Shown here: piece by piece, positions 1-58,009 of the stretch
Numbering within the stretch: the first letter of the stretch is position 1
Layout: every line of letters begins with the position of its first letter
Assembly: GCA_017995075.1 (NCBI GenBank)
Contig: JAGOJO010000003.1
Coordinates: 25,220 to 83,228, forward strand
DNA length: 58,009 nucleotides
Direction: 5' to 3'
From: Bacteroidia bacterium
GTDB taxonomy: Bacteria; Bacteroidota; Bacteroidia; AKYH767-A; OLB10
Translations under genes and position numbers: made by a program
Notes under the pieces: model-generated
The model's input: the letters and a program-made list of their open reading frames with translations, nothing else
Databases searched by the model: none
What the model was told of the DNA's origin: nothing

Positions 1-1298
1 CGATGTTGCCGGAGAAACTGAGTAACCTGGTTTGTTCGCTGCGTCCGGGGGAGGATAAATTATGTTATTCTGCCGTTTTTGAAATTGATGCGGAGGCAAA
101 TGTTTTAAGTGAATGGTTTGGCCGGACTATCATTCATTCTAAACGTCGGTTTACTTATGAGGAGGCGCAGGCAGTGATTGAAACGGGCGAGGGTGATATG
201 AAAGAATTGATTCTTCCAATGCACCAGCTGGCATTGAAACTGCGTAGTAAACGATTTGCCAACGGTGCTATTACTTTTGATCGTGTGGAGGTGAAGTTCC
301 GTCTTGATGAGGCCGCTCATCCGGTGGATGTTTACCTGAAAGAAAATAAGGATAGTAATAAACTTATTGAGGAGTTTATGTTGCTGGCGAATCGTCGCGT
401 GGCGGAGTTCGTTGGTAAGAAGATGGCAGAGAAAGAGGGAAAAGAATTTCCGTTTGTATACCGTATCCACGATACACCCGTGACCGATAAACTGGAAAAC
501 TTCGCATTGTTTGCTGCGCGTTTTGGTTATAAAATGAATACGCGTTCGGAAAAAGATATTGCCCATTCGCTGAATAAACTGATGAAGGATATCAAGGGTA
601 AACGAGAGGAAAATGTATTGGAGCAATTGGCGATTCGTACTATGTCGAAGGCGATTTATACGACCGATAATATTGGACACTATGGATTGGCATTTGATTA
701 TTATACCCACTTCACTTCACCTATCCGTCGTTATCCGGATGTGATTGTTCATCGTTTGCTCGATCATTATCTGAAAGGCGGTAAGCCGGTGGATGCGGAG
801 GAAGTGGAAGATGCATGTAAGCATAGCACGGATATGGAGATTAAAGCTTCTGAAGCGGAACGTGCGTCGGTGAAGTTTAAACAGGTGCAATATATGCTCG
901 ACCGGAAAGATGAAACTTTTACCGGAATGATTTCAGGAGTGACAGAGTGGGGAATCTATGTGGAGATCGCAGAGAGTAAATGCGAAGGACTGATTCGTAT
1001 CCGCGATCTGAGTGATGATTTTTATGAGTTAAATGAGGAACTCTATTGCCTGGTTGGACATCGTTCAAAGAAAATGTATAGCCTGGGCGATACCCTGCAG
1101 GTGCGATTGAAATCAGCCGATCTGATGAAGAAGCAGATCGACTTTATTCTGGCGGAAGATTTTGGAAAGTCGTTTGGCCGAAAAGAGTTCTCTCGCCCAT
1201 CTCCTTCTTCCGGCTTTGGTTCAAAGTCAGGCAAGTCGAAGAATGGTGGTAAACATACCCGTAAACAATCCGGCGGAGGAAAAAAGAAGCGTCGCTGA
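1..1298 (+). CDS. rnr: Ribonuclease R, 3' part (truncated by window edge)
   Basis: C-terminal about 431 residues of an RNase II/R family 3'-5' exoribonuclease, which degrades structured RNA processively in the cytoplasm. Visible parts are the second half of the RNB catalytic domain, including the family signature HFTSPIRRYPDVIVHRLL (near residues 235-255), an S1 RNA-binding domain (about 303-385) and a long basic Ser/Gly/Lys tail (about 390-431) typical of RNase R rather than RNase II. Full-length family members are roughly 700-800 residues, so about 300 N-terminal residues, including the cold-shock-like domains and catalytic aspartates, lie outside the window; the ATG at base 3 is internal. 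The gene ends 2 bp before the convergent stop of the next gene, with no terminator between. Identity is confident. Confidence 0.93.
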   Translation, partial: MLPEKLSNLVCSLRPGEDKLCYSAVFEIDAEANVLSEWFGRTIIHSKRRFTYEEAQAVIETGEGDMKELILPMHQLALKLRSKRFANGAITFDRVEVKFRLDEAAHPVDVYLKENKDSNKLIEEFMLLANRRVAEFVGKKMAEKEGKEFPFVYRIHDTPVTDKLENFALFAARFGYKMNTRSEKDIAHSLNKLMKDIKGKREENVLEQLAIRTMSKAIYTTDNIGHYGLAFDYYTHFTSPIRRYPDVIVHRLLDHYLKGGKPVDAEEVEDACKHSTDMEIKASEAERASVKFKQVQYMLDRKDETFTGMISGVTEWGIYVEIAESKCEGLIRIRDLSDDFYELNEELYCLVGHRSKKMYSLGDTLQVRLKSADLMKKQIDFILAEDFGKSFGRKEFSRPSPSSGFGSKSGKSKNGGKHTRKQSGGGKKKRR

Positions 1299-1300
1299 TT

Positions 1301-4300
1301 TTATTCCTTGATGATCTTGGTGCTGTAAGCTTCTCCGTCTTCAATTACCTGCAGCAAATATACGCCCGAGGTGAAAGAAGGTCCTGCTAACGGTAATGTA
1401 TATACGACACCTTCGCTGATGGCCTGTTGACTGTAGAGCAGTTTTCCTTTCAGGTTATAGATCTTTAATTCGAAGCGGTGATTTCCGGGTTGATCAAAGA
1501 GAAGGTGCAGCTGATCGTGGACAGGAGTAGGGAATACCGATAAAGAGGACGAGTTGGAATCTCCCCGTTTAATGGCGATGGTTTTTGACATCGTTTCGGT
1601 TCCGTTAAAGTCCATTTGTCGTAATCGATAATAGCTGATGATTTGTTGTAAGGGATTTCGATCGATGAACTGATAAGCGTTGTATATTGTACTGTTTCCT
1701 TTTCCTTTTACAAAGCCTAACTCTTCAAATTCTTTCGCATCATCTGACCGTTGTACATAGAACCCTTCATTCGAAAGTTCGGAGAGCGTGGTCCAATCGA
1801 GTAGATTGTAATTGTCGATCGCCTTTCCTTTGAAAGAGCCCATGGTGACCGGCAAGGGAACATTGGAAGGTCCGAAGATTTCAAAGTCGTCGATGGCTAC
1901 TCCGGCAGCGTTGACAGTGAAGTCGGCTTTAAAGACAAAACGGAAAGCTACATTTGGATTGCCGGCGAGGAAACTGATATCACGTGAAGCCAGTGTATAG
2001 GCACTTTGTGTAGCGTTGAAGAATGGTTCTCCGGCAGGGAATGCTGTTCCTCCTGCTCCATTGGCGAAATCATACCAGTTAACACCGGTTGTCCCCAATA
2101 TAAACCAACTATCTCCTTTGTTGAGGGAATATTCTACACGAAAACCATCATATCCGATTTCGAAGAGATTTTTCCGGTAGAATTGTAAAGTATAAGTACC
2201 GGCTGCCGATAAATTATAGTTCGGAGTATATAACATACAGTTGCCATTGTCTGTGTAGTTACCGGTAAGCAAGGTAACCCATGCGGCACTTCCGCTGCGT
2301 ACACCGTTTTTACCGGCGACAGCGCTGTTTCCTCTCTGCCATTTGGTGGCGTTGTTTTGTGTGGAGGCAAAATCATTGAAGTTCGTTTCAAAGTTGCCGC
2401 CTGCTACAATGTTATATGGTGTTCCGCGGTTAGGCAGTACCGTTATATAGGATGTTTTTGTGGCTGTTAAGGCTCCTCCTCCACCATTGATGCTCAGAAT
2501 GACAGTATAAACACCGGGCGTGTTGTAAGTATGAGATGGATTTTTAACAGTGGAGGTAAATCCATCACCGAAGTTCCAGGCCCAGCTCGTTGATTTTACA
2601 GAACCATCGGTGAAGTTTACCGGTTTACCGGTGTATACAATCGTGTTATCAGCAACAAAATCTGCTCGCGCCGGAGAGAATATATCTGTAGAGAATAATC
2701 CTCGACCATGTGTAGCAGCAATAACCATGTAATCAGAACTTCTGATTTGTAACATATCGGTACGCACGTTGGCGAGTCCGCTGTTGGAAGGTCCCCATAC
2801 CGTGGAGGCACCATTGAGTTCATCTGTGCTCCATACACCTACTTCCGTTGCGATCAATGCTTCGGAGCTGTCGGTTGGATTAAACAAAGCCCCTCTCACC
2901 GGCATATCAGGAAGATTTCCTTCAACGTTCGTCCAGGTAGTTCCACCGTTTCTGGTCTCCCAGACACTGGTTACACCATAGTTGCTGTACGTAACAAGGA
3001 GATGGTTTTCGTCGTCGTTTTCTACTTCTATACAAGATACTGTTGCAGAGGCCGGCATTCCTGCTCCGTTGTTGATATGGGTGCCTGTGGGTGTAGCTGC
3101 ATTTGCATTGTCTACTCTCACCACTCTTCCGTTGTTCAAGCCAAAGTAAACACGATTGACTGTTACCGGGGCATCACGCACTGCAGTTACACGTCCGGCG
3201 TTGAATGCGGCGATAGTAATATTGTTCCAGGTTGTACCGGTGTGTGCATTGAGCAAACGCGTGTACATGCCTGCAGAGTAAGATGCATAGAAATTATTTC
3301 CTGCATCGTCGAAATCGCTGGGGTTGATAAATGAACCAGTATTGGATGCTCTTATGGATGTGAATGTATTTCCACCATCAGCGCTTCGGTAAATATTATT
3401 GTAAACATACGAGGAGAATTGATAGTTGGGATCACTCTGATCAATATGACAGAATGCACCATCTCCTCCGGTAACTTCTACAGTTGCGTTAATTCCGGGT
3501 ACACTGTATTGCTGTGTTCCGTTGTCCTGTGCTCCGGCCATGAATTGATTGGATCCCAATCCGGGGTTGATAGCGCAGGCATAATATTGTGTGACGTTAT
3601 AGTTGGTCGATTTGAAGGAGATGACTGTTCCTCCATCTGCTGAGCTGTAAACACCACCATCATTGCCGAAGTATACAGCGGAAGATGATCCGGGAGCATA
3701 TACAATGGAATGGTGGTCGGCATGTACTTCCTGATAACCGAAACCTCCGTACCAATGGGAGACTTGCGTCCAGCTTGTTCCTCCGTTGCTGGTGCGGAAA
3801 AGATCTACTCCTCCGACCATGGCTGTATTGGCATTGTTCGGATCAACAGCAACAATTAAATCATACCATGCTTGTCCGCGGGTGAAATCTGCTCCTACTC
3901 CTGGATCTGCATCGGCCGGTAAAGTACAGGTTGACCATGATGTTCCGGTGTTGGTAGTTTTATAGATTCCTCCGATGGCTCCGGCTGCGTTTTGTGTTAG
4001 CGCATAAATTACCGCGGCATTGGAAGGAGCAGTAGCAATCTCTACTCGATCAAAACCGGTGGTTGGAAATCCGTTGGCACCTGTGTTTAATTTTGTGAAG
4101 GAGGCCGCATTGCCGGTGGTTGATCGGTAAACACCATCTGCACCTGTACTGAATCGTCCGGTGGAAACCACAATGGCATTGTCGGCGGCGATGTCAACAT
4201 CAGACATGAAATCAACCGTGCTTCCATTTCCTGCGCCGAGTACTTCTGTCCAGGTGGTTCCTCCGTTTTGTGAACGCCAGAGTCCGGTAGAAGTAGCGGC

Positions 4301-4972
4301 ATATACATCACCATTCACGGGATGTACTACCATTCGGTTTACGAAGGAGAAATTTGCGTTGTTGTTTGTGGATGCCAGTTGTGTGAATGTTGCTCCACCA
4401 TCAATACTTTTCCAGATACCATCTCCGGTAATTGCATCTGCATTGAAATATCCTTCTCCGCTGCCGAAATAAATAACCTGAGGGTTAGACACAGACTGGC
4501 AGATCGTAGTAATGGCTATGTTATCAAAAAAATCGTTGACGGGTGTCCAGTTGGGAGATGCTGCAGTTATATCTGTTGTTTTCCAGATTCCACCTCCTAC
4601 TCCTCCGGCAAATACTGTTTTACGTGTAGCATCATTCAAGTCGACAATGATGGCTCTTGTTCTTCCTCCTACATTCGATGGGCCGCGCTCTGTCCAGGTC
4701 ATGGAAAGTGCCCCGGCGATTTTACCTGTCTGTCCCTGTAAACGCAACTGGTCAGCATATGCATAAGCTGCCTGTAAACGCTCCCGGTGAATCTTCATCG
4801 TGGCTGGATCACGGGTCATGTCAAACTCCTGCTGTATAGCCAGATCCATCCGATCCCGCTTAGGAATCTTTACAATTTTTATGGACGAGTCAAAGTACCT
4901 GGCCATTCCCATCACAATTGTTATAGCTGTAGTGAGAACGATTACCGGTAGATTGAGGAATGACTTTTTCAT
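1301..4972 (-). CDS. T9SS-sorted BNR/sortilin-type propeller protein with PKD domain
   Basis: 1223-residue secreted protein. It has an N-terminal hydrophobic signal/anchor (about residues 7-24), then from about 110 to 740 many sortilin/BNR-like repeats (GIWKSIDGGATF, GLWRSQNGGTTW, YRSADGGNTF, WETRNGGTTW) expected to form beta-propellers. A PKD domain (WNFGDG, HTYNTPGVYTV) lies at about 765-850, a jelly-roll/MAM-like region at about 855-1035 and an Fn3-like module (YYRLRQMDFNG) at about 1040-1130. A T9SS type A C-terminal sorting domain covers about 1145-1223 (PTPVHDQL ... SGVYLLQV, ending KIIKE). The substrate is unknown; BNR-propeller T9SS proteins are generally surface-bound adhesins or glycan-binding proteins. 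It is convergent with rnr and divergent from the gene at 5154. No TAnnTTTG box was found upstream on its strand. Architecture is clear, function is not. Confidence 0.9.
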   Translation of the reverse strand: MKKSFLNLPVIVLTTAITIVMGMARYFDSSIKIVKIPKRDRMDLAIQQEFDMTRDPATMKIHRERLQAAYAYADQLRLQGQTGKIAGALSMTWTERGPSNVGGRTRAIIVDLNDATRKTVFAGGVGGGIWKTTDITAASPNWTPVNDFFDNIAITTICQSVSNPQVIYFGSGEGYFNADAITGDGIWKSIDGGATFTQLASTNNNANFSFVNRMVVHPVNGDVYAATSTGLWRSQNGGTTWTEVLGAGNGSTVDFMSDVDIAADNAIVVSTGRFSTGADGVYRSTTGNAASFTKLNTGANGFPTTGFDRVEIATAPSNAAVIYALTQNAAGAIGGIYKTTNTGTSWSTCTLPADADPGVGADFTRGQAWYDLIVAVDPNNANTAMVGGVDLFRTSNGGTSWTQVSHWYGGFGYQEVHADHHSIVYAPGSSSAVYFGNDGGVYSSADGGTVISFKSTNYNVTQYYACAINPGLGSNQFMAGAQDNGTQQYSVPGINATVEVTGGDGAFCHIDQSDPNYQFSSYVYNNIYRSADGGNTFTSIRASNTGSFINPSDFDDAGNNFYASYSAGMYTRLLNAHTGTTWNNITIAAFNAGRVTAVRDAPVTVNRVYFGLNNGRVVRVDNANAATPTGTHINNGAGMPASATVSCIEVENDDENHLLVTYSNYGVTSVWETRNGGTTWTNVEGNLPDMPVRGALFNPTDSSEALIATEVGVWSTDELNGASTVWGPSNSGLANVRTDMLQIRSSDYMVIAATHGRGLFSTDIFSPARADFVADNTIVYTGKPVNFTDGSVKSTSWAWNFGDGFTSTVKNPSHTYNTPGVYTVILSINGGGGALTATKTSYITVLPNRGTPYNIVAGGNFETNFNDFASTQNNATKWQRGNSAVAGKNGVRSGSAAWVTLLTGNYTDNGNCMLYTPNYNLSAAGTYTLQFYRKNLFEIGYDGFRVEYSLNKGDSWFILGTTGVNWYDFANGAGGTAFPAGEPFFNATQSAYTLASRDISFLAGNPNVAFRFVFKADFTVNAAGVAIDDFEIFGPSNVPLPVTMGSFKGKAIDNYNLLDWTTLSELSNEGFYVQRSDDAKEFEELGFVKGKGNSTIYNAYQFIDRNPLQQIISYYRLRQMDFNGTETMSKTIAIKRGDSNSSSLSVFPTPVHDQLHLLFDQPGNHRFELKIYNLKGKLLYSQQAISEGVVYTLPLAGPSFTSGVYLLQVIEDGEAYSTKIIKE

Positions 4973-5127
4973 AGTTTACATCAAGAGCGTATTATACGCC
5001 GGATGGAATTGCAAGTTACAACAAACAAAAGCGACAAGCGGGTCTGTATTATCCTGATTTTATATGTAACTCCATTAAGAAAATACAGAAAATTGACAAT
5101 CATCAGGTATATTTCATTTAGAAAAGG

Positions 5128-5135
5128 TAAATTTG
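5128..5135 (+). promoter_or_regulatory. Probable -7 promoter box (TAAATTTG)
   Basis: Exact match to the Bacteroidota -7 consensus TAnnTTTG, 18 bp upstream of the ATG at 5154. No good -33 TTTG is present at the expected 19-20 bp spacing. The implied transcription start lies only about 12 nt before the ATG, which rules against the in-frame TTG at 5133. Confidence 0.4.
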
Positions 5136-5153
5136 ATCATCAATATCAAGCAA

Positions 5154-6020
5154 ATGAAAAAGGGCATTCTGTTTTTAATACTGTTACTGATGTGTTCATA
5201 CCTCCACGCACAGGACACCTTAATGACGCGCGCCGGAGAAACACGAACCGTCAAAATACTGGAAATTGGTCTCGAAGAAATTAAATACCGTATCTGGGGA
5301 CTTGACGATTCGCCGGTGATTGTGATTGATAAAATAGATGTAAAACAAATTGTTTTTTCAAATGGAGAGAAGATGACGATAGTGCAGGATGCAATGGCGG
5401 TGAGTACTATGCAGCAACAAGCGGAGGGGAAGAATCAGGTAATTAAAATTGAGTTTTTTGGACCGCTAACAGATGATTTGGCCATAGGATATGAACGAAT
5501 GATCAAACCGGGTGTGAATCTTGAAGGAAAAATAGGATTAATCGGTCTAGGGTTAAACCCCGATTTCGAAAAAGCAGGCGGTGGATTTTTAAAATTTGGT
5601 GCGAAAATTTGGTCTGGTAAAGATTACTATATCAGAGGAATGAAAATGTCACACCCTCTACGCGGAGCATATGTAAAGCCTGAGATTATTTTCAGTCAGT
5701 TTTATAAGTACCGTGAGTATTCATATTATAATTCAAGCTATATCTATACAACAGAAAGCGACAAAGTAAACTATACAAATTTTGCTTTGAATATTTGCTT
5801 TGGTAAACAGATATTGCTGAGTGATATAATGACACTCGATTGGTATGTGGGATTCGGTTATGGAATACAGTTGAGTGATGCAGAAGACGTTGATAATTCC
5901 AGTTACCTGTATGATATCAACTGGGATTGGACGCCATATGCTTACAGTCACACGTATCTGGGACAGAGTTTCCCTATGACCCTCAGCGGAGGATTGACAA
6001 TTGGTGTATTGTTTAAATAA
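5154..6020 (+). CDS. Predicted outer-membrane beta-barrel protein, exported
   Basis: 288-residue protein with a standard signal peptide (MKKGILFLILLLMCSYLHAQ, cleavage after AQ). Residues about 20-75 are a short beta-rich domain (TRAGETRTVKILEIGLEEIKY) of the kind that often begins Bacteroidota outer-membrane proteins. The rest alternates short amphipathic strands rich in Gly, Tyr and Phe and ends in Phe-Lys after a strand, suggesting a small outer-membrane beta-barrel. A TTG 21 bp upstream is in frame, but the ATG at 5154 is preferred because it gives a clean signal peptide and the -7 box overlaps the TTG. No specific family could be named. It stands alone between two divergent/convergent T9SS cargo genes. 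Confidence 0.8.
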   Translation: MKKGILFLILLLMCSYLHAQDTLMTRAGETRTVKILEIGLEEIKYRIWGLDDSPVIVIDKIDVKQIVFSNGEKMTIVQDAMAVSTMQQQAEGKNQVIKIEFFGPLTDDLAIGYERMIKPGVNLEGKIGLIGLGLNPDFEKAGGGFLKFGAKIWSGKDYYIRGMKMSHPLRGAYVKPEIIFSQFYKYREYSYYNSSYIYTTESDKVNYTNFALNICFGKQILLSDIMTLDWYVGFGYGIQLSDAEDVDNSSYLYDINWDWTPYAYSHTYLGQSFPMTLSGGLTIGVLFK

Positions 6021-6052
6021 AAAACGGGAGTCGCGTTAGCAACCCCCGTTGT
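6020..6052 (-). terminator. Rho-independent terminator of the 6069-8702 gene
   Basis: Stem AACGGG/CCCGTT (6023-6028 with 6045-6050) around a 16-nt loop. On the minus strand it is followed by a T-run (CCCGTTTTTTATTT), so it terminates the minus-strand gene; the same hairpin follows the stop codon of the plus-strand gene directly. Confidence 0.65.
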
Positions 6053-6068
6053 ATAATACAGGAAGTGT

Positions 6069-8702
6069 TTACTGTTTTACGATTCTTGTCTTAACTACCT
6101 TTTCACCTTCGCCGATCATTACCACATAAGTACCCGGACTCAACTTATCTGCGAGTGGTAAATAAATAGTATTTGCACCGGTTGTTACATCCAGTGTGCC
6201 ACTGAACACTTGTTTACCTACCTGATCATAAATGCGCAGGGTTTGGGTTCCTTCGGCGGCCGATTCAAAGTTCAGACTCAATCCTGAGGAGAACGGATTC
6301 GGTGACGCAGAAAGATTAGTAAGGGTAGACGCTGTAGTTGATGTTTTAGTACCGAAACGAATAGATTTCGGACCGAAGAATTCTTTTTGTCCATTAATAT
6401 CAACCTGACGTAAGCGGTAATAGTTCATGCCCGTTGCAGGAGATGGATCAATTACCTCGTATTTACGAACTGTTGAGCTGTTACCAGCTGCATCAACTTT
6501 CTTCAGGTCTTTATATGTACTGCCATCCAATGAACGCTCCACAGTGAAATAATCACTGTTGTGTTCGCTAGAGGTAGCCCACGAAATTTTTACAGTTCCA
6601 TTGTTTTCTTTTACGTCGAATGTAGAAAGTTGAACCGGCAAAGGATTAGAACCATCAGATGTAATACCGAATTGGCCAAGAGAGGTGATTCCACCACGGT
6701 TTACGATTGGTGAAGCAGGACTTCCTGAAGCAGCTATATGTGTACCTGTAGTTTCCCAGGAGCTGATAGCATTATCGCGGCGGAAGAGATGAAGCTTGGT
6801 ATAGTCACTGATTCCGGTGAAACCTTCTGCAATAACGTTTGCAGTAAAGTCGCCTCCACTGAATCCGTTTCCGGCGGTGAGTGTCCACCAACCTGAACCG
6901 ATAGTGCTGCATTCATCACCTGCATCATTCAATGGTAAACCAACATTCCCCGGATATCCGGTAGTAAATGCAGCAGCAATTGTACCACCTGTTGGAGCAG
7001 AGGTAAAGCTGGTGTTGAATCCGTTGTAGTCTGTTGCAGTTCCCAGCGGGAATAAAATATTGGATGCAGTTGAAGAAGCCATCCAACGTGTAAAGTTTCC
7101 GATAATATGTCCTGAGGTACGTGTAAGTGTACCGGTTGATGATGTGCTTGTTCCTAATGTTAATGTATTACCGCCTGTTGTTACATTGCCTGTAGAAAGA
7201 ATAAGCTCAGTAGAAGCAGTAACAGAGTTGCTGAGTGAAACACCGGCAGAATTATTAATAGTTAGATTTCGTACTGTAGCCGGCAAGCCATTACCTGATG
7301 TTTGTGATGAGGCACCGTTGTATTCATAATCTGCACCGGTATTAAAAGTGCGTGTACCGGTTACCCGGATATTTCCTGTTGCACCGCTTGATGTGATACC
7401 TGCAGTAGAAGTAATTCCAAGTTTACCACCATTGGTAACTGTAAAGGATCCTCCGCCATTCACCGTAGTTGTAGCAGCAGCCATTTGCAGATAGGCATTA
7501 TTGTTTACATTGTAGTTCACTGCATTGGAAACAGCACCACCGGAGGTGAACGTCTGCATACTTGTTCCATTGAAGTTAATTGTACTTGTTCCGCTTCCGG
7601 ATTCTGTCAAGGTACCGCCGCTATGTGTAAAGTTCCCTTTGATATTTAATGTAGCATTGCCATTTGATTCATTCATATCCACTGTTCCACCGGTGAAGGA
7701 AAAATTACCGGTAACATTCATCGTAACATTTCCTGATCCGCTCACCAGAATAAGACTTCCGGTGCCGCTTTTGGTAAAATTGCCGGTAACAGAAATTGTG
7801 GCTGTACCGAAACTATTGTTTGCCTGAAGTATACCTCCGGAGATATTCATATCACCGCTTACATTCATTGTTCCATTTCCGAGCGATTGTGAGGCACGGA
7901 ATTCGCCTCCGGTTTGTGAATAGTTACCACCAACCGTTAATGTACGGGATGTAAAATTGTCTGTCAGATATAAGCGATTTGCTCCTGTGCTGGTCACAAT
8001 AAAATCACCCTGTATATTCAATGTATTATTGATGCCAAGGGATGTGGACAAAGAAGTACAATTCCAGTTCAGATTACCAAAGTTCTGTGTTATACCGCCC
8101 GGAATGGTAGTGGTAACGCCAGCGATCTGACATGTGGAAGCTGCGTCCCAGGTTGCAGTATGAATTGTACCACCATTGATAGCATGGATATATTCTCCGC
8201 CAGCATTATGCGCTACGGTTGCTGATGTGTTGAGCGTAAATGTTCCTGAGTTCGACAGAATACCGCTATTGGAAACATCTGTAGCCGTCCCATTTGCAAT
8301 AGTAAGCGTTCGTGTTGCACTTATATTTACGCGACCACCTGATTCGATGACCAGTTGATCAGCGGTAACACTCGCCGCTACTGTCACAGTATGACCATTG
8401 CGGATTGTAATAATGTTATTGGTAGATGTAGGTGTTGAAACTGCATTCACCCAGATTGTACCATTGAATCGCTCCCAGGTACCAGTGCTGCCCCAGTTTC
8501 CGGAGGCTTTCGAACGATATTCATCCGTCACTGCCGCTTTGGCCGGAGTCGTTTGCGTAGATTGATAGAATAATACAATCAACACAATCATCAGTGTTGA
8601 TACAGCCCCGCCAATGAGCAACATTCGTTGTTGCTGAGTCAGTTTGGTAGTCAGTCGCGAAGTATTGCGCTGACGATTTGGATTTCCGGTAGAGGAATTC
8701 AT
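6069..8702 (-). CDS. T9SS-sorted beta-rich surface protein (repeat/beta-helix type)
   Basis: 877-residue protein with an unusual N-terminus: about 26 polar, Gln/Arg/Thr-rich residues precede a hydrophobic segment (about 27-48, MLLIGGAVSTLMIVLIVLF), giving a signal/anchor with a long n-region. After it come a G8-like segment (GNWGSTGTWERFNG ... ITIRNGHTVTV) and a long Thr/Ser/Asn/Gly-rich stretch to about 560, with recurring SGTxTxNVxGNFxxSGG units spaced roughly 25-30 residues, suggestive of a parallel beta-helix. An Fn3-like module (YYRLRQVDINGQ) is at about 690-785. A T9SS sorting domain is at about 794-877 (SPNPFSSGL ... PGTYVVMI, ending RIVKQ). Function is unknown; a surface adhesin or matrix protein is likely. 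The start ATG has no strong competitor. Confidence 0.88.
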   Translation of the reverse strand: MNSSTGNPNRQRNTSRLTTKLTQQQRMLLIGGAVSTLMIVLIVLFYQSTQTTPAKAAVTDEYRSKASGNWGSTGTWERFNGTIWVNAVSTPTSTNNIITIRNGHTVTVAASVTADQLVIESGGRVNISATRTLTIANGTATDVSNSGILSNSGTFTLNTSATVAHNAGGEYIHAINGGTIHTATWDAASTCQIAGVTTTIPGGITQNFGNLNWNCTSLSTSLGINNTLNIQGDFIVTSTGANRLYLTDNFTSRTLTVGGNYSQTGGEFRASQSLGNGTMNVSGDMNISGGILQANNSFGTATISVTGNFTKSGTGSLILVSGSGNVTMNVTGNFSFTGGTVDMNESNGNATLNIKGNFTHSGGTLTESGSGTSTINFNGTSMQTFTSGGAVSNAVNYNVNNNAYLQMAAATTTVNGGGSFTVTNGGKLGITSTAGITSSGATGNIRVTGTRTFNTGADYEYNGASSQTSGNGLPATVRNLTINNSAGVSLSNSVTASTELILSTGNVTTGGNTLTLGTSTSSTGTLTRTSGHIIGNFTRWMASSTASNILFPLGTATDYNGFNTSFTSAPTGGTIAAAFTTGYPGNVGLPLNDAGDECSTIGSGWWTLTAGNGFSGGDFTANVIAEGFTGISDYTKLHLFRRDNAISSWETTGTHIAASGSPASPIVNRGGITSLGQFGITSDGSNPLPVQLSTFDVKENNGTVKISWATSSEHNSDYFTVERSLDGSTYKDLKKVDAAGNSSTVRKYEVIDPSPATGMNYYRLRQVDINGQKEFFGPKSIRFGTKTSTTASTLTNLSASPNPFSSGLSLNFESAAEGTQTLRIYDQVGKQVFSGTLDVTTGANTIYLPLADKLSPGTYVVMIGEGEKVVKTRIVKQ

Positions 8703-8794
8703 AGTTTATGGTGTCTTTCGAACTGATTTTTACGGGGAAAGTGCAAGAGATGTTACCCTTTCAGGCAAAAAGAGTTTAGACACACACATGAAGA

Positions 8795-8826
8795 TTTGCT
8801 TATATGAAGGATTCCCTTTACTTTTC
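8795..8826 (+). promoter_or_regulatory. Promoter of the DUF1761 gene
   Basis: TTTG at 8795-8798, then 20 bp, then TACTTTTC at 8819-8826: the Bacteroidota -33/-7 layout with one mismatch at the last base of the -7 box. The leader would be about 15 nt. A minus-strand TAGGTTTG (8840-8833) lies just beyond and could serve the 6069-8702 gene with a 125-nt leader. Confidence 0.45.
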
Positions 8827-8847
8827 GACCACCAAACCTAATAACCT

Positions 8848-9348
8848 ATGGAAATAAACTTCCCCATTATCCTGCTCGCCGCCCTCGTACCGATGGTGAT
8901 GGGCTTCATCTGGTATAACCCTAAAACATTGGGCAATGCCTGGATGAAAGCTGCCGGTGTGACCGAAGAATCGATGAAAGGCTCCAACATGGCCAAGATT
9001 TTCGGATTGTCCTTCCTCTTTGCGGTGCTGTTGTCCTTTTTTCTACAGATCCTTGTAATTCACCAGTTTAGCCTCTTCTCTTTGGTGGCAGATACAGTGA
9101 AAGAAGGTGATACGACATCTGCGGATGCTTTATGGTTTAAAAATGCCATGGATACCTATGGAACCAAGTTCCGGACCTTTAAACATGGTGCATTCCATGG
9201 ATTTATTGCCGGTATCTTCCTGGTATTGCCACTTATAGGTACAAATGCTCTTTATGAGCGTAAAAGCGCAGCCTATATCTGGATCAATACCGGATTCTGG
9301 ACAATTTGTTTCGCCATTATGGGTGGAATAATCTGCCAATGGGCTTAA
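8848..9348 (+). CDS. DUF1761 family integral membrane protein
   Basis: 166-residue protein with four hydrophobic segments (about 6-24, 52-74, 110-130, 143-162). It matches the DUF1761 pattern: N-terminal LAALVPMVMGFIWYNPKTLGNAWMKAAG, a short loop, then FKHGAFHGFIAGIFLVLPLIGTNALYERK and a final helix ending in a GGI segment. DUF1761 proteins are small inner-membrane proteins of unknown function. It is monocistronic, with its own promoter upstream and a strong terminator downstream. The call to family is confident; no function can be given. Confidence 0.85.
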   Translation: MEINFPIILLAALVPMVMGFIWYNPKTLGNAWMKAAGVTEESMKGSNMAKIFGLSFLFAVLLSFFLQILVIHQFSLFSLVADTVKEGDTTSADALWFKNAMDTYGTKFRTFKHGAFHGFIAGIFLVLPLIGTNALYERKSAAYIWINTGFWTICFAIMGGIICQWA

Positions 9349-9365
9349 AATCAAGATGAAGAATC

Positions 9366-9396
9366 AAAAGGGAGGGCTTCGGTTCTCCCTTTTTTA
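9366..9396 (+). terminator. Rho-independent terminator
   Basis: Nine-base-pair stem AAAAGGGAG/CTCCCTTTT (9366-9374 with 9385-9393) with loop GGCTTCGGTT, running into a T-rich tail. Ends the DUF1761 transcript. Confidence 0.85.
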
Positions 9397-9423
9397 TTTA
9401 AATTTAATCAGTAAATCCACAAT

Positions 9424-9457
9424 TTCCGGCCGGAAGTAAACCATCTCTAGCCGAGAT
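9424..9457 (+). promoter_or_regulatory. Two adjacent inverted repeats upstream of the PKD-sigma block
   Basis: A perfect 12-bp palindrome TTCCGGCCGGAA (9424-9435) is followed by ATCTC-TAGCC-GAGAT (9443-9457). They lie 37-70 bp upstream of the ATG at 9494. No TAnnTTTG box is present in this gap, so the transcript may use an alternative sigma factor; these sites are candidate operators. Confidence 0.35.
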
Positions 9458-9493
9458 ACGTGATACCTAATGAACACATACACCAATTAAGTT

Positions 9494-12100
9494 ATGAAAT
9501 ACATTTATTCACTACTCCTGGCATTGTTTATCGCTGTAGGAGTGCAAGCTCAAAACTGTGCCTGGACAGTCAATGCTATTTCCGGAAACACAGCTGTATT
9601 TAATGCTCAAACCGGTTTTCCGGCATTTCTGTATTCTGCAGAATGGGATCTCGGAGATGGAAGTATTATCCATGCGCCGATTGGACCATTTACCTATCAA
9701 TATGCAAGTCCGGGGGTATATAATGTATGCCTGACTATTTATGACGATTCAACGAATTTGCCGGTTTGCAATTATTGCGATACACTCTCTATTCAACCGG
9801 CAGGTAATTGTTCGTTTTCATTCATGCAGGATTCTGTAAATCCAGCTATAGTTCAATTTTGGGCCCTTTCATCCAATCCGGCGCTCGGGTACATGTGGAA
9901 TTATGGTGATGGAACCGCTACCGGAAGTGGTGCGGCAACTTCACATACGTACGCCTCACCAGGAGCATACTCAGTAACAATGTATGAATATACAAACGGG
10001 GTGCTTTCCTGTACATATACGGCTACGGTAGTTGCAGGAAGCAATACATCTGCTACTTGCGGATTTGCCTACGTGCCCGGAGCACCTGGAGCACAAAACA
10101 CTTACACGTTCAATGGTGTTTCCAACTTAACGAATCCAACTTACTTATGGGATTTCGGTGATAACACACCAATGCAGAATGGCCAAACCACCACTCATCC
10201 TTTTGCAGCAGCAGGTGCCTATACTGTAACAATGTATGCTATTGACGGGGTGGATACCTGTGTTTATTCAATGGTGATCCCTGTTGCCTTTGGAGGAAGT
10301 TGCTCCTTCTTAACTACCCCTGATTCCTCAAATGCAAATGCCTTCTTCTTTAATGCATTTTCAGCCAACAGTAATACAATTATGAATTGGTCTTTTGGCG
10401 ATGGTACATCTGCTACCGGTTTGAATGTTTATCATGCTTATAATACCGTTGGCACATTTACTGTTTGTATTTCTGAAGTAGATTTCATGGGCTCGGTTGT
10501 ATGTACTTATTGTCAGAACATCACTATTGGCGGTGGTCCAGCACCAAGCTGTAACTTTACTGTTAACAATAGTCCGGCAAATCCTACAATCTACGGATTC
10601 TTTATCCCCCAGGCAGCAGGTGTCGCCTACTATTGGAATCTTGGTAATGGCCAAACACAAACAGGAAACAATGTTGCTGTAAACTATGCTCCCGGCACTT
10701 ATACCATTTGCTTGACGGCTAATGACGGGAATACCAGCAACACTTGTTGTACAACGATTGTTGTCACAGGTTCTCCTAACTGTAGCTTCACCTATTTCCC
10801 TGACTCAGCCAACGCCAATACGTATTATTTCAATGCTTCACCATCTCAATCGGGCTCAACAATTATGTGGCATTTTGGTGATAGCACAACTTCTGTTGGA
10901 CAAAGTATTTCACATACTTATGCTGGTCCGGGTTCGTATTATGTTTGCATGACAGAGATTGATCCTGCAACTGGTGCTACACTTTGCAGCTACTGTACAA
11001 CAATTACTGTTTCATCTAATGGAAATTGTTCTTTCTCTATAACTTCTTCTCCGGGTAATCCGAGTGTAGTGACGTTCACTGCGAACTCATTGATCGGTAC
11101 CTCTTTCTTCTGGGATTTCGGTGATAACTCTACTGGTGTAGGCCAAAATATCACACATACCTTTGCAAGTCCCGGAGTTTACACTGTATGTTTAAGTATT
11201 GGAATTGGTGGAGCAATTACCTGCACATATTGTCAAACGATCACTATCCCTGGAAACAGTTGGTGTCAGGCGGCCTTTACTTCTGTAAGTCTTGGTCTCA
11301 ATGCCTACTTCATCGATCAATCGTCAATTATTCCGATCACGATGCCTCCGGTTCCACCTCCAGTAAACTACTCATGGAGTTTTGGTGATGGCTCATCAAG
11401 CACACTTCAGTTCCCGAACCACCAGTATGCTGCACCAGGATCATATATGGTATGCCTCACAGCAAGTACAGTTGGATGCACCTCTACTTTCTGTGATACA
11501 ATTGTGATTGATACTGTGATCAACAACCCTGTTACCTGCAACGCCTTCTTTGTATTCACACAAACAAGTCCATACAATGTAGTGGGTGTAAACCTGAGCA
11601 GTGGAATCAACCTGAACTTCAACTGGAGTTTCGGTGATGGTTCAACAGCAAACACTCCATACCCAACACATCAATACAACGGAACAGGAAGTTACCTTGT
11701 ATGCCTTACAGTATCTGATGCTAACGGATGTTCTTCGACCTACTGCGATACACTCACTGTTGATTCATTAGGAAACGTGGTGTACAGAGGGGCAACATCA
11801 TCCGGATTCACCCTTAACATTGTTGCACCTAACGTACTTGGAGTAGATGATAACCAGCCTGCCATCGGAAGCCTTTATCCGGTTCCTGCTAGCAGCGAGT
11901 TGAATATCCGCTTCAGCGATAACGTAAAAGAAGAAGTAACTTATAACGTACTCAGCATCGACGGACGTCGCATCATGAACGGTATGTTAAATGGAACTAC
12001 TGCTACACTGAACATAGAAAATTTACAGCAAGGCATCTATTTGTTAGAAGTAATTACTTCAGATGGACAACGCGACAGTAAATACTTTGTAAAACAATAA
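9494..12100 (+). CDS. T9SS-sorted protein with nine PKD repeats
   Basis: 868-residue exported protein. Signal peptide MKYIYSLLLALFIAVGVQAQ. From about 20 to 760 it holds nine PKD-type Ig-like repeats of about 80 residues. Each starts with a C-x-F or similar, carries W-x-(F/Y/L)-G-(D/N) (WDLGDG, WNYGDG, WDFGDN, WSFGDG, WNLGNG, WHFGDS and so on), an H-x-Y/F-x-x-P-G-x-Y turn and a Cys-rich end such as CTYCQTITI, so intra-repeat disulfides are likely. A T9SS sorting domain is at about 785-868 (YPVPASSELN ... QGIYLLEV, ending YFVKQ). PKD arrays act as rigid spacers or ligand-binding modules on the surface. No catalytic domain is visible. It lies 35 bp upstream of the ECF sigma gene with no terminator, so cotranscription is likely, making it a candidate input or output of that circuit. 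Confidence 0.9.
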   Translation: MKYIYSLLLALFIAVGVQAQNCAWTVNAISGNTAVFNAQTGFPAFLYSAEWDLGDGSIIHAPIGPFTYQYASPGVYNVCLTIYDDSTNLPVCNYCDTLSIQPAGNCSFSFMQDSVNPAIVQFWALSSNPALGYMWNYGDGTATGSGAATSHTYASPGAYSVTMYEYTNGVLSCTYTATVVAGSNTSATCGFAYVPGAPGAQNTYTFNGVSNLTNPTYLWDFGDNTPMQNGQTTTHPFAAAGAYTVTMYAIDGVDTCVYSMVIPVAFGGSCSFLTTPDSSNANAFFFNAFSANSNTIMNWSFGDGTSATGLNVYHAYNTVGTFTVCISEVDFMGSVVCTYCQNITIGGGPAPSCNFTVNNSPANPTIYGFFIPQAAGVAYYWNLGNGQTQTGNNVAVNYAPGTYTICLTANDGNTSNTCCTTIVVTGSPNCSFTYFPDSANANTYYFNASPSQSGSTIMWHFGDSTTSVGQSISHTYAGPGSYYVCMTEIDPATGATLCSYCTTITVSSNGNCSFSITSSPGNPSVVTFTANSLIGTSFFWDFGDNSTGVGQNITHTFASPGVYTVCLSIGIGGAITCTYCQTITIPGNSWCQAAFTSVSLGLNAYFIDQSSIIPITMPPVPPPVNYSWSFGDGSSSTLQFPNHQYAAPGSYMVCLTASTVGCTSTFCDTIVIDTVINNPVTCNAFFVFTQTSPYNVVGVNLSSGINLNFNWSFGDGSTANTPYPTHQYNGTGSYLVCLTVSDANGCSSTYCDTLTVDSLGNVVYRGATSSGFTLNIVAPNVLGVDDNQPAIGSLYPVPASSELNIRFSDNVKEEVTYNVLSIDGRRIMNGMLNGTTATLNIENLQQGIYLLEVITSDGQRDSKYFVKQ

Positions 12101-12135
12101 TCCCTTGTTGAGCTGATTGCCCTCACCGGCATGGT

Positions 12136-12714
12136 ATGAAGCCTACAATAGAACTCCTCGAGAAATGCCGGTATAATAACCGGAAGGCGCATCACGAACT
12201 TTACGTGATGTGCTTTCCGGTTTTATATGCTGTTTGTTCACGTTACCGACAGCATAAGGAAGATCGTATGTCGTCGCTGAATATGATTTTTCTGAAATTG
12301 ATCCAGCACATGGATGATTACCTGAAACGCGGCGATGATGTCCCTTTTGAACAATGGTTACGCAGAGTCAGTGTAAACCATATTATTGATGAGTTCAGAA
12401 AAGAGAAGCGGTACAAAGAGCTGATCAGTCTGAACGAAGAGACGCCCGATGATTTACATCCGGTGAATTTCGAAATGGAAACGAAGTATGATACCGAAGA
12501 AATTCAACGAGCTATCGATAGTCTACCAACAATGAGTAAGACAGTGTTTAACCTTTACGCAATTGATGGGTATAAACACGAAGAAATAGCCGGAATGCTT
12601 GGCATCTCCAGTGGCACCTCCAAAGCACATCTCTTCAAAGCAAGAAAGAAGCTGCAGGAGATGTTGGCGGGAATGAAAAAAAAAACAGACTGGAATAAAA
12701 CAGTAGTACAATGA
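12136..12714 (+). CDS. ECF-type RNA polymerase sigma factor
   Basis: 192-residue sigma-70 family protein of the ECF group. Region 2 is at about 15-95 (AHHELYVMCFPVLYAVCSRY ... FEQWLRRVSVNHIIDEFRKEKR, the -10 recognition helix). Region 4 helix-turn-helix is at about 125-178 (LPTMSKTVFNLYAIDGYKHEEIAGMLGISSGTSKAHLFKARKKLQ). It would direct RNA polymerase to a dedicated promoter set. The gene overlaps the next by 4 bp (ATGA at 12711-12714), the usual arrangement for a sigma/anti-sigma pair. A run of ten A residues (12676-12685) lies about 10 codons before the stop; it could allow slippage. An ATG at 12131 is followed at once by a stop, so 12136 is the start. Confidence 0.9.
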   Translation: MKPTIELLEKCRYNNRKAHHELYVMCFPVLYAVCSRYRQHKEDRMSSLNMIFLKLIQHMDDYLKRGDDVPFEQWLRRVSVNHIIDEFRKEKRYKELISLNEETPDDLHPVNFEMETKYDTEEIQRAIDSLPTMSKTVFNLYAIDGYKHEEIAGMLGISSGTSKAHLFKARKKLQEMLAGMKKKTDWNKTVVQ

Positions 12715-14144
12715 CGGACGACAATAACAAAATCCCAAATCCGGAGGAATTCTGGCCGGATGCTGAGAAGCTGCTCGACGGGCACTTCAAGGCGAAAAGA
12801 AGACGGGCTGCCTGGATGGTAGCTGCTCTGTTGCTGCTGATCACTACTTCGGTGGTGGTGATGTGGCCTCGCAATGAGGAGAATCAAGCTGCAGTTGAGT
12901 CTGCCGCAGTAGATCCTGTCGTTGCTGCTGTCTCCGATGTTCCTGAAGGTGTTGAACCTTCCGCTGTTTCCACTGCACCGTCGGCAGTGAGTGAAACAAC
13001 TGTTACCAGGAATGAAAATAATGATGAGTTAAATACAACAAACACCACTTCCCCCGGGAGGATAGTTGCGGAGAAACCAGTCGGTGCAGAAAAGCCAAAT
13101 GCTGTACTACCTGTCTCCGCAACAACCCCCGGAATTCATGTGCAGCCTGTAGTATCTACAACAATTCAGTCATCTGCTCCTTCCACAAAGCAGCCGGATG
13201 AAGTGAATGTATCTACATCGATTAACTCAGTTGCTACCACTACACCAGAAGTATCTCTCCCCACTACTATTGATTTCCTCTCTTCATTGCCAGCGCTATC
13301 CTTCACATCAGATTTCACTCATCCTGAGATAAGCGGAATGGTGGATGTAAAGAAAAAACCGAAATCAAAGAGTACACTTGGTATTATGGGTTATGCAGGT
13401 GTAAACTATGTTGACAAAGTAGTGTATAGTCCGGGAAATACAGTCTACATGCAACGCCTCGAAGAAGAAGAGTCTGCTACAATATTACCTTATGGAGGTA
13501 TTCAGCTTTCCAGGGGAGCAGGGAAATTTGATATCCGGATGGGAATTGATTTCTCGGTAATAGGGGAGAAGGTGAATTACTCGCCTTATAAAAACGGTAC
13601 TTATTACAATTCCTACCTCGATTACGATCCATACACCTATACAGTTACTGATACTGATAGCGCCTATATCTTTGGAATGCTGTTCCTGAATACAACAACA
13701 GTAGTGTACAACGACAGTATCCTTGTAACTAAAACAGATACGCTGGATGGCCGCCATTATGATGCTACAATACTTGCTGCGAATGGTATTAATCGTTGGT
13801 ATCTGGTAAGTCTTCCTATCGAGATCGCCTATCAGCTTAAATCAGGCCGTTTTGGTGTTGGAGTGAATGCTGGTATCGCCCCGGGAATGATTGTAAGGTC
13901 AGAGGGAAAATATTTGCTCAAAGATGAAAGCGGAATAAGCGAAATAAGTCGTGAGAGCAAAGGAGACTTTATGTTGCATCTCAGTGGAGGACTAGAATTC
14001 AGTTACCTCCTTGGTGACCGGTGCCGGTTAATGTTGCGCCCACAGGCCAGATATTTCCTTACACCGGTAGAGGAAGATAACGGAGCATCCAAGAATTACA
14101 GAACCTTTGGTGTATCTGCAGGTTTGATGTATATGATTCGGTAA
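12711..14144 (+). CDS. Putative dual membrane-spanning anti-sigma factor (inner-membrane helix plus outer-membrane beta-barrel)
   Basis: 477 residues in four visible parts. A short acidic/basic cytoplasmic segment (1-34, with PNPEEFWPDAEKLLDGHFKAKRRR) comes first, then one transmembrane helix (about 35-52). A low-complexity Ser/Thr/Val/Pro/Glu linker runs from about 53 to 205. The C-terminal domain (about 210-477) has alternating amphipathic strands (GIMGYAGVNYVDKVVY, FGVGVNAGIAPGM, FGVSAGLMYMIR) and ends in a terminal strand typical of an outer-membrane barrel. One chain with a helix for the inner membrane and a barrel for the outer would span the envelope. This matches the architecture I recall for Dma-family anti-sigma factors of Bacteroides thetaiotaomicron. 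Its 4-bp overlap with the ECF sigma gene supports an anti-sigma role. Sequence similarity to Dma proteins was not tested. Confidence 0.72.
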   Translation: MTDDNNKIPNPEEFWPDAEKLLDGHFKAKRRRAAWMVAALLLLITTSVVVMWPRNEENQAAVESAAVDPVVAAVSDVPEGVEPSAVSTAPSAVSETTVTRNENNDELNTTNTTSPGRIVAEKPVGAEKPNAVLPVSATTPGIHVQPVVSTTIQSSAPSTKQPDEVNVSTSINSVATTTPEVSLPTTIDFLSSLPALSFTSDFTHPEISGMVDVKKKPKSKSTLGIMGYAGVNYVDKVVYSPGNTVYMQRLEEEESATILPYGGIQLSRGAGKFDIRMGIDFSVIGEKVNYSPYKNGTYYNSYLDYDPYTYTVTDTDSAYIFGMLFLNTTTVVYNDSILVTKTDTLDGRHYDATILAANGINRWYLVSLPIEIAYQLKSGRFGVGVNAGIAPGMIVRSEGKYLLKDESGISEISRESKGDFMLHLSGGLEFSYLLGDRCRLMLRPQARYFLTPVEEDNGASKNYRTFGVSAGLMYMIR

Positions 14145-14246
14145 GCGGACTTCATCTTTCTTACGAATACCGATACAAAACCCCAGATGACCGTTTTTTA
14201 AACGAAACCGGATACTATTTCGCTTGTTTCGCCGTACTTTCATCGG

Positions 14247-15338
14247 GTGAAAAACGTGAACTACCGCATTTTACTGCATGTAGCAGGATGTCTGACCTTC
14301 CTGTTTCTGCCAATTTTATTTTCTCCCTTCGATCGAACACTCCTCGAGTCATTTCAAAATCCATTCGAGATGCGCGACTTTATGAGTCATGTACTCATGA
14401 TCATTTTTTTCTATTTCCATCTCTTTGGTTTGTTACCACGATTCTTTGAACAAAAGAAATACCTGCCCTATATCGGCTTTCTGATCATTTCCTTGTTTAT
14501 CATCACTGCCACACCCAATGTGATTTATCCGCATGGTCATCCTCGGAAACCTGATCACCGGCATTTTCCGGAGAAAGAGTTTGCAGCTGAAGAGCAGGGC
14601 CGGCCGCTTCCTCCTCCATCTATAAATCATCCGCCACCGCCTCGCAATTTTCAACTTTTGCATCATATAGGACATAATTTATGGATGTTCCTGCTGATGG
14701 TCTTTTTTTCACTGTATCTGCATTCGTTGTACAGACGCAGAGAAATACAACGTGAAAAACTGAAAGCGGAACTCTCGTATCTGAAGGCACAGATTAATCC
14801 ACATTTTCTTTTTAATACGCTCAACAGTATCTATGGTACTGCACTCACAGAGAAATCACCGCAGACTGCTGAAGCGATCCTCAAATTATCCGGTTTAATG
14901 CGATATGTGCTTCTGGATGATCAGGAAGAATTTGTTTCGTTACAGCGGGAGCTCAGTTTTATCAGTGATTTTATCGAATTACAGAAAATTCGGCTAGGCG
15001 ATACCGTTAATATCCGTTATAATTCATCAGGAGATCCCGGCGATCTGCGGATAGCACCGTTAATTCTGATTACTTTTATTGAAAATGCATTCAAACATGG
15101 TGTCAACCCGGAGGAAAAATCAGAAATCGCTATTAGCATGCTCATTGCCAATGGTGCCGTTGAACTGATTGTTGACAATACAAAAGTGAATTATTTCAAT
15201 CCCGACAGAGGCATTGGAAGTCTGGGCCTGACGAATACCCGCAAACGACTTGATCTTTACTATTCCCGTAAACATCTCTTGCAGATCGACGAAACTTCCA
15301 GTAGGTTTACAGTAAGGTTAAACATACAATTACAATGA
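14247..15338 (+). CDS. LytS/YehU-type sensor histidine kinase
   Basis: 363-residue membrane histidine kinase of the His_kinase (LytS/YpdA-like) family. There are about four transmembrane segments (roughly 8-26, 45-64, 73-90, 142-162). Between the third and fourth is a striking His/Pro-rich loop (about 92-135: PHGHPRKPDHRHFP, then RPLPPPSINHPPPP), a candidate extracytoplasmic metal or ligand site. The phosphoacceptor motif LKAQINPHFLFNTLNS places His near 186; the ATP-binding N-box is APLILITFIENAFKHG (about 272), with a later GSLGLTNTRKRL glycine box. The start is GTG at 14247. The stop overlaps the response regulator by 4 bp, so the two form one two-component unit. It lies 100 bp after the putative anti-sigma gene with no clear terminator. 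Confidence 0.88.
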   Translation: MKNVNYRILLHVAGCLTFLFLPILFSPFDRTLLESFQNPFEMRDFMSHVLMIIFFYFHLFGLLPRFFEQKKYLPYIGFLIISLFIITATPNVIYPHGHPRKPDHRHFPEKEFAAEEQGRPLPPPSINHPPPPRNFQLLHHIGHNLWMFLLMVFFSLYLHSLYRRREIQREKLKAELSYLKAQINPHFLFNTLNSIYGTALTEKSPQTAEAILKLSGLMRYVLLDDQEEFVSLQRELSFISDFIELQKIRLGDTVNIRYNSSGDPGDLRIAPLILITFIENAFKHGVNPEEKSEIAISMLIANGAVELIVDNTKVNYFNPDRGIGSLGLTNTRKRLDLYYSRKHLLQIDETSSRFTVRLNIQLQ

Positions 15339-16030
15339 TTAAAGCCATTGCCATCGATGATGAACCACCTGCACTGAAGGTGATCGAAACGTATTGTGAG
15401 GCAGCGGAAGGAATCATCTTGCAACGAACCTTCACCCGACCTAGTGAAGCAGAACGATACATCAGCAAATATCCCGTGGACCTTATTTTTCTTGATATCA
15501 ATATGCCAAGTATTAATGGGATTGACTTTTATAAAAGTATCGGTCGAAAGGTCATGGTGATTTTTACTACAGCGCATGCGGAATTCGCCGTTGAAGGATT
15601 TAATATCAATGCACTTGATTTCCTCTTAAAACCAATCCGTAAAGAACGCTTTGATCAGGCTATTCAGAAGGCCATGGAACAATTTGATTTGCAACAGAAA
15701 TCAACCGACCCCTCCGACGCCTTTCTGCTCATACGTGCCGACTATAGCCTGCACAGAATCAAAGTGGAGGATATTTTATTGATTGAAGGATTGGATGATT
15801 ACCTGAAGATTCATCTGCCGGAGCAAAAAGTTGTAGTCACACGAATGACGATGAAAAACATGATGAGTGAATTAGCCCACTCTGAATTTGTAAGGGTTCA
15901 CAAGTCGTTTATAGTCCCGATGAAGAAAATTGAAAAGGTCCGTAATCGTATTATTTATATCAAAAACCGGGAGGTTCCCATCGGCAATTCGTACGAGGAA
16001 GAGTTTATGAAAGTACTCTCAAGGTATTAA
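15335..16030 (+). CDS. LytTR-family response regulator
   Basis: 231-residue response regulator. The receiver domain (about 1-115) has the acidic pair DDE at 8-10, phosphoacceptor Asp54 in LIFLDINMP, the Thr of FTTAH and the Lys of LLKPI. The LytTR DNA-binding domain (about 128-230) has the family patterns FLLIRADYSLHRIKVEDILLIEG, SEFVRVHKSFIVP and IPIGNSYEEEF-like end (here VPIGNSYEEEF). It is translationally coupled to the LytS kinase by a 4-bp ATGA overlap. Such pairs in Bacteroidota usually control a few nearby genes, so candidates here are the cargo gene at 16140 and the upstream sigma block. Targets are inference. Confidence 0.92.
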   Translation: MIKAIAIDDEPPALKVIETYCEAAEGIILQRTFTRPSEAERYISKYPVDLIFLDINMPSINGIDFYKSIGRKVMVIFTTAHAEFAVEGFNINALDFLLKPIRKERFDQAIQKAMEQFDLQQKSTDPSDAFLLIRADYSLHRIKVEDILLIEGLDDYLKIHLPEQKVVVTRMTMKNMMSELAHSEFVRVHKSFIVPMKKIEKVRNRIIYIKNREVPIGNSYEEEFMKVLSRY

Positions 16031-16110
16031 ATTAAGTCCGGATGGGTTTTCGGAACCCGAACTTACGTAGCGACCTTAACAGCTGCAATAAAAATAAAGC
16101 CCGTTTTTTC

Positions 16111-16118
16111 TATCTTTG
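16111..16118 (+). promoter_or_regulatory. Probable -7 promoter box (TATCTTTG)
   Basis: Exact TAnnTTTG match 22 bp upstream of the ATG at 16140. It overlaps the in-frame TTG at 16116, which is therefore not the start. A -33 TTTG at normal spacing is not visible. Confidence 0.5.
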
Positions 16119-16139
16119 GTAGCTGAATCAATAATCCGC

Positions 16140-17516
16140 ATGAAATTAACTTCTATTCTCCGACTTTGTGGCTTCCTGTTATTATCAGGAAGTGTACACG
16201 CCCAATCCAATAATGCACTGGCCTTTGATGGAACAAACGACGCAGTTACCGTTTCCGGTGCTTCTGCATTGATTGCCAACTCTGCCGGCATCTCTCTCAC
16301 TTGTTGGGTATATCCTACCAACGCAGCACCTTCTTTCCCCAACTTCGACGGGTTTGCAGGGATTCGTAATAACACGGATGCGGATTTTTATCTCCTGCAG
16401 TTCAGCGCTACAAGCGTAGAGGCCCGTTTCAGAGGAACTTCCGGAATTGCGTATGATATTATTGCACCGGTACTCACATTGAACGCCTGGAATCACCTTG
16501 CATTTACATATGATGGATCGTATCTCCGTCTCTTTAAAAACGGAATTCTAGCCGATTCATTGGCTGCTTCTGATGTAATCCTGAACACCAACGAAAGTAT
16601 GTTGATTGGTGATCAGCTGTTCGGTACTACGCACTACTATCTCACAGGAAAAATGGATGAAGTAAGTTTGTGGAGTCGCGCACTGCAACCGGCTGAACTG
16701 GTTTGCATGCCGGTGAATGGAATTGATACTTCTTCTGCAACTGATCTGGAACTCTACTATCGTTTCAATCAGGGAACAGCTTCACAGAATAATACTACCA
16801 TTACTACACTCACTGACGAAACCGGAACTATCAACGGTACACTCAGCGGTTTTCAGATGAACGGTTCAACATCTAACTTCGTTGCAGGGGCAGTGCTGAT
16901 TACTCCGGCAGTAGCGTTTAGTTGTCCGGACGTTCCTTATAACTGGAATGGTACTAACATTACAACTCCCGGAGTATATTTTGATACACTCACCAGTGAG
17001 GCAGGATGTGATTCTATTGTGCAACTGACCTTGTCATTGCTCTCTGTCAATACCTCTGTTACACAAAGTGGTGCTACCCTTACTGCAGGTCACGTTGGAC
17101 TTTTTTACCAATGGCTCGACTGCAATAACGGATTTGCGCCGATCGCCGGAGCTACCTCTCAGTCGTACACTCCATCTGTTAACGGTAGTTATGCTGTGAT
17201 AGTACAACAAAGCGGATGCTTCGATACTTCATCCTGTATTACTGTCACCAACGTGAGTATCGCAGAACAGCAGTTGTCTGATAATATCTCCGTTTATCCT
17301 TCTATAACATCCGGACTTCTTTATGTTGAGGTGCAACAGGTGTTACCGGCTGTTATGCTAGAACTGATCGACCTGAGTGGACGTACTATTCGACAGGAAA
17401 CACTCAGTAATGTACGTACCCATACAATGGACTTGTCCGGACTCGCTGCCGGTGTTTATCAGGTACGATTGACAACACCGGAAGGGTCAGTAACACGCAA
17501 AGTAGTGAAGGAATAA
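16140..17516 (+). CDS. T9SS-sorted LamG-domain protein
   Basis: 458-residue secreted protein. Signal peptide MKLTSILRLCGFLLLSGSVHAQ. A LamG/concanavalin-like jelly-roll domain (about 24-225) has the usual patterns ALAFDGTNDAVTV, SLTCWVYPTN, NAWNHLAFTYDGSYLRLFKNG, MDEVSLWSRAL and LELYYRFNQG. Then an Ig-like/linker region (about 245-370) with C-x-x-x-P-Y-N-W and CDSIVQLTLS motifs common in Bacteroidota surface proteins. A T9SS sorting domain is at about 380-458 (VYPSITSGL ... AAGVYQVRL, ending KVVKE). LamG domains bind glycans, but specificity is unknown. The start is fixed by the signal peptide and by the -7 box just upstream. A good terminator follows. Confidence 0.9.
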   Translation: MKLTSILRLCGFLLLSGSVHAQSNNALAFDGTNDAVTVSGASALIANSAGISLTCWVYPTNAAPSFPNFDGFAGIRNNTDADFYLLQFSATSVEARFRGTSGIAYDIIAPVLTLNAWNHLAFTYDGSYLRLFKNGILADSLAASDVILNTNESMLIGDQLFGTTHYYLTGKMDEVSLWSRALQPAELVCMPVNGIDTSSATDLELYYRFNQGTASQNNTTITTLTDETGTINGTLSGFQMNGSTSNFVAGAVLITPAVAFSCPDVPYNWNGTNITTPGVYFDTLTSEAGCDSIVQLTLSLLSVNTSVTQSGATLTAGHVGLFYQWLDCNNGFAPIAGATSQSYTPSVNGSYAVIVQQSGCFDTSSCITVTNVSIAEQQLSDNISVYPSITSGLLYVEVQQVLPAVMLELIDLSGRTIRQETLSNVRTHTMDLSGLAAGVYQVRLTTPEGSVTRKVVKE

Positions 17517-17538
17517 TCACAGAAAATCCAGAAATAAT

Positions 17539-17571
17539 GGCCTGCCGGATCATCGGTGGGCCTTTTTTTTA
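17539..17571 (+). terminator. Rho-independent terminator
   Basis: Stem GGCCTGCCG paired with CGGTGGGCC (nine pairs, two of them G-T wobble) around GATCAT, followed by eight T residues. Confidence 0.8.
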
Positions 17572-17732
17572 TCGCTAAATATAGGGATTACCGGATGCCA
17601 TCCACCGGTTTTTTAATGTGTCAGCGCCATTTTCCAGAACCCGGGTGGGTGTCAAAAAGCCGACAATAGGAGTTGAATTTTGTTTTTGTTACCTTTACCC
17701 GAATACATACTCCTATCAACAATAAGTCTATT

Positions 17733-20700
17733 ATGAAGAAAAATTACATGGCCATCAGCCGCCTGCTTTTAACCGGAATCTTCCTGATCACATCCCTCGC
17801 TCTCAAAGCCGGCGATCATGGAGACACTACAGTTGTGAACACGTTTAACTTCAACAGCCCTGCCCGCAGCGGAATGTTTCAGTTCCCCAACGATTCCACT
17901 AAAACGTATGAAAAAATTATCATGCTTTACAAGATGCGTTGTAAAGGTGGACAAATTTCTACGTCCACGCAGCGTGATCTTGGATGTGGCGAGTGGGATT
18001 ATAACTGCTACACCTATATCGTTGACTCTTCCCAAACGGATTCTGTGAAGGCTACGAGTCCAAATTATGCTATCAGCAACTGGTCTAATACTTCATATCC
18101 GTATGTGACAAATCCATTGTACAATTATGTACAGACTACGCAACAGGATGTAGTATACACCAGCACCATATCAGAAACTACAGCTTTATCCGGCAATGGA
18201 TCTCTTACGCTGGCTCATCCGCTCGGATCTGCGTCGCCGTTAGGACGCGTACAGTATCTCTGGACAGCCGCCGAATTGACTTCAGCCGGACTCACCGCCG
18301 GAGATATTACCGGACTCGGACTCGATCTTACCACCTTCGGGAATGATCTGAACAACCTGCGCATCCGCATCAAAACAACTTCACAATCGATTTTGAGTTA
18401 TCAGTCGGCAGAGTTAAGCGGTTTTACGGAAGTCTACTATCTGAATTCTTCTTTCGGCGCTACAGGAAACCGTCGATTTAATTTCCATACACCTTTCAAC
18501 TGGGACGGAACTTCCAACCTGCTCGTAGAATTTTCCTACACCAATGCAGCCGCAACATCCAACAATAATGTTTCCGGCACTAATAGCGGATTCACCAGCG
18601 GACTCTACACTGCCGGAGCTGATAATTATATGGAAGCCAACGGAGGTGCCGGCACTATTGATGTACCGGGTTCTGTTGGAAGTATGATCACGAATAAAAT
18701 CACGCTTGCATTCTGGTGCTATGGAGATCCGGCACGTTTGCCTGCCAACACCAGTATTTTCGAAGCACTCGATGCCAACGGAGTACGACAACTGAACCTG
18801 CACCTTCCATGGAGCGATGGAAGTGTATATTGGGATTGCGGAAATGATGGAACAGGCTACGATCGGATCAATAAAGCGGCTACCACAGCACAAACAGAAG
18901 GGCAATGGAATTTCTGGGCAGTTACGAAGGATGCCACTACCGGCTCAATGAAGATTTATCTCAACGGAGTATTATGGCATAGCGGAACAGCGAAAACGAA
19001 ACCAATCAGCATTGCATCCATGAAAATCAGCCGTGCTATTTCCGGAAATTACCTTTATTATGGAAATATCGACGAGTTCAGTATCTGGAACACCGAGCTC
19101 TCCGCAGGTGCTGTACAGGAAATTATGTATCGCAATGTAACTCCATCGTTCCCTGATTATGCCAACCTGGTTGCCTATTATCAGTTCAACGAAGGAACAG
19201 GATCAAATGTCTCTGATGCATCACCTAACGGTTACGATGCTACGCAATTCAACCTGACCTGGAGAAACCGCCGTGGAACAGAGTTGTTCCGCAATTTTGT
19301 AGAAACAGCAGAACGTCCCAATACAACTTTTGTAAAAGGAACCTATACTACGCAGGTCACTCCGGTAACTGTGCTAGACTCTACTGCCATCGCTGCAAAC
19401 TCTGTTATTGAGTACACTATACTTAACAATAATCTTACTGTAGTAGATACCAATCTTTACTGGGCTGCTAACAGTTATGTATATACGTACGACGAATTCG
19501 GTGCAAAACTGGATTCAACACTTGTTAATGCCAACGACACATTACAGGTTGTTACACTGAATTATTACAGTAAGTTCCCTGCACGCATCGAGCTCATCAA
19601 CTTCATTACGCCTTACGGAATCGGTCTTGATATGAATGGACTCACCGGTAAAACATGGATGTTTGATGTAACCGATTATGCACCGATTCTCCGTGGAAAC
19701 AAGTACATGGTAATGGACGGTGGGAAAAATCAGGAAGATAACGACATTACATTTGTGTATTACGAAGGAACGCCTCCCCGCGATGTTCATTCACTTCAGC
19801 AAATCTGGCCAAATGGTTCACGCGCAGAAATATCTTACGGACAGATTCTCGCCAATGAATTCTTTGAAGCACGCGACATCCAGTTATCTGCAAACTCATC
19901 AATGTGGAAAATCCGCTCACAAATCAGCGGACACGGACAAGAAGGAGAGTTTATCTCCCGCGTACATACATTACGACTGAATAACCAAACCAACTACTCA
20001 CGCGCTGTATGGACAGAGTGTGCTGCGAATCCGATTTATCCTCAGGGTGGAACATGGGTGTATGACCGTGCAGGATGGTGCCCGGGCGCTTCTGTAGATC
20101 TCAAAGAATATGATATCACAGGACAGGTAACTGCCGGACAATTAATCAACCTTGATTATTCATTACCTAATGCCAGCAACATCGGCGACTCCCGTTACCG
20201 CATCAATAATCAGCTGGTAAGTTATGGCGCACCTAATTTCACACTGGATGCAAGTTTGAGTTACATTAAATATCCTACCAATCGTGTAGAATACGAACGA
20301 CTCAATCCAATCTGCAATCAGCCGGTTGTTGCTATTAAAAACACCGGTTCAACACCACTTACCTCTGTAGATATTACCTATGGAAGGATGGGCGGAACGA
20401 TGTCAACGTATACCTGGACCGGAAGTCTCAATTTCCTGCAGGAAGCGGAAGTGGTATTACCACAACCAGCCTGGTTAAGTTCAAATACCAATGAGTTTAT
20501 TGCCATCGTAAGCAATCCAAACAATGCAACGGATCAGTATGGTTTGAACGATACGCTCATTAACACATTCAACTATCCGACAGTACTGCCACAGAATTTT
20601 TATTTCGAGTTGCGCACCAATAACAACGGAACGCATACCTCGTACACATTAAAAGACAGTCAGGGAAATATCGTAGTTAACCGCACAGGATTAGCAGCGA

Positions 20701-21194
20701 ACACCACTTATCGTGATACAGTGAATCTAACACAGGATTGCTACACCTTATTACTCACAGATTTTGGTGACGATGGATTAAGCTGGTGGGCAAATACTGC
20801 ACAGGGAACAGGATACTTCCGTATTCGTTCTGCAACGAGTCCGGTAATCCTCAAAGTATTTAACCCTGATTTCGGTGATAATATCTACCAGCAATTCACC
20901 GTAAACTATACAGTACCTGTAAATGAAATTGGCGGCTTTTCATCACCGCTAGAAGTATATCCTAATCCGGCGAAAGATCTGATTCAGGTAGCCTTCTCCG
21001 CTCCACAACTTGCACAGGTACGTGTTGAACTACGAAATGTGTTGGGACAAACATTACTTACGCAGGAAGTCACTGCCTCTGAAACAAAACAAACATTACA
21101 GTTAGATGTAAATCAGTTTGAAGCCGGAGTATATTATGTAGTTGTACAATCCGGTACAGAGCAAAATATGCAAAAGGTAATTATTCAACGATAG
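17733..21194 (+). CDS. T9SS-sorted PNGase F-like protein with inserted LamG domain
   Basis: 1153-residue secreted protein. Signal peptide about 1-27 (ISRLLLTGIFLITSLALKAG). The first ~90 residues and the stretch about 650-860 resemble peptide-N-glycosidase F. The N-terminal block has MRCKGGQISTSTQRDLGCGEWDYNCYTYI; the later block has SGHGQEGEFISRVHTLRLNN, then GGTWVYDRAGWCPG and DLKEYDITGQV, patterns of the PNGase F C-terminal domain. A LamG jelly-roll (about 290-490: KITLAFWCYGDP, EGQWNFWAVTKD, IDEFSIWNTELS, VAYYQFNEGTG) is inserted between. A T9SS sorting domain is at about 1066-1153 (VYPNPAKDL ... AGVYYVVV, ending KVIIQR). PNGase F cleaves N-glycans from Asn. Whether the catalytic acids survive was not established by alignment. 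An upstream TTG at 17673 is in frame but adds no signal sequence. Confidence 0.82.
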   Translation: MKKNYMAISRLLLTGIFLITSLALKAGDHGDTTVVNTFNFNSPARSGMFQFPNDSTKTYEKIIMLYKMRCKGGQISTSTQRDLGCGEWDYNCYTYIVDSSQTDSVKATSPNYAISNWSNTSYPYVTNPLYNYVQTTQQDVVYTSTISETTALSGNGSLTLAHPLGSASPLGRVQYLWTAAELTSAGLTAGDITGLGLDLTTFGNDLNNLRIRIKTTSQSILSYQSAELSGFTEVYYLNSSFGATGNRRFNFHTPFNWDGTSNLLVEFSYTNAAATSNNNVSGTNSGFTSGLYTAGADNYMEANGGAGTIDVPGSVGSMITNKITLAFWCYGDPARLPANTSIFEALDANGVRQLNLHLPWSDGSVYWDCGNDGTGYDRINKAATTAQTEGQWNFWAVTKDATTGSMKIYLNGVLWHSGTAKTKPISIASMKISRAISGNYLYYGNIDEFSIWNTELSAGAVQEIMYRNVTPSFPDYANLVAYYQFNEGTGSNVSDASPNGYDATQFNLTWRNRRGTELFRNFVETAERPNTTFVKGTYTTQVTPVTVLDSTAIAANSVIEYTILNNNLTVVDTNLYWAANSYVYTYDEFGAKLDSTLVNANDTLQVVTLNYYSKFPARIELINFITPYGIGLDMNGLTGKTWMFDVTDYAPILRGNKYMVMDGGKNQEDNDITFVYYEGTPPRDVHSLQQIWPNGSRAEISYGQILANEFFEARDIQLSANSSMWKIRSQISGHGQEGEFISRVHTLRLNNQTNYSRAVWTECAANPIYPQGGTWVYDRAGWCPGASVDLKEYDITGQVTAGQLINLDYSLPNASNIGDSRYRINNQLVSYGAPNFTLDASLSYIKYPTNRVEYERLNPICNQPVVAIKNTGSTPLTSVDITYGRMGGTMSTYTWTGSLNFLQEAEVVLPQPAWLSSNTNEFIAIVSNPNNATDQYGLNDTLINTFNYPTVLPQNFYFELRTNNNGTHTSYTLKDSQGNIVVNRTGLAANTTYRDTVNLTQDCYTLLLTDFGDDGLSWWANTAQGTGYFRIRSATSPVILKVFNPDFGDNIYQQFTVNYTVPVNEIGGFSSPLEVYPNPAKDLIQVAFSAPQLAQVRVELRNVLGQTLLTQEVTASETKQTLQLDVNQFEAGVYYVVVQSGTEQNMQKVIIQR

Positions 21195-21214
21195 TATAGA
21201 AGCAACTCATTCAA

Positions 21215-21256
21215 AAGGCGTACATCACATAAAAAGATGTACGCCTTTGCTTTTTC
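21215..21256 (+). terminator. Strong rho-independent terminator
   Basis: Thirteen-base-pair stem AAAGGCGTACATC/GATGTACGCCTTT with loop ACATAAAAA, followed by GCTTTTT. Confidence 0.9.
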
Positions 21257-21385
21257 ACCATTTTGGAATAGTAGAAATTCTGGTGTTTTTCATTGAAAAT
21301 CATGGTTTTTCGCACTAAAACAAGCCATTTTCCACCAATTTTCAGGGAAATGAAATTAATCATCTTCCGAACAGCGTTTATACAG

Positions 21386-21393
21386 TATCTTTG
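21386..21393 (+). promoter_or_regulatory. Probable -7 promoter box (TATCTTTG)
   Basis: Exact TAnnTTTG match 18 bp before the TTG start codon at 21411. It supports a short leader and the TTG start, since no nearby in-frame ATG exists. Confidence 0.5.
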
Positions 21394-21410
21394 CTTTAAA
21401 TATTACTACA

Positions 21411-22517
21411 TTGAATACTGTAAAAGGAAACATCAAATTCACCGGCGAAGATCAGAAAGAATTCTTTCAGGTTTTACGTCATCGGGTTGATCAATATTTC
21501 ATCGACAACAACATTTCGAAGTACGCAAATGGATTAATGGTTTTTAAAACAATTGTATTAACCTTAATGTACTTCGTACCATTTTACTTTATACTATTTA
21601 CCGAACTTTCAATCGGCATACAAATGGTATGTTGGACCATCATGGGTATTGGTCTCGCCGGAATCGGAATGAGTATCATGCACGATGCTAACCATGGTGC
21701 CTATACTTCTAATAAAACATTGAACACACTGCTCAGCCATTCATTGAATTTATTGGGTGGTAGTGTATTCAACTGGAAACTTCAACACAACATCCTTCAC
21801 CATACTTATACCAACGTTGTTGAGTACGATGAAGACATTGCAGATAAATTAATCCTTCGTATGTCGCCACATACGGAAGTAAAAGGAGTACATCGTTTTC
21901 AATTCATCTATGCATTTTTATTTTACGGCATCATCACCATTTACTGGGCATTGGCAAAAGACTTCATTCAATTTCACCGTTACACCAAAAACGGCGTGAA
22001 TCCGCAGAATAAACAACAGAACCGGATCACATTAGCTAAAATTATTGTCACAAAAGTTTTCTATTTCAGCTATACTCTTGGTCTTCCAATTCTGGTACTC
22101 GGATTACCATGGTTACCTGTGATTGCCGGCTTCCTGCTCATGCACTTCTTTGCCGGAATGATCCTAACGGTGATTTTCCAGTTGGCGCATACAGTAGAAG
22201 GTACTCAGCATCCATTGCCATCTGATCTTGGTACAATCGAGAACAGCTGGGCCGTACATCAGCTCTGCACTACGGTTGATTTTGCACGTAAGAATAAACT
22301 CCTCTCTTTTTACATAGGCGGCTTAAACTTCCAGGTAGAACATCATCTTTTTCCACGTATTTGCCATGTGCATTATCCACAACTTGCACCGATCGTGAAA
22401 GAAACAGCGCATGAATTCGGTATCCCTTATATGGAGAACGAAACCTTCATGGAAGCACTTCGCTCACATATCCGCACCCTGCAGCGTTTTGGGCATGTAG
22501 AGATTGAGTTGGCGTAA
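21411..22517 (+). CDS. Membrane fatty acid desaturase (acyl-lipid/acyl-CoA type)
   Basis: 368-residue di-iron membrane desaturase that would introduce a double bond into fatty acyl chains. All three histidine boxes are visible: HDANH (about 91-95), HNILHH (about 126-131) and QVEHH (about 308-312). Hydrophobic hairpins lie at about 45-85 and 175-265. The start appears to be TTG at 21411: the family's typical N-terminal K-x-x-I/V-K-F motif (VKGNIKF) follows at once and a -7 box lies 18 bp upstream, whereas the first internal ATG falls after about 40 conserved residues. Monocistronic, bounded by terminators on both sides. Regioselectivity cannot be told. Such enzymes usually adjust membrane fluidity. 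Confidence 0.9.
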   Translation: MNTVKGNIKFTGEDQKEFFQVLRHRVDQYFIDNNISKYANGLMVFKTIVLTLMYFVPFYFILFTELSIGIQMVCWTIMGIGLAGIGMSIMHDANHGAYTSNKTLNTLLSHSLNLLGGSVFNWKLQHNILHHTYTNVVEYDEDIADKLILRMSPHTEVKGVHRFQFIYAFLFYGIITIYWALAKDFIQFHRYTKNGVNPQNKQQNRITLAKIIVTKVFYFSYTLGLPILVLGLPWLPVIAGFLLMHFFAGMILTVIFQLAHTVEGTQHPLPSDLGTIENSWAVHQLCTTVDFARKNKLLSFYIGGLNFQVEHHLFPRICHVHYPQLAPIVKETAHEFGIPYMENETFMEALRSHIRTLQRFGHVEIELA

Positions 22518-22562
22518 GTCAGCCGGAGCTTTAAACTAATAGGAAATAGTCTGATCCATTAT

Positions 22563-22604
22563 AAAAAAATCCTCCCGCCAACGATGCTTGACGGGAGGAT
22601 TTTT
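22563..22604. terminator. Bidirectional rho-independent terminator
   Basis: Stem AAAAATCCTCCCG/CGGGAGGATTTTT with A-run before and T-run after, placed between two convergent genes. Confidence 0.9.
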
Positions 22605-22627
22605 ATTTTACTCTATTAAATAACAGT

Positions 22628-24346
22628 TTACTCTTTCACAAACCGAAGTGTCTCGGAATTTTCGTTACAGCTGTATCGTGCAAGGTAAAGTCCGGAAGGA
22701 AATGTGCTGATATCAATAGAGCTGATTTCTTCCTGCAACAATTGACTAAAAACGATTCTTCCACTCATATCGAAAATCTGTAAGTGGCCTTCGCTCTGAT
22801 CAAATCGTTTCAGATAAATAAAATCTTGTGCAGGGTTAGGATATACGATTGGCGCTTTGAAATCATCTTGATCCAGATTGCTGCGTATGGCAATAGGAGC
22901 AGTAATTGAAGCTGGCCCCAGTTTTATGATTACCGAGTTACTATTGAGACTGACTGTTGCCCAATCATACCCTGCAGCAAACACTGCATTTTCTGAGGTA
23001 GAATATGCCAGACTATTGATATTAAGACCCTGAAACATTGCGCCGCTGGTAAATTCCATATGTGCCCATTGTTGAACACCGGATGAATTATACGATAATA
23101 CGAGATGATATGGTGCAACGTTGGTAGGGGTTTGGAAATAGATGTACCCGCCAATGTAAATTGTTCCAGAAGGACTTACCAGCATTGTGGTAGCAACATC
23201 ATTGGAAGGTCCATCAGGCCCATTCTGAAAATTATAAGTTTTATTCCAGATTGTTGCACCATTCGATGGATCAAGTTTTCGTAGTTGTATATTGTTGCTT
23301 TCAATTCCGGATACAGCGGTTCTGATGTTTCCACTTGTATACAGTTCTCCTGCGGATGTATAAATAACACCAATACCTGCATCATTATTATTACTCGTTC
23401 CAATGTATTTCTTATTCCATAATTTGGTTCCGTCACTTCCTGCAAAGCGTACCACTACCCAGTCGTAATTACCCAACGAATTTTGTCCACGACCACAGAC
23501 GAACACATCGCCGCTTACAGGGTCAGAACTTACCGATACCCCTTCATCAGGTCGAACCGCTCCGGTTGTAACATCATGGTATTTGGCCCAAAGTTGTGCA
23601 CCGTTACTCCATACTTTCAATGCGAGCAGTCGAGTCCCTAAAGTTCCACTGTTATAGTATCCGGTAATATTGCAAACGCCATTGGGTTCCACGGCTAGCG
23701 CTGTAGCGGCATCAGAATAATTTCCACCTGTAGAAGTGTAGAATTTGGTAAAAAGGACGGTCCCGGAGCTATTATATTTTCGGAGAAGGATGTCACCTCC
23801 GGTTGTAGTACGGGTAGTGTTACCAAGTACGTAGAGGTTTCCGAATATATCGAGGCCGGCATCTACCGCTACATCATCGGGATTCCCTGTATTATTAATG
23901 TTTCGTGTCCAGATAGTGTTCAACGAAGTATCTGTTTTAATCACTACAATATCCTTGTCAAAAGGAGAAGAAGTAAAAGTGGAGGTGCCAATCACGTACA
24001 CGTAAGGTTCAGCAATAAGTACTTTAACCGCCACATCAGTCCTCTCGCCACCATAGAAATCAATGAAGCTTTCATTTAATATGGCACCGGTACTTTTGTC
24101 AATCTTCCTGATATACAAATCCGATTCTGCTATTGGGGATCCTCCGGTTGTATAGCCAACCGTAATTACATTTCCCGAACTAAGTGCTTTTATATTGTTG
24201 CAAGCCTCAAGAGGAGGAGTGCCCATTGTAATGGTTGTCGGACGACTGTGTTTTACTGTCCATTGGAGTGGCCCGGAAGTCTGGCCAATTGCTGTTAGCT
24301 GAGCCAGAATGATGAGGCAGAGTAGCGTGTTAATTTTTCGTATCAT
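22628..24346 (-). CDS. T9SS-sorted beta-propeller (SBBP-like) protein
   Basis: 572-residue exported protein. Signal peptide MIRKINTLLCLIILAQLTAIGQ. Residues about 40-480 consist of repeats such as DLYIRKIDKSTG, GDILLRKYNSSGTVLFTKFY, NGAQLWAKYHD and DWVVVRFAGSDGTKLWNKKY spaced 50-60 residues. This is the SBBP / delta-60-like beta-propeller pattern of Bacteroidota surface proteins. A T9SS sorting domain is at about 499-572 (YPNPAQDFIYL ... SGLYLARY, ending RFVKE). The longer reading frame begins with a GTG at 24373, but the ATG at 24346 gives a clean signal peptide and is preferred. No substrate can be named. No phylum-type promoter was recognised upstream on its strand. Confidence 0.88.
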   Translation of the reverse strand: MIRKINTLLCLIILAQLTAIGQTSGPLQWTVKHSRPTTITMGTPPLEACNNIKALSSGNVITVGYTTGGSPIAESDLYIRKIDKSTGAILNESFIDFYGGERTDVAVKVLIAEPYVYVIGTSTFTSSPFDKDIVVIKTDTSLNTIWTRNINNTGNPDDVAVDAGLDIFGNLYVLGNTTRTTTGGDILLRKYNSSGTVLFTKFYTSTGGNYSDAATALAVEPNGVCNITGYYNSGTLGTRLLALKVWSNGAQLWAKYHDVTTGAVRPDEGVSVSSDPVSGDVFVCGRGQNSLGNYDWVVVRFAGSDGTKLWNKKYIGTSNNNDAGIGVIYTSAGELYTSGNIRTAVSGIESNNIQLRKLDPSNGATIWNKTYNFQNGPDGPSNDVATTMLVSPSGTIYIGGYIYFQTPTNVAPYHLVLSYNSSGVQQWAHMEFTSGAMFQGLNINSLAYSTSENAVFAAGYDWATVSLNSNSVIIKLGPASITAPIAIRSNLDQDDFKAPIVYPNPAQDFIYLKRFDQSEGHLQIFDMSGRIVFSQLLQEEISSIDISTFPSGLYLARYSCNENSETLRFVKE

Positions 24347-24627
24347 GAGATTTTTTGTGAGCGAATTATTCACTCAATTAAGTCCAAACGACCGGATACA
24401 GCAGGTACTATTTAGTATTGGGTCTAATATTTTGAGTATTTGGTAACATTCATCGGAAACGGGGATGGAAAAGAAGCTGTGTTTTCTATCGTTTTTAGTT
24501 GATTCGCTTTATGAAAAGGATAGCCTACCGTAAGACAGACTGTTTCAGATCAAGACTAATTTTATAGGACATAATAAAGTTTAAATAGTTAAATATCAAG
24601 TAAATAGACGGAAACAACTTCTCGACA

Positions 24628-24659
24628 TTTGCAAAACTTAACACCGTTAAGTATATTTG
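24628..24659 (+). promoter_or_regulatory. tetR promoter with embedded operator
   Basis: TTTG at 24628-24631, then 20 bp, then TATATTTG at 24652-24659: a full match to the Bacteroidota consensus. The spacer holds the perfect inverted repeat ACTTAAC-ACC-GTTAAGT (24636-24652), whose last base is the first base of the -7 box, so a bound repressor would exclude RNA polymerase. The remaining part of this 330-bp intergenic stretch (24347-24627) shows nothing recognisable. Confidence 0.75.
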
Positions 24660-24677
24660 CACCAGTTAATCAAAACC

Positions 24678-25310
24678 ATGGGAATCGCCGAACGTAAGGA
24701 AAAGCAGAAACTGGATATCCGGAACGCCATTCTGGAAGCTTCCAGAAAGCTGATTGTGGAGGAAGGTTTCGAGAAGGTGACGATGCGCAAAATCGCAGAT
24801 CTGATCGAGTATAGTCCTACTACGGTGTATCTCTATTTTAAAGATAAAAACGAAATCCTTTTTCATCTCCATCAGGAAGGTTTCCGACGTATGTTGGAGT
24901 ACAATAAAAACCTGATTCAAATCGCGAATCCACTTCTCCGCCTGCATAAGATGGGAGAGAATTATCTGCGCTTTGGCCTGGAGAATCCCGAGTACTACGA
25001 TGTGATGTTCCTGCAGAAAGCACCAATGGAAGCATTGATGTGTACTGCCGGCGATTGTGAGTGGAAGGAAGGTGATCTGGCCCTCGATTCGTTGCGGGCA
25101 ATCATTCAGGAGTGTATCGATAAAAAGATGATCATTCCTTATGATGTGAATGCTATGGCTATGGCGATCTGGGGAATGGTGCACGGACTCGTGTCGCTCT
25201 CAATCCGTGATCGCTTCGATAAACTTGTGCCGAAAGATCAGGTGTTTACCATGATGGAGCAATCGCTGAACTGGTTGCTGAATACTATGGATCAGTCGAA
25301 TAAAAGATAA
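24678..25310 (+). CDS. TetR-family transcriptional repressor of the efflux operon
   Basis: 210-residue TetR/AcrR protein. The DNA-binding helix-turn-helix is at about 14-60 (IRNAILEASRKLIVEEGFEKVTMRKIADLIEYSPTTVYLYFKDKNEIL). The C-terminal ligand/dimer domain ends with an A-x-W-G-M-V-H-G-L-V-S-L motif seen in the WHG subgroup. The ATG at 24678 is chosen because the -7 box covers the upstream in-frame TTG. A palindrome in its own promoter and a near-copy just before the next gene indicate autoregulation and control of the downstream tolC-MFP-RND genes. The inducer is unknown. Confidence 0.9.
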   Translation: MGIAERKEKQKLDIRNAILEASRKLIVEEGFEKVTMRKIADLIEYSPTTVYLYFKDKNEILFHLHQEGFRRMLEYNKNLIQIANPLLRLHKMGENYLRFGLENPEYYDVMFLQKAPMEALMCTAGDCEWKEGDLALDSLRAIIQECIDKKMIIPYDVNAMAMAIWGMVHGLVSLSIRDRFDKLVPKDQVFTMMEQSLNWLLNTMDQSNKR

Positions 25311-25316
25311 TATTTT

Positions 25317-25343
25317 TTTGAGTATAACTTAACACTGTTAATA
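25317..25343 (+). promoter_or_regulatory. Second TetR operator and promoter upstream of tolC
   Basis: TTAAC-ACT-GTTAA (25329-25341), within AACTTAACACTGTTAATA, is a near-copy of the tetR operator. A TTTG at 25317-25320 lies at about the same distance from its centre as in the tetR promoter. No good -7 box is visible. The site abuts the ATG at 25344, which might mean that the next ATG (25362) is the true start. Confidence 0.6.
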
Positions 25344-26720
25344 ATGAGTACAACATTAACTATGAGAACCGGAATAACAGTTTTGCTGTGGCTGGGGATG
25401 GTTCTTCCCGGTCAGGCGCAAGTGAGTGTGCTGGATAATTATGTGAAGTCCGGACTTGAACGGAATCTGGTGTTGCAGCAGAAGAATATTTCATTGGAGC
25501 AGGCGCTGTTGTCGTTGAAGTCGGCGCGGGGATTATTCCTTCCGTCTGTTGAATTCTCCGGCGCATATCAGTCGGGTGAGGGCGGTCGCTATATCGATTT
25601 GCCGATTGGTGATCTGCTGAATCCTGTGTATTCCACATTAAATCAGTTGACGGCATCGGATGCATTTCCGCAGGTGTCGAATGTGAATCAAAGTTTTTTG
25701 CCGAATAATTTTTACGATTTAAAACTGCATGCTACTGTGCCGCTGGTGAATACTGATCTGATTTATAACCGTCAGTTGCAGTCGCAGAAAATGGTGTTGA
25801 ATGAATATGGTGTGGATGCCTATAAACGGGAACTCGTGAAGGAGATCAAGGTGGCGTATTTTAATTATCTCTCTGCTCTTGATGCAGAAAAAATTTATGC
25901 GCGTGCACTCGAACTTTCAATGGAAGGAAAGCGGGTGAATGAGTCGTTGTTGGCGAATGGAAAAGGATTGCCTGCGTCGGTGTTGCGGGCAGAGGCTGAG
26001 GTGGAATCACTGCGGGCTTTATTGGAAGATGCACGTCGTAATGTGGAGAATGCAAAGTTGTATTTTAATTTTCTGTTGAATACCGATCCGGAAGCTTCGG
26101 TGGATACAACTTTTGATGCTTCGCAGCTGATGGTCTCGGTTCCACTGTTGTTGCGGGAGAAACCATCTGCACAAAACCGAGAGGAGCTAAAATCACTGGA
26201 GCAGGTGGTGTCGCTGAATGAAACCGTGTTGAAGATGAACCGGAGTTTCAGCGTTCCTCAGTTGGCTGCTTTTGGTGATGTCGGTTTTCAGGGCGATAAT
26301 CTGCAGTGGAATGATCAGTCGGATTATTATTTTGTGGGACTTCAATTATCAGTTCCGTTGTTTAAAGGATTTACGAATCGTTATAAAATCGCTTCTTCTA
26401 AACTGGATAAAAAAGCGGCAGAACTGCAACTGGAGGATGCGCGGAATGGTTTTCGGATGAGTCTAACGGTGGCGCATAACCGCTTATCTTCAGCCTACGC
26501 ATCTTTCCAGGCTTCTCAGCGTCAGTTGTTGGCGGCGGAGAGTTATCATCGGCTGGTGGAAAAGGGATACAAGGAAGGCGTTTTCAGTTTTATCGAAATG
26601 CTGGATGCGCGGAATCAGCTGACTACCGCTGCTGTTCAGTTAAATCTTCAACAACAAAAAGTTCTTGCTGCAATTGCTTCGCTCGAGCGGGAAGCAGCTT
26701 CATATGCTATCACTAAATAA
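25344..26720 (+). CDS. TolC-family outer-membrane efflux protein
   Basis: 458-residue outer-membrane factor forming the exit duct of a tripartite pump. Signal peptide (RTGITVLLWLGMVLPGQAQ). Two repeated coiled-coil/beta-barrel halves typical of the OEP family are visible: YVKSGLERNLVLQQKNISLEQALLSLKSARGLFLPSVEFSG at the start and LQLSVPLFKGFTNRYKIASSKLDKKAAELQLEDAR in the second half. The ending VLAAIASLEREA is also usual. Two starts are possible, 25344 and 25362; the second gives an equally good signal peptide and clears the operator. It lies 33 bp after tetR and 19 bp before the adaptor gene, forming one operon. Confidence 0.9.
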   Translation: MSTTLTMRTGITVLLWLGMVLPGQAQVSVLDNYVKSGLERNLVLQQKNISLEQALLSLKSARGLFLPSVEFSGAYQSGEGGRYIDLPIGDLLNPVYSTLNQLTASDAFPQVSNVNQSFLPNNFYDLKLHATVPLVNTDLIYNRQLQSQKMVLNEYGVDAYKRELVKEIKVAYFNYLSALDAEKIYARALELSMEGKRVNESLLANGKGLPASVLRAEAEVESLRALLEDARRNVENAKLYFNFLLNTDPEASVDTTFDASQLMVSVPLLLREKPSAQNREELKSLEQVVSLNETVLKMNRSFSVPQLAAFGDVGFQGDNLQWNDQSDYYFVGLQLSVPLFKGFTNRYKIASSKLDKKAAELQLEDARNGFRMSLTVAHNRLSSAYASFQASQRQLLAAESYHRLVEKGYKEGVFSFIEMLDARNQLTTAAVQLNLQQQKVLAAIASLEREAASYAITK

Positions 26721-26739
26721 TCAGAAAAATAATTGTCTT

Positions 26740-27780
26740 ATGAATAAAATTTTATCATTGGCGCTGCTCTCCGCATTGGGTGTTCTGCAGGCCTGTTCAT
26801 CTGCAGAGGAAATAAAGGCACCGGCCGGTGAGGTGATTCCGGTGAAGGTGCAGGTGCTGGAACGGCAATCATTGTCGGCGGAGGTGCCGGTGTCGGGTAG
26901 ATTCACGACGGATGATGAGGTGTTGCTTTCGTTTAAAACCGGTGGTGTGGTAAAAAACATTGCCGTGAACGAAGGCGACTATGTTCGTGCAGGTCAGGTG
27001 CTGGCTACGTTGGAGATGACGGAGATTGATGCATTGGTGGAGCAGGCTTCACTGGCGCAGGAGAAAGCATCGCGTGATTTTGATCGGGTGAGTCGTTTAT
27101 ATAAAGACAGCGTGGCGACGCGTGAGCAGTGGGAGAATGCACAAACCGGATTGAAGGTGGCGAATGAGCAGCTGCGTGCAGCGAAGTTCAATGATCGCTA
27201 TTCAGTGATTCGTGCTTCGGAGGATGGATATGTGTTGATGAAGCTGGCTGCTGAGGGTCAACTTGTGGGTCCGGGTGTGCCGGTGTTGCAGCTGAATGGT
27301 GCAGGCAAGGGTAAGTGGATGTTGAAAGCCGGGGTGAGTGATCGCGACTGGCGACTGATCCATGTGGGCGATAAAGCAGTGGTATCGACGGATGCTGATC
27401 CGGATCGTTCACTAACGGCTACGGTTACCCGCAAATCAGAAAGTGTGGATCCTTATTCGGGTACGTTTACTGTTTTCCTGACGGTGGATGGAGGAAAGGA
27501 AGGTCTTGCTTCGGGTTTATTCGGAAAGGGAATGGTGAAGGCTTCCGGGAAGATGGATGTTTTTGCAATTCCGTATGAGTCGGTGATGGATGGCGACCGT
27601 CAGCAAGGTTATGTATTCGTGACGGAGGATGATAAAACAGCGCGGAAGATGTCGGTGAAGATTGCCGGTTTCCGTGAGGGAGAAGTGCTGATCAATGCCG
27701 GACTGGAAGATGGAATGAAATTAATTGTCTCGGGTAGCGCATACCTCGATGATAGTGTTCGTATTCAAATTAACCGCTAA
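26740..27780 (+). CDS. RND efflux periplasmic adaptor lipoprotein (membrane fusion protein)
   Basis: 346-residue membrane fusion protein linking the RND pump to TolC. It has a lipoprotein signal (LSALGVLQAC, Cys about 18). The hallmark barrel/lipoyl/hairpin order follows: PVSGRFTTDDEVLLSFKTGGVVKNIAVNEGDYVRAGQVLATLE (lipoyl half), a short helical hairpin (about 95-145), then SVIRASEDGYVL (second lipoyl half) and a beta-barrel with a C-terminal membrane-proximal domain ending in GLEDGMKLIVSGSAYLDD. An earlier in-frame start at 26665 lies inside tolC and gives no lipobox, so the ATG at 26740 is chosen. The coding strand is strongly G-rich, like tolC and the first part of the pump gene. Confidence 0.9.
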   Translation: MNKILSLALLSALGVLQACSSAEEIKAPAGEVIPVKVQVLERQSLSAEVPVSGRFTTDDEVLLSFKTGGVVKNIAVNEGDYVRAGQVLATLEMTEIDALVEQASLAQEKASRDFDRVSRLYKDSVATREQWENAQTGLKVANEQLRAAKFNDRYSVIRASEDGYVLMKLAAEGQLVGPGVPVLQLNGAGKGKWMLKAGVSDRDWRLIHVGDKAVVSTDADPDRSLTATVTRKSESVDPYSGTFTVFLTVDGGKEGLASGLFGKGMVKASGKMDVFAIPYESVMDGDRQQGYVFVTEDDKTARKMSVKIAGFREGEVLINAGLEDGMKLIVSGSAYLDDSVRIQINR

Positions 27781-27791
27781 AAAATACGTCG

Positions 27792-30700
27792 ATGAAAATA
27801 TCAGATTATGCGGTGAAGAATTATCAGTTTACGCTGATTATTTTTCTGATGGTGGCGGTGCTGGGCATCTCTACAATTATGACAATGCCTCGTTCGGAGG
27901 ATCCTGATATCCATGCGCCGCAGTTTCCGGTGGTGGTGGTGTATCCGGGGACGAGTCCGAAGGATATGGAGGAGATGGTGGTGGATAAACTGGAGCAGCG
28001 GATTTTTGGTCTGGAGGATATTAAACGAATTAAAACAACAATCAGCGATGGTCTGGCTGTTTTGTTTGTGGAGTACAAGTACAGTAGTGATGTGGATGAA
28101 AAATACCAGGAGCTGGTGCGGGAGGTGAATGCTGCGAGAGATGAGTTGCCGAAAGAGATTGCGGCGATTGAGGTGCGGAAAGTGCAGCCTTCTGATGTGA
28201 ATGTGATTCAGCTGGCATTGGTGTCGGAGAATGCTTCGATGATGCGGCTGAAGGTGGAGGCTGAACGTTTGCAGGAACAACTGGAGAAACTTCCTTCGCT
28301 GAAGTCTGTGAAAATTTTCGGATTGCCGGAGCAGGTGGTGCGGGTGGATCTGCAGTTGGAGAAAATGGCGCAGTTGAAAATCCCGGCTGATCAGGTGCTG
28401 GGTGCGGTGCAGAGTGAGGTGGCGAATATCCCTGGTGGGAGTCTGAGTGAGGGCGCGCGTTCGTTTAATATCAAGACGAGTGGAAACTATCGTGATATAT
28501 CAGAGGTGGAGAATACGATTGTGGCTTCTGCGAATGGTCGCAATGTGTTGTTGAAGGATGTGGCGAAGGTGTATAAGGATTTTGATACGAATAAACATAT
28601 CACACGGTTGAATGGTCATCGTTGTGTGACGGTGACAGCAGCGCAGAAGGCGGGAGAGAATATTGCGAAGACACAGGAGACTTATCTCCCGGTGCTGGAT
28701 GCATTTAAAAAATCATTGCCCGCTTCTATCGATATGCAGTTTCATTTTGATCAGGCGGAGAATGTAAATAAACGTCTGAGCGGATTGAGTTTCGATTTTA
28801 TCATTGCGATTTTATTGGTGGCGATTACTTTGTTGCCACTGGGAATGCGTGCAGCTACAGTGGTGATGATTTCTATTCCGTTGTCGCTGGCGATCGGTAT
28901 CGTTTTGTTGAATCTGATGGGCTATAACCTGAATCAGTTGAGTATTGTTGGACTGGTAGTGGCGCTCGGTTTGCTGGTGGATGATAGTATCGTGGTGGTG
29001 GAGAATATTGAACGTTGGTTGCGTGATGGTCATAGCAGACTGGAGGCAACGTTGAAGGCGACGCAGCAGATTGGTTTGGCGGTGGTGGGTTGTACGGCTA
29101 CGCTGATTATTGCTTTTCTGCCGCTGGTGTTTATGCCGGAAGCAGCTGGTGATTTTATCCGTTCGTTGCCGATGGCGGTGATTACTTCGGTGATTGCGTC
29201 GATGCTGGTGTCGCTGACTATTGTTCCTTTCCTGAGCAGTCGTTTGCTGAAGGAGCATGTGGGACATCCCGATGGAAATATTTTTATGCGTGGTCTGAAA
29301 AAAATTATCAGTGGCAGCTATAGCCGTTTGCTGGATCGTGCATTGCAGCGTCCGGGATTGACGATTGTGGCTACATTGTTGATTTTCGGAGGTTCGCTGG
29401 CGTTATTCCCGGTGGTGGGATTCAGTTTGTTTCCTGCTTCGGAGAAACCACAGTTTATGGTGGATGTGATCGCTCCGCTACAATCGAATCTTGAATATAC
29501 CGATAAAGTTTCGAAGGAGATTGAACAGGAGTTGCGTAAAATTCCGGAGGTGGAGTATGTGGCAGCGAATATTGGCCATGGTAATCCACGGGTGTATTAT
29601 AATATTATTCCGGAGAATGAACGCAGCGATTATGCGCAGTTGTTTGTGCAGCTGGATGAGCATACGTCGCCTGCACGTAAACTGGCGATCATCGAAGATC
29701 TGCGGAAACGCTGGACTCCCTATCCCGGAGCGAAGGTGGAGGTGAAAAATTTTGAGCAGGGTCCGCCAGTGGTGGCTCCGGTGGAGGTGCGCTTATATGG
29801 CGATAACCTTGATACATTGAGTAGCCTGGCACGTAAGGTGGAAGAGCAGCTGAAGAAAACAGAGGGTGCGATCTATGTGACGAATCCGATGCGACACCGG
29901 AAGACAGATATCCGTGTGGACATCAACAAGGAAAAAGCAATTCAATCCGGTGTTCCATCGCTGAATATCGATCGTACTGTTCGTCTGGCAGTGGCGGGTA
30001 TTGAAGCAGGAAGTTTCACGGATGATAACGGTGACGACTATACGATATTGGTAACTCGTCCCCGTGAAAAAACTCCGGGACTCGATGTTTTTGATAATCT
30101 CTATGTAAACGGATATAATGGTAATGCCATACCGCTAAGACAGATTGCGGATCTGAAATTTGAATCTTCGCCGTTGAACATTAATCACTTCAATAAAACC
30201 CGGACCGTTTCGGTAAGCGCCAATGTGAAGAAGGGTTTTCTCAATGATGAGGTCATCCGTGCTGTGGTGAAGGAAATGGATGCGATGAAACTTCCGGCAG
30301 GGTACTATTATAATATGGGAGGAGAGGTGGAAAGCCGGCAGGAATCATTCGGTGGATTTGCTACTATCATCATCGTAACGATATTCCTGTTTGTGGCAGT
30401 GCTGATTCTGGAGTTCCGGACTTTTAAAAGTACATTAATTGTATTGTCGGTAATTCCCCTGGGAATCGTAGGTGCGGTGATTGCATTATGGCTGACCGGA
30501 AATTCCCTCAGCTTCGTAGCCACCATCGGAATCATCGCGCTCGCCGGTATTGAAGTAAAAAATACGATTCTACTTGTCGACTTCACCAATCAGCTGCGAG
30601 AACAAGGTCGTTCATTGGACGAAGCTATCCGTGAAGCCGGGGAAGTACGCTTCCTGCCGATTGTACTTACATCCATGACCGCCATCGGTGGTTTGTTCCC

Positions 30701-30842
30701 GATTGCTATTTCTACAAATCCGCTGATTTCACCATTAGCGATCGTGATGATCGGTGGATTAATCAGTTCAACGATTCTTTCCCGGGTGGTAACGCCTGTG
30801 ATTTATAAGTTGATACCGCCGACGGTAAGTGTTGTAAAGTAA
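27792..30842 (+). CDS. RND-family efflux transporter permease
   Basis: 1016-residue inner-membrane proton-driven RND pump of the AcrB/MexB type. Standard length with 12 transmembrane helices: TM1 at about 15-35, TM2-6 at about 330-480, TM8-12 at about 850-1005. The paired Asp of TM4 needed for proton relay is present (LVVALGLLVDDSIVVVENIE). Two periplasmic porter/docking loops lie between. It begins 11 bp after the adaptor gene and ends the operon before a strong terminator. Substrate range is unknown; this sequence belongs to the HAE1-like branch judging from the porter motifs, but this was not tested. Codon style changes at around 29900: G-rich upstream, C- and A-richer downstream. Confidence 0.93.
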   Translation: MKISDYAVKNYQFTLIIFLMVAVLGISTIMTMPRSEDPDIHAPQFPVVVVYPGTSPKDMEEMVVDKLEQRIFGLEDIKRIKTTISDGLAVLFVEYKYSSDVDEKYQELVREVNAARDELPKEIAAIEVRKVQPSDVNVIQLALVSENASMMRLKVEAERLQEQLEKLPSLKSVKIFGLPEQVVRVDLQLEKMAQLKIPADQVLGAVQSEVANIPGGSLSEGARSFNIKTSGNYRDISEVENTIVASANGRNVLLKDVAKVYKDFDTNKHITRLNGHRCVTVTAAQKAGENIAKTQETYLPVLDAFKKSLPASIDMQFHFDQAENVNKRLSGLSFDFIIAILLVAITLLPLGMRAATVVMISIPLSLAIGIVLLNLMGYNLNQLSIVGLVVALGLLVDDSIVVVENIERWLRDGHSRLEATLKATQQIGLAVVGCTATLIIAFLPLVFMPEAAGDFIRSLPMAVITSVIASMLVSLTIVPFLSSRLLKEHVGHPDGNIFMRGLKKIISGSYSRLLDRALQRPGLTIVATLLIFGGSLALFPVVGFSLFPASEKPQFMVDVIAPLQSNLEYTDKVSKEIEQELRKIPEVEYVAANIGHGNPRVYYNIIPENERSDYAQLFVQLDEHTSPARKLAIIEDLRKRWTPYPGAKVEVKNFEQGPPVVAPVEVRLYGDNLDTLSSLARKVEEQLKKTEGAIYVTNPMRHRKTDIRVDINKEKAIQSGVPSLNIDRTVRLAVAGIEAGSFTDDNGDDYTILVTRPREKTPGLDVFDNLYVNGYNGNAIPLRQIADLKFESSPLNINHFNKTRTVSVSANVKKGFLNDEVIRAVVKEMDAMKLPAGYYYNMGGEVESRQESFGGFATIIIVTIFLFVAVLILEFRTFKSTLIVLSVIPLGIVGAVIALWLTGNSLSFVATIGIIALAGIEVKNTILLVDFTNQLREQGRSLDEAIREAGEVRFLPIVLTSMTAIGGLFPIAISTNPLISPLAIVMIGGLISSTILSRVVTPVIYKLIPPTVSVVK

Positions 30843-30926
30843 CGTTTAAAAATTCTATGATCGAAGAAAGTTGAATATCGCAGTTTGTAAAAATTTATAG
30901 CAGAACAGCTTCAATTTAATTGCAGG

Positions 30927-30963
30927 AAAAGCACTCGTCATTGTTCTTTGACGGGTGCTTTTT
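30927..30963 (+). terminator. Rho-independent terminator of the efflux operon
   Basis: Stem AAAAGCACTCGTCA/TGACGGGTGCTTTT (one T-G wobble) with loop TTGTTCTT, followed by T-run. The remaining AT-rich sequence to 31160 holds only a weak TACCTTTA (31114-31121), a one-mismatch -7 box for the next gene. Confidence 0.85.
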
Positions 30964-31160
30964 GGTTCGTTTCAAATCGGGAATTTATTATATACTAAAT
31001 TGAGAAGAATTTACTTCTATGTAACATATTAATCATACCTGATTTTTATTTTATATCACTTAAATGACATAATATTTTTCTGCTAGTGTGGCTGTGATTG
31101 TATAAATTTTATCTACCTTTATCGGTAAAAGGTGTTGATCAGTTAAATTCGGCATTGGTT

Positions 31161-32045
31161 ATGGATAAATTTAAGCAACTCTCCTTATTGTTGGTGACTA
31201 TTTATTTGTCTCATGCCTCGGTAAGCATCGCCCAAATAAGTGAAAAACCAACTTTTTGCTGGATGGTTTTATCCAAAGACTCCTTACAGCCTTCTTTTCT
31301 ATTTGGTACTATGCATCATTTAGGTCCTGATTTTGTTTTGAAGAACAAACAGTTGATGAATTTCACAATGAAGAGTAAGTGCATTATTCTCGAGGCAGAT
31401 ACTTCAGAAATGTTAAATTTGTCTAAGGAATACTATTCCCTGAAAACAGATACTTCTATTGAGGATGTTTTAGGATTAGCCGAGTATCAATTTGTTCGCA
31501 ATGTATTTTACAAGGCTACAGGGAAGGAAATTGATAATTACCGGTTCTATATACCGCATGCAATCCTCACGTTGATCAGAAAGGCAGAGAATGAAATTAG
31601 TCTAAGGGAATCTAAGCCGATAATGGAACGTGCGTTTTATGCGATAAGCAGCGTGAAGAATATTCCAATATATGGGTTAGAGACCAGAGAGGAGGTGTAC
31701 AATATTATGTATAAAGGAATGCCTCTGCGGGAACAGGCTAAATTATTATTGGCTGAATTAAAGTCCGAACCATTGTTTGAGCGAGAAGAACAGATGAATC
31801 AATGCTTTTTTAACCAGGACTTGAGTTGTTTTTGCGCGATCGATGATCTCCAACATTACACTAATCCCGGGGACTCGATCATGGTATTGGGCAGAAATTT
31901 GCATTGGATCAATAAAATTGATAATTTTATTGTTGAGGGCAATTCATTTGTAGCTGTTGGTGCAGCTCACCTGTGTGGAGATTTTGGTATTGTTGCGTTG
32001 TTAAAGCGACGAGGGCATCATTTGATTCCGGTTAAGATATTTTAA
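31161..32045 (+). CDS. TraB/GumN-family protein, exported
   Basis: 294-residue protein with signal peptide MDKFKQLSLLLVTIYLSHASVSIAQ. Two family signatures of TraB/GumN (PrgY-like, proposed metal-dependent peptidase-like fold) are seen: the N-terminal LFGTMHHLGPDFV (about 55) and the C-terminal FVAVGAAHLCGDFGIVALLKRRGHHLIPV (about 260-290). Bacteroidota carry several such secreted proteins of unclear role. An upstream in-frame TTG at 31098 gives no signal peptide and is rejected. The gene is more AT-rich than the efflux operon to its left, like its neighbour at 32165, so the two may have arrived together. Confidence 0.82.
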   Translation: MDKFKQLSLLLVTIYLSHASVSIAQISEKPTFCWMVLSKDSLQPSFLFGTMHHLGPDFVLKNKQLMNFTMKSKCIILEADTSEMLNLSKEYYSLKTDTSIEDVLGLAEYQFVRNVFYKATGKEIDNYRFYIPHAILTLIRKAENEISLRESKPIMERAFYAISSVKNIPIYGLETREEVYNIMYKGMPLREQAKLLLAELKSEPLFEREEQMNQCFFNQDLSCFCAIDDLQHYTNPGDSIMVLGRNLHWINKIDNFIVEGNSFVAVGAAHLCGDFGIVALLKRRGHHLIPVKIF

Positions 32046-32071
32046 AGATTAAGCATTTCGTAACATTTATA

Positions 32072-32102
32072 TTGGATTTTTCAAATTTGACGCTTATCTT
32101 TA
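32072..32102 (+). promoter_or_regulatory. Promoter of the P-loop ATPase gene
   Basis: TTG at 32072-32074, 20 bp, then TATCTTTA at 32095-32102 (one mismatch to TAnnTTTG). The leader would be about 55 nt. Confidence 0.45.
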
Positions 32103-32164
32103 CTTTGCTGAGTTTGTTTCGGCTTGTAAAATCAATTTATGTAAACTAGAAATATTGGTAGATT

Positions 32165-33661
32165 ATGTTCGAGCCCCTCAAAAATTTTAAAAATGACTCT
32201 TTCGATACTTTTTCACTTTCGGATGTAAAGTTTGGTCATAGAAATGCTAAAATGGAGGTAAAATTAAATCCTGATTTTGAAAATTATTATTTTGATTTCA
32301 ATAGTCATTTCCGTGATGCAGTTCTATCAGAGAAGTTCATAATTAAGGGTCGACAAGGTACAGGTAAAACATTACTTGGTCGATACATTGAAAAGCAGGC
32401 TTTAAAAAGCCCGCAATGGAGCTGCAAAATGAATTCTTTGCTGGATTATAAAATGCAGGAGTTGATTATCCTGCAATACATAAAACCGGCGCCGGAAGAG
32501 TTATCATTTATTTGGACGTGGATTCAATTAGTAGATTTGTTAAAACTTTTGCACCAAAGCAAAGAATTGCTATCCGAATTTTCACGAGATAAAATAGAGC
32601 ATTTTTTTGCCGAAAATTATGTGACAATTGATATAACTCCATCGACAATAGTTTCATCATCCTTAAATGGAGAGATTAATGGAAGGTCATTAATGGAAAT
32701 ACTGTCTAATAAAAATATTGAATACAAATCTGAATTTTCAAGACCTTATCTTAACTGGCTGCCGGAGTTGGAAGCAGTGGTGACTAAATTAGTTGGCGAA
32801 TGCAAGGGTCGCTTTACGTTTATTTATGATGATCTTGATGAGTGTTTCCGTGATGATGAAATGTTTAGCTTTTCCTTAAATGGCTTGGCAAAATCCACAT
32901 TTAATTTAAATGAATATTTTAGAGAAAAAGGCCTGAATGTTAAAATTATCCTGCTTTTACGGTCTGATATTTTTACGCCGCTTAAAAATCCATTGCTCAA
33001 CAAACTATCTTTTTCACATTGTATATATTTGAACTGGGGTAATAGGCTTGATCCGGGGTCACCATTGATGCAAATGATTTTGTATAAGGTTAGCAAATCT
33101 ACGGAACGATTTAAAGACCAATCTGATTTTGATTTGTTTTATACCCTGTTTCCTCAATCTGTGACTGGCATTGATCCAGCAAGGTATTTGATTTCACATA
33201 GTTTGTTCCGGCCACGAGATATTATAGCTTATATTGAATTAATGTTGGAGAGGTTCTCTATGTCTCAATATTTTGGATGGAAATCTTTACTAGAAACTAA
33301 AGTATTTTATACTGAATATTTTGTGGCTGAATTGACTAAGGAAATGTCGGGGCATATCCCGATTAAGGCTGCTCGTCAATCAATCCAACTTATTCGGGCG
33401 CTTAAAACACCTTTCTTTATGTTTGAAGATCTGCAGAAGGAGTATAGACGAAACCCGGATTTATATGAATATATCGATTTGGAAGGTACAATTTATTTGC
33501 TGTTTAGCTTCGGACTGATCGGGAATCATTGGTATGATAGTACTACTCAAAAGTACCATTATAATTGGGCGAATCATGAAAATAAAAGACCACTAGATTT
33601 GTCTAAAAAATTGGCATTACATGTAGGACTTAGAGACCCTGATTCAATAATAAAGAAGTAG
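32165..33661 (+). CDS. P-loop ATPase, Sll1717-like
   Basis: 498-residue soluble protein with no signal peptide or membrane helix. Walker A GRQGTGKT is at residues 62-69, preceded by FYFDFNSHFRDAV-like sequence (ENYYFDFNSHFRDAVLSEKFI). Walker B FIYDDLDE is at about 219-226 with the double acid typical of STAND/KAP-like NTPases. The N-terminal FGHRNAK motif followed by a Y-F-D-x-N segment resembles the group annotated as Sll1717-family P-loop ATPases, from memory. The C-terminal half (about 330-498) is helical with a possible winged-helix end and no recognised effector. Related ATPases are common in mobile or defence-rich regions, but here no nuclease, toxin or transposase accompanies it. Sequence is AT-rich compared with flanking genes. 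Function unknown. Confidence 0.72.
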   Translation: MFEPLKNFKNDSFDTFSLSDVKFGHRNAKMEVKLNPDFENYYFDFNSHFRDAVLSEKFIIKGRQGTGKTLLGRYIEKQALKSPQWSCKMNSLLDYKMQELIILQYIKPAPEELSFIWTWIQLVDLLKLLHQSKELLSEFSRDKIEHFFAENYVTIDITPSTIVSSSLNGEINGRSLMEILSNKNIEYKSEFSRPYLNWLPELEAVVTKLVGECKGRFTFIYDDLDECFRDDEMFSFSLNGLAKSTFNLNEYFREKGLNVKIILLLRSDIFTPLKNPLLNKLSFSHCIYLNWGNRLDPGSPLMQMILYKVSKSTERFKDQSDFDLFYTLFPQSVTGIDPARYLISHSLFRPRDIIAYIELMLERFSMSQYFGWKSLLETKVFYTEYFVAELTKEMSGHIPIKAARQSIQLIRALKTPFFMFEDLQKEYRRNPDLYEYIDLEGTIYLLFSFGLIGNHWYDSTTQKYHYNWANHENKRPLDLSKKLALHVGLRDPDSIIKK

Positions 33662-33726
33662 TGCCTTTACTAGTGTTTAGTTGTCTATGCATTTGAGAAG
33701 TCAGATGTACTTATACAGCGTAAAAT

Positions 33727-33768
33727 AAAAGGCAGTTACTAAACCTTTTTATAGTAACTGCCTTTTAT
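33727..33768. terminator. Bidirectional terminator with 15-bp perfect stem
   Basis: AAAAGGCAGTTACTA (33727-33741), loop AACCTTTTTA, TAGTAACTGCCTTTT (33752-33766). It separates the convergent P-loop ATPase gene and the minus-strand cargo gene. Confidence 0.9.
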
Positions 33769-33821
33769 AAAATTTGATTTTACTATTCGTATAATCGATA
33801 AATTTTATACATATCTGTGCA

Positions 33822-36023
33822 TTACCTCTTCACCACTTTCATCACCGTACTCTTGCCTGCGGTATCAGATATTCTAAGCAGGTACACGCCAGGTGTTTTG
33901 ATTTCAGGCTGCAGGTGCATGATCTGCCGGCCGTCCTGTACATCCGATTGTGTTTCCCATACCTTCGCGCCGCCCATGCTGAGAATTTCGACGGATATTA
34001 CTCCGGCTTCCGGAATATCGGCAATGAGTCGAAGTTCGTTGGTAAATGGATTCGGACTTACCTCTACGATTTTCAGGTCGCCGATTTTTTGGTTGTTATC
34101 GAAGGGAATCGTTTTGAATGTTTCCGATTGTCCGTCGTAGTCTACTTGCTTAAGTCGATAATAACTGGTGCCGGGAAATGGTGCCGGATCAGTGAAAATG
34201 TATTTGCGTGGAATAGTTGTTGTGCCGCTACCTGCAATTCGTCCTACAACTTCAAAATTATCTCCATCACTGCTGCGTTCGAGCAGGAAGTAGTCGTTGT
34301 TTTTTTCTGCTGCTGTTGCCCATTCTGCTGCGGCTGCTCCATCTTCCGATTTAATAAGGAAGGAAACAAGTGTTACCGGCAATGTATTATTTGTAGTGTT
34401 GTAAGGATTGAAATTTGAAGGCAATACTACTGTTGTTCCAAGTGCTCCTCGTGTAGCTCCGTTGGGTGTGAAGTTGACCATAGGCGGTGAATCGGTATGT
34501 CCGTTGTTACCGCCGTTTACTGTAACGGTGACGCCTGTCCGAGGTGAAGTAGCAATATAGCCTCCTCCTCCTCCTCCGCCCGGACTTTCACATTCTCCTG
34601 TGGTAGTAATAATGTTTTGTGATCCGCCATTACCTCCGTTTGCAGAGATACTGATGGTGCTTAATGATCCGGTGAGCGAGTGCATCACAACAGATCCACC
34701 ACCACCACCGCCACCTGCTGCATCACCATAACAGGTAGTACAACTTGAAGTGTTCGGAGGGGTATCACCGTTAGCTGTTACACTTCCTGTGCCACCGATA
34801 TTTCCTTTGGCTACAACAAATACAATTCCTCCACCATCTGCACCGCTGGTTCCGGTGTTGTTGTTGGAATCACCTGCACCACCGCCTCCACCTAAGAATA
34901 CGCGTGTGGTTGATGCATTGTCAAGATTTCTTCCACCGAATCCACCGCTGTTCTGGCGATTGTCTCCTCCCCAGCCGGCATTGCCCGGTGCAGTAGTAAT
35001 GGGATTGCGGCCATTTGATGACCAGGAGTATCCGCCTCGTCCTCCACCTGGTGAAGTAGTAGAGGAGAATCCGACACTTTCCAGATTCCATGCGGTTGTC
35101 CAGTTAGCATTCGAGTTATCGGGATTTCCGTTTCCTGTCCATGTTCCTGATCCGGCATTGGATCCACCACCGCCACCACCGTTGTGTGCGTTTCCGCCAC
35201 CACCGCCGTTTGCAGGTGCACCACGACCGAATGCTCCGTTGCCAAGTATTGAAGCAGGTCCTGCGATACTTTCGCCTTTCTCTGCGCCCTCAGCATTGCT
35301 CGTTGTACGATAAGTAGATGGTGTTCCGGGTGTGACAGTGTTTTGTTCTACTACACCTCCGCGGAAACCTTTTCCATTGGCATTGATACTACCGTTGATT
35401 GTAACAGTTTGTGTTGCTTCTACCGCCACTACACCACCGGTTGAGCCATCCCAGTCGGGACAAGTAATGCTTCTTCCGCTGTTGATGGTAAGGGTGGTGT
35501 AACGAGGTACACGTATAACCTGTGTTTTTCCTGAATTGTTGTAGGAGTTGCGCAGCCCGGTCGACAATGTAATGCTGGTGCTGTTGGGTCGCGCTGATAC
35601 TCTTGCGAACTCATACATTCCTGCACTGTTGTAGGATGAAACTGTACCGTACGAACTGTTGTTGTTTGTGGAAATGGAAGCACCTTGCATCTGAATGATG
35701 AGTACAAGATCTCCCGCTGCCAGACTACCACTGAATCGGCCGTTAGCATTCAACGTGGAGGCCGCCACATTGAGTGTGGTGGATCCTGATGATGCATTTG
35801 ATGTTAATGTGGTGTACTCGTTAACGATCGTGTTGGATGTGGTGATGGTTTTACTTCCATCTTTTCCCGGATTCGCTAACGTTTCTTCGGATGTACCGAG
35901 GTTGTTTAATACAAATAAGGCAGCCCCCGCGAGTGCGGCAAAACTGAATACAAAAGCAAGTTTACGCATGGTCATAGATTGACGCTGCACCTGCTTAATT
36001 CCTCCCCTTCTTAATCTAGCCAT
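33822..36023 (-). CDS. T9SS-sorted Gly-rich surface protein (tandem paralog A)
   Basis: 733 residues. The N-terminus is a basic, Gln-rich leader (MARLRRGGIKQVQRQS) before a hydrophobic segment (about 20-40). Since the paralog next door conserves this leader, the long start is probably real. Residues about 60-230 are beta-rich (SNTIVNEYT, VPRYTTLTINSG). Residues about 260-500 hold many Gly runs (GGGGGNAHNGGGGGG, GGGGGAGDSNNN, GGGGGGGYIATS), a glycine-rich fold of unknown structure. Residues about 545-640 are an Fn3-like module (NDYFLLERSSDGDNFEVVG, SYYRLKQVDYDGQ). A T9SS sorting domain is at about 648-733 (EVSPNPFTNEL ... PGVYLLRI, ending KVVKR). Surface adhesin or matrix protein is a guess. 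It lies 353 bp downstream of its paralog. Confidence 0.88.
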   Translation of the reverse strand: MARLRRGGIKQVQRQSMTMRKLAFVFSFAALAGAALFVLNNLGTSEETLANPGKDGSKTITTSNTIVNEYTTLTSNASSGSTTLNVAASTLNANGRFSGSLAAGDLVLIIQMQGASISTNNNSSYGTVSSYNSAGMYEFARVSARPNSTSITLSTGLRNSYNNSGKTQVIRVPRYTTLTINSGRSITCPDWDGSTGGVVAVEATQTVTINGSINANGKGFRGGVVEQNTVTPGTPSTYRTTSNAEGAEKGESIAGPASILGNGAFGRGAPANGGGGGNAHNGGGGGGSNAGSGTWTGNGNPDNSNANWTTAWNLESVGFSSTTSPGGGRGGYSWSSNGRNPITTAPGNAGWGGDNRQNSGGFGGRNLDNASTTRVFLGGGGGAGDSNNNTGTSGADGGGIVFVVAKGNIGGTGSVTANGDTPPNTSSCTTCYGDAAGGGGGGGSVVMHSLTGSLSTISISANGGNGGSQNIITTTGECESPGGGGGGGYIATSPRTGVTVTVNGGNNGHTDSPPMVNFTPNGATRGALGTTVVLPSNFNPYNTTNNTLPVTLVSFLIKSEDGAAAAEWATAAEKNNDYFLLERSSDGDNFEVVGRIAGSGTTTIPRKYIFTDPAPFPGTSYYRLKQVDYDGQSETFKTIPFDNNQKIGDLKIVEVSPNPFTNELRLIADIPEAGVISVEILSMGGAKVWETQSDVQDGRQIMHLQPEIKTPGVYLLRISDTAGKSTVMKVVKR

Positions 36024-36313
36024 GAAATTTACTGATAATATGAACGTGCCCCTTATTACGCTGCCTTCTGTGGCATGTTTCGTTAGGGCTTATGTGTTTC
36101 TGTTCATATTCTCCGATTTCTTACAAAGTGAAAGTGGTGCCATTCATCGACTTTCGGTTCTGTTTGTCACATTGAACGGTGGAAAATCTGCTTGTCAACT
36201 CTTTCGGGAAAACAACTTCACTTCTTTTCTGCTTGTTTTATTACACTTTCTCCGGTAAAATCCGGGAGAGCTTTTGTTGAAGGATAATCTGTTCTTATTC
36301 GATCTCCACTAAT
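36024..36313. other. Intergenic region between the tandem paralogs
   Basis: Upstream region of the 33822-36023 gene. No TAnnTTTG on the minus strand, no inverted repeat and no supported gene were seen here; a 78-codon plus-strand frame has no recognisable features. Confidence 0.4.
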
Positions 36314-36344
36314 TAAAAAACCCCCGCAATGTTGGTGCAGGGGC
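36314..36344 (-). terminator. Terminator of paralog B
   Basis: On the minus strand the stem CCCCTGC/GCGGGGG (one mismatch) around ACCAACATT is followed by TTTTTTAATT. It lies 33 bp beyond the stop codon of the 36377-38557 gene. Confidence 0.7.
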
Positions 36345-36376
36345 TTTCTTCGTTGTTGTTGGTTGGTAACGTACCT

Positions 36377-38557
36377 TTATTTTTTCATCACTTTCATGAC
36401 AGTTTGTTTTCCGTTATCAGATGAGATTCGGAGAAGATACATGCCGGGTGTGTTGATTTCCGGTTGGAGATTCATAATTTGTCGTCCTTGTTGTACTTCC
36501 GACATGGTGCCCCATACTTTCGCTCCGCCAACAGTGAGGATATCTGTGTAAATAATTCCTTCTTCGGGTACATCTACTATCATGCGGATGTCGGTGGTGA
36601 ATGGGTTCGGACTCACTTCAGTGATTTTTAATTCAGAGAGTGTTTGGTTATTGTCGAATGGAATCGTTTTGAATGTTTCGGATTGTCCGTCGAAGTCGAC
36701 TTGTTTTAAACGGTAGTAACTGGTGCCGGGATAAGGCGCATCATCTGTATAAGTATATTTTCGCGGAATAGTGGTAGTGCCGCTTCCTGTTATGCGTCCG
36801 ACAATTTCAAAGTCAGTTCCGTTTTCACTGCGCTCGAGTAAAAAGTAGTCGTTGTTTTTTTCAGATGCTGTTTCCCATTCCGCAACGGCTGATCCGTTTT
36901 CCGGTTTTACGAGGAAATATTTAAGTACAACCGGTAATGGATTGTTGGTGGCAGAGTAGGGGTTGAAGGATAATCCCAGACTCGCAGTTGTTCCTGCTCC
37001 GCCTACTGTTGCGCCATTCGGTGTGAAGTTGGTTACAGAGGGAGAGTTGGATGTTCCGTTGGCTCCTCCGTTTACATTGATGCTGATGGCAGGTAAACTG
37101 GTGATGGCAACATATCCGCCTCCACCTCCGCCGCCTGCTCCTTCTGCTTCATCCCAGGCGAGATTCTGACTTCCTCCGTCACCACCTTTTGCTTCAATGC
37201 TGATACCGCTGGTTGAGCCGGAATAATTGCTGATGATGACTGTTCCACCACCACCGCCTCCGCCTGCTCCGTCATTCGCAGTAGATGAAGTTGGCGCATT
37301 TCCATTCGCATATATCGTTCCTGTTCCTGTTACATTTCCTTTGGCGAGAATAAATACCATTCCTCCTCCATCTGATCCTGGTGTTCCGGTGCTGTTGTTA
37401 GAGTCGCCTGCTCCACCTCCGCCGCCCATGAATACGCGTCCGCCACTGTAGTCAAGCGGTCGTCCTCCTTCTCCACCACCATTCAGGCGATTATCTCCGC
37501 TCCAATCAGTGTGTCCGGGACCTTTCGTTAATTCATCAACGTTATTAGCCGAGTAAGAATATCCACCACGTCCACCACCCGAAGAAGTAGATGTTGCAAA
37601 GCCTGTCGATTCAAGGTTCCAGGCGGTAGTCCAGTTGGAATTGGAGTTAGATGGATTTCCTTTACCGGTCCACGATGCTGCATCTCCACCATTGGCACCA
37701 CCACCTCCGGCGCAGTTATGGGCGTTCCCACCTCCGCCACCGTTAGCCGGTGCTGATTTGCAATATTGTCCGCTGCTTAAAGAGGATGCGGGTCCTGCAA
37801 TACTCTCACCTTTCTCTCCGCCATCTGATGAAGTGGATGAGCGACGTTTGGATGCATTGCCTGGTAAAGCAGAACTCTGCTCTATAGCGCCTCCGCGGAA
37901 TCCTTTTCCGTTCACGTTTATACTACCATTGATGGCGACATTCTCTGCTGTTTCAACGGCGACGATTCCTCCTGTGGTGCCGTCCCAGTCAGGACAAGTG
38001 ATACTGGCACTGGAGTTAATGGTTAATGTTGTATAGCGTGGTACACGTATTACCTGCACTTTTCCATCCTTCGAGTAACTATAACGCAAAGCATCAGATA
38101 CGTTAATACGTCCGGATGATCCGATGGAAGCTACTTTCGCAAATTCATAGCGGCCACAGTTATTGTAACTGCTCACACTACCATAAGTGGAGTTATCGCT
38201 GGTGGAGATGGTGGCTCCCTGCACTTGTATGATCAGTACCAGATCACCGGCAGCGAGGTTGCCTGAAAAACGACTGTTCGCATTCAGTGTATTTGAATTG
38301 CAACGAATTTGTGTTGCACCAGAGCTGACATCGTTGGTCAGATAGGTGTATTCGTTAACGATAGTGTTGGATGAAGTGATAGTTTTTGATCCGTCTTTTC
38401 CCGGACTCGCCATCGCTTCTTCTGCTGTGCCGAAATTGTTGATCATAAAAAGTCCTGCGCCGGCAATAGCTGCAAAACTTAAAGCAAAGACGACCTTCTT
38501 CATCGTCTGACTCTGTCGTTGTACCTGGCGGAGCTTCCTGCGTTGTATTTTGGACAT
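36377..38557 (-). CDS. T9SS-sorted Gly-rich surface protein (tandem paralog B)
   Basis: 726 residues, colinear with paralog A across its full length. The leader MSKIQRRKLRQVQRQSQTMKK precedes a hydrophobic segment (about 22-40). Then the same PGKDGSKTIT-SSNTIVNEYT block follows, with a beta-rich region, Gly-run core (GGGGGNAHNCAGGGGANGG, MGGGGGAGDSNNSTGTPG, GGGGGGGTVIIS), Fn3-like module (SYYRLKQVDFDGQSETFKTIPFDNNQ) and a T9SS sorting domain at about 641-726 (EVSPNPFTTDI ... PGMYLLRI, ending KVMKK). The last 150 residues are nearly identical to paralog A while the Gly-rich core has diverged, indicating tandem duplication followed by change in the exposed part. It carries two Cys in the core (NAHNCAGG and SGQYCKSAP) that are Gly/Asn-type positions in A. 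Confidence 0.88.
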   Translation of the reverse strand: MSKIQRRKLRQVQRQSQTMKKVVFALSFAAIAGAGLFMINNFGTAEEAMASPGKDGSKTITSSNTIVNEYTYLTNDVSSGATQIRCNSNTLNANSRFSGNLAAGDLVLIIQVQGATISTSDNSTYGSVSSYNNCGRYEFAKVASIGSSGRINVSDALRYSYSKDGKVQVIRVPRYTTLTINSSASITCPDWDGTTGGIVAVETAENVAINGSINVNGKGFRGGAIEQSSALPGNASKRRSSTSSDGGEKGESIAGPASSLSSGQYCKSAPANGGGGGNAHNCAGGGGANGGDAASWTGKGNPSNSNSNWTTAWNLESTGFATSTSSGGGRGGYSYSANNVDELTKGPGHTDWSGDNRLNGGGEGGRPLDYSGGRVFMGGGGGAGDSNNSTGTPGSDGGGMVFILAKGNVTGTGTIYANGNAPTSSTANDGAGGGGGGGTVIISNYSGSTSGISIEAKGGDGGSQNLAWDEAEGAGGGGGGGYVAITSLPAISINVNGGANGTSNSPSVTNFTPNGATVGGAGTTASLGLSFNPYSATNNPLPVVLKYFLVKPENGSAVAEWETASEKNNDYFLLERSENGTDFEIVGRITGSGTTTIPRKYTYTDDAPYPGTSYYRLKQVDFDGQSETFKTIPFDNNQTLSELKITEVSPNPFTTDIRMIVDVPEEGIIYTDILTVGGAKVWGTMSEVQQGRQIMNLQPEINTPGMYLLRISSDNGKQTVMKVMKK

Positions 38558-38745
38558 GGGGGTATGGGATATTATTACACTTTAGGAGGTTTTTACGGAC
38601 GATTAAAAAGAGTGTTGCCTGCTTATTGGGGAAATTGGACGGAATTCTTACATTTTCGAGCGATTTTGCTCAAAGCTGATTACCATAGCATGAAATTTTT
38701 TTCAAGTGTATGATATAGGAGTGAGCACACTTTATTTCCATGCTC

Positions 38746-38778
38746 TTGTACCTTTTCGCCAATTATTACGTATCTTTG
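38746..38778 (+). promoter_or_regulatory. Promoter of the DEAD-box helicase gene
   Basis: Perfect -7 box TATCTTTG (38771-38778) with a TTG at 38746-38748 (22-bp spacing). It lies 142 bp upstream of the helicase ATG, so the transcript has an unusually long leader. The stretch 38558-38745, upstream of paralog B on the other strand, shows no clear promoter. Confidence 0.5.
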
Positions 38779-38784
38779 TCCTAT

Positions 38785-38920
38785 CAAAGCGTGATTTCTA
38801 TCGGTGGTTACTTCATCACACGCAAACCCTCAAACGGTTTTAATAGAAATTACATGGCGGTTTCCGTAACGCCTTCAGCACTTGTTGTGCCTGATGTTAA
38901 ACGATTACGGCTCATTTATT
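38785..38920 (+). promoter_or_regulatory. Structured 5' leader of the helicase gene
   Basis: Several complementary pairs occur within 125 nt. GCGTGAT (38789-38795) can pair with ATCACACGC (38815-38823) with a bulge. ATTTCTAT (38794-38801) can pair with ATAGAAAT (38843-38850), which conflicts with the first. CCGTAA (38864-38869) pairs with TTACGG (38905-38910) and encloses the hairpin CAGCAC-TTGTT-GTGCCTG. The last stem ends about 10 nt before the start codon. No Rfam family is recognised; a temperature- or translation-sensitive leader is an inference. Confidence 0.4.
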
Positions 38921-38931
38921 ATGACATTTAG
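38854..38931 (+). CDS. Possible 25-codon leader peptide overlapping the helicase start
   Basis: ATG at 38854 opens a 25-codon frame (MAVSVTPSALVVPDVKRLRL then IYYDI) ending with TAG at 38929-38931, 11 nt inside the helicase coding sequence in another frame. It sits wholly inside the structured leader. If translated, ribosomes passing through would disrupt the CCGTAA/TTACGG stem and could reinitiate on the helicase ATG. Only position and length support it; it may be chance. Confidence 0.25.
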   Translation: MAVSVTPSALVVPDVKRLRLIYYDI

Positions 38932-40159
38932 TGATTTGCAGTTGCTGCCTGAAATTCAGGAGGCATTGCGCGAAAAAGGGTATGTACAACCTACACCTGT
39001 ACAGGAACAAACGATTCCCGCTGTGATGCAGGGTCGTGATGTATTATCATTGGCACAAACGGGCACTGGAAAAACAGCTGCGTTTGCTCTGCCGATTTTG
39101 CATGTGCTGGCTACTACGCCGCAAGTAAAAGGTTGCCGTGTATTGGTATTGGCACCTACCCGTGAACTGGCTATTCAGATTCACGATAATTTCAGTGCAT
39201 ACGGAAAAAAGCTTCCATATAAAATGGCGTTGCTGTATGGCGGTGTCGGACAACAAGCACAGGAGCAGGCGTTGAAGCGTCATCCATCTATCATCATCGC
39301 TACACCGGGCCGTTTGCTCGATTTATACAGTCAGGGCCATCTGCGCCTCGATTATATCGATATGCTGGTGCTGGATGAATGTGATCGTATGCTCGATATG
39401 GGATTCTCCCGCGATCTGAATAAGATTCTTGGATTGTTGCCGGAAGATCGTCAGACATTACTGTTCAGTGCTACAATGCCACAGGATATCGCCTCTATAG
39501 CTGAGAAGCATATGCACAATCCCGTGCGTGTGCAGATTGTAACGGATGAATCCAATCTCCCGAAAATCCGTCAGCGCATGTATTATGTGAACCGCGATAA
39601 ACGTCAGGGATTATTACTGGATGTTTTGGAACAGGAACCTGCAGCACAGGCATTAATCTTTACGCGTACTAAACGTGGTGCAGATCGTTTGTCGAAGGTG
39701 TTGACGAAAGAAGGACATCCGGCGCAGGCAATCCACGGTGATAAATCACAGAGTCAGCGCGAGAAGGCTTTACAGGCATTCAAAGGCGGACGATTGAAAA
39801 TTCTGGTGGCCACCGATCTTGCTTCGCGCGGTATCGATGTAAAGGAACTGGACCTGGTGATCAATTATGAAATGCCGGATGAAGCTGAAACGTATGTACA
39901 CCGTATTGGTCGTACTGGACGTGCAGGACGCGAAGGTGTTTCTGTCAGCTTCCGTGGATTCGATGATGGCGATGTAGAGAAAGAACTGATTCGTAAGTAT
40001 GGTCCTGAGCTGGAGATCATTCGTAAACACTCCTTCCTTCCCGATGGTGTGCTGATTGCTCCGGATCCTGCGCATGCACCAAAGAACAGAGCTTCCTACG
40101 GCAAAGGTCGTCCAACACAGAAAGCAGCAGCTCCCGCACGTAAACCGGGACGACGTTAA
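38921..40159 (+). CDS. rhlE: DEAD-box RNA helicase (RhlE-like) with DECD motif
   Basis: 412-residue ATP-dependent RNA helicase. Visible motifs in order: Q motif (F of MTFSDLQLLPEI, then YVQPTPVQEQTIP), motif I AQTGTGKT, Ia PTRELA, TPGR, motif II, SAT, the second-domain LIFTRTKRGADRL, ATDLASRGIDV and the VI motif YVHRIGRTGRAGR. Motif II reads DECD (about 152-155) instead of DEAD; the catalytic D-E pair and final D remain. A basic, Lys/Arg/Ala-rich tail (about 375-412) is usual for RNA binding in this group. Roles of RhlE-like helicases are ribosome assembly and RNA turnover, often at low temperature. The ATG at 38921 is preferred over an in-frame TTG at 38882 because the Q motif begins at once. 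Gene symbol is by similarity only. Confidence 0.88.
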   Translation: MTFSDLQLLPEIQEALREKGYVQPTPVQEQTIPAVMQGRDVLSLAQTGTGKTAAFALPILHVLATTPQVKGCRVLVLAPTRELAIQIHDNFSAYGKKLPYKMALLYGGVGQQAQEQALKRHPSIIIATPGRLLDLYSQGHLRLDYIDMLVLDECDRMLDMGFSRDLNKILGLLPEDRQTLLFSATMPQDIASIAEKHMHNPVRVQIVTDESNLPKIRQRMYYVNRDKRQGLLLDVLEQEPAAQALIFTRTKRGADRLSKVLTKEGHPAQAIHGDKSQSQREKALQAFKGGRLKILVATDLASRGIDVKELDLVINYEMPDEAETYVHRIGRTGRAGREGVSVSFRGFDDGDVEKELIRKYGPELEIIRKHSFLPDGVLIAPDPAHAPKNRASYGKGRPTQKAAAPARKPGRR

Positions 40160-40166
40160 TATTATT

Positions 40167-40958
40167 TTACTTCGGGAGTAAATTCCGGAGAGCGGTATAT
40201 TCTTCTACATTCCGCTTTCCCTTTTTACTCCCGAGTTTTTTCCACTCTTCCATAATTTTTTCTACCCGCCGCTCAGGATTGGGATGTGTGCTGAGAAAAA
40301 CCAGCGGACCCAGACTCTCGCCCTGCTGTTCCATCTTTTCAAAAAAACGGGCTACACCACGCGGATCATATTCGGTATCGTACAGGTAACGCACACTTTG
40401 CAGATCAGCTTCTGTTTCATCGCCACGACTGAAGGTTAATCCCGCCAGACTCCCTGCAATATCTCCCACATTCGAGTCGTCGCCAAAGATCAGCCGAAGC
40501 GCCAGCTGCAAACCATAACTCTTCGTTATCTGCTCAGTGCTATGACGCAAATCGGCATGCGCAATTTCATGACCTAACACACCGGCCAGCTGATCCTCGC
40601 TCTCCAGATAGTGGATCAATCCCGTATACACGTAAATATAACCGCCCGGCGTACAGAACGCATTCAGCACAGTATCCTGATGCAGAATCCGCACCTCCCA
40701 GCTGAAATCATCCCTGTGCAGCAGCTCATCGCTCTCCAGAATCTTCGCCACAATGCCCCGAACCCTTTTATAGAGTTCCGGATAACGGGATTCCTCCAGA
40801 ACCGGGTACTGAACCGGATCCGCCTCCATTTCTTCATTGAAACGGGCACCCAGACCAGCATCCTCCTCGATACTGAATACATTCCAATCGCCGTCCCTGC
40901 TGGTACACGACGAAAGCAATAACATTCCAAACAACATGATTAACAGCGAATGGCGCAT
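40167..40958 (-). CDS. M48-family metalloprotease lipoprotein (BepA/YfgC or Oma1-like)
   Basis: 263-residue exported zinc metalloprotease. It has a lipoprotein signal peptide (MRHSLLIMLFGMLLLSSC, Cys 18). The M48 zinc motif HEIAH lies near 128-132 in GVLGHEIAHADLRHS; the third ligand region is ETEAD (about 180) and a downstream THPNPERRVE motif is typical. Substrates are likely misfolded envelope proteins by analogy with M48 quality-control proteases. An upstream in-frame start (41018) would place 20 odd residues before the lipobox and overlap the divergent promoter; 40958 is preferred. Convergent with the helicase gene (7-bp gap). Confidence 0.9.
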   Translation of the reverse strand: MRHSLLIMLFGMLLLSSCTSRDGDWNVFSIEEDAGLGARFNEEMEADPVQYPVLEESRYPELYKRVRGIVAKILESDELLHRDDFSWEVRILHQDTVLNAFCTPGGYIYVYTGLIHYLESEDQLAGVLGHEIAHADLRHSTEQITKSYGLQLALRLIFGDDSNVGDIAGSLAGLTFSRGDETEADLQSVRYLYDTEYDPRGVARFFEKMEQQGESLGPLVFLSTHPNPERRVEKIMEEWKKLGSKKGKRNVEEYTALRNLLPK

Positions 40959-41000
40959 AACTTGATGGTGAAACGGAAACACAGTTGTGATTTGTACGTA

Positions 41001-41023
41001 TATATTTGCCTCAACCAAAATTA
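41001..41023. promoter_or_regulatory. Overlapping back-to-back promoters
   Basis: Plus-strand -7 box TATATTTG (41001-41008) for the isomerase gene and minus-strand TAATTTTG (read 41023-41016) for the protease gene. The implied start sites cross the other promoter's box, so simultaneous binding of two polymerases seems impossible. Neither has a clear -33. Confidence 0.4.
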
Positions 41024-41038
41024 AACATCCTTCGTGAT

Positions 41039-42028
41039 ATGTTAATGAAAGATTTAGTAGCCGCCATTACGCAGCATGTGCGCGAGGCCATGGAAATCGG
41101 CAGCAAGGCTCAACTCAGTAAGTCCGCACACCCTATTCGTAACGTTTTGGTCACCGGCTTAGGTGGATCAGGAATCGGTGGTACCATCGTGGCACAGGTA
41201 ACAGATAAGGCCATGAACGTACCGCTGCTGGTGAACAAGGATTATTTCCTGCCATCGTTCGTAGATCAGCATACACTGGTGATTGTATCTTCTTACTCCG
41301 GCAACACCGAAGAAACCTTACAGGCACTGGATGCAGCACTCGCGAAAGGCGCTAAAATTACCTGCGTAACAAGTGGAGGTAAAATCGGAGCCATCGCCAA
41401 AGAAAAAGGCCTCGACCTCGTGACTATTCCCGGTGGAATGCCACCCCGCGCCTGCTTTGGATATTCCTTTACACAGATTCCTTACATCCTCCAATACCAC
41501 GGACTCATCAACGATAGCTTCCGCCAGGACCTCAGCGATTGCGTAGCCTTACTCGACCGTGAAGAAGAAGCGGTGAAGAAAGAAGCCTATGCCATTGCCC
41601 AGGCGCTGGTAGGTAAACTGCCTATTATTTATTGCGAAGCCCGTTACGAAGGAGTTGCAGTACGCTTCCGCCAGCAGATCAATGAAAACAGCAAGATGTT
41701 ATGCTGGCACCATGTACTGCCAGAGATGAATCACAATGAACTCGTAGGCTGGACAGAACCACATCCCGAAGCAGTAGTACTCATGTTCCGTTGCGAAGAT
41801 GATTATTACCGCACGCAGAAACGTATGGAGATTTCCCGCGATGTAGTGAAGAAACATGGAGCCGGTTATATTGAGATGGCTGCAAAAGGAACCAGTCAGT
41901 TACAACGCTCTATGTATCTTCTCCACCTGGGCGACTGGGTGAGCTGGTATATTGCCGAGATAAAAGATATTGACGCCACCGAAGTACGTGTTATTGATTT
42001 CCTCAAAAACGAATTAGCCGGTGTATAA
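41039..42028 (+). CDS. Bifunctional phosphoglucose/phosphomannose isomerase
   Basis: 329-residue cytoplasmic sugar isomerase of the PGI/PMI family. It interconverts glucose-6-phosphate or mannose-6-phosphate with fructose-6-phosphate, feeding glycolysis and GDP-mannose supply. The SIS fold is shown by GLGGSGIGGTIVAQV (about 38-52) and the phosphosugar-binding SSYSGNTEETLQAL (about 95). The C-terminal PGI/PMI signature includes PPRACFGYSF (about 138), NENSKMLCWHHVLPEMNHNELVGW (about 215-240) and the final DWVSWYIAEIKDIDATEVRVIDFLK. Start ATG 41039 lies just after the -7 box; an in-frame TTG at 41006 is inside it. The next gene overlaps by 8 bp, so they are cotranscribed. Confidence 0.9.
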   Translation: MLMKDLVAAITQHVREAMEIGSKAQLSKSAHPIRNVLVTGLGGSGIGGTIVAQVTDKAMNVPLLVNKDYFLPSFVDQHTLVIVSSYSGNTEETLQALDAALAKGAKITCVTSGGKIGAIAKEKGLDLVTIPGGMPPRACFGYSFTQIPYILQYHGLINDSFRQDLSDCVALLDREEEAVKKEAYAIAQALVGKLPIIYCEARYEGVAVRFRQQINENSKMLCWHHVLPEMNHNELVGWTEPHPEAVVLMFRCEDDYYRTQKRMEISRDVVKKHGAGYIEMAAKGTSQLQRSMYLLHLGDWVSWYIAEIKDIDATEVRVIDFLKNELAGV

Positions 42029-42434
42029 AAGTACAGTTACTATGTTCATGATCGTTGCCGGATTCTTAGCGGGATCCTGCAACGGTCCAATGGACAATAA
42101 ATCCGACGCCGAATGTGCCGACTCCCTTCAGGCCCGTGAACTTGAACTGCGCCAACAGGACTCTCTTTCCGCACCGGAGATGACGGCCACCGGAGAAATA
42201 AGCGTCGCCATTTTTGCAAACGAAACCGGCGATGGATTCGGCTACGACCTGCTCAGCGACGGGAAAACACTCATCCATCAACCGCATATTCCCGCCATCA
42301 ATGGCATGAAAGGATTTGCCACCCGCGAAGATGCAGAGAAAGTAGCCAACCTGATGCTGTACAAAGTAAAAAACGGCATCATGCCACCAACAGTATCCAT
42401 CGAAGAAATGGATAGTTTGAAGATAGTGCGGTAA
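42021..42434 (+). CDS. DUF4907-type lipoprotein
   Basis: 137 residues from a GTG start, or 130 from an ATG at 42042. It has a lipoprotein-type signal (MFMIVAGFLAGSC). The C-terminal half (about 58-137) fits the DUF4907 pattern: GFGYDLLSDGKTLIHQPHIPAINGMKGFATREDAEKVANLMLYKVKNG followed by PPTVSIEEMDSL. The domain's function is unknown. The GTG start overlaps the isomerase stop by 8 bp, giving translational coupling; with the ATG start the gap is 13 bp. Anchoring in the outer or inner membrane facing the periplasm is expected. Confidence 0.8.
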   Translation: MYKSTVTMFMIVAGFLAGSCNGPMDNKSDAECADSLQARELELRQQDSLSAPEMTATGEISVAIFANETGDGFGYDLLSDGKTLIHQPHIPAINGMKGFATREDAEKVANLMLYKVKNGIMPPTVSIEEMDSLKIVR

Positions 42435-42746
42435 GCCGTTTTTTTAACCCTGGGTTTCCGATTTTTTTGACCAAAGATTGTAGCAAATCAGACATTTTTC
42501 ATGTCATTGCTGAATGTTATTTTAATATTAAGTGCAATGATTTTTTTACAATAATTACTCATAATTGAAATTTTTTTCTACTTTTAGTGTATTAAACCCT
42601 TTTAAATCAATCCAAATGGGGCTGTTTTGCATATCAGTTTTGAAAAATTCCTGCTCCAGGCAGGATATTGATATTGCTATTTCTTATCTGGCATTAATTG
42701 CAATCAATAAATCAATATTCAGTCAACTAAAAATCGCTTTACTGCT
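42435..42746. other. AT-rich intergenic region upstream of the giant gene
   Basis: 312 bp, very AT-rich. Weak candidate -7 box TACTTTTA (42579-42586); a 61-codon frame (42565-42750) overlaps the next start and shows no features. No terminator with a convincing stem follows the DUF4907 gene. Confidence 0.4.
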
Positions 42747-45700
42747 ATGAAGAAACTAATTCAAACATTGTTAATTTTATTGTTATCATTGATATTCCCG
42801 AAAGGGAGTCAGGCTCAGACAACAATTCCTGTTAATGTGCAGTTTGATACAATTACCGTTTGTAAGGAAAATTTGTTCACTGCCACATTTGCTGGTTCGG
42901 GTTCTATGCAGATTGCAATAAATTATGGTATTGATTTCAATGGGAATCCGTTTAATTCTTGTGTTGGCAACTCCGCAAACGTTCATCCGCAGGTCTTATT
43001 AATGATAGATTCCTCCACTGTTCCATTTACAGGAGAAAGTCTGGATACAGTGAATGGCATTTGGTCGGCAACATTTCAGTTTTCAAATCCCGATACCTGC
43101 GTTTTGACCTACAAACTCTTTGTTGATTGTAGTGTAATCCCCAATACTTCTTCTACTTCATCAACGATTAACCTTGTTCAATCATGGACCGATACCGCCG
43201 GTGATACTTTCCTTTTAAACAGTAATAGTTTTTTAAGTCTGCCTATTTTCAAGCCGTTTCTGATTCAACTTAATTCAATTACTTCATTTAAGGCCGGGTA
43301 TTTAGATACTATTCCATTACAATTCTACTACAAAAACACGGGCTTTAGCGCTGTCGATTTATTATTTAACTTTTTACCGGACACCAATGAATATTGTCAT
43401 CAACTTCCACAAACAGGTTTGTTTTATCAGAATGGTTTGAATGACCCTCTGGTACCATTCAATATATTAACTGACGTTCCCATTCAATTGGATAGATTTG
43501 ACACTTTAATAATTACTCAGTTTGTTGTAGATACATCTTGTGTGCGCTGTGATAATTTATCATGTAATTGTAGCCGCAGTGCGGAATTAACCTGGAAATG
43601 TAACAACACTTTATCAGCATCAGGGGTATTTTGCGATTCTTGTGTCTCAGTTTTGGTTGCTGATTATACAATCACTTCTGCAGAACCAACAACCTTGATT
43701 TCGTATCGTAAATTACCGGTAGGTGTAAATTATTATGATAACACATGCATGAATGACACCGCTGGTGTGCAATGGGAGTATGTGGTAAAGAATGTAAGTG
43801 GTGAATCTCTTGACAGCGTAATTATTGACCTGACTTATTTTGAAAATGAACAATACAATTATTTAACCTTAATTCCGGCATCAAGTATTTCATATACTAT
43901 TTCTTGTGTCCAGTGTACAGTTGATACAATCAGTGAGTTGAGAGATACCGTTTTATGTCAGACGATAATTCCAAACACAGTTAAAATGTATCGCTATATC
44001 GTAAGGCGTTTTATGGAAAACGATTCTATGGTGGTTAGTTTTAGAACATTTAACTGTGCCGAAGATGATACAGCACGCTTGCTCAATGTAGAAAAGTATT
44101 TTAATCATTGGGGAATAAAAGCTTCTGGCCGGTCAATTTGTGGGGACGTTTCCGGCGATAAGTTCCCTAAAAAAATAAGTATCTATGCCTCAAATTCCGG
44201 AAGTGACCTCCATCAACAAATAGTTCATTTGCCCAATGTAACGGATTTGAATATTCCTGCCGGACTAACCTTTGGCGATTCATCACTTTTTGATATCGAT
44301 TGCAAAGGCATTACAGCAAATAACAACCTGTTGGACCTGCAACTCTTTGGATTTAATCCTCAACAGCCAACAGCTTTTAATGGTTGGATTCGCGCTGCCA
44401 TTCATTGTGAACAAGGGTTAAGGGTGTCTCAGCCGGAAAAAGATGTCTATTTTTTAATTTTTATCAATGGCCAACTCGATACAATTTCGTCGCAATATTA
44501 CCATAGTACAATTCCCAATGATCAATGTATAGCAGGCGATTATTTCTTTTATTTTGACTTAAGTTCACCCGGAATATTTCAGGCGATTGGTTCGGGGAAA
44601 TTTATGTTTGAACTACAAGGTTGTTGTAGTGGTAGTAATCCTCCTGCAACAGATTACAATGTAATGTTTCATATTCTACCGAATGGACTCGATACCTGTC
44701 TCGTTCTTGATATTTCTGATACTCTCCATCTGAGTCCACCGGGATGTACTGGCAACAACTGTGATGGATGGATTCCTCTTTCCAGCACAGGAAGCCGCAT
44801 ATTTACGCATTGTCCGGGTTGTAAAGCACCCGGTATTATCGTAGACAATTATAAAGTGCGTCGAAAAACGTTGGGTTATCAGGATTCAAACAACGATGCC
44901 ATTGCCGATAGTGGTTTTGTTCCAATTGTAAAGGGCAGTAATTGGTATAATCAATTTGAATCTGTGTTGGCATTGAATCAATCCTCCAATGGTGAGATCA
45001 TTGAGGATAAACTTTGGGCCCACTTTCAGGAGGGGGATCCTTCTAGTGGTGGATATTCATATTTACAAATGATTAATTTACCTACCAATATTCGATTATC
45101 GTACCTTCAACTATTACGGACATTTGAGGCGAGTCTGGATACCATGAAATTGGACCTTCAGGAAATTACACTTTATATTGACACAGCTGCGACAGGAGGG
45201 CAATGTTTAAACTGTAGCGATTTTCAGGTGCCCAATACCTACAATACAATGCTGGCGATACATGTTTCAGGATCTTCACTTGCAAATTATGTCCAGGCAG
45301 ATACATTAAAGAATCGTTGGCTATTTACGTTTAATGAATCGGAAATAGCGGATAGCACTTTGACTGACTCAATTATCTATTCAAACAACACTCTTCCTTT
45401 TACTGGCTTTTATGAGGGTCAACGTTACCGAATGGAGGTAAGGTATAGCGTTTGTGGAAATTTTATTCCGGATAATGTATTAACAATAACTCAAGATGAG
45501 GTAATTAAACGATCAGAAATAGTAAATAAAATGTGGCTTTGTGGAAGAAAAGTGCCATTGAATATTGTAGTAGATACATTGCCAGATATGATTAACACGG
45601 TGGCCGCATTACAATCAAAAGGAATTACCCTTAATCCGAGTAGTGTACCGCCTTTTTCATTAATGGATACTAGTTACACTAATAATCATTTATTTTATTG

Positions 45701-48700
45701 TGAAACTTATGGAGGCCTTCATTATTTTCTGGCGCAAGACGGAAGAAATGTTGCAATCGTTGATACAGGGCTTGCCTGTGGACATAAAATTTCGGTTATT
45801 TCAAAACCGGAACGTGGTGGCTACGAATCAATAGTTCATAATTATCCCTATGAGTATCGCCCACCAACTATTGGTCCGGACTCTGTTGTTTTTCTGGTAC
45901 CTGCCGGGGCATATATAAATCACGTTACTGTTCATCATGAGTGTCTTGTTTTTGATTCCACAAAACTATATTCAACTTGGCGACCTACTAATCCTATTTC
46001 ATTCCAATTGGCCGATACTGTTGGACAAGTAACTGTTTACAATAGTCAACTTCCACAAGGGGTATGTATTGACTCAAATGCATTTCCGGTTAGCCCAGGA
46101 GATACGAACCTTTACATTTCTTCCGGAACATATCTCAGAGTGTTAACTTTTTATCTATCACCACTGAGTTGTTCAGACACAAGTTTTGTGGTCGACACAA
46201 GTACTTCGGTGGTATATTATGGGAATCAGCAACAAGCTTGTTTGTCATTAAATAACTGTAGCGATTTGCCATCAATTAAGAGAAGATCACTTTACATATC
46301 ATCTATTCAACAGTTTTTTAATACTCCGAACCTATTGGTACAGACAACAGCAGATACTATTGATCTTTATAAAAATGAGTTTTGTACAGAAATCATCTTT
46401 ACAAATCCGGTACGTCAAATTAATGATATAAGCGTATATGAACATGCGCCATTCCTTTACCTCATACCTCCGGCTGATCCTGCATTTTCCAACTGGCATT
46501 TTAAGATGACATCACCTGTTAATGCTGTATTTAATCCAATCAATGGTGTTATTCAATTGGATAGTACCTTCGAATACAATTCAAAGATAGTAGGCGAATT
46601 ATGTGCAATGGTAAATAGTTGCGATAGTCTTCCTGAAATCCAAATCAAAACCGGCTGGAATTGTGATGGTTTTCCTTCAGATGCCAACGACACCTCCATG
46701 TGTGGAATTTTTACATTTAATTATAATTTCACACGGGATTCCGCTTCAATATACAATGCAGGAAAGGCCCCACAAAACACCTCAGTAGACCGATGCGATA
46801 CCCTCATTTCCAAAGTCGATTTCATAAGTCCTAACCGGGGATATGTTTATCCTGCTTTTATACAACTCAACGATACTGTAGCCGGTCTTGAAAACATTGG
46901 AGTATGGATTTGCAATGCCTGTATGCGAAACACACCTGTTTCCGACTCTGTCCAACTTAATTATGATCCACTTACCCAAACCTGGCCTATTACAACCGCT
47001 GATTTGTTAGCGATCAACTACAATAATTACCTAAGTGACTCCGCAATTGCTGCCGGAGAATGCTTAACAGTAAAAGTTCACTTCCGGCCGGGTTGTAATT
47101 TTGTAGGTAGTAGTAGTAATTTGCCCGATATTCTATTCTATGGAATTACTTTCTGTGGGGATACGATATCGGATACGGCCAGCTATAGCACTCCGATTGT
47201 CATTTCAGGTAACCAGTGCACCAACTGCTTCACGATAACCAAAACAGCCTCGCAGAATCCGGTGCCGGCAGGGGATACGTTGGATTTTTATATTATTATT
47301 TCTGCTAATAATGGATCAGATCAGATTGTGGCTGTTGTGGATAGTTTACCGTTACCATCGAACTTTGTACTTACTTCACCTTTGCCATTGCCAATTTATA
47401 TTTTGGACACACTTTCAGCAAACGAAACAGATACTATAATTATCAGCGGTTACTTTTTAAATGTTGGGGACTGTTCTGATAATCAGAACGGCAATACGAA
47501 TGTAGCCTATTTGTATGGTAACAATTTTATAGGCATTGACTCGGTTTGCGTGGAAGTAACGAATCCTTGTATCAATGACTCAACAATAATATTTCTAAAC
47601 AATGATTATGTTTCAAATTACGCTCCGGCCTTTGTAAATGAGCATATTTACATTGCAGGTACCTTTTATATTGACCAAGATTTAAGTTTTGAAGGCTGTA
47701 TAGTAGAAGCAGCGGCCGGAGCCTCTATTCAACTATTAGGAAGCAATCAGTTAAATGCATTTAACACCACTTTTTCGGGTTGTGATACCATGTGGCAGGG
47801 GATGCTGATTCGTGATAGAGGGACAATTTCGTTTGAAAGCAATGTGGTTTTGCGGGATGCTCAAACCGGTATTGACCTGGGGCAAAACGGAAATGCGTCG
47901 ATAAATCATTCTATATTTGAAAACAATGTTACAGGAATTTACAATCCGGAGGTTTATCCTTCTATCTTTGGAGGTAGTCTCTTGCTCAATGGAGTCACAT
48001 TCGATATGACATCCTCCGGATTTAGAACATCTTATCAGGGCCAGCCTGCACACGGGGTAATTCCTTTTGCGGGTGTATTCCTGAACGATGCTTACCTGGT
48101 TATCGGGCGAGATGACCATGCCATAAATAAATTTAACAATATGAATAATGGAGTACGTGCATTCCGAAGTGAAATAGCGGTTCGCAACTGTTCCTTTAGT
48201 AATATTCAATTGACCAGTTTTTATCATACCGGCGGCAATGAGAATGGAAGTGCGATTTCCGTTCAAGGTGATTTAGAAGTAAGTGGATTGCCCTCAGGAT
48301 TAAAAGTGTTCCCTGTACCGGGCGGGATAAATAATGTCGTTTCCTCCAGAACAGGAATTTATGCATCCTACACCGCCGTTGGCATCAGCGGATGTAAAAT
48401 GGACTCCATGCGTTATGGTATAGAGGTAAATCTAGCCACGGCAGGAATATTTTCTTCAATTATCGCCAATACAATCAATGCAACCGATTATGGCATTAAT
48501 CTTTATGACAACAATGGTGGCGATCAGATCGTGGTTGAGGATAATCTCATAAACATCAATGGCAGCAAAGTGGGAATTGGAATTGGAGCGGCAGAGTTTG
48601 TAAAGGCCCCAACCAATACGTATGCGATCAATAACAATGTTGTTCAAATAATAAATGCAGGTGCCGGGATACAGATATCCGGTGTTAGAAATTCATTGGT

Positions 48701-50300
48701 AAGCAACAACCGCATTACCATAGAAAAAGGCATCAATACGGCCCCGGTGACCATTGGAATGAACATTACTGCAGGGGGTGATAATACCATTAGTTGCAAT
48801 ACGGTGAGCGGGAAAGGTTACCAACTCACCATGAACGACACCCTGCGTTATGGTTATCGAATTGCACAATCCAAAAATAACGTTCTCGAATGCAATAGCA
48901 GCGATTCAACAGGATTTTCATTTCGCTTTGAAGGAGCTGCTAATCTAAACACTTCCTTCAAGGGTAATCACATGGGCAATGCCTGGTGTGGGTTGTATTT
49001 GAATACAGAAGCGAATATTGGTCAGCAACCAATTTTAAACCCAAGTTCCACTTATCATGGTAATCTCTGGTTAGATTCTTTGAGATATAGTAGTGGATAT
49101 GGTGCAGTTAATTTGAACGATGCTTCTTTCCTAACATTACAACAATCACTTTTTACAATAAATAGTTTATTCAATTATTACAGCCCAACTATTCCAATAG
49201 ATTCAAATATTGGCCCGTTCAATGTATATAACAATGGTTGGTTTAACCCCCAAACACTTGGTAATACATTTAGCTGCGCTCAGAGTCAGACATGCAATTC
49301 AGCAGTTGCCGGTGGCGGGGACGATGAACAATTTCGTCAAATGGTAATTCAGGATAGTGCAGTTAGCACAGTATTTATTCCCGAATCAAAGGTGATAGCC
49401 AATCAGCTTGTGTACTCTGAGTTGTTATTAGAGATTGATTCCCTGCAACCTGATTACTTGCAGTATGTGAGCGAAAAAAGCAATGAATCTGTTGGGTTAC
49501 TTCATGAAGTTAATGAAACTATTCAGAATAATTATTCAAACGATAGTTCTTTTCTGGCAACAAACCATTTGGTCCATGAACAGTTCAGATCGGTTAAAGA
49601 TAGTATGCAATTTGTTGATAGCTTATTTTTTGAAACTCTTGATTCGAATTTAATTACTATAAAAAACAGCCTGGTAGCCGATCTTAACTCAATTCGAACT
49701 CAAATGGGTTCGACCTTATCTTTAAAACAACAATCTGTAAATATTACAAATGGTCAGATTATTCAGGCAAATAGTGGAATTGTTGGTGAACAAGCGCCGG
49801 ATAACAATGAACAATATTTGAATGATCTTTATTTACGTTACAAACAAATAGGTCCATCAGTATTAATTGATGAATATCCTAATCTTTTATCCATCGCCCA
49901 GCAATGTCCATCAGCAGGTGGAGAATCTGTTTTCAGAGCACGAAATATAATTCGGAAAGTAAATGATAGTGTTATCTATGACGATGCAGGTGTGTGTGCA
50001 CAAATGGGTATTTACCGAAAGAAACAAATCATTGTTGATGAAAGTGATCTTGTTTCATATACTTTAATACCAAATCCGACACAGCATCAAACGCAGTTGA
50101 TATTTAATCAACCACCTACTTCAAACTATATTATTCAAATTATAAATAATGAAGGCAAAGTAGTTGAAAGCAGAGTAGTTAATAATCATTTGACAAGTGT
50201 GTTATTAAGAACCGAAGTGTTATCCAATGGATTGTATACCGTAAATGTGATTAAAAGTAGCGGTGAATTTGAATCTAAAAAACTTATGATCATAAAATGA
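42747..50300 (+). CDS. Giant T9SS-sorted protein with DUF11-like and beta-helix regions
   Basis: 2517 residues. Signal peptide MKKLIQTLLILLLSLIFPKGSQAQ. Residues about 25-1480 are beta-rich, Asp/Thr/Ser/Asn-heavy and Cys-rich (CVRCDNLSCNC, CDSCVSVL, CIQCTVDTI-like patterns), with Ig-like units that I cannot place in a family. At about 1490-1620 a DUF11-type repeat (TNCFTITKTASQNPVPAGDTLDFYIIIS) is recognisable. At about 1630-2105 a parallel beta-helix (pectate-lyase/NosD-like: IDLGQNGNASINHSIFENNVTGIYN, YGINLYDNNGGDQIVVEDN, SNNRITIEKG) is clear. At about 2190-2420 the sequence is helical. A T9SS sorting domain is at about 2440-2517 (IPNPTQHQTQL ... SNGLYTVNV, ending LMIIK). The beta-helix may bind or cleave polysaccharide, but no catalytic motif was verified. 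The next gene overlaps by 4 bp. Confidence 0.9.
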   Translation: MKKLIQTLLILLLSLIFPKGSQAQTTIPVNVQFDTITVCKENLFTATFAGSGSMQIAINYGIDFNGNPFNSCVGNSANVHPQVLLMIDSSTVPFTGESLDTVNGIWSATFQFSNPDTCVLTYKLFVDCSVIPNTSSTSSTINLVQSWTDTAGDTFLLNSNSFLSLPIFKPFLIQLNSITSFKAGYLDTIPLQFYYKNTGFSAVDLLFNFLPDTNEYCHQLPQTGLFYQNGLNDPLVPFNILTDVPIQLDRFDTLIITQFVVDTSCVRCDNLSCNCSRSAELTWKCNNTLSASGVFCDSCVSVLVADYTITSAEPTTLISYRKLPVGVNYYDNTCMNDTAGVQWEYVVKNVSGESLDSVIIDLTYFENEQYNYLTLIPASSISYTISCVQCTVDTISELRDTVLCQTIIPNTVKMYRYIVRRFMENDSMVVSFRTFNCAEDDTARLLNVEKYFNHWGIKASGRSICGDVSGDKFPKKISIYASNSGSDLHQQIVHLPNVTDLNIPAGLTFGDSSLFDIDCKGITANNNLLDLQLFGFNPQQPTAFNGWIRAAIHCEQGLRVSQPEKDVYFLIFINGQLDTISSQYYHSTIPNDQCIAGDYFFYFDLSSPGIFQAIGSGKFMFELQGCCSGSNPPATDYNVMFHILPNGLDTCLVLDISDTLHLSPPGCTGNNCDGWIPLSSTGSRIFTHCPGCKAPGIIVDNYKVRRKTLGYQDSNNDAIADSGFVPIVKGSNWYNQFESVLALNQSSNGEIIEDKLWAHFQEGDPSSGGYSYLQMINLPTNIRLSYLQLLRTFEASLDTMKLDLQEITLYIDTAATGGQCLNCSDFQVPNTYNTMLAIHVSGSSLANYVQADTLKNRWLFTFNESEIADSTLTDSIIYSNNTLPFTGFYEGQRYRMEVRYSVCGNFIPDNVLTITQDEVIKRSEIVNKMWLCGRKVPLNIVVDTLPDMINTVAALQSKGITLNPSSVPPFSLMDTSYTNNHLFYCETYGGLHYFLAQDGRNVAIVDTGLACGHKISVISKPERGGYESIVHNYPYEYRPPTIGPDSVVFLVPAGAYINHVTVHHECLVFDSTKLYSTWRPTNPISFQLADTVGQVTVYNSQLPQGVCIDSNAFPVSPGDTNLYISSGTYLRVLTFYLSPLSCSDTSFVVDTSTSVVYYGNQQQACLSLNNCSDLPSIKRRSLYISSIQQFFNTPNLLVQTTADTIDLYKNEFCTEIIFTNPVRQINDISVYEHAPFLYLIPPADPAFSNWHFKMTSPVNAVFNPINGVIQLDSTFEYNSKIVGELCAMVNSCDSLPEIQIKTGWNCDGFPSDANDTSMCGIFTFNYNFTRDSASIYNAGKAPQNTSVDRCDTLISKVDFISPNRGYVYPAFIQLNDTVAGLENIGVWICNACMRNTPVSDSVQLNYDPLTQTWPITTADLLAINYNNYLSDSAIAAGECLTVKVHFRPGCNFVGSSSNLPDILFYGITFCGDTISDTASYSTPIVISGNQCTNCFTITKTASQNPVPAGDTLDFYIIISANNGSDQIVAVVDSLPLPSNFVLTSPLPLPIYILDTLSANETDTIIISGYFLNVGDCSDNQNGNTNVAYLYGNNFIGIDSVCVEVTNPCINDSTIIFLNNDYVSNYAPAFVNEHIYIAGTFYIDQDLSFEGCIVEAAAGASIQLLGSNQLNAFNTTFSGCDTMWQGMLIRDRGTISFESNVVLRDAQTGIDLGQNGNASINHSIFENNVTGIYNPEVYPSIFGGSLLLNGVTFDMTSSGFRTSYQGQPAHGVIPFAGVFLNDAYLVIGRDDHAINKFNNMNNGVRAFRSEIAVRNCSFSNIQLTSFYHTGGNENGSAISVQGDLEVSGLPSGLKVFPVPGGINNVVSSRTGIYASYTAVGISGCKMDSMRYGIEVNLATAGIFSSIIANTINATDYGINLYDNNGGDQIVVEDNLININGSKVGIGIGAAEFVKAPTNTYAINNNVVQIINAGAGIQISGVRNSLVSNNRITIEKGINTAPVTIGMNITAGGDNTISCNTVSGKGYQLTMNDTLRYGYRIAQSKNNVLECNSSDSTGFSFRFEGAANLNTSFKGNHMGNAWCGLYLNTEANIGQQPILNPSSTYHGNLWLDSLRYSSGYGAVNLNDASFLTLQQSLFTINSLFNYYSPTIPIDSNIGPFNVYNNGWFNPQTLGNTFSCAQSQTCNSAVAGGGDDEQFRQMVIQDSAVSTVFIPESKVIANQLVYSELLLEIDSLQPDYLQYVSEKSNESVGLLHEVNETIQNNYSNDSSFLATNHLVHEQFRSVKDSMQFVDSLFFETLDSNLITIKNSLVADLNSIRTQMGSTLSLKQQSVNITNGQIIQANSGIVGEQAPDNNEQYLNDLYLRYKQIGPSVLIDEYPNLLSIAQQCPSAGGESVFRARNIIRKVNDSVIYDDAGVCAQMGIYRKKQIIVDESDLVSYTLIPNPTQHQTQLIFNQPPTSNYIIQIINNEGKVVESRVVNNHLTSVLLRTEVLSNGLYTVNVIKSSGEFESKKLMIIK

Positions 50301-51787
50301 AACACAGGTTTGTCATACTCCTTTTAATTATCATTTCTAAAGATGTAATGAGTCAAGGCCTCTACAATCATGTATGGTTGTTAGGAAGCTATAATTTCAT
50401 TCAAAATTTAAAAGGACGTATATACTTTGACTCAACAAGTTACGTAGATTTAGTTGAAAATAGGAAAATGCCATTTTATGGTACAGAAGCTACTATTTGT
50501 GATAAGCAAGGGGATTTTCTGATGAGTACGAATGGTATTTGGATTGCTAATGCATCCAATGATACAATGTTAAACGGAGGTGGGTTGAACCCCAATGGGG
50601 TAACAAGTAGTTGGCAGTTTGGATTGCCTTTTTCAAGTAATGCTGTTTTTATTCCCTATCCTGGTGATACTAACCGATATATATTGTTTCATCATACATA
50701 TACATATGATGGTTTTTCGTATCCACCATACGAATTATACTCGTCTGAAGTCGATATGAATTTAGACTTTAATTTAGGTGGAGTAACATTGAAAAATCAA
50801 ATTATTCTTCAGGATACTTTGAATGGAGGAATAGGGGCTGTAAAACATGCAAATGGTAGAGATTGGTGGATTTTAATGACTAAACATGGCACAAATACTA
50901 TATATAAAATTTTAGTTACTCCAAATGGAAATACAATTACTAGTCAAACCATGAATAATGCACATTACTCATGGTATAATGGTTCGCAATTTCCTTTTAA
51001 CAATATTGGTAATCGCTTTGCTTACTCTGTATATGATTCATTGACTAATGATAGTTATATAGTAACAGCAAATTTTGACAGATGTACCGGTTTAATAAGT
51101 AACGATACTACAATTCAACTGACCTATGGGAATTATTTGTGGGGTACAGCATTTAGTCCTTCAGGAAAAAAACTTTACGCTTGTTCCAGTTCCAGAGTTT
51201 TCCAAATTGATACAGATAGTCTCACCATCGACACCGTTGCCACCTACGATGGATTTATATCACCACCGGGACAAACCTGTTGTGCAACAAGTTTTTGGAA
51301 TATGTACCTGGCTGCCAATGGAAAAATATACATAACGAGTGGTAGTGGTGTTCAGCATTTACATGAAATGAATTATCCGGATAGTGCAGGAGTAGCCTGT
51401 GATGTTCAACAACATGCAATTAGTTTAGGTTATGCTCAACTACGCGCTGTCCCCAACCACCCCAACTATAATTTAGGTCCGGTAGTGGGTAGTGTTTGTG
51501 ATACGCTGAGTGTAGGATTATCAGAGCCGGCATATGATTTTCGTTTCAGTATTTCTCCCAATCCGGTGAGTGATGGAGTAGTAAAGCTCACATATCTGTT
51601 GCCGCAAAATAAAGCAGGTTTACTGGAGGTATATGATCTTACAGGTCAAAGAGTATATAGTCAGCAATTACCACCATGGAGCACCTTGCAATTTGTACAA
51701 TTGCCGGAGCTGAGTAGTGGGCTTTACACCTGTGTAATAAGGAGTGGCAATGAGAAAACAGCGAAGAAACTGGTGGTGATGAGATGA
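50297..51787 (+). CDS. T9SS-sorted propeller-like protein, partner of the giant protein
   Basis: 496 residues. Signal peptide MKHRFVILLLIIISKDVMSQ. Residues about 22-400 form WD/YVTN-like beta-strand repeats (GDFLMSTNGIWIAN, GRDWWILMTKHG, NDSYIVTANFDRCTG, GTAFSPSGKKLYACSSSRVFQIDTD, NMYLAANGKIYI), matching the propeller proteins common in Bacteroidota with Cys-rich loops. A T9SS sorting domain is at about 415-496 (ISPNPVSDGVVKL ... SSGLYTCVI, ending KKLVVMR). Its ATG overlaps the giant gene's stop (ATGA, 50297-50300), so the two are made together and may form one surface assembly. The last third of the gene (from about 51180) is richer in GC than the first part. It is convergent with wzx at an 11-bp distance with no terminator seen. 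Confidence 0.88.
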   Translation: MKHRFVILLLIIISKDVMSQGLYNHVWLLGSYNFIQNLKGRIYFDSTSYVDLVENRKMPFYGTEATICDKQGDFLMSTNGIWIANASNDTMLNGGGLNPNGVTSSWQFGLPFSSNAVFIPYPGDTNRYILFHHTYTYDGFSYPPYELYSSEVDMNLDFNLGGVTLKNQIILQDTLNGGIGAVKHANGRDWWILMTKHGTNTIYKILVTPNGNTITSQTMNNAHYSWYNGSQFPFNNIGNRFAYSVYDSLTNDSYIVTANFDRCTGLISNDTTIQLTYGNYLWGTAFSPSGKKLYACSSSRVFQIDTDSLTIDTVATYDGFISPPGQTCCATSFWNMYLAANGKIYITSGSGVQHLHEMNYPDSAGVACDVQQHAISLGYAQLRAVPNHPNYNLGPVVGSVCDTLSVGLSEPAYDFRFSISPNPVSDGVVKLTYLLPQNKAGLLEVYDLTGQRVYSQQLPPWSTLQFVQLPELSSGLYTCVIRSGNEKTAKKLVVMR

Positions 51788-51798
51788 GGAATTTGCGC

Positions 51799-53061
51799 TT
51801 AGAGTTTTTTCAGCTCCTTGCGTAAACTGTAGAGATAAATTCCCAGTGTGATCAACTGCGTTAACATGAGTCCGATGATGACTCCGGTTAATCCGAATGC
51901 TTTGATAATCGGATACGCAGTAAGAATACTAAACGCACTACTGGCAATAAACGAAATGAAAATCAACTTTGTGTTCTCCAATGTGCGGATGGCATAACGG
52001 AGCGGATAGCCTAAAAAGATGATGACATACAAGATGCAGAATCCGATCAGCATAAAGCGATAGTCGACGAATTCAGAACCGTAGAAGGCGAGAATAATCT
52101 GTTTGCTGAAAATGGCAATCAAGGCGAGCAGGGTGAAAGTAATGATACCCATTTGCAGCGTGAACTTCCAGAGGTAACGGAACATCTTTTCATTGCCACC
52201 TTCGCGCTGTGAGTTTGCTGCCCTGACAGGAATAATATTTTCCATGGCCAGAAACAGTACATGGGTGATGCCTACAATGTTTTGCGCCATGCGGGTCACA
52301 CCAACGGCCAGTGGTCCCATAATAGCTCCCGCAGCAATGATAAACAGATTCCCGCTGAACCATTGTAAGAGCGCTGTTGCTGTCAGCCATTTGCTGAAAT
52401 CCCAATGCTCGAGAATCACCGCTTTGATGAGCTTCGTGTTGAATCGCAAATGATCCATCGACCATAAACCGATGAGGGAGGCGTATAAAAAGAAGACCGC
52501 AGTTAGCAGCAATACAAACTGCGCATCCATCGAACGGACAAAGTGAATAGCAAATGCGCTGGCCAGTACACCACCATAAGCAATGGCATCAATCAGCAGC
52601 GACTTCAATGGTTTTCCGATCACGAAGAAATAACGCCGGAAGAAATCCTGTAACAAAAACGAGAACACCGCCAGCGGAAAGGCCAGAATAATACTCTGTA
52701 CCTTCCATTCGGTGAGCAGATAACTCATCACAATCACTGAGATGAACGCCAGAAAACTCATGATGCCGGCAAAGAAAAGTTGCTTGAATACCAGCGATTG
52801 TAAATACTGCTTCTGATCCTCCGCCGATTTTTTCCCGCTCAGCGTTTGCATCGGAGCAATGATGAACGGCTGATTGATACTACTCGCAATGAGTACACCC
52901 AGCCAGGCAATACTATACACACCGAAACCCTGTAGTCCAAGGTATCGCGCCAATACTACCGAGGAAAGGAAACTGAATCCACTTACCACGGCCTGATCGG
53001 CATAGATGATGGCGGTTCCGTTCTTTAATAGTTGTTTAGGTTGAGCGATGCTGATGTGCAT
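51799..53061 (-). CDS. Wzx-type polysaccharide flippase (MATE/oligosaccharide-flip superfamily)
   Basis: 420-residue inner-membrane protein with about 12 hydrophobic helices. The start TAIIYADQAVVSGFSFLSSVVLARYLGLQGFGVYSIA is the classic N-terminal pattern of polysaccharide biosynthesis flippases (gene family RfbX/Wzx), with a matching second half (AVGVTRMAQNIVGITHVLFLAMENIIPVRA). It would flip undecaprenyl-linked oligosaccharide units to the periplasmic face. It is the last gene of the minus-strand wza-wzc-wzx operon, 8 bp after wzc. Substrate specificity cannot be told. No polymerase or glycosyltransferase gene is adjacent on this side. Confidence 0.85.
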   Translation of the reverse strand: MHISIAQPKQLLKNGTAIIYADQAVVSGFSFLSSVVLARYLGLQGFGVYSIAWLGVLIASSINQPFIIAPMQTLSGKKSAEDQKQYLQSLVFKQLFFAGIMSFLAFISVIVMSYLLTEWKVQSIILAFPLAVFSFLLQDFFRRYFFVIGKPLKSLLIDAIAYGGVLASAFAIHFVRSMDAQFVLLLTAVFFLYASLIGLWSMDHLRFNTKLIKAVILEHWDFSKWLTATALLQWFSGNLFIIAAGAIMGPLAVGVTRMAQNIVGITHVLFLAMENIIPVRAANSQREGGNEKMFRYLWKFTLQMGIITFTLLALIAIFSKQIILAFYGSEFVDYRFMLIGFCILYVIIFLGYPLRYAIRTLENTKLIFISFIASSAFSILTAYPIIKAFGLTGVIIGLMLTQLITLGIYLYSLRKELKKL

Positions 53062-53069
53062 AATTTAAC

Positions 53070-55370
53070 TTACCACATAAAGAGATTGGTAAGATGTGCT
53101 GGTAGTTTCTTTTTGGTGGTTGATTGAAGGCGGTTCGGGGTAATGTATCCGGTATGGTTGCGTTTTTCCTTCATGGCGTTGAGGACATAATACACTTCCT
53201 CGAGGCGGTATTCTTCCTTCACCATTTCGGCATTGGCTACCAGTTCGGTGCGGCCACTGTCGGCGCGGACAACATACAGATTCAGGTCGCTCCATTTCAT
53301 GAACGGAATCGCGTCGGTATGTTCTCCTACTTCGGGTGTATCTATAATTACTGCATCGTATTGCTGACGCAGTTCTTCGATGATTTCACGGGTGCGTTTT
53401 GTGGCGATGAGATGGCCGATTGGTTGCTCTGCTTCGCCGGAGGTTACTACATCCAGGTTCGGAATGCTGGTGAGCTGAATAGCATCCTGCAATGAACTCT
53501 GGTGGGTGTACACTTCCTTCATACCGGAGCTGTTGCGGGCATCAAACCAGTCGCCGATGCGTGGATTATATGTATTCAGGTCGAGCAGGATCACTTTTTT
53601 ATCCTGTGCCGCCAGCGTACGTGCCAGTTGTGCAGCGATAAATGATTTTCCTTCGCCTTTTCGGGTACTCGTCACCGTTATAACCAGCGATTTATCCTCC
53701 GGTTTATTCATCAGAATACGGGTGCTGAGTGCGGTGAAGGCTTTGTAGGCCGGTTCGTCCTTGCGGAACTGCTGTACCTGACCGATTACCGGTATGCTGG
53801 TATCGGTACCAAAATCTTCCGGTGTATGTACACTTGGTTTAGCATAGTGACGGAAATACGCCAATGCAACACCGGTGATCATCCCGAGGAAGAGTGCTAC
53901 TCCCCAGATAACTTCTCTGCGTGGTGCTACCGGTTCTGATGGAATCGTAGCTGCTTCGAGAATACGGTTAAAAGATACATTTACCTGTTGGGTGATGATC
54001 GCTTCCGTACGTTTTTCAATCAGGAAGTTATATACTTTCTCAAAGAGGTAGTAGTTTCTGTTTAATTCCTGTAAAGTGCTTTCTTTTTCCGGCAGACCTT
54101 TAAAGGATGCTTTCTGCTCGTCGATAGCCAGGAAAATTTCATCTTGCTTTAAAAGCAACTTGCGACGGGTATTGTTGATACTTTCTACCAGATACGCTTT
54201 CTGCTGTGCAATCTCGGTATCAATCGCTTTAACACGGTCATGTTCGGCTGTGTATTTACGAAGGACTTCTTCCCGCTCGCGGATTTTGGTATTCAATCGT
54301 CCAACACTTTCCGAGAAGAGCTGATCGAGCACAGTACCATATTCAGGACCCGAGAATTTAATTTCCTTATTGCGGCGTAAGTAATCACTCATATTCTCGA
54401 GGATACTCAGCTGCATATTCACATCCACTTTCTGAATCTCGAGTTCACCCAGTGTTTTATAGGTAGCTTCGGTTTCCTGTGGAATATTTACAATTTCATT
54501 CTTGATGCGGTACGCTTTGATAGCATCACGGGCCGCTTCAAGTTCACGTCCGACAATAGCAATCTGCTGATTAATGAAATCAACGGTATTACCAGCCAGA
54601 TCCTGCTTTTGTTCAATACCCTGATCGATGTATGCTTCCGCAATGGCATTCACCAGCTTCGCAGATTTTTCAGGAATCGGATGAGTGTAATAGAGTTTTA
54701 CGATGTTCACATCCTTATCCACTGCTTTCACAATATAACTGCTGTTCATCAGCTTACCGGCGAGTGCAGTTTTAGAATAAACAACAAATCCCCAGGGCTT
54801 ACTTAAACGTGATTTATGGTAACGCAGAATTTCTTCGTTTTTACGAACCGTAACACATATCCCGCGATCGCAGATTTCTTTACCGAACTCACCTTCTTTC
54901 TCTACCCGTGTTCCTGCAGCGTCGTAACTTAAAAGGAATTTATTACCCTCTGTATGCACAAAATCGAAACGCATATTGCGGAACGATGAATCGGTATAGG
55001 AATAATCAACGGTAAACGGCGCTTCATGGTAAACCTCTTCTTCCTTGAGCTCACCACGTTCGTAGTATTCAACGTAGAAGTCAAGTTTATCGAGAGCCTT
55101 TTCAAAGAGTGAACGTGATTTCAACACCTCTACTTCAGTTTGCACTTTTGCATTCGCCTTGAATACATCAAAGTCGCGGTAGAGATTAGAGCCCGACATT
55201 CCGTCCTGAGCGTCTTCTATTTTAAGCGTAGCAGTCGCCTGGTATTCGGGCGTAGCAAGATACAGGTAGCGGGTAGCAATAATGCCCGAAAGCAAAATGC
55301 AGACAACTACAACGTACCATCGCTTCTTGAGGGGGTAGAGTAATGATTGAAGTGAACCTGGGGTGCGCAT
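53070..55370 (-). CDS. wzc: Wzc-like polysaccharide co-polymerase/BY-kinase with degenerate Walker A'
   Basis: 766 residues. First transmembrane helix about 15-35; Wzz-type periplasmic domain with long coiled coils (about 60-480, e.g. REREEVLRKYTAEHDRVKAI); second helix about 493-515 (WGVALFLGMITGVALAYF). A cytoplasmic ATPase follows (about 540-766) with Walker A TSTRKGEGKS (about 568) and Walker B DAVIIDTPE. Walker A' reads VILLDLNTYNPR, so the second acidic residue and following Arg of the usual D-x-D-x-R are missing, and the C-terminus has only one isolated Tyr (HTGYITPNR) instead of a Tyr cluster. It controls chain length and couples export to Wza. Lies 3 bp after wza and 8 bp before wzx. 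Kinase activity is doubtful. Confidence 0.85.
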   Translation of the reverse strand: MRTPGSLQSLLYPLKKRWYVVVVCILLSGIIATRYLYLATPEYQATATLKIEDAQDGMSGSNLYRDFDVFKANAKVQTEVEVLKSRSLFEKALDKLDFYVEYYERGELKEEEVYHEAPFTVDYSYTDSSFRNMRFDFVHTEGNKFLLSYDAAGTRVEKEGEFGKEICDRGICVTVRKNEEILRYHKSRLSKPWGFVVYSKTALAGKLMNSSYIVKAVDKDVNIVKLYYTHPIPEKSAKLVNAIAEAYIDQGIEQKQDLAGNTVDFINQQIAIVGRELEAARDAIKAYRIKNEIVNIPQETEATYKTLGELEIQKVDVNMQLSILENMSDYLRRNKEIKFSGPEYGTVLDQLFSESVGRLNTKIREREEVLRKYTAEHDRVKAIDTEIAQQKAYLVESINNTRRKLLLKQDEIFLAIDEQKASFKGLPEKESTLQELNRNYYLFEKVYNFLIEKRTEAIITQQVNVSFNRILEAATIPSEPVAPRREVIWGVALFLGMITGVALAYFRHYAKPSVHTPEDFGTDTSIPVIGQVQQFRKDEPAYKAFTALSTRILMNKPEDKSLVITVTSTRKGEGKSFIAAQLARTLAAQDKKVILLDLNTYNPRIGDWFDARNSSGMKEVYTHQSSLQDAIQLTSIPNLDVVTSGEAEQPIGHLIATKRTREIIEELRQQYDAVIIDTPEVGEHTDAIPFMKWSDLNLYVVRADSGRTELVANAEMVKEEYRLEEVYYVLNAMKEKRNHTGYITPNRLQSTTKKKLPAHLTNLFMW

Positions 55371-55373
55371 AGA

Positions 55374-56114
55374 TCAATCTTTAGATACATTATACACCAG
55401 TGCTAAGGCTGTCAGCAAACTGGCGAGGGGGATAAGTTTAGTCGCAAAGCGGTCGAAGGCTTTGTTGCGTCCGGGTGGAACATAAATCACATCTTTCGGG
55501 AGCACCATGAACTCATTGGCAGCCGATGAGGTAAGATCTATTCTGATTGTTTCCGTACCACGGATCACTTTAATTTCTGTTGTTTTGGAATAGTCGGTGA
55601 AACCGTTTGCCTTTCCGATCATGTCTACCAAACGGGTATAATCTGTGTGGAAAGTATAATTTCCCGGACGTTGAACCTCACCAAGTACTGTTACCGAGTT
55701 ACTCATTAAACGTAAACTCAACACCGGATTCTGGATAAGCGCGCTATAGGATTTCTTCAGCAGCTCTTCTGCCTTAGGAATGGTAAGTCCTTCGAGTTTA
55801 ACTTTTCCGATCTGCGGAAGTGTTACCTCCCCGTTCGGGTCAATCATCACCCACTTACCGGATTCTTCCGGAGTGCTGTATACAGTATGAATAGATCCGA
55901 TACTCAGATCATCATGACCCCAGATACTCAACGAGATTTTATCTCCCGGAGCCAGGGACTTTTCATACGTTTCTGGCTCAGTATTCGCTCCTCCCTTTTT
56001 TGCATCGGTTTGGTACAACGCATACTTGTTGCAGGAACTAAACATGAGCACTACAATCATGCTTGTAACAAACAGGATTGCTGCTTTTAATAAAAATTCG
56101 GTTTTTACTTTCAT
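55374..56114 (-). CDS. wza: Wza-type polysaccharide export lipoprotein
   Basis: 246-residue outer-membrane export protein. Lipoprotein signal with Cys about 28 (VVLMFSSCNKYALYQT). Poly_export domain: LAPGDKISLSIWGHDDLSIGSI (about 55-75), VMIDPNGEVTLPQIGKVKLEGLTIPKAEELLKKSY; SLBB domain: VTVLGEVQRPGNYTFHTDYTRLVDMIGKANG (about 145-175). A C-terminal hydrophobic helix (RFATKLIPLASLLTALALVYNVS) is the outer-membrane-crossing helix of Wza-type proteins. Forms the outer-membrane pore for capsule or exopolysaccharide with Wzc. First gene of the operon; no phylum-type promoter was found upstream. Confidence 0.9.
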   Translation of the reverse strand: MKVKTEFLLKAAILFVTSMIVVLMFSSCNKYALYQTDAKKGGANTEPETYEKSLAPGDKISLSIWGHDDLSIGSIHTVYSTPEESGKWVMIDPNGEVTLPQIGKVKLEGLTIPKAEELLKKSYSALIQNPVLSLRLMSNSVTVLGEVQRPGNYTFHTDYTRLVDMIGKANGFTDYSKTTEIKVIRGTETIRIDLTSSAANEFMVLPKDVIYVPPGRNKAFDRFATKLIPLASLLTALALVYNVSKD

Positions 56115-56388
56115 GGCGGTTTTGGTCTTTACATCCGCACGGAGGCACCATCACTTATAGCAATTAAACTGCAAACGGTTTGAAAGGGTTACAAAAACGA
56201 ATAAAATCTGTTTTCGGTTGAAAAGTAATTTACGAGACAAAACCGTGGTAATGGGTTGATTTACAAAGCAGATAACGGGTAAAATATTACAATTCCTTCG
56301 CTATAAAATACGAAGAAAAAAGTGAATTGTTACATTGTTTTCGAAGAAATTGAGGGGTGTTTCTTGCAGAATTTGACTTTTTCATCCA
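56115..56388. other. Intergenic region upstream of wza
   Basis: AT-rich, no supported gene. No minus-strand TAnnTTTG or inverted repeat was recognised; a promoter for the wza operon must lie here but could not be identified. Confidence 0.4.
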
Positions 56389-56431
56389 ATAAAAAACCGA
56401 AGACCGGATTTTAATCTCCAGCCTTCGGTCG
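56389..56431 (-). terminator. Terminator of the 56451-57293 gene
   Basis: On the minus strand ACCGAAG pairs with CTTCGGT, with inner CTGG/CCGG-like pairing around GAGATTAAAATC, followed by TTTTTTATTGG. Confidence 0.75.
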
Positions 56432-56450
56432 TTTGTTGTTTCAAGTATCC

Positions 56451-57293
56451 TTATCGCACCATTAACTTCACCTGATGTTGCTCGTCGCCTGCTGAAAGTA
56501 CACAGGTGTAAATTCCACTTTGCAGATTGGCTGTATTGATCTCTGCTTTGTAATTACCTGCACTGAGTGTCTCCTGTAAGATGACTTCCACCAGTCGACC
56601 CTGCAGGTCATACACACGGATATCCGCCTGCGAAGTAGTATTCAGTGAGAAAGGTAACAAGGCATAATCCGAAGCCGGATTTGGTTGCGGCGCAGAAAGT
56701 GAAATGTTTAGTGGATTCAATTCCGGAGTTCCGGTACTCATGCTCAGCGCAACGTCATCAATCAACATCCAGGTGCCGATAGTAGCACCGCTTCCGCTGT
56801 TTCCAATTGTAAAGGAAATTAAGGCTGTTGCAGGTGTTCCCGCTACGATAGTGGAAATAGGCACCACCGCTTGCGTATAGACGGAAGCGTTAGTAGTGGA
56901 GGTAAGTCCGCCCGCTGCTGTTCCATTGTTATTGGCATCGTAAAAAATGATAGAAGTCGCCAACTCGTCCGTACCCAGCAAATTCGCTTTGTAATAGAAA
57001 GTCATGCTTCCATAGGTTTGTGAAACGGGGAATCCGGTTCCTCCTGTTCCTGAGCAAGTCGCCAAACCAGGAAATGGATTTCCTAGGGCGTTTACTACTT
57101 CCATCCGCAATGCAGAAGCTCCACCATGCTGATCATTCGATTGTGTAACCGGAGTAGCAAGGCCTTGTAAATTGTTGGTGTTCCAGTCCGTAGGATTTAA
57201 ACCCGTCCAGTTTTCAAATCCCGAATTCGGAACCTGCGCAAACAGCATTGATTGCAGTGTAATTGCACATAAAGAGAGTAATAGTTTTTTCAT
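56451..57293 (-). CDS. Small T9SS-sorted jelly-roll protein
   Basis: 280 residues. Signal peptide MKKLLLSLCAITLQSMLFAQ. Residues about 21-185 form a jelly-roll, carbohydrate-binding-like domain beginning VPNSGFENWTGLNPTDWNTNN, with GASALRMEV, YGSMTFYYKANLLGTDELATSIIFYDANN and MLIDDVALS, the pattern of PCMD/CBM-like domains of Bacteroidota. A T9SS sorting domain is at about 198-280 (APQPNPASDYALL ... SGIYTCVLS, ending VKLMVR). Function unknown, likely surface glycan binding. Its 5' side, 36 bp upstream, is the 41-bp repeat array. Confidence 0.87.
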   Translation of the reverse strand: MKKLLLSLCAITLQSMLFAQVPNSGFENWTGLNPTDWNTNNLQGLATPVTQSNDQHGGASALRMEVVNALGNPFPGLATCSGTGGTGFPVSQTYGSMTFYYKANLLGTDELATSIIFYDANNNGTAAGGLTSTTNASVYTQAVVPISTIVAGTPATALISFTIGNSGSGATIGTWMLIDDVALSMSTGTPELNPLNISLSAPQPNPASDYALLPFSLNTTSQADIRVYDLQGRLVEVILQETLSAGNYKAEINTANLQSGIYTCVLSAGDEQHQVKLMVR

Positions 57294-57328
57294 GGTATTT
57301 TGGTTGGTTAGTTATCATTATAAAATTA

Positions 57329-57530
57329 GTGAATTACCGCATACCCCGAGTGAGGAACGCTTGTCGTGACCTGTAGTTAGCTTGCCGCTTGGAACCTCGG
57401 GGGTGAATTGCCGCAGGCCCCGAGTGAGGAACGAACCTCGGGGGTGAATTGCCGCAGGCCCCGAGTGAGGAACGAACCTCGGGGGTGAATTGCCGCAGGC
57501 CTCGAGTGAGGAACGAACCTCGGGGGTGAG
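57329..57530. repeat. 41-bp tandem repeats with complementary arms
   Basis: Three complete 41-bp units (57395-57435, 57436-57476, 57477-57517), a partial unit (57518-57530) and a diverged upstream copy (57329-57359) separated from the array by a 33-nt insertion (57360-57392). Each unit carries CTCGGGG and CCCCGAG, which are reverse complements. Unit length is not a multiple of three, and there are no variable spacers. It lies upstream of the minus-strand gene at 57293. Confidence 0.85.
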
Positions 57531-57666
57531 TTGGTGAATTGGTGAATTATTTCCGACTGCAAAATTATATTCTCTATCATAGCTTTTCATGAAGTACCAC
57601 ATGAATAATCTCATAATAACACTCTAGAAATTCAAGTTAAGAAAACCACAAATATCCCGCGAAGCG

Positions 57667-57874
57667 GCCGTATGTAGCCCTATCCCGCGCCAGCGGCCGT
57701 ATATAGCCGTATGTAGCCGTATGCACCCGTATCCCGCGCCAGCGGCCGTATATAGCCGTATATAGCCGTATAAAACCGTATGTAGCCGTATGCACCCGTA
57801 TCCCGCGCCAGCGGCCGTATAAAACCGCATAAAACCGTATATAGCCGTATATAGCCGTATGCAGCCGCAAGCAG
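57667..57874. repeat. 10-bp repeat array with higher-order structure
   Basis: Monomers of exactly 10 bp (GCCGTATATA, GCCGTATGTA, GCCGTATGCA, CCCGTATCCC and close variants) form blocks of 2, 4, 6 and 6 monomers (57667-57686, 57696-57735, 57745-57804, 57814-57873). The blocks are divided by a constant 9-bp linker GCGCCAGCG (57687-57695, 57736-57744, 57805-57813). Each of the first three blocks ends with a (C/G)CC(G/C)TATCCC monomer before the linker. A related TATCCCGCGAAGCG lies just before the first block. Reading frames over it are an artefact of the repeat. Confidence 0.88.
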
Positions 57875-57888
57875 CCCCCCAGGGCTGC
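57871..57888. other. Perfect hairpin at the end of the 10-bp array
   Basis: GCAGCCC-CCCA-GGGCTGC, seven base pairs with a four-base loop. There is no T-run on the plus strand, so it is not a standard terminator. Confidence 0.5.
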
Positions 57889-57975
57889 CCCCTGACTTTT
57901 TAACATTCCCCTCCTCAAAAGCCATCCACTTATCCCCCATTTCAACTTTGAAAAAGGCTAATTTCGTCTTCAATT

Positions 57976-58009
57976 ATGCCGCAAGTAAGTATCATCAATC
58001 AATCACGCC
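57976..58009 (+). CDS. Start of a gene cut by the window edge, possibly a glycosyltransferase
   Basis: ATG at 57976 followed by an open frame of eleven codons (MPQVSIINQSR). The M-P-x-V-S-I-I pattern resembles the first strand of family 2 glycosyltransferases, and an exopolysaccharide export operon is nearby. TAATTTCG (57959-57966) is a weak -7 box. The evidence is very short, so this is a suggestion only. Confidence 0.3.
   Translation, partial: MPQVSIINQSR

Follow-up and report, generated by a model that had tools for sequence, protein, structure and literature searches.

Why should a gene for an exported surface protein stand directly before the genes of a sigma factor and its anti-sigma factor? 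The window (the whole stretch of DNA that was analyzed, 58,009 nucleotides from a Bacteroidia bacterium) contains five consecutive open reading frames on the plus strand, at 9494-12100, 12136-12714, 12711-14144, 14247-15338, and 15335-16030. They encode an 868-residue PKD surface protein, a 192-residue ECF sigma factor with Sigma70_r2/r4 domains, an anti-sigma factor, a LytS-type histidine kinase, and a LytTR response regulator. ATGA overlaps join the stop of the sigma gene to the start of the anti-sigma gene (12711-12714) and the kinase gene to the regulator gene (15335-15338), a layout that agrees with the initial annotation, which had treated all five genes as one envelope-spanning signaling block. 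We think it probable that the first three, for the PKD protein, the sigma factor, and the anti-sigma factor, form a single autoregulated operon whose sigma factor is freed by disturbance of the outer membrane or of the cell surface. At the upstream boundary, a plus-strand hairpin resembling an intrinsic terminator (9366-9393; a 12-pair stem followed by a T-rich tail) lies 3' of a DUF1761 gene and, as a consensus match only, may set that gene apart from the PKD operon. Two early leads were discarded: a weak paralogue match on contig C6 is ordinary coding DNA, and PF20230, a first guess, was poor.

What kind of protein does the head gene encode? A signal-like N-terminus is followed by nine PKD repeats and, at the C-terminus, by a T9SS type A sorting domain (Por_Secre_tail; residues 794-863, at 11873-12082 on the plus strand) that exceeds the cut-offs of both models applied, PF18962 (3.7e-12; 46.8 bits, cut-off 27) and TIGR04183 (35.1 bits, cut-off 23). 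The protein thus combines the signal peptide and sorting domain by which T9SS type A cargo is recognized, and we infer that it is exported to the surface by this system. SprA, searched for with SprA_N (PF14349) in place of TIGR04189, which matched nowhere, controls included, is present in all 12 relatives examined and in 12 of 13 genomes overall; the PF14349 search did not find it in the window's own assembly, which is 80% complete. In one related locus the PKD head gene is duplicated in tandem before a single sigma/anti-sigma pair (L029:4531-6501 and 6643-8817). Two further T9SS proteins, both with LamG-like domains, are encoded in the window at 16116-17516 and 17673-21194, the latter with an additional PNGase F C-terminal domain; this downstream order is kept within the genus.

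The anti-sigma factor (12711-14144, plus strand) has no Pfam match above chance and no match by sequence to solved structures. It was modeled with AlphaFold2 from a 30-row alignment, which gave a helix at residues 11-51, disorder at 54-202, and a barrel at about 218-477 with strands within 221-476. Confidence per block was mostly pLDDT 70-97, falling below 50 in the loop at 300-355. Four parts can be distinguished. The N-terminal segment (residues 1-31; 12711-12803), with a conserved W..AE..LD.HF pattern, is presumed to bind sigma by analogy with the Dma family. A hydrophobic stretch at residues 33-51 (12807-12863), within the modeled helix, is the predicted inner-membrane helix. Residues 54-202 (12870-13316) are of low complexity, with pLDDT mostly below 50, and would form a disordered periplasmic tether. 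Residues 220-477 (13368-14141) are modeled as an eight-stranded OmpA-like outer-membrane barrel, which aligns with OmpA over 168 residues (Z 18.0, rmsd 2.5), with NspA (Z 17.0), and with OmpW (Z 15.7). Hydrophobicity, low complexity, and the model therefore bear out the single inner-membrane helix, linker, and C-terminal barrel described in the initial annotation. Its forecast of a closed barrel at about 210-477 is borne out by the AlphaFold2 model, in which the helix expected at 35-52 spans 11-51; the C-terminal domain is modeled as a barrel and not as a soluble fold.

Profile comparison placed the protein with a group of barrel anti-sigma factors, at 97% with close orthologues and 99.8% with a wider set. 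The group's first member, found in a Tannerellaceae genome, has an OMP_b-brl_2 barrel (PF13568), and the next gene encodes a NigD-like lipoprotein. In one Tannerellaceae locus (L099:6926-9593) the genes for sigma factor, barrel anti-sigma, and NigD-like lipoprotein adjoin, which recalls EcfO/Reo/NigD. The window's protein belongs to a kind already known, that of Dma and Reo, and the model, the profile comparison, and the published account of Dma (PMC13088901) together support the earlier suggestion of an anti-sigma factor reaching from the inner to the outer membrane. In one relative both genes lie in one frame, unlike those of the window, and a read-through model of its sigma factor and anti-sigma N-terminus as one chain gave confident helices. 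By analogy with Dma, the N-terminus of the window's protein would bind its sigma factor.

How closely does the locus follow its known counterparts? Dma proteins share the N-terminal sigma-binding part, the single inner-membrane helix, the disordered tether, the C-terminal barrel, and an adjacent ECF sigma gene (PMC13088901). The window's sigma factor may accordingly be called ECF21-type, a label taken from its Dma-type neighbor and from that paper's description of the group rather than from a group model. Dma2, which mainly regulates its own operon (PMC13088901), has DUF4858/DUF4943 proteins as neighbors, whereas here the head gene encodes a T9SS-sorted PKD array; anti-sigma factors of the Dma layout control vesiculation in Bacteroides thetaiotaomicron, and no such role is known for the window's operon. 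EcfO/Reo of Bacteroides fragilis and Phocaeicola vulgatus likewise has an anti-sigma factor that runs from cytoplasm to surface, a sigma gene strongly induced by envelope attack (33-fold upon toxin attack in Phocaeicola; PMC9308784), and surface proteins among its targets, and Reo has been proposed as an outer-membrane stress sensor (PMC13114119). Its regulon includes several NigD genes (PMC9308784, PMC13114119), in contrast to the one visible target here, the PKD/T9SS protein of the same operon. PorA-PorXY-SigP of Porphyromonas gingivalis (PMC7712824) also ties an Ig-like sorting-domain surface protein to an ECF sigma factor, but does so through a two-component path without a dual-membrane anti-sigma factor, and its regulon is the T9SS machine itself. 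In the open-access literature searched, no paper joins PKD or T9SS cargo to such anti-sigma factors. The T9SS-PKD operon variant and its predicted promoter were not found described there.

Is the association of the three genes more than chance? The conserved unit consists of the PKD/T9SS protein, the ECF sigma factor, and the anti-sigma factor. Anti-sigma matches occur in 17 of 100 related genomes, and all 11 good orthologues, the window's included, show the order PKD/T9SS-sigma-anti-sigma, with outer flanks that vary between most genera. Because this order and the succession of transmembrane helix, tether, and barrel are both retained in several families, we regard the association as more than chance. 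A scan of named genomes with the sigma alignment yielded 80 loci. Among the 94 ECF loci that could be scored, 28 carry a sorting-domain gene immediately upstream, against a background of about 5% of open reading frames in these loci, a comparison whose binomial P takes no account of descent. Across the sigma tree the presence of this upstream gene is strongly clustered (7 changes; 0 of 500 shuffles were as low), and it is found throughout the window's clade. Held-out genomes contain 19 sigma/anti-sigma loci, 13 of them with a sorting-domain gene, and the four strongest carry both PKD and promoter; one of the four (L197) is apparently from the same genome as L042. All these loci are related by descent, and none of the counts is independent. 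The neighborhood search that had been proposed for PKD protein, sigma factor, and barrel across Bacteroidota thus recovered a conserved trio, held-out genomes included.

Which genes would the freed sigma factor transcribe? A predicted ECF promoter lies on the plus strand at 9436-9464, with a -35 element GTAAACC (9436-9442), a 16-nt spacer, and a -10 element CGTGAT (9459-9464). Its core, GTAAACC-N16-CGTG (9436-9462), is 31 nt 5' of the PKD ATG and 3' of the hairpin at 9366-9393. Members of the window's clade have the same core 5' of their PKD gene, and a general form, (A/C)AACC-N16-CGT(G/A), precedes the T9SS head gene in 21 of the 25 related operons with enough upstream sequence (shuffle mean 0.07). 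All of them have a spacer of 16 nt, with no other length among 10 to 23. From its sequence and placement the motif is likely to act as a promoter. A narrower pattern, CGTGTW, was rejected, as it misses three genomes (G003, G007, G038) in which the sites are CGTGAT or GTCAACC. Among sub-clades further removed from the window, the strict motif is often missing even where a T9SS gene lies upstream.

Three exact matches occur in the window's own assembly. Two lie inside open reading frames (4316-4342 on the minus strand of the window, and C6:24941-24967) and were set aside, and only the one before the PKD gene is promoter-placed. A slightly stricter form gave 15 matches in 18 further genomes, nine operon-bearing and nine other: nine fall within open reading frames, and six are promoter-placed, all before the PKD gene, two of these being flagged as inside an open reading frame only through its extension 5' of the signal-peptide start. 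Matches with one mismatch were no commoner than in the reversed control, and a regulon based on them was dropped; weak targets could therefore be missed by the strict motif. At this strictness and in the genomes scanned, the PKD operon is the only visible sigma target. We therefore predict that an autoregulated Dma-type circuit has the PKD protein as its main output. The initial annotation had proposed this protein as a possible ligand, load, or target of the barrel; the promoter evidence recasts that claim, making it foremost a target, and of the sigma factor.

Taken together, the trio and its own predicted promoter suggest a circuit complete in itself, which would monitor the cell surface and produce a PKD surface protein. 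The N-terminal helix of the anti-sigma factor would hold the sigma factor at the inner membrane, and the disordered arm would cross the periplasm to the OmpA-like barrel in the outer membrane. Disturbance of the outer membrane or cell surface around the barrel would free the sigma factor, which would then transcribe its own operon from GTAAACC-N16-CGTG. More PKD-array protein would be made and exported by the T9SS, and more anti-sigma factor would reset the switch. Gene order, conservation, domain layout, and the motif and its position are read from sequence, and the barrel fold from the model; release of the sigma factor by outer-membrane disturbance would follow from the Dma/Reo literature, and the idea that the PKD protein acts back on the barrel is speculative. 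The analogy with Dma2 and EcfO/Reo and the promoter evidence thus make the PKD protein first of all an output.

Could the PKD protein also be a partner of the barrel? As a T9SS-exported ligand, plug, or load, its presence at the surface would keep the sigma factor held, and the operon would turn on if T9SS export failed or the PKD layer were lost, closing a feedback loop. Such a role would be added to the autoregulated operon, not exclude it, and that the protein is ligand or load is plausible, though less likely than not. The PKD protein and the barrel anti-sigma factor are co-conserved in one operon in several families. Other ECF21-type operons combine the anti-sigma factor with different beta-sandwich proteins of the surface, either PKD lipoproteins coupled 3' or SprB/CarboxypepD_reg T9SS proteins 5' of it, some anti-sigma factors themselves end in PKD and a T9SS type B-like sorting domain, and in P. 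gingivalis a sorting-domain protein, PorA, offers a precedent, its signal acting upstream of PorXY-SigP (PMC7712824). The role of regulated target, however, accounts for the PKD linkage without any contact.

It is improbable that the PKD gene is a mere syntenic neighbor with its own housekeeping transcription and that the sigma factor acts chiefly on other genes. Proteins sorted by the T9SS are frequent in these genomes, at the background level given above, which would favor a chance neighbor, but in the window an ECF-type promoter precedes the PKD gene and none precedes the sigma gene, and no TAnnTTTG-type site is found before the PKD gene. Moreover, in 9 of the 67 operons that have no T9SS gene the motif is found directly 5' of the sigma gene, and the genomes scanned contain no further promoter-placed copy.

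That all five genes form a single two-input unit, with LytS/LytTR (14247-15338, His_kinase; 15335-16030, Response_reg-LytTR) also driving the operon, is very unlikely: the pair follows the anti-sigma gene on the same strand after a 102-nt gap with no terminator-like site on that strand, yet it is found beside the anti-sigma gene in the window only and is absent there in every other orthologous locus, the slot in the same genus holding nothing extra in G003 and a methyltransferase gene in G002, and LytS relatives are located elsewhere in other genomes. The pair is a lineage-specific neighbor outside the conserved unit, and these differences leave unsupported the earlier idea that the two-component system supplies a second input.

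What would the autoregulated PKD operon mean for the cell? It is possible, though we give it less than even weight, that in environmental Bacteroidota the ECF21-type circuits are connected to the T9SS, with an exported PKD protein or an anti-sigma sorting domain as the outer-membrane reporter that controls sigma release. If so, the cell would read the status of secretion or of its surface layer directly in transcription. Anti-sigma factors of the Dma type have been described only recently, and the search for the signals to which they respond would be much simpler in a compact conserved operon that has a defined predicted promoter and only one predicted product at the surface. The promoter motif is in addition a means of locating such operons and their targets across Bacteroidota.

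Sister architectures occur in related loci. In 11 of these (L079, L093, L106, L109, and L232-L238) a T9SS type B-like domain replaces the anti-sigma barrel; the sigma gene precedes, and the protein consists of N-terminal segment, membrane helix, linker, and a PKD and type B-like C-terminus. The type B model scores below the NCBI cut-off in all four proteins scored, and motifs such as FTPNGDGLN are clear in most loci. A multi-PKD protein is encoded 3' of the anti-sigma gene in five of the seven loci L232-L238. These anti-sigma factors suggest an independent, direct link between the T9SS and transcription. Four of them are encoded at L079:3788-5065, L093:7477-8736, L106:7507-8769, and L109:7548-8726. 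By eye, GGCAACC or GCAACC, about 15-16 nt, and CGTC stand before the sigma gene in L079 and L233-L237, and such AACC...CGT sites look like a sister form of the promoter.

In 12 other loci (L049, L051, L054, L055, L057, L058, L061, L063, L067, L070, L076, and L080) the barrel anti-sigma gene is followed immediately, often at a distance of 0-5 nt, by a gene for a PKD protein of ~370 residues, mostly with a lipobox and with a conserved C-terminus. Eight more (L092, L094, L095, L098, L100, L103, L104, and L112) have a short anti-sigma factor of about 225-280 residues with no barrel, and the next gene encodes an outer-membrane-barrel-like protein of about 280-350 residues (PF13568 in L100 and L112), which looks like a split form of the same design.
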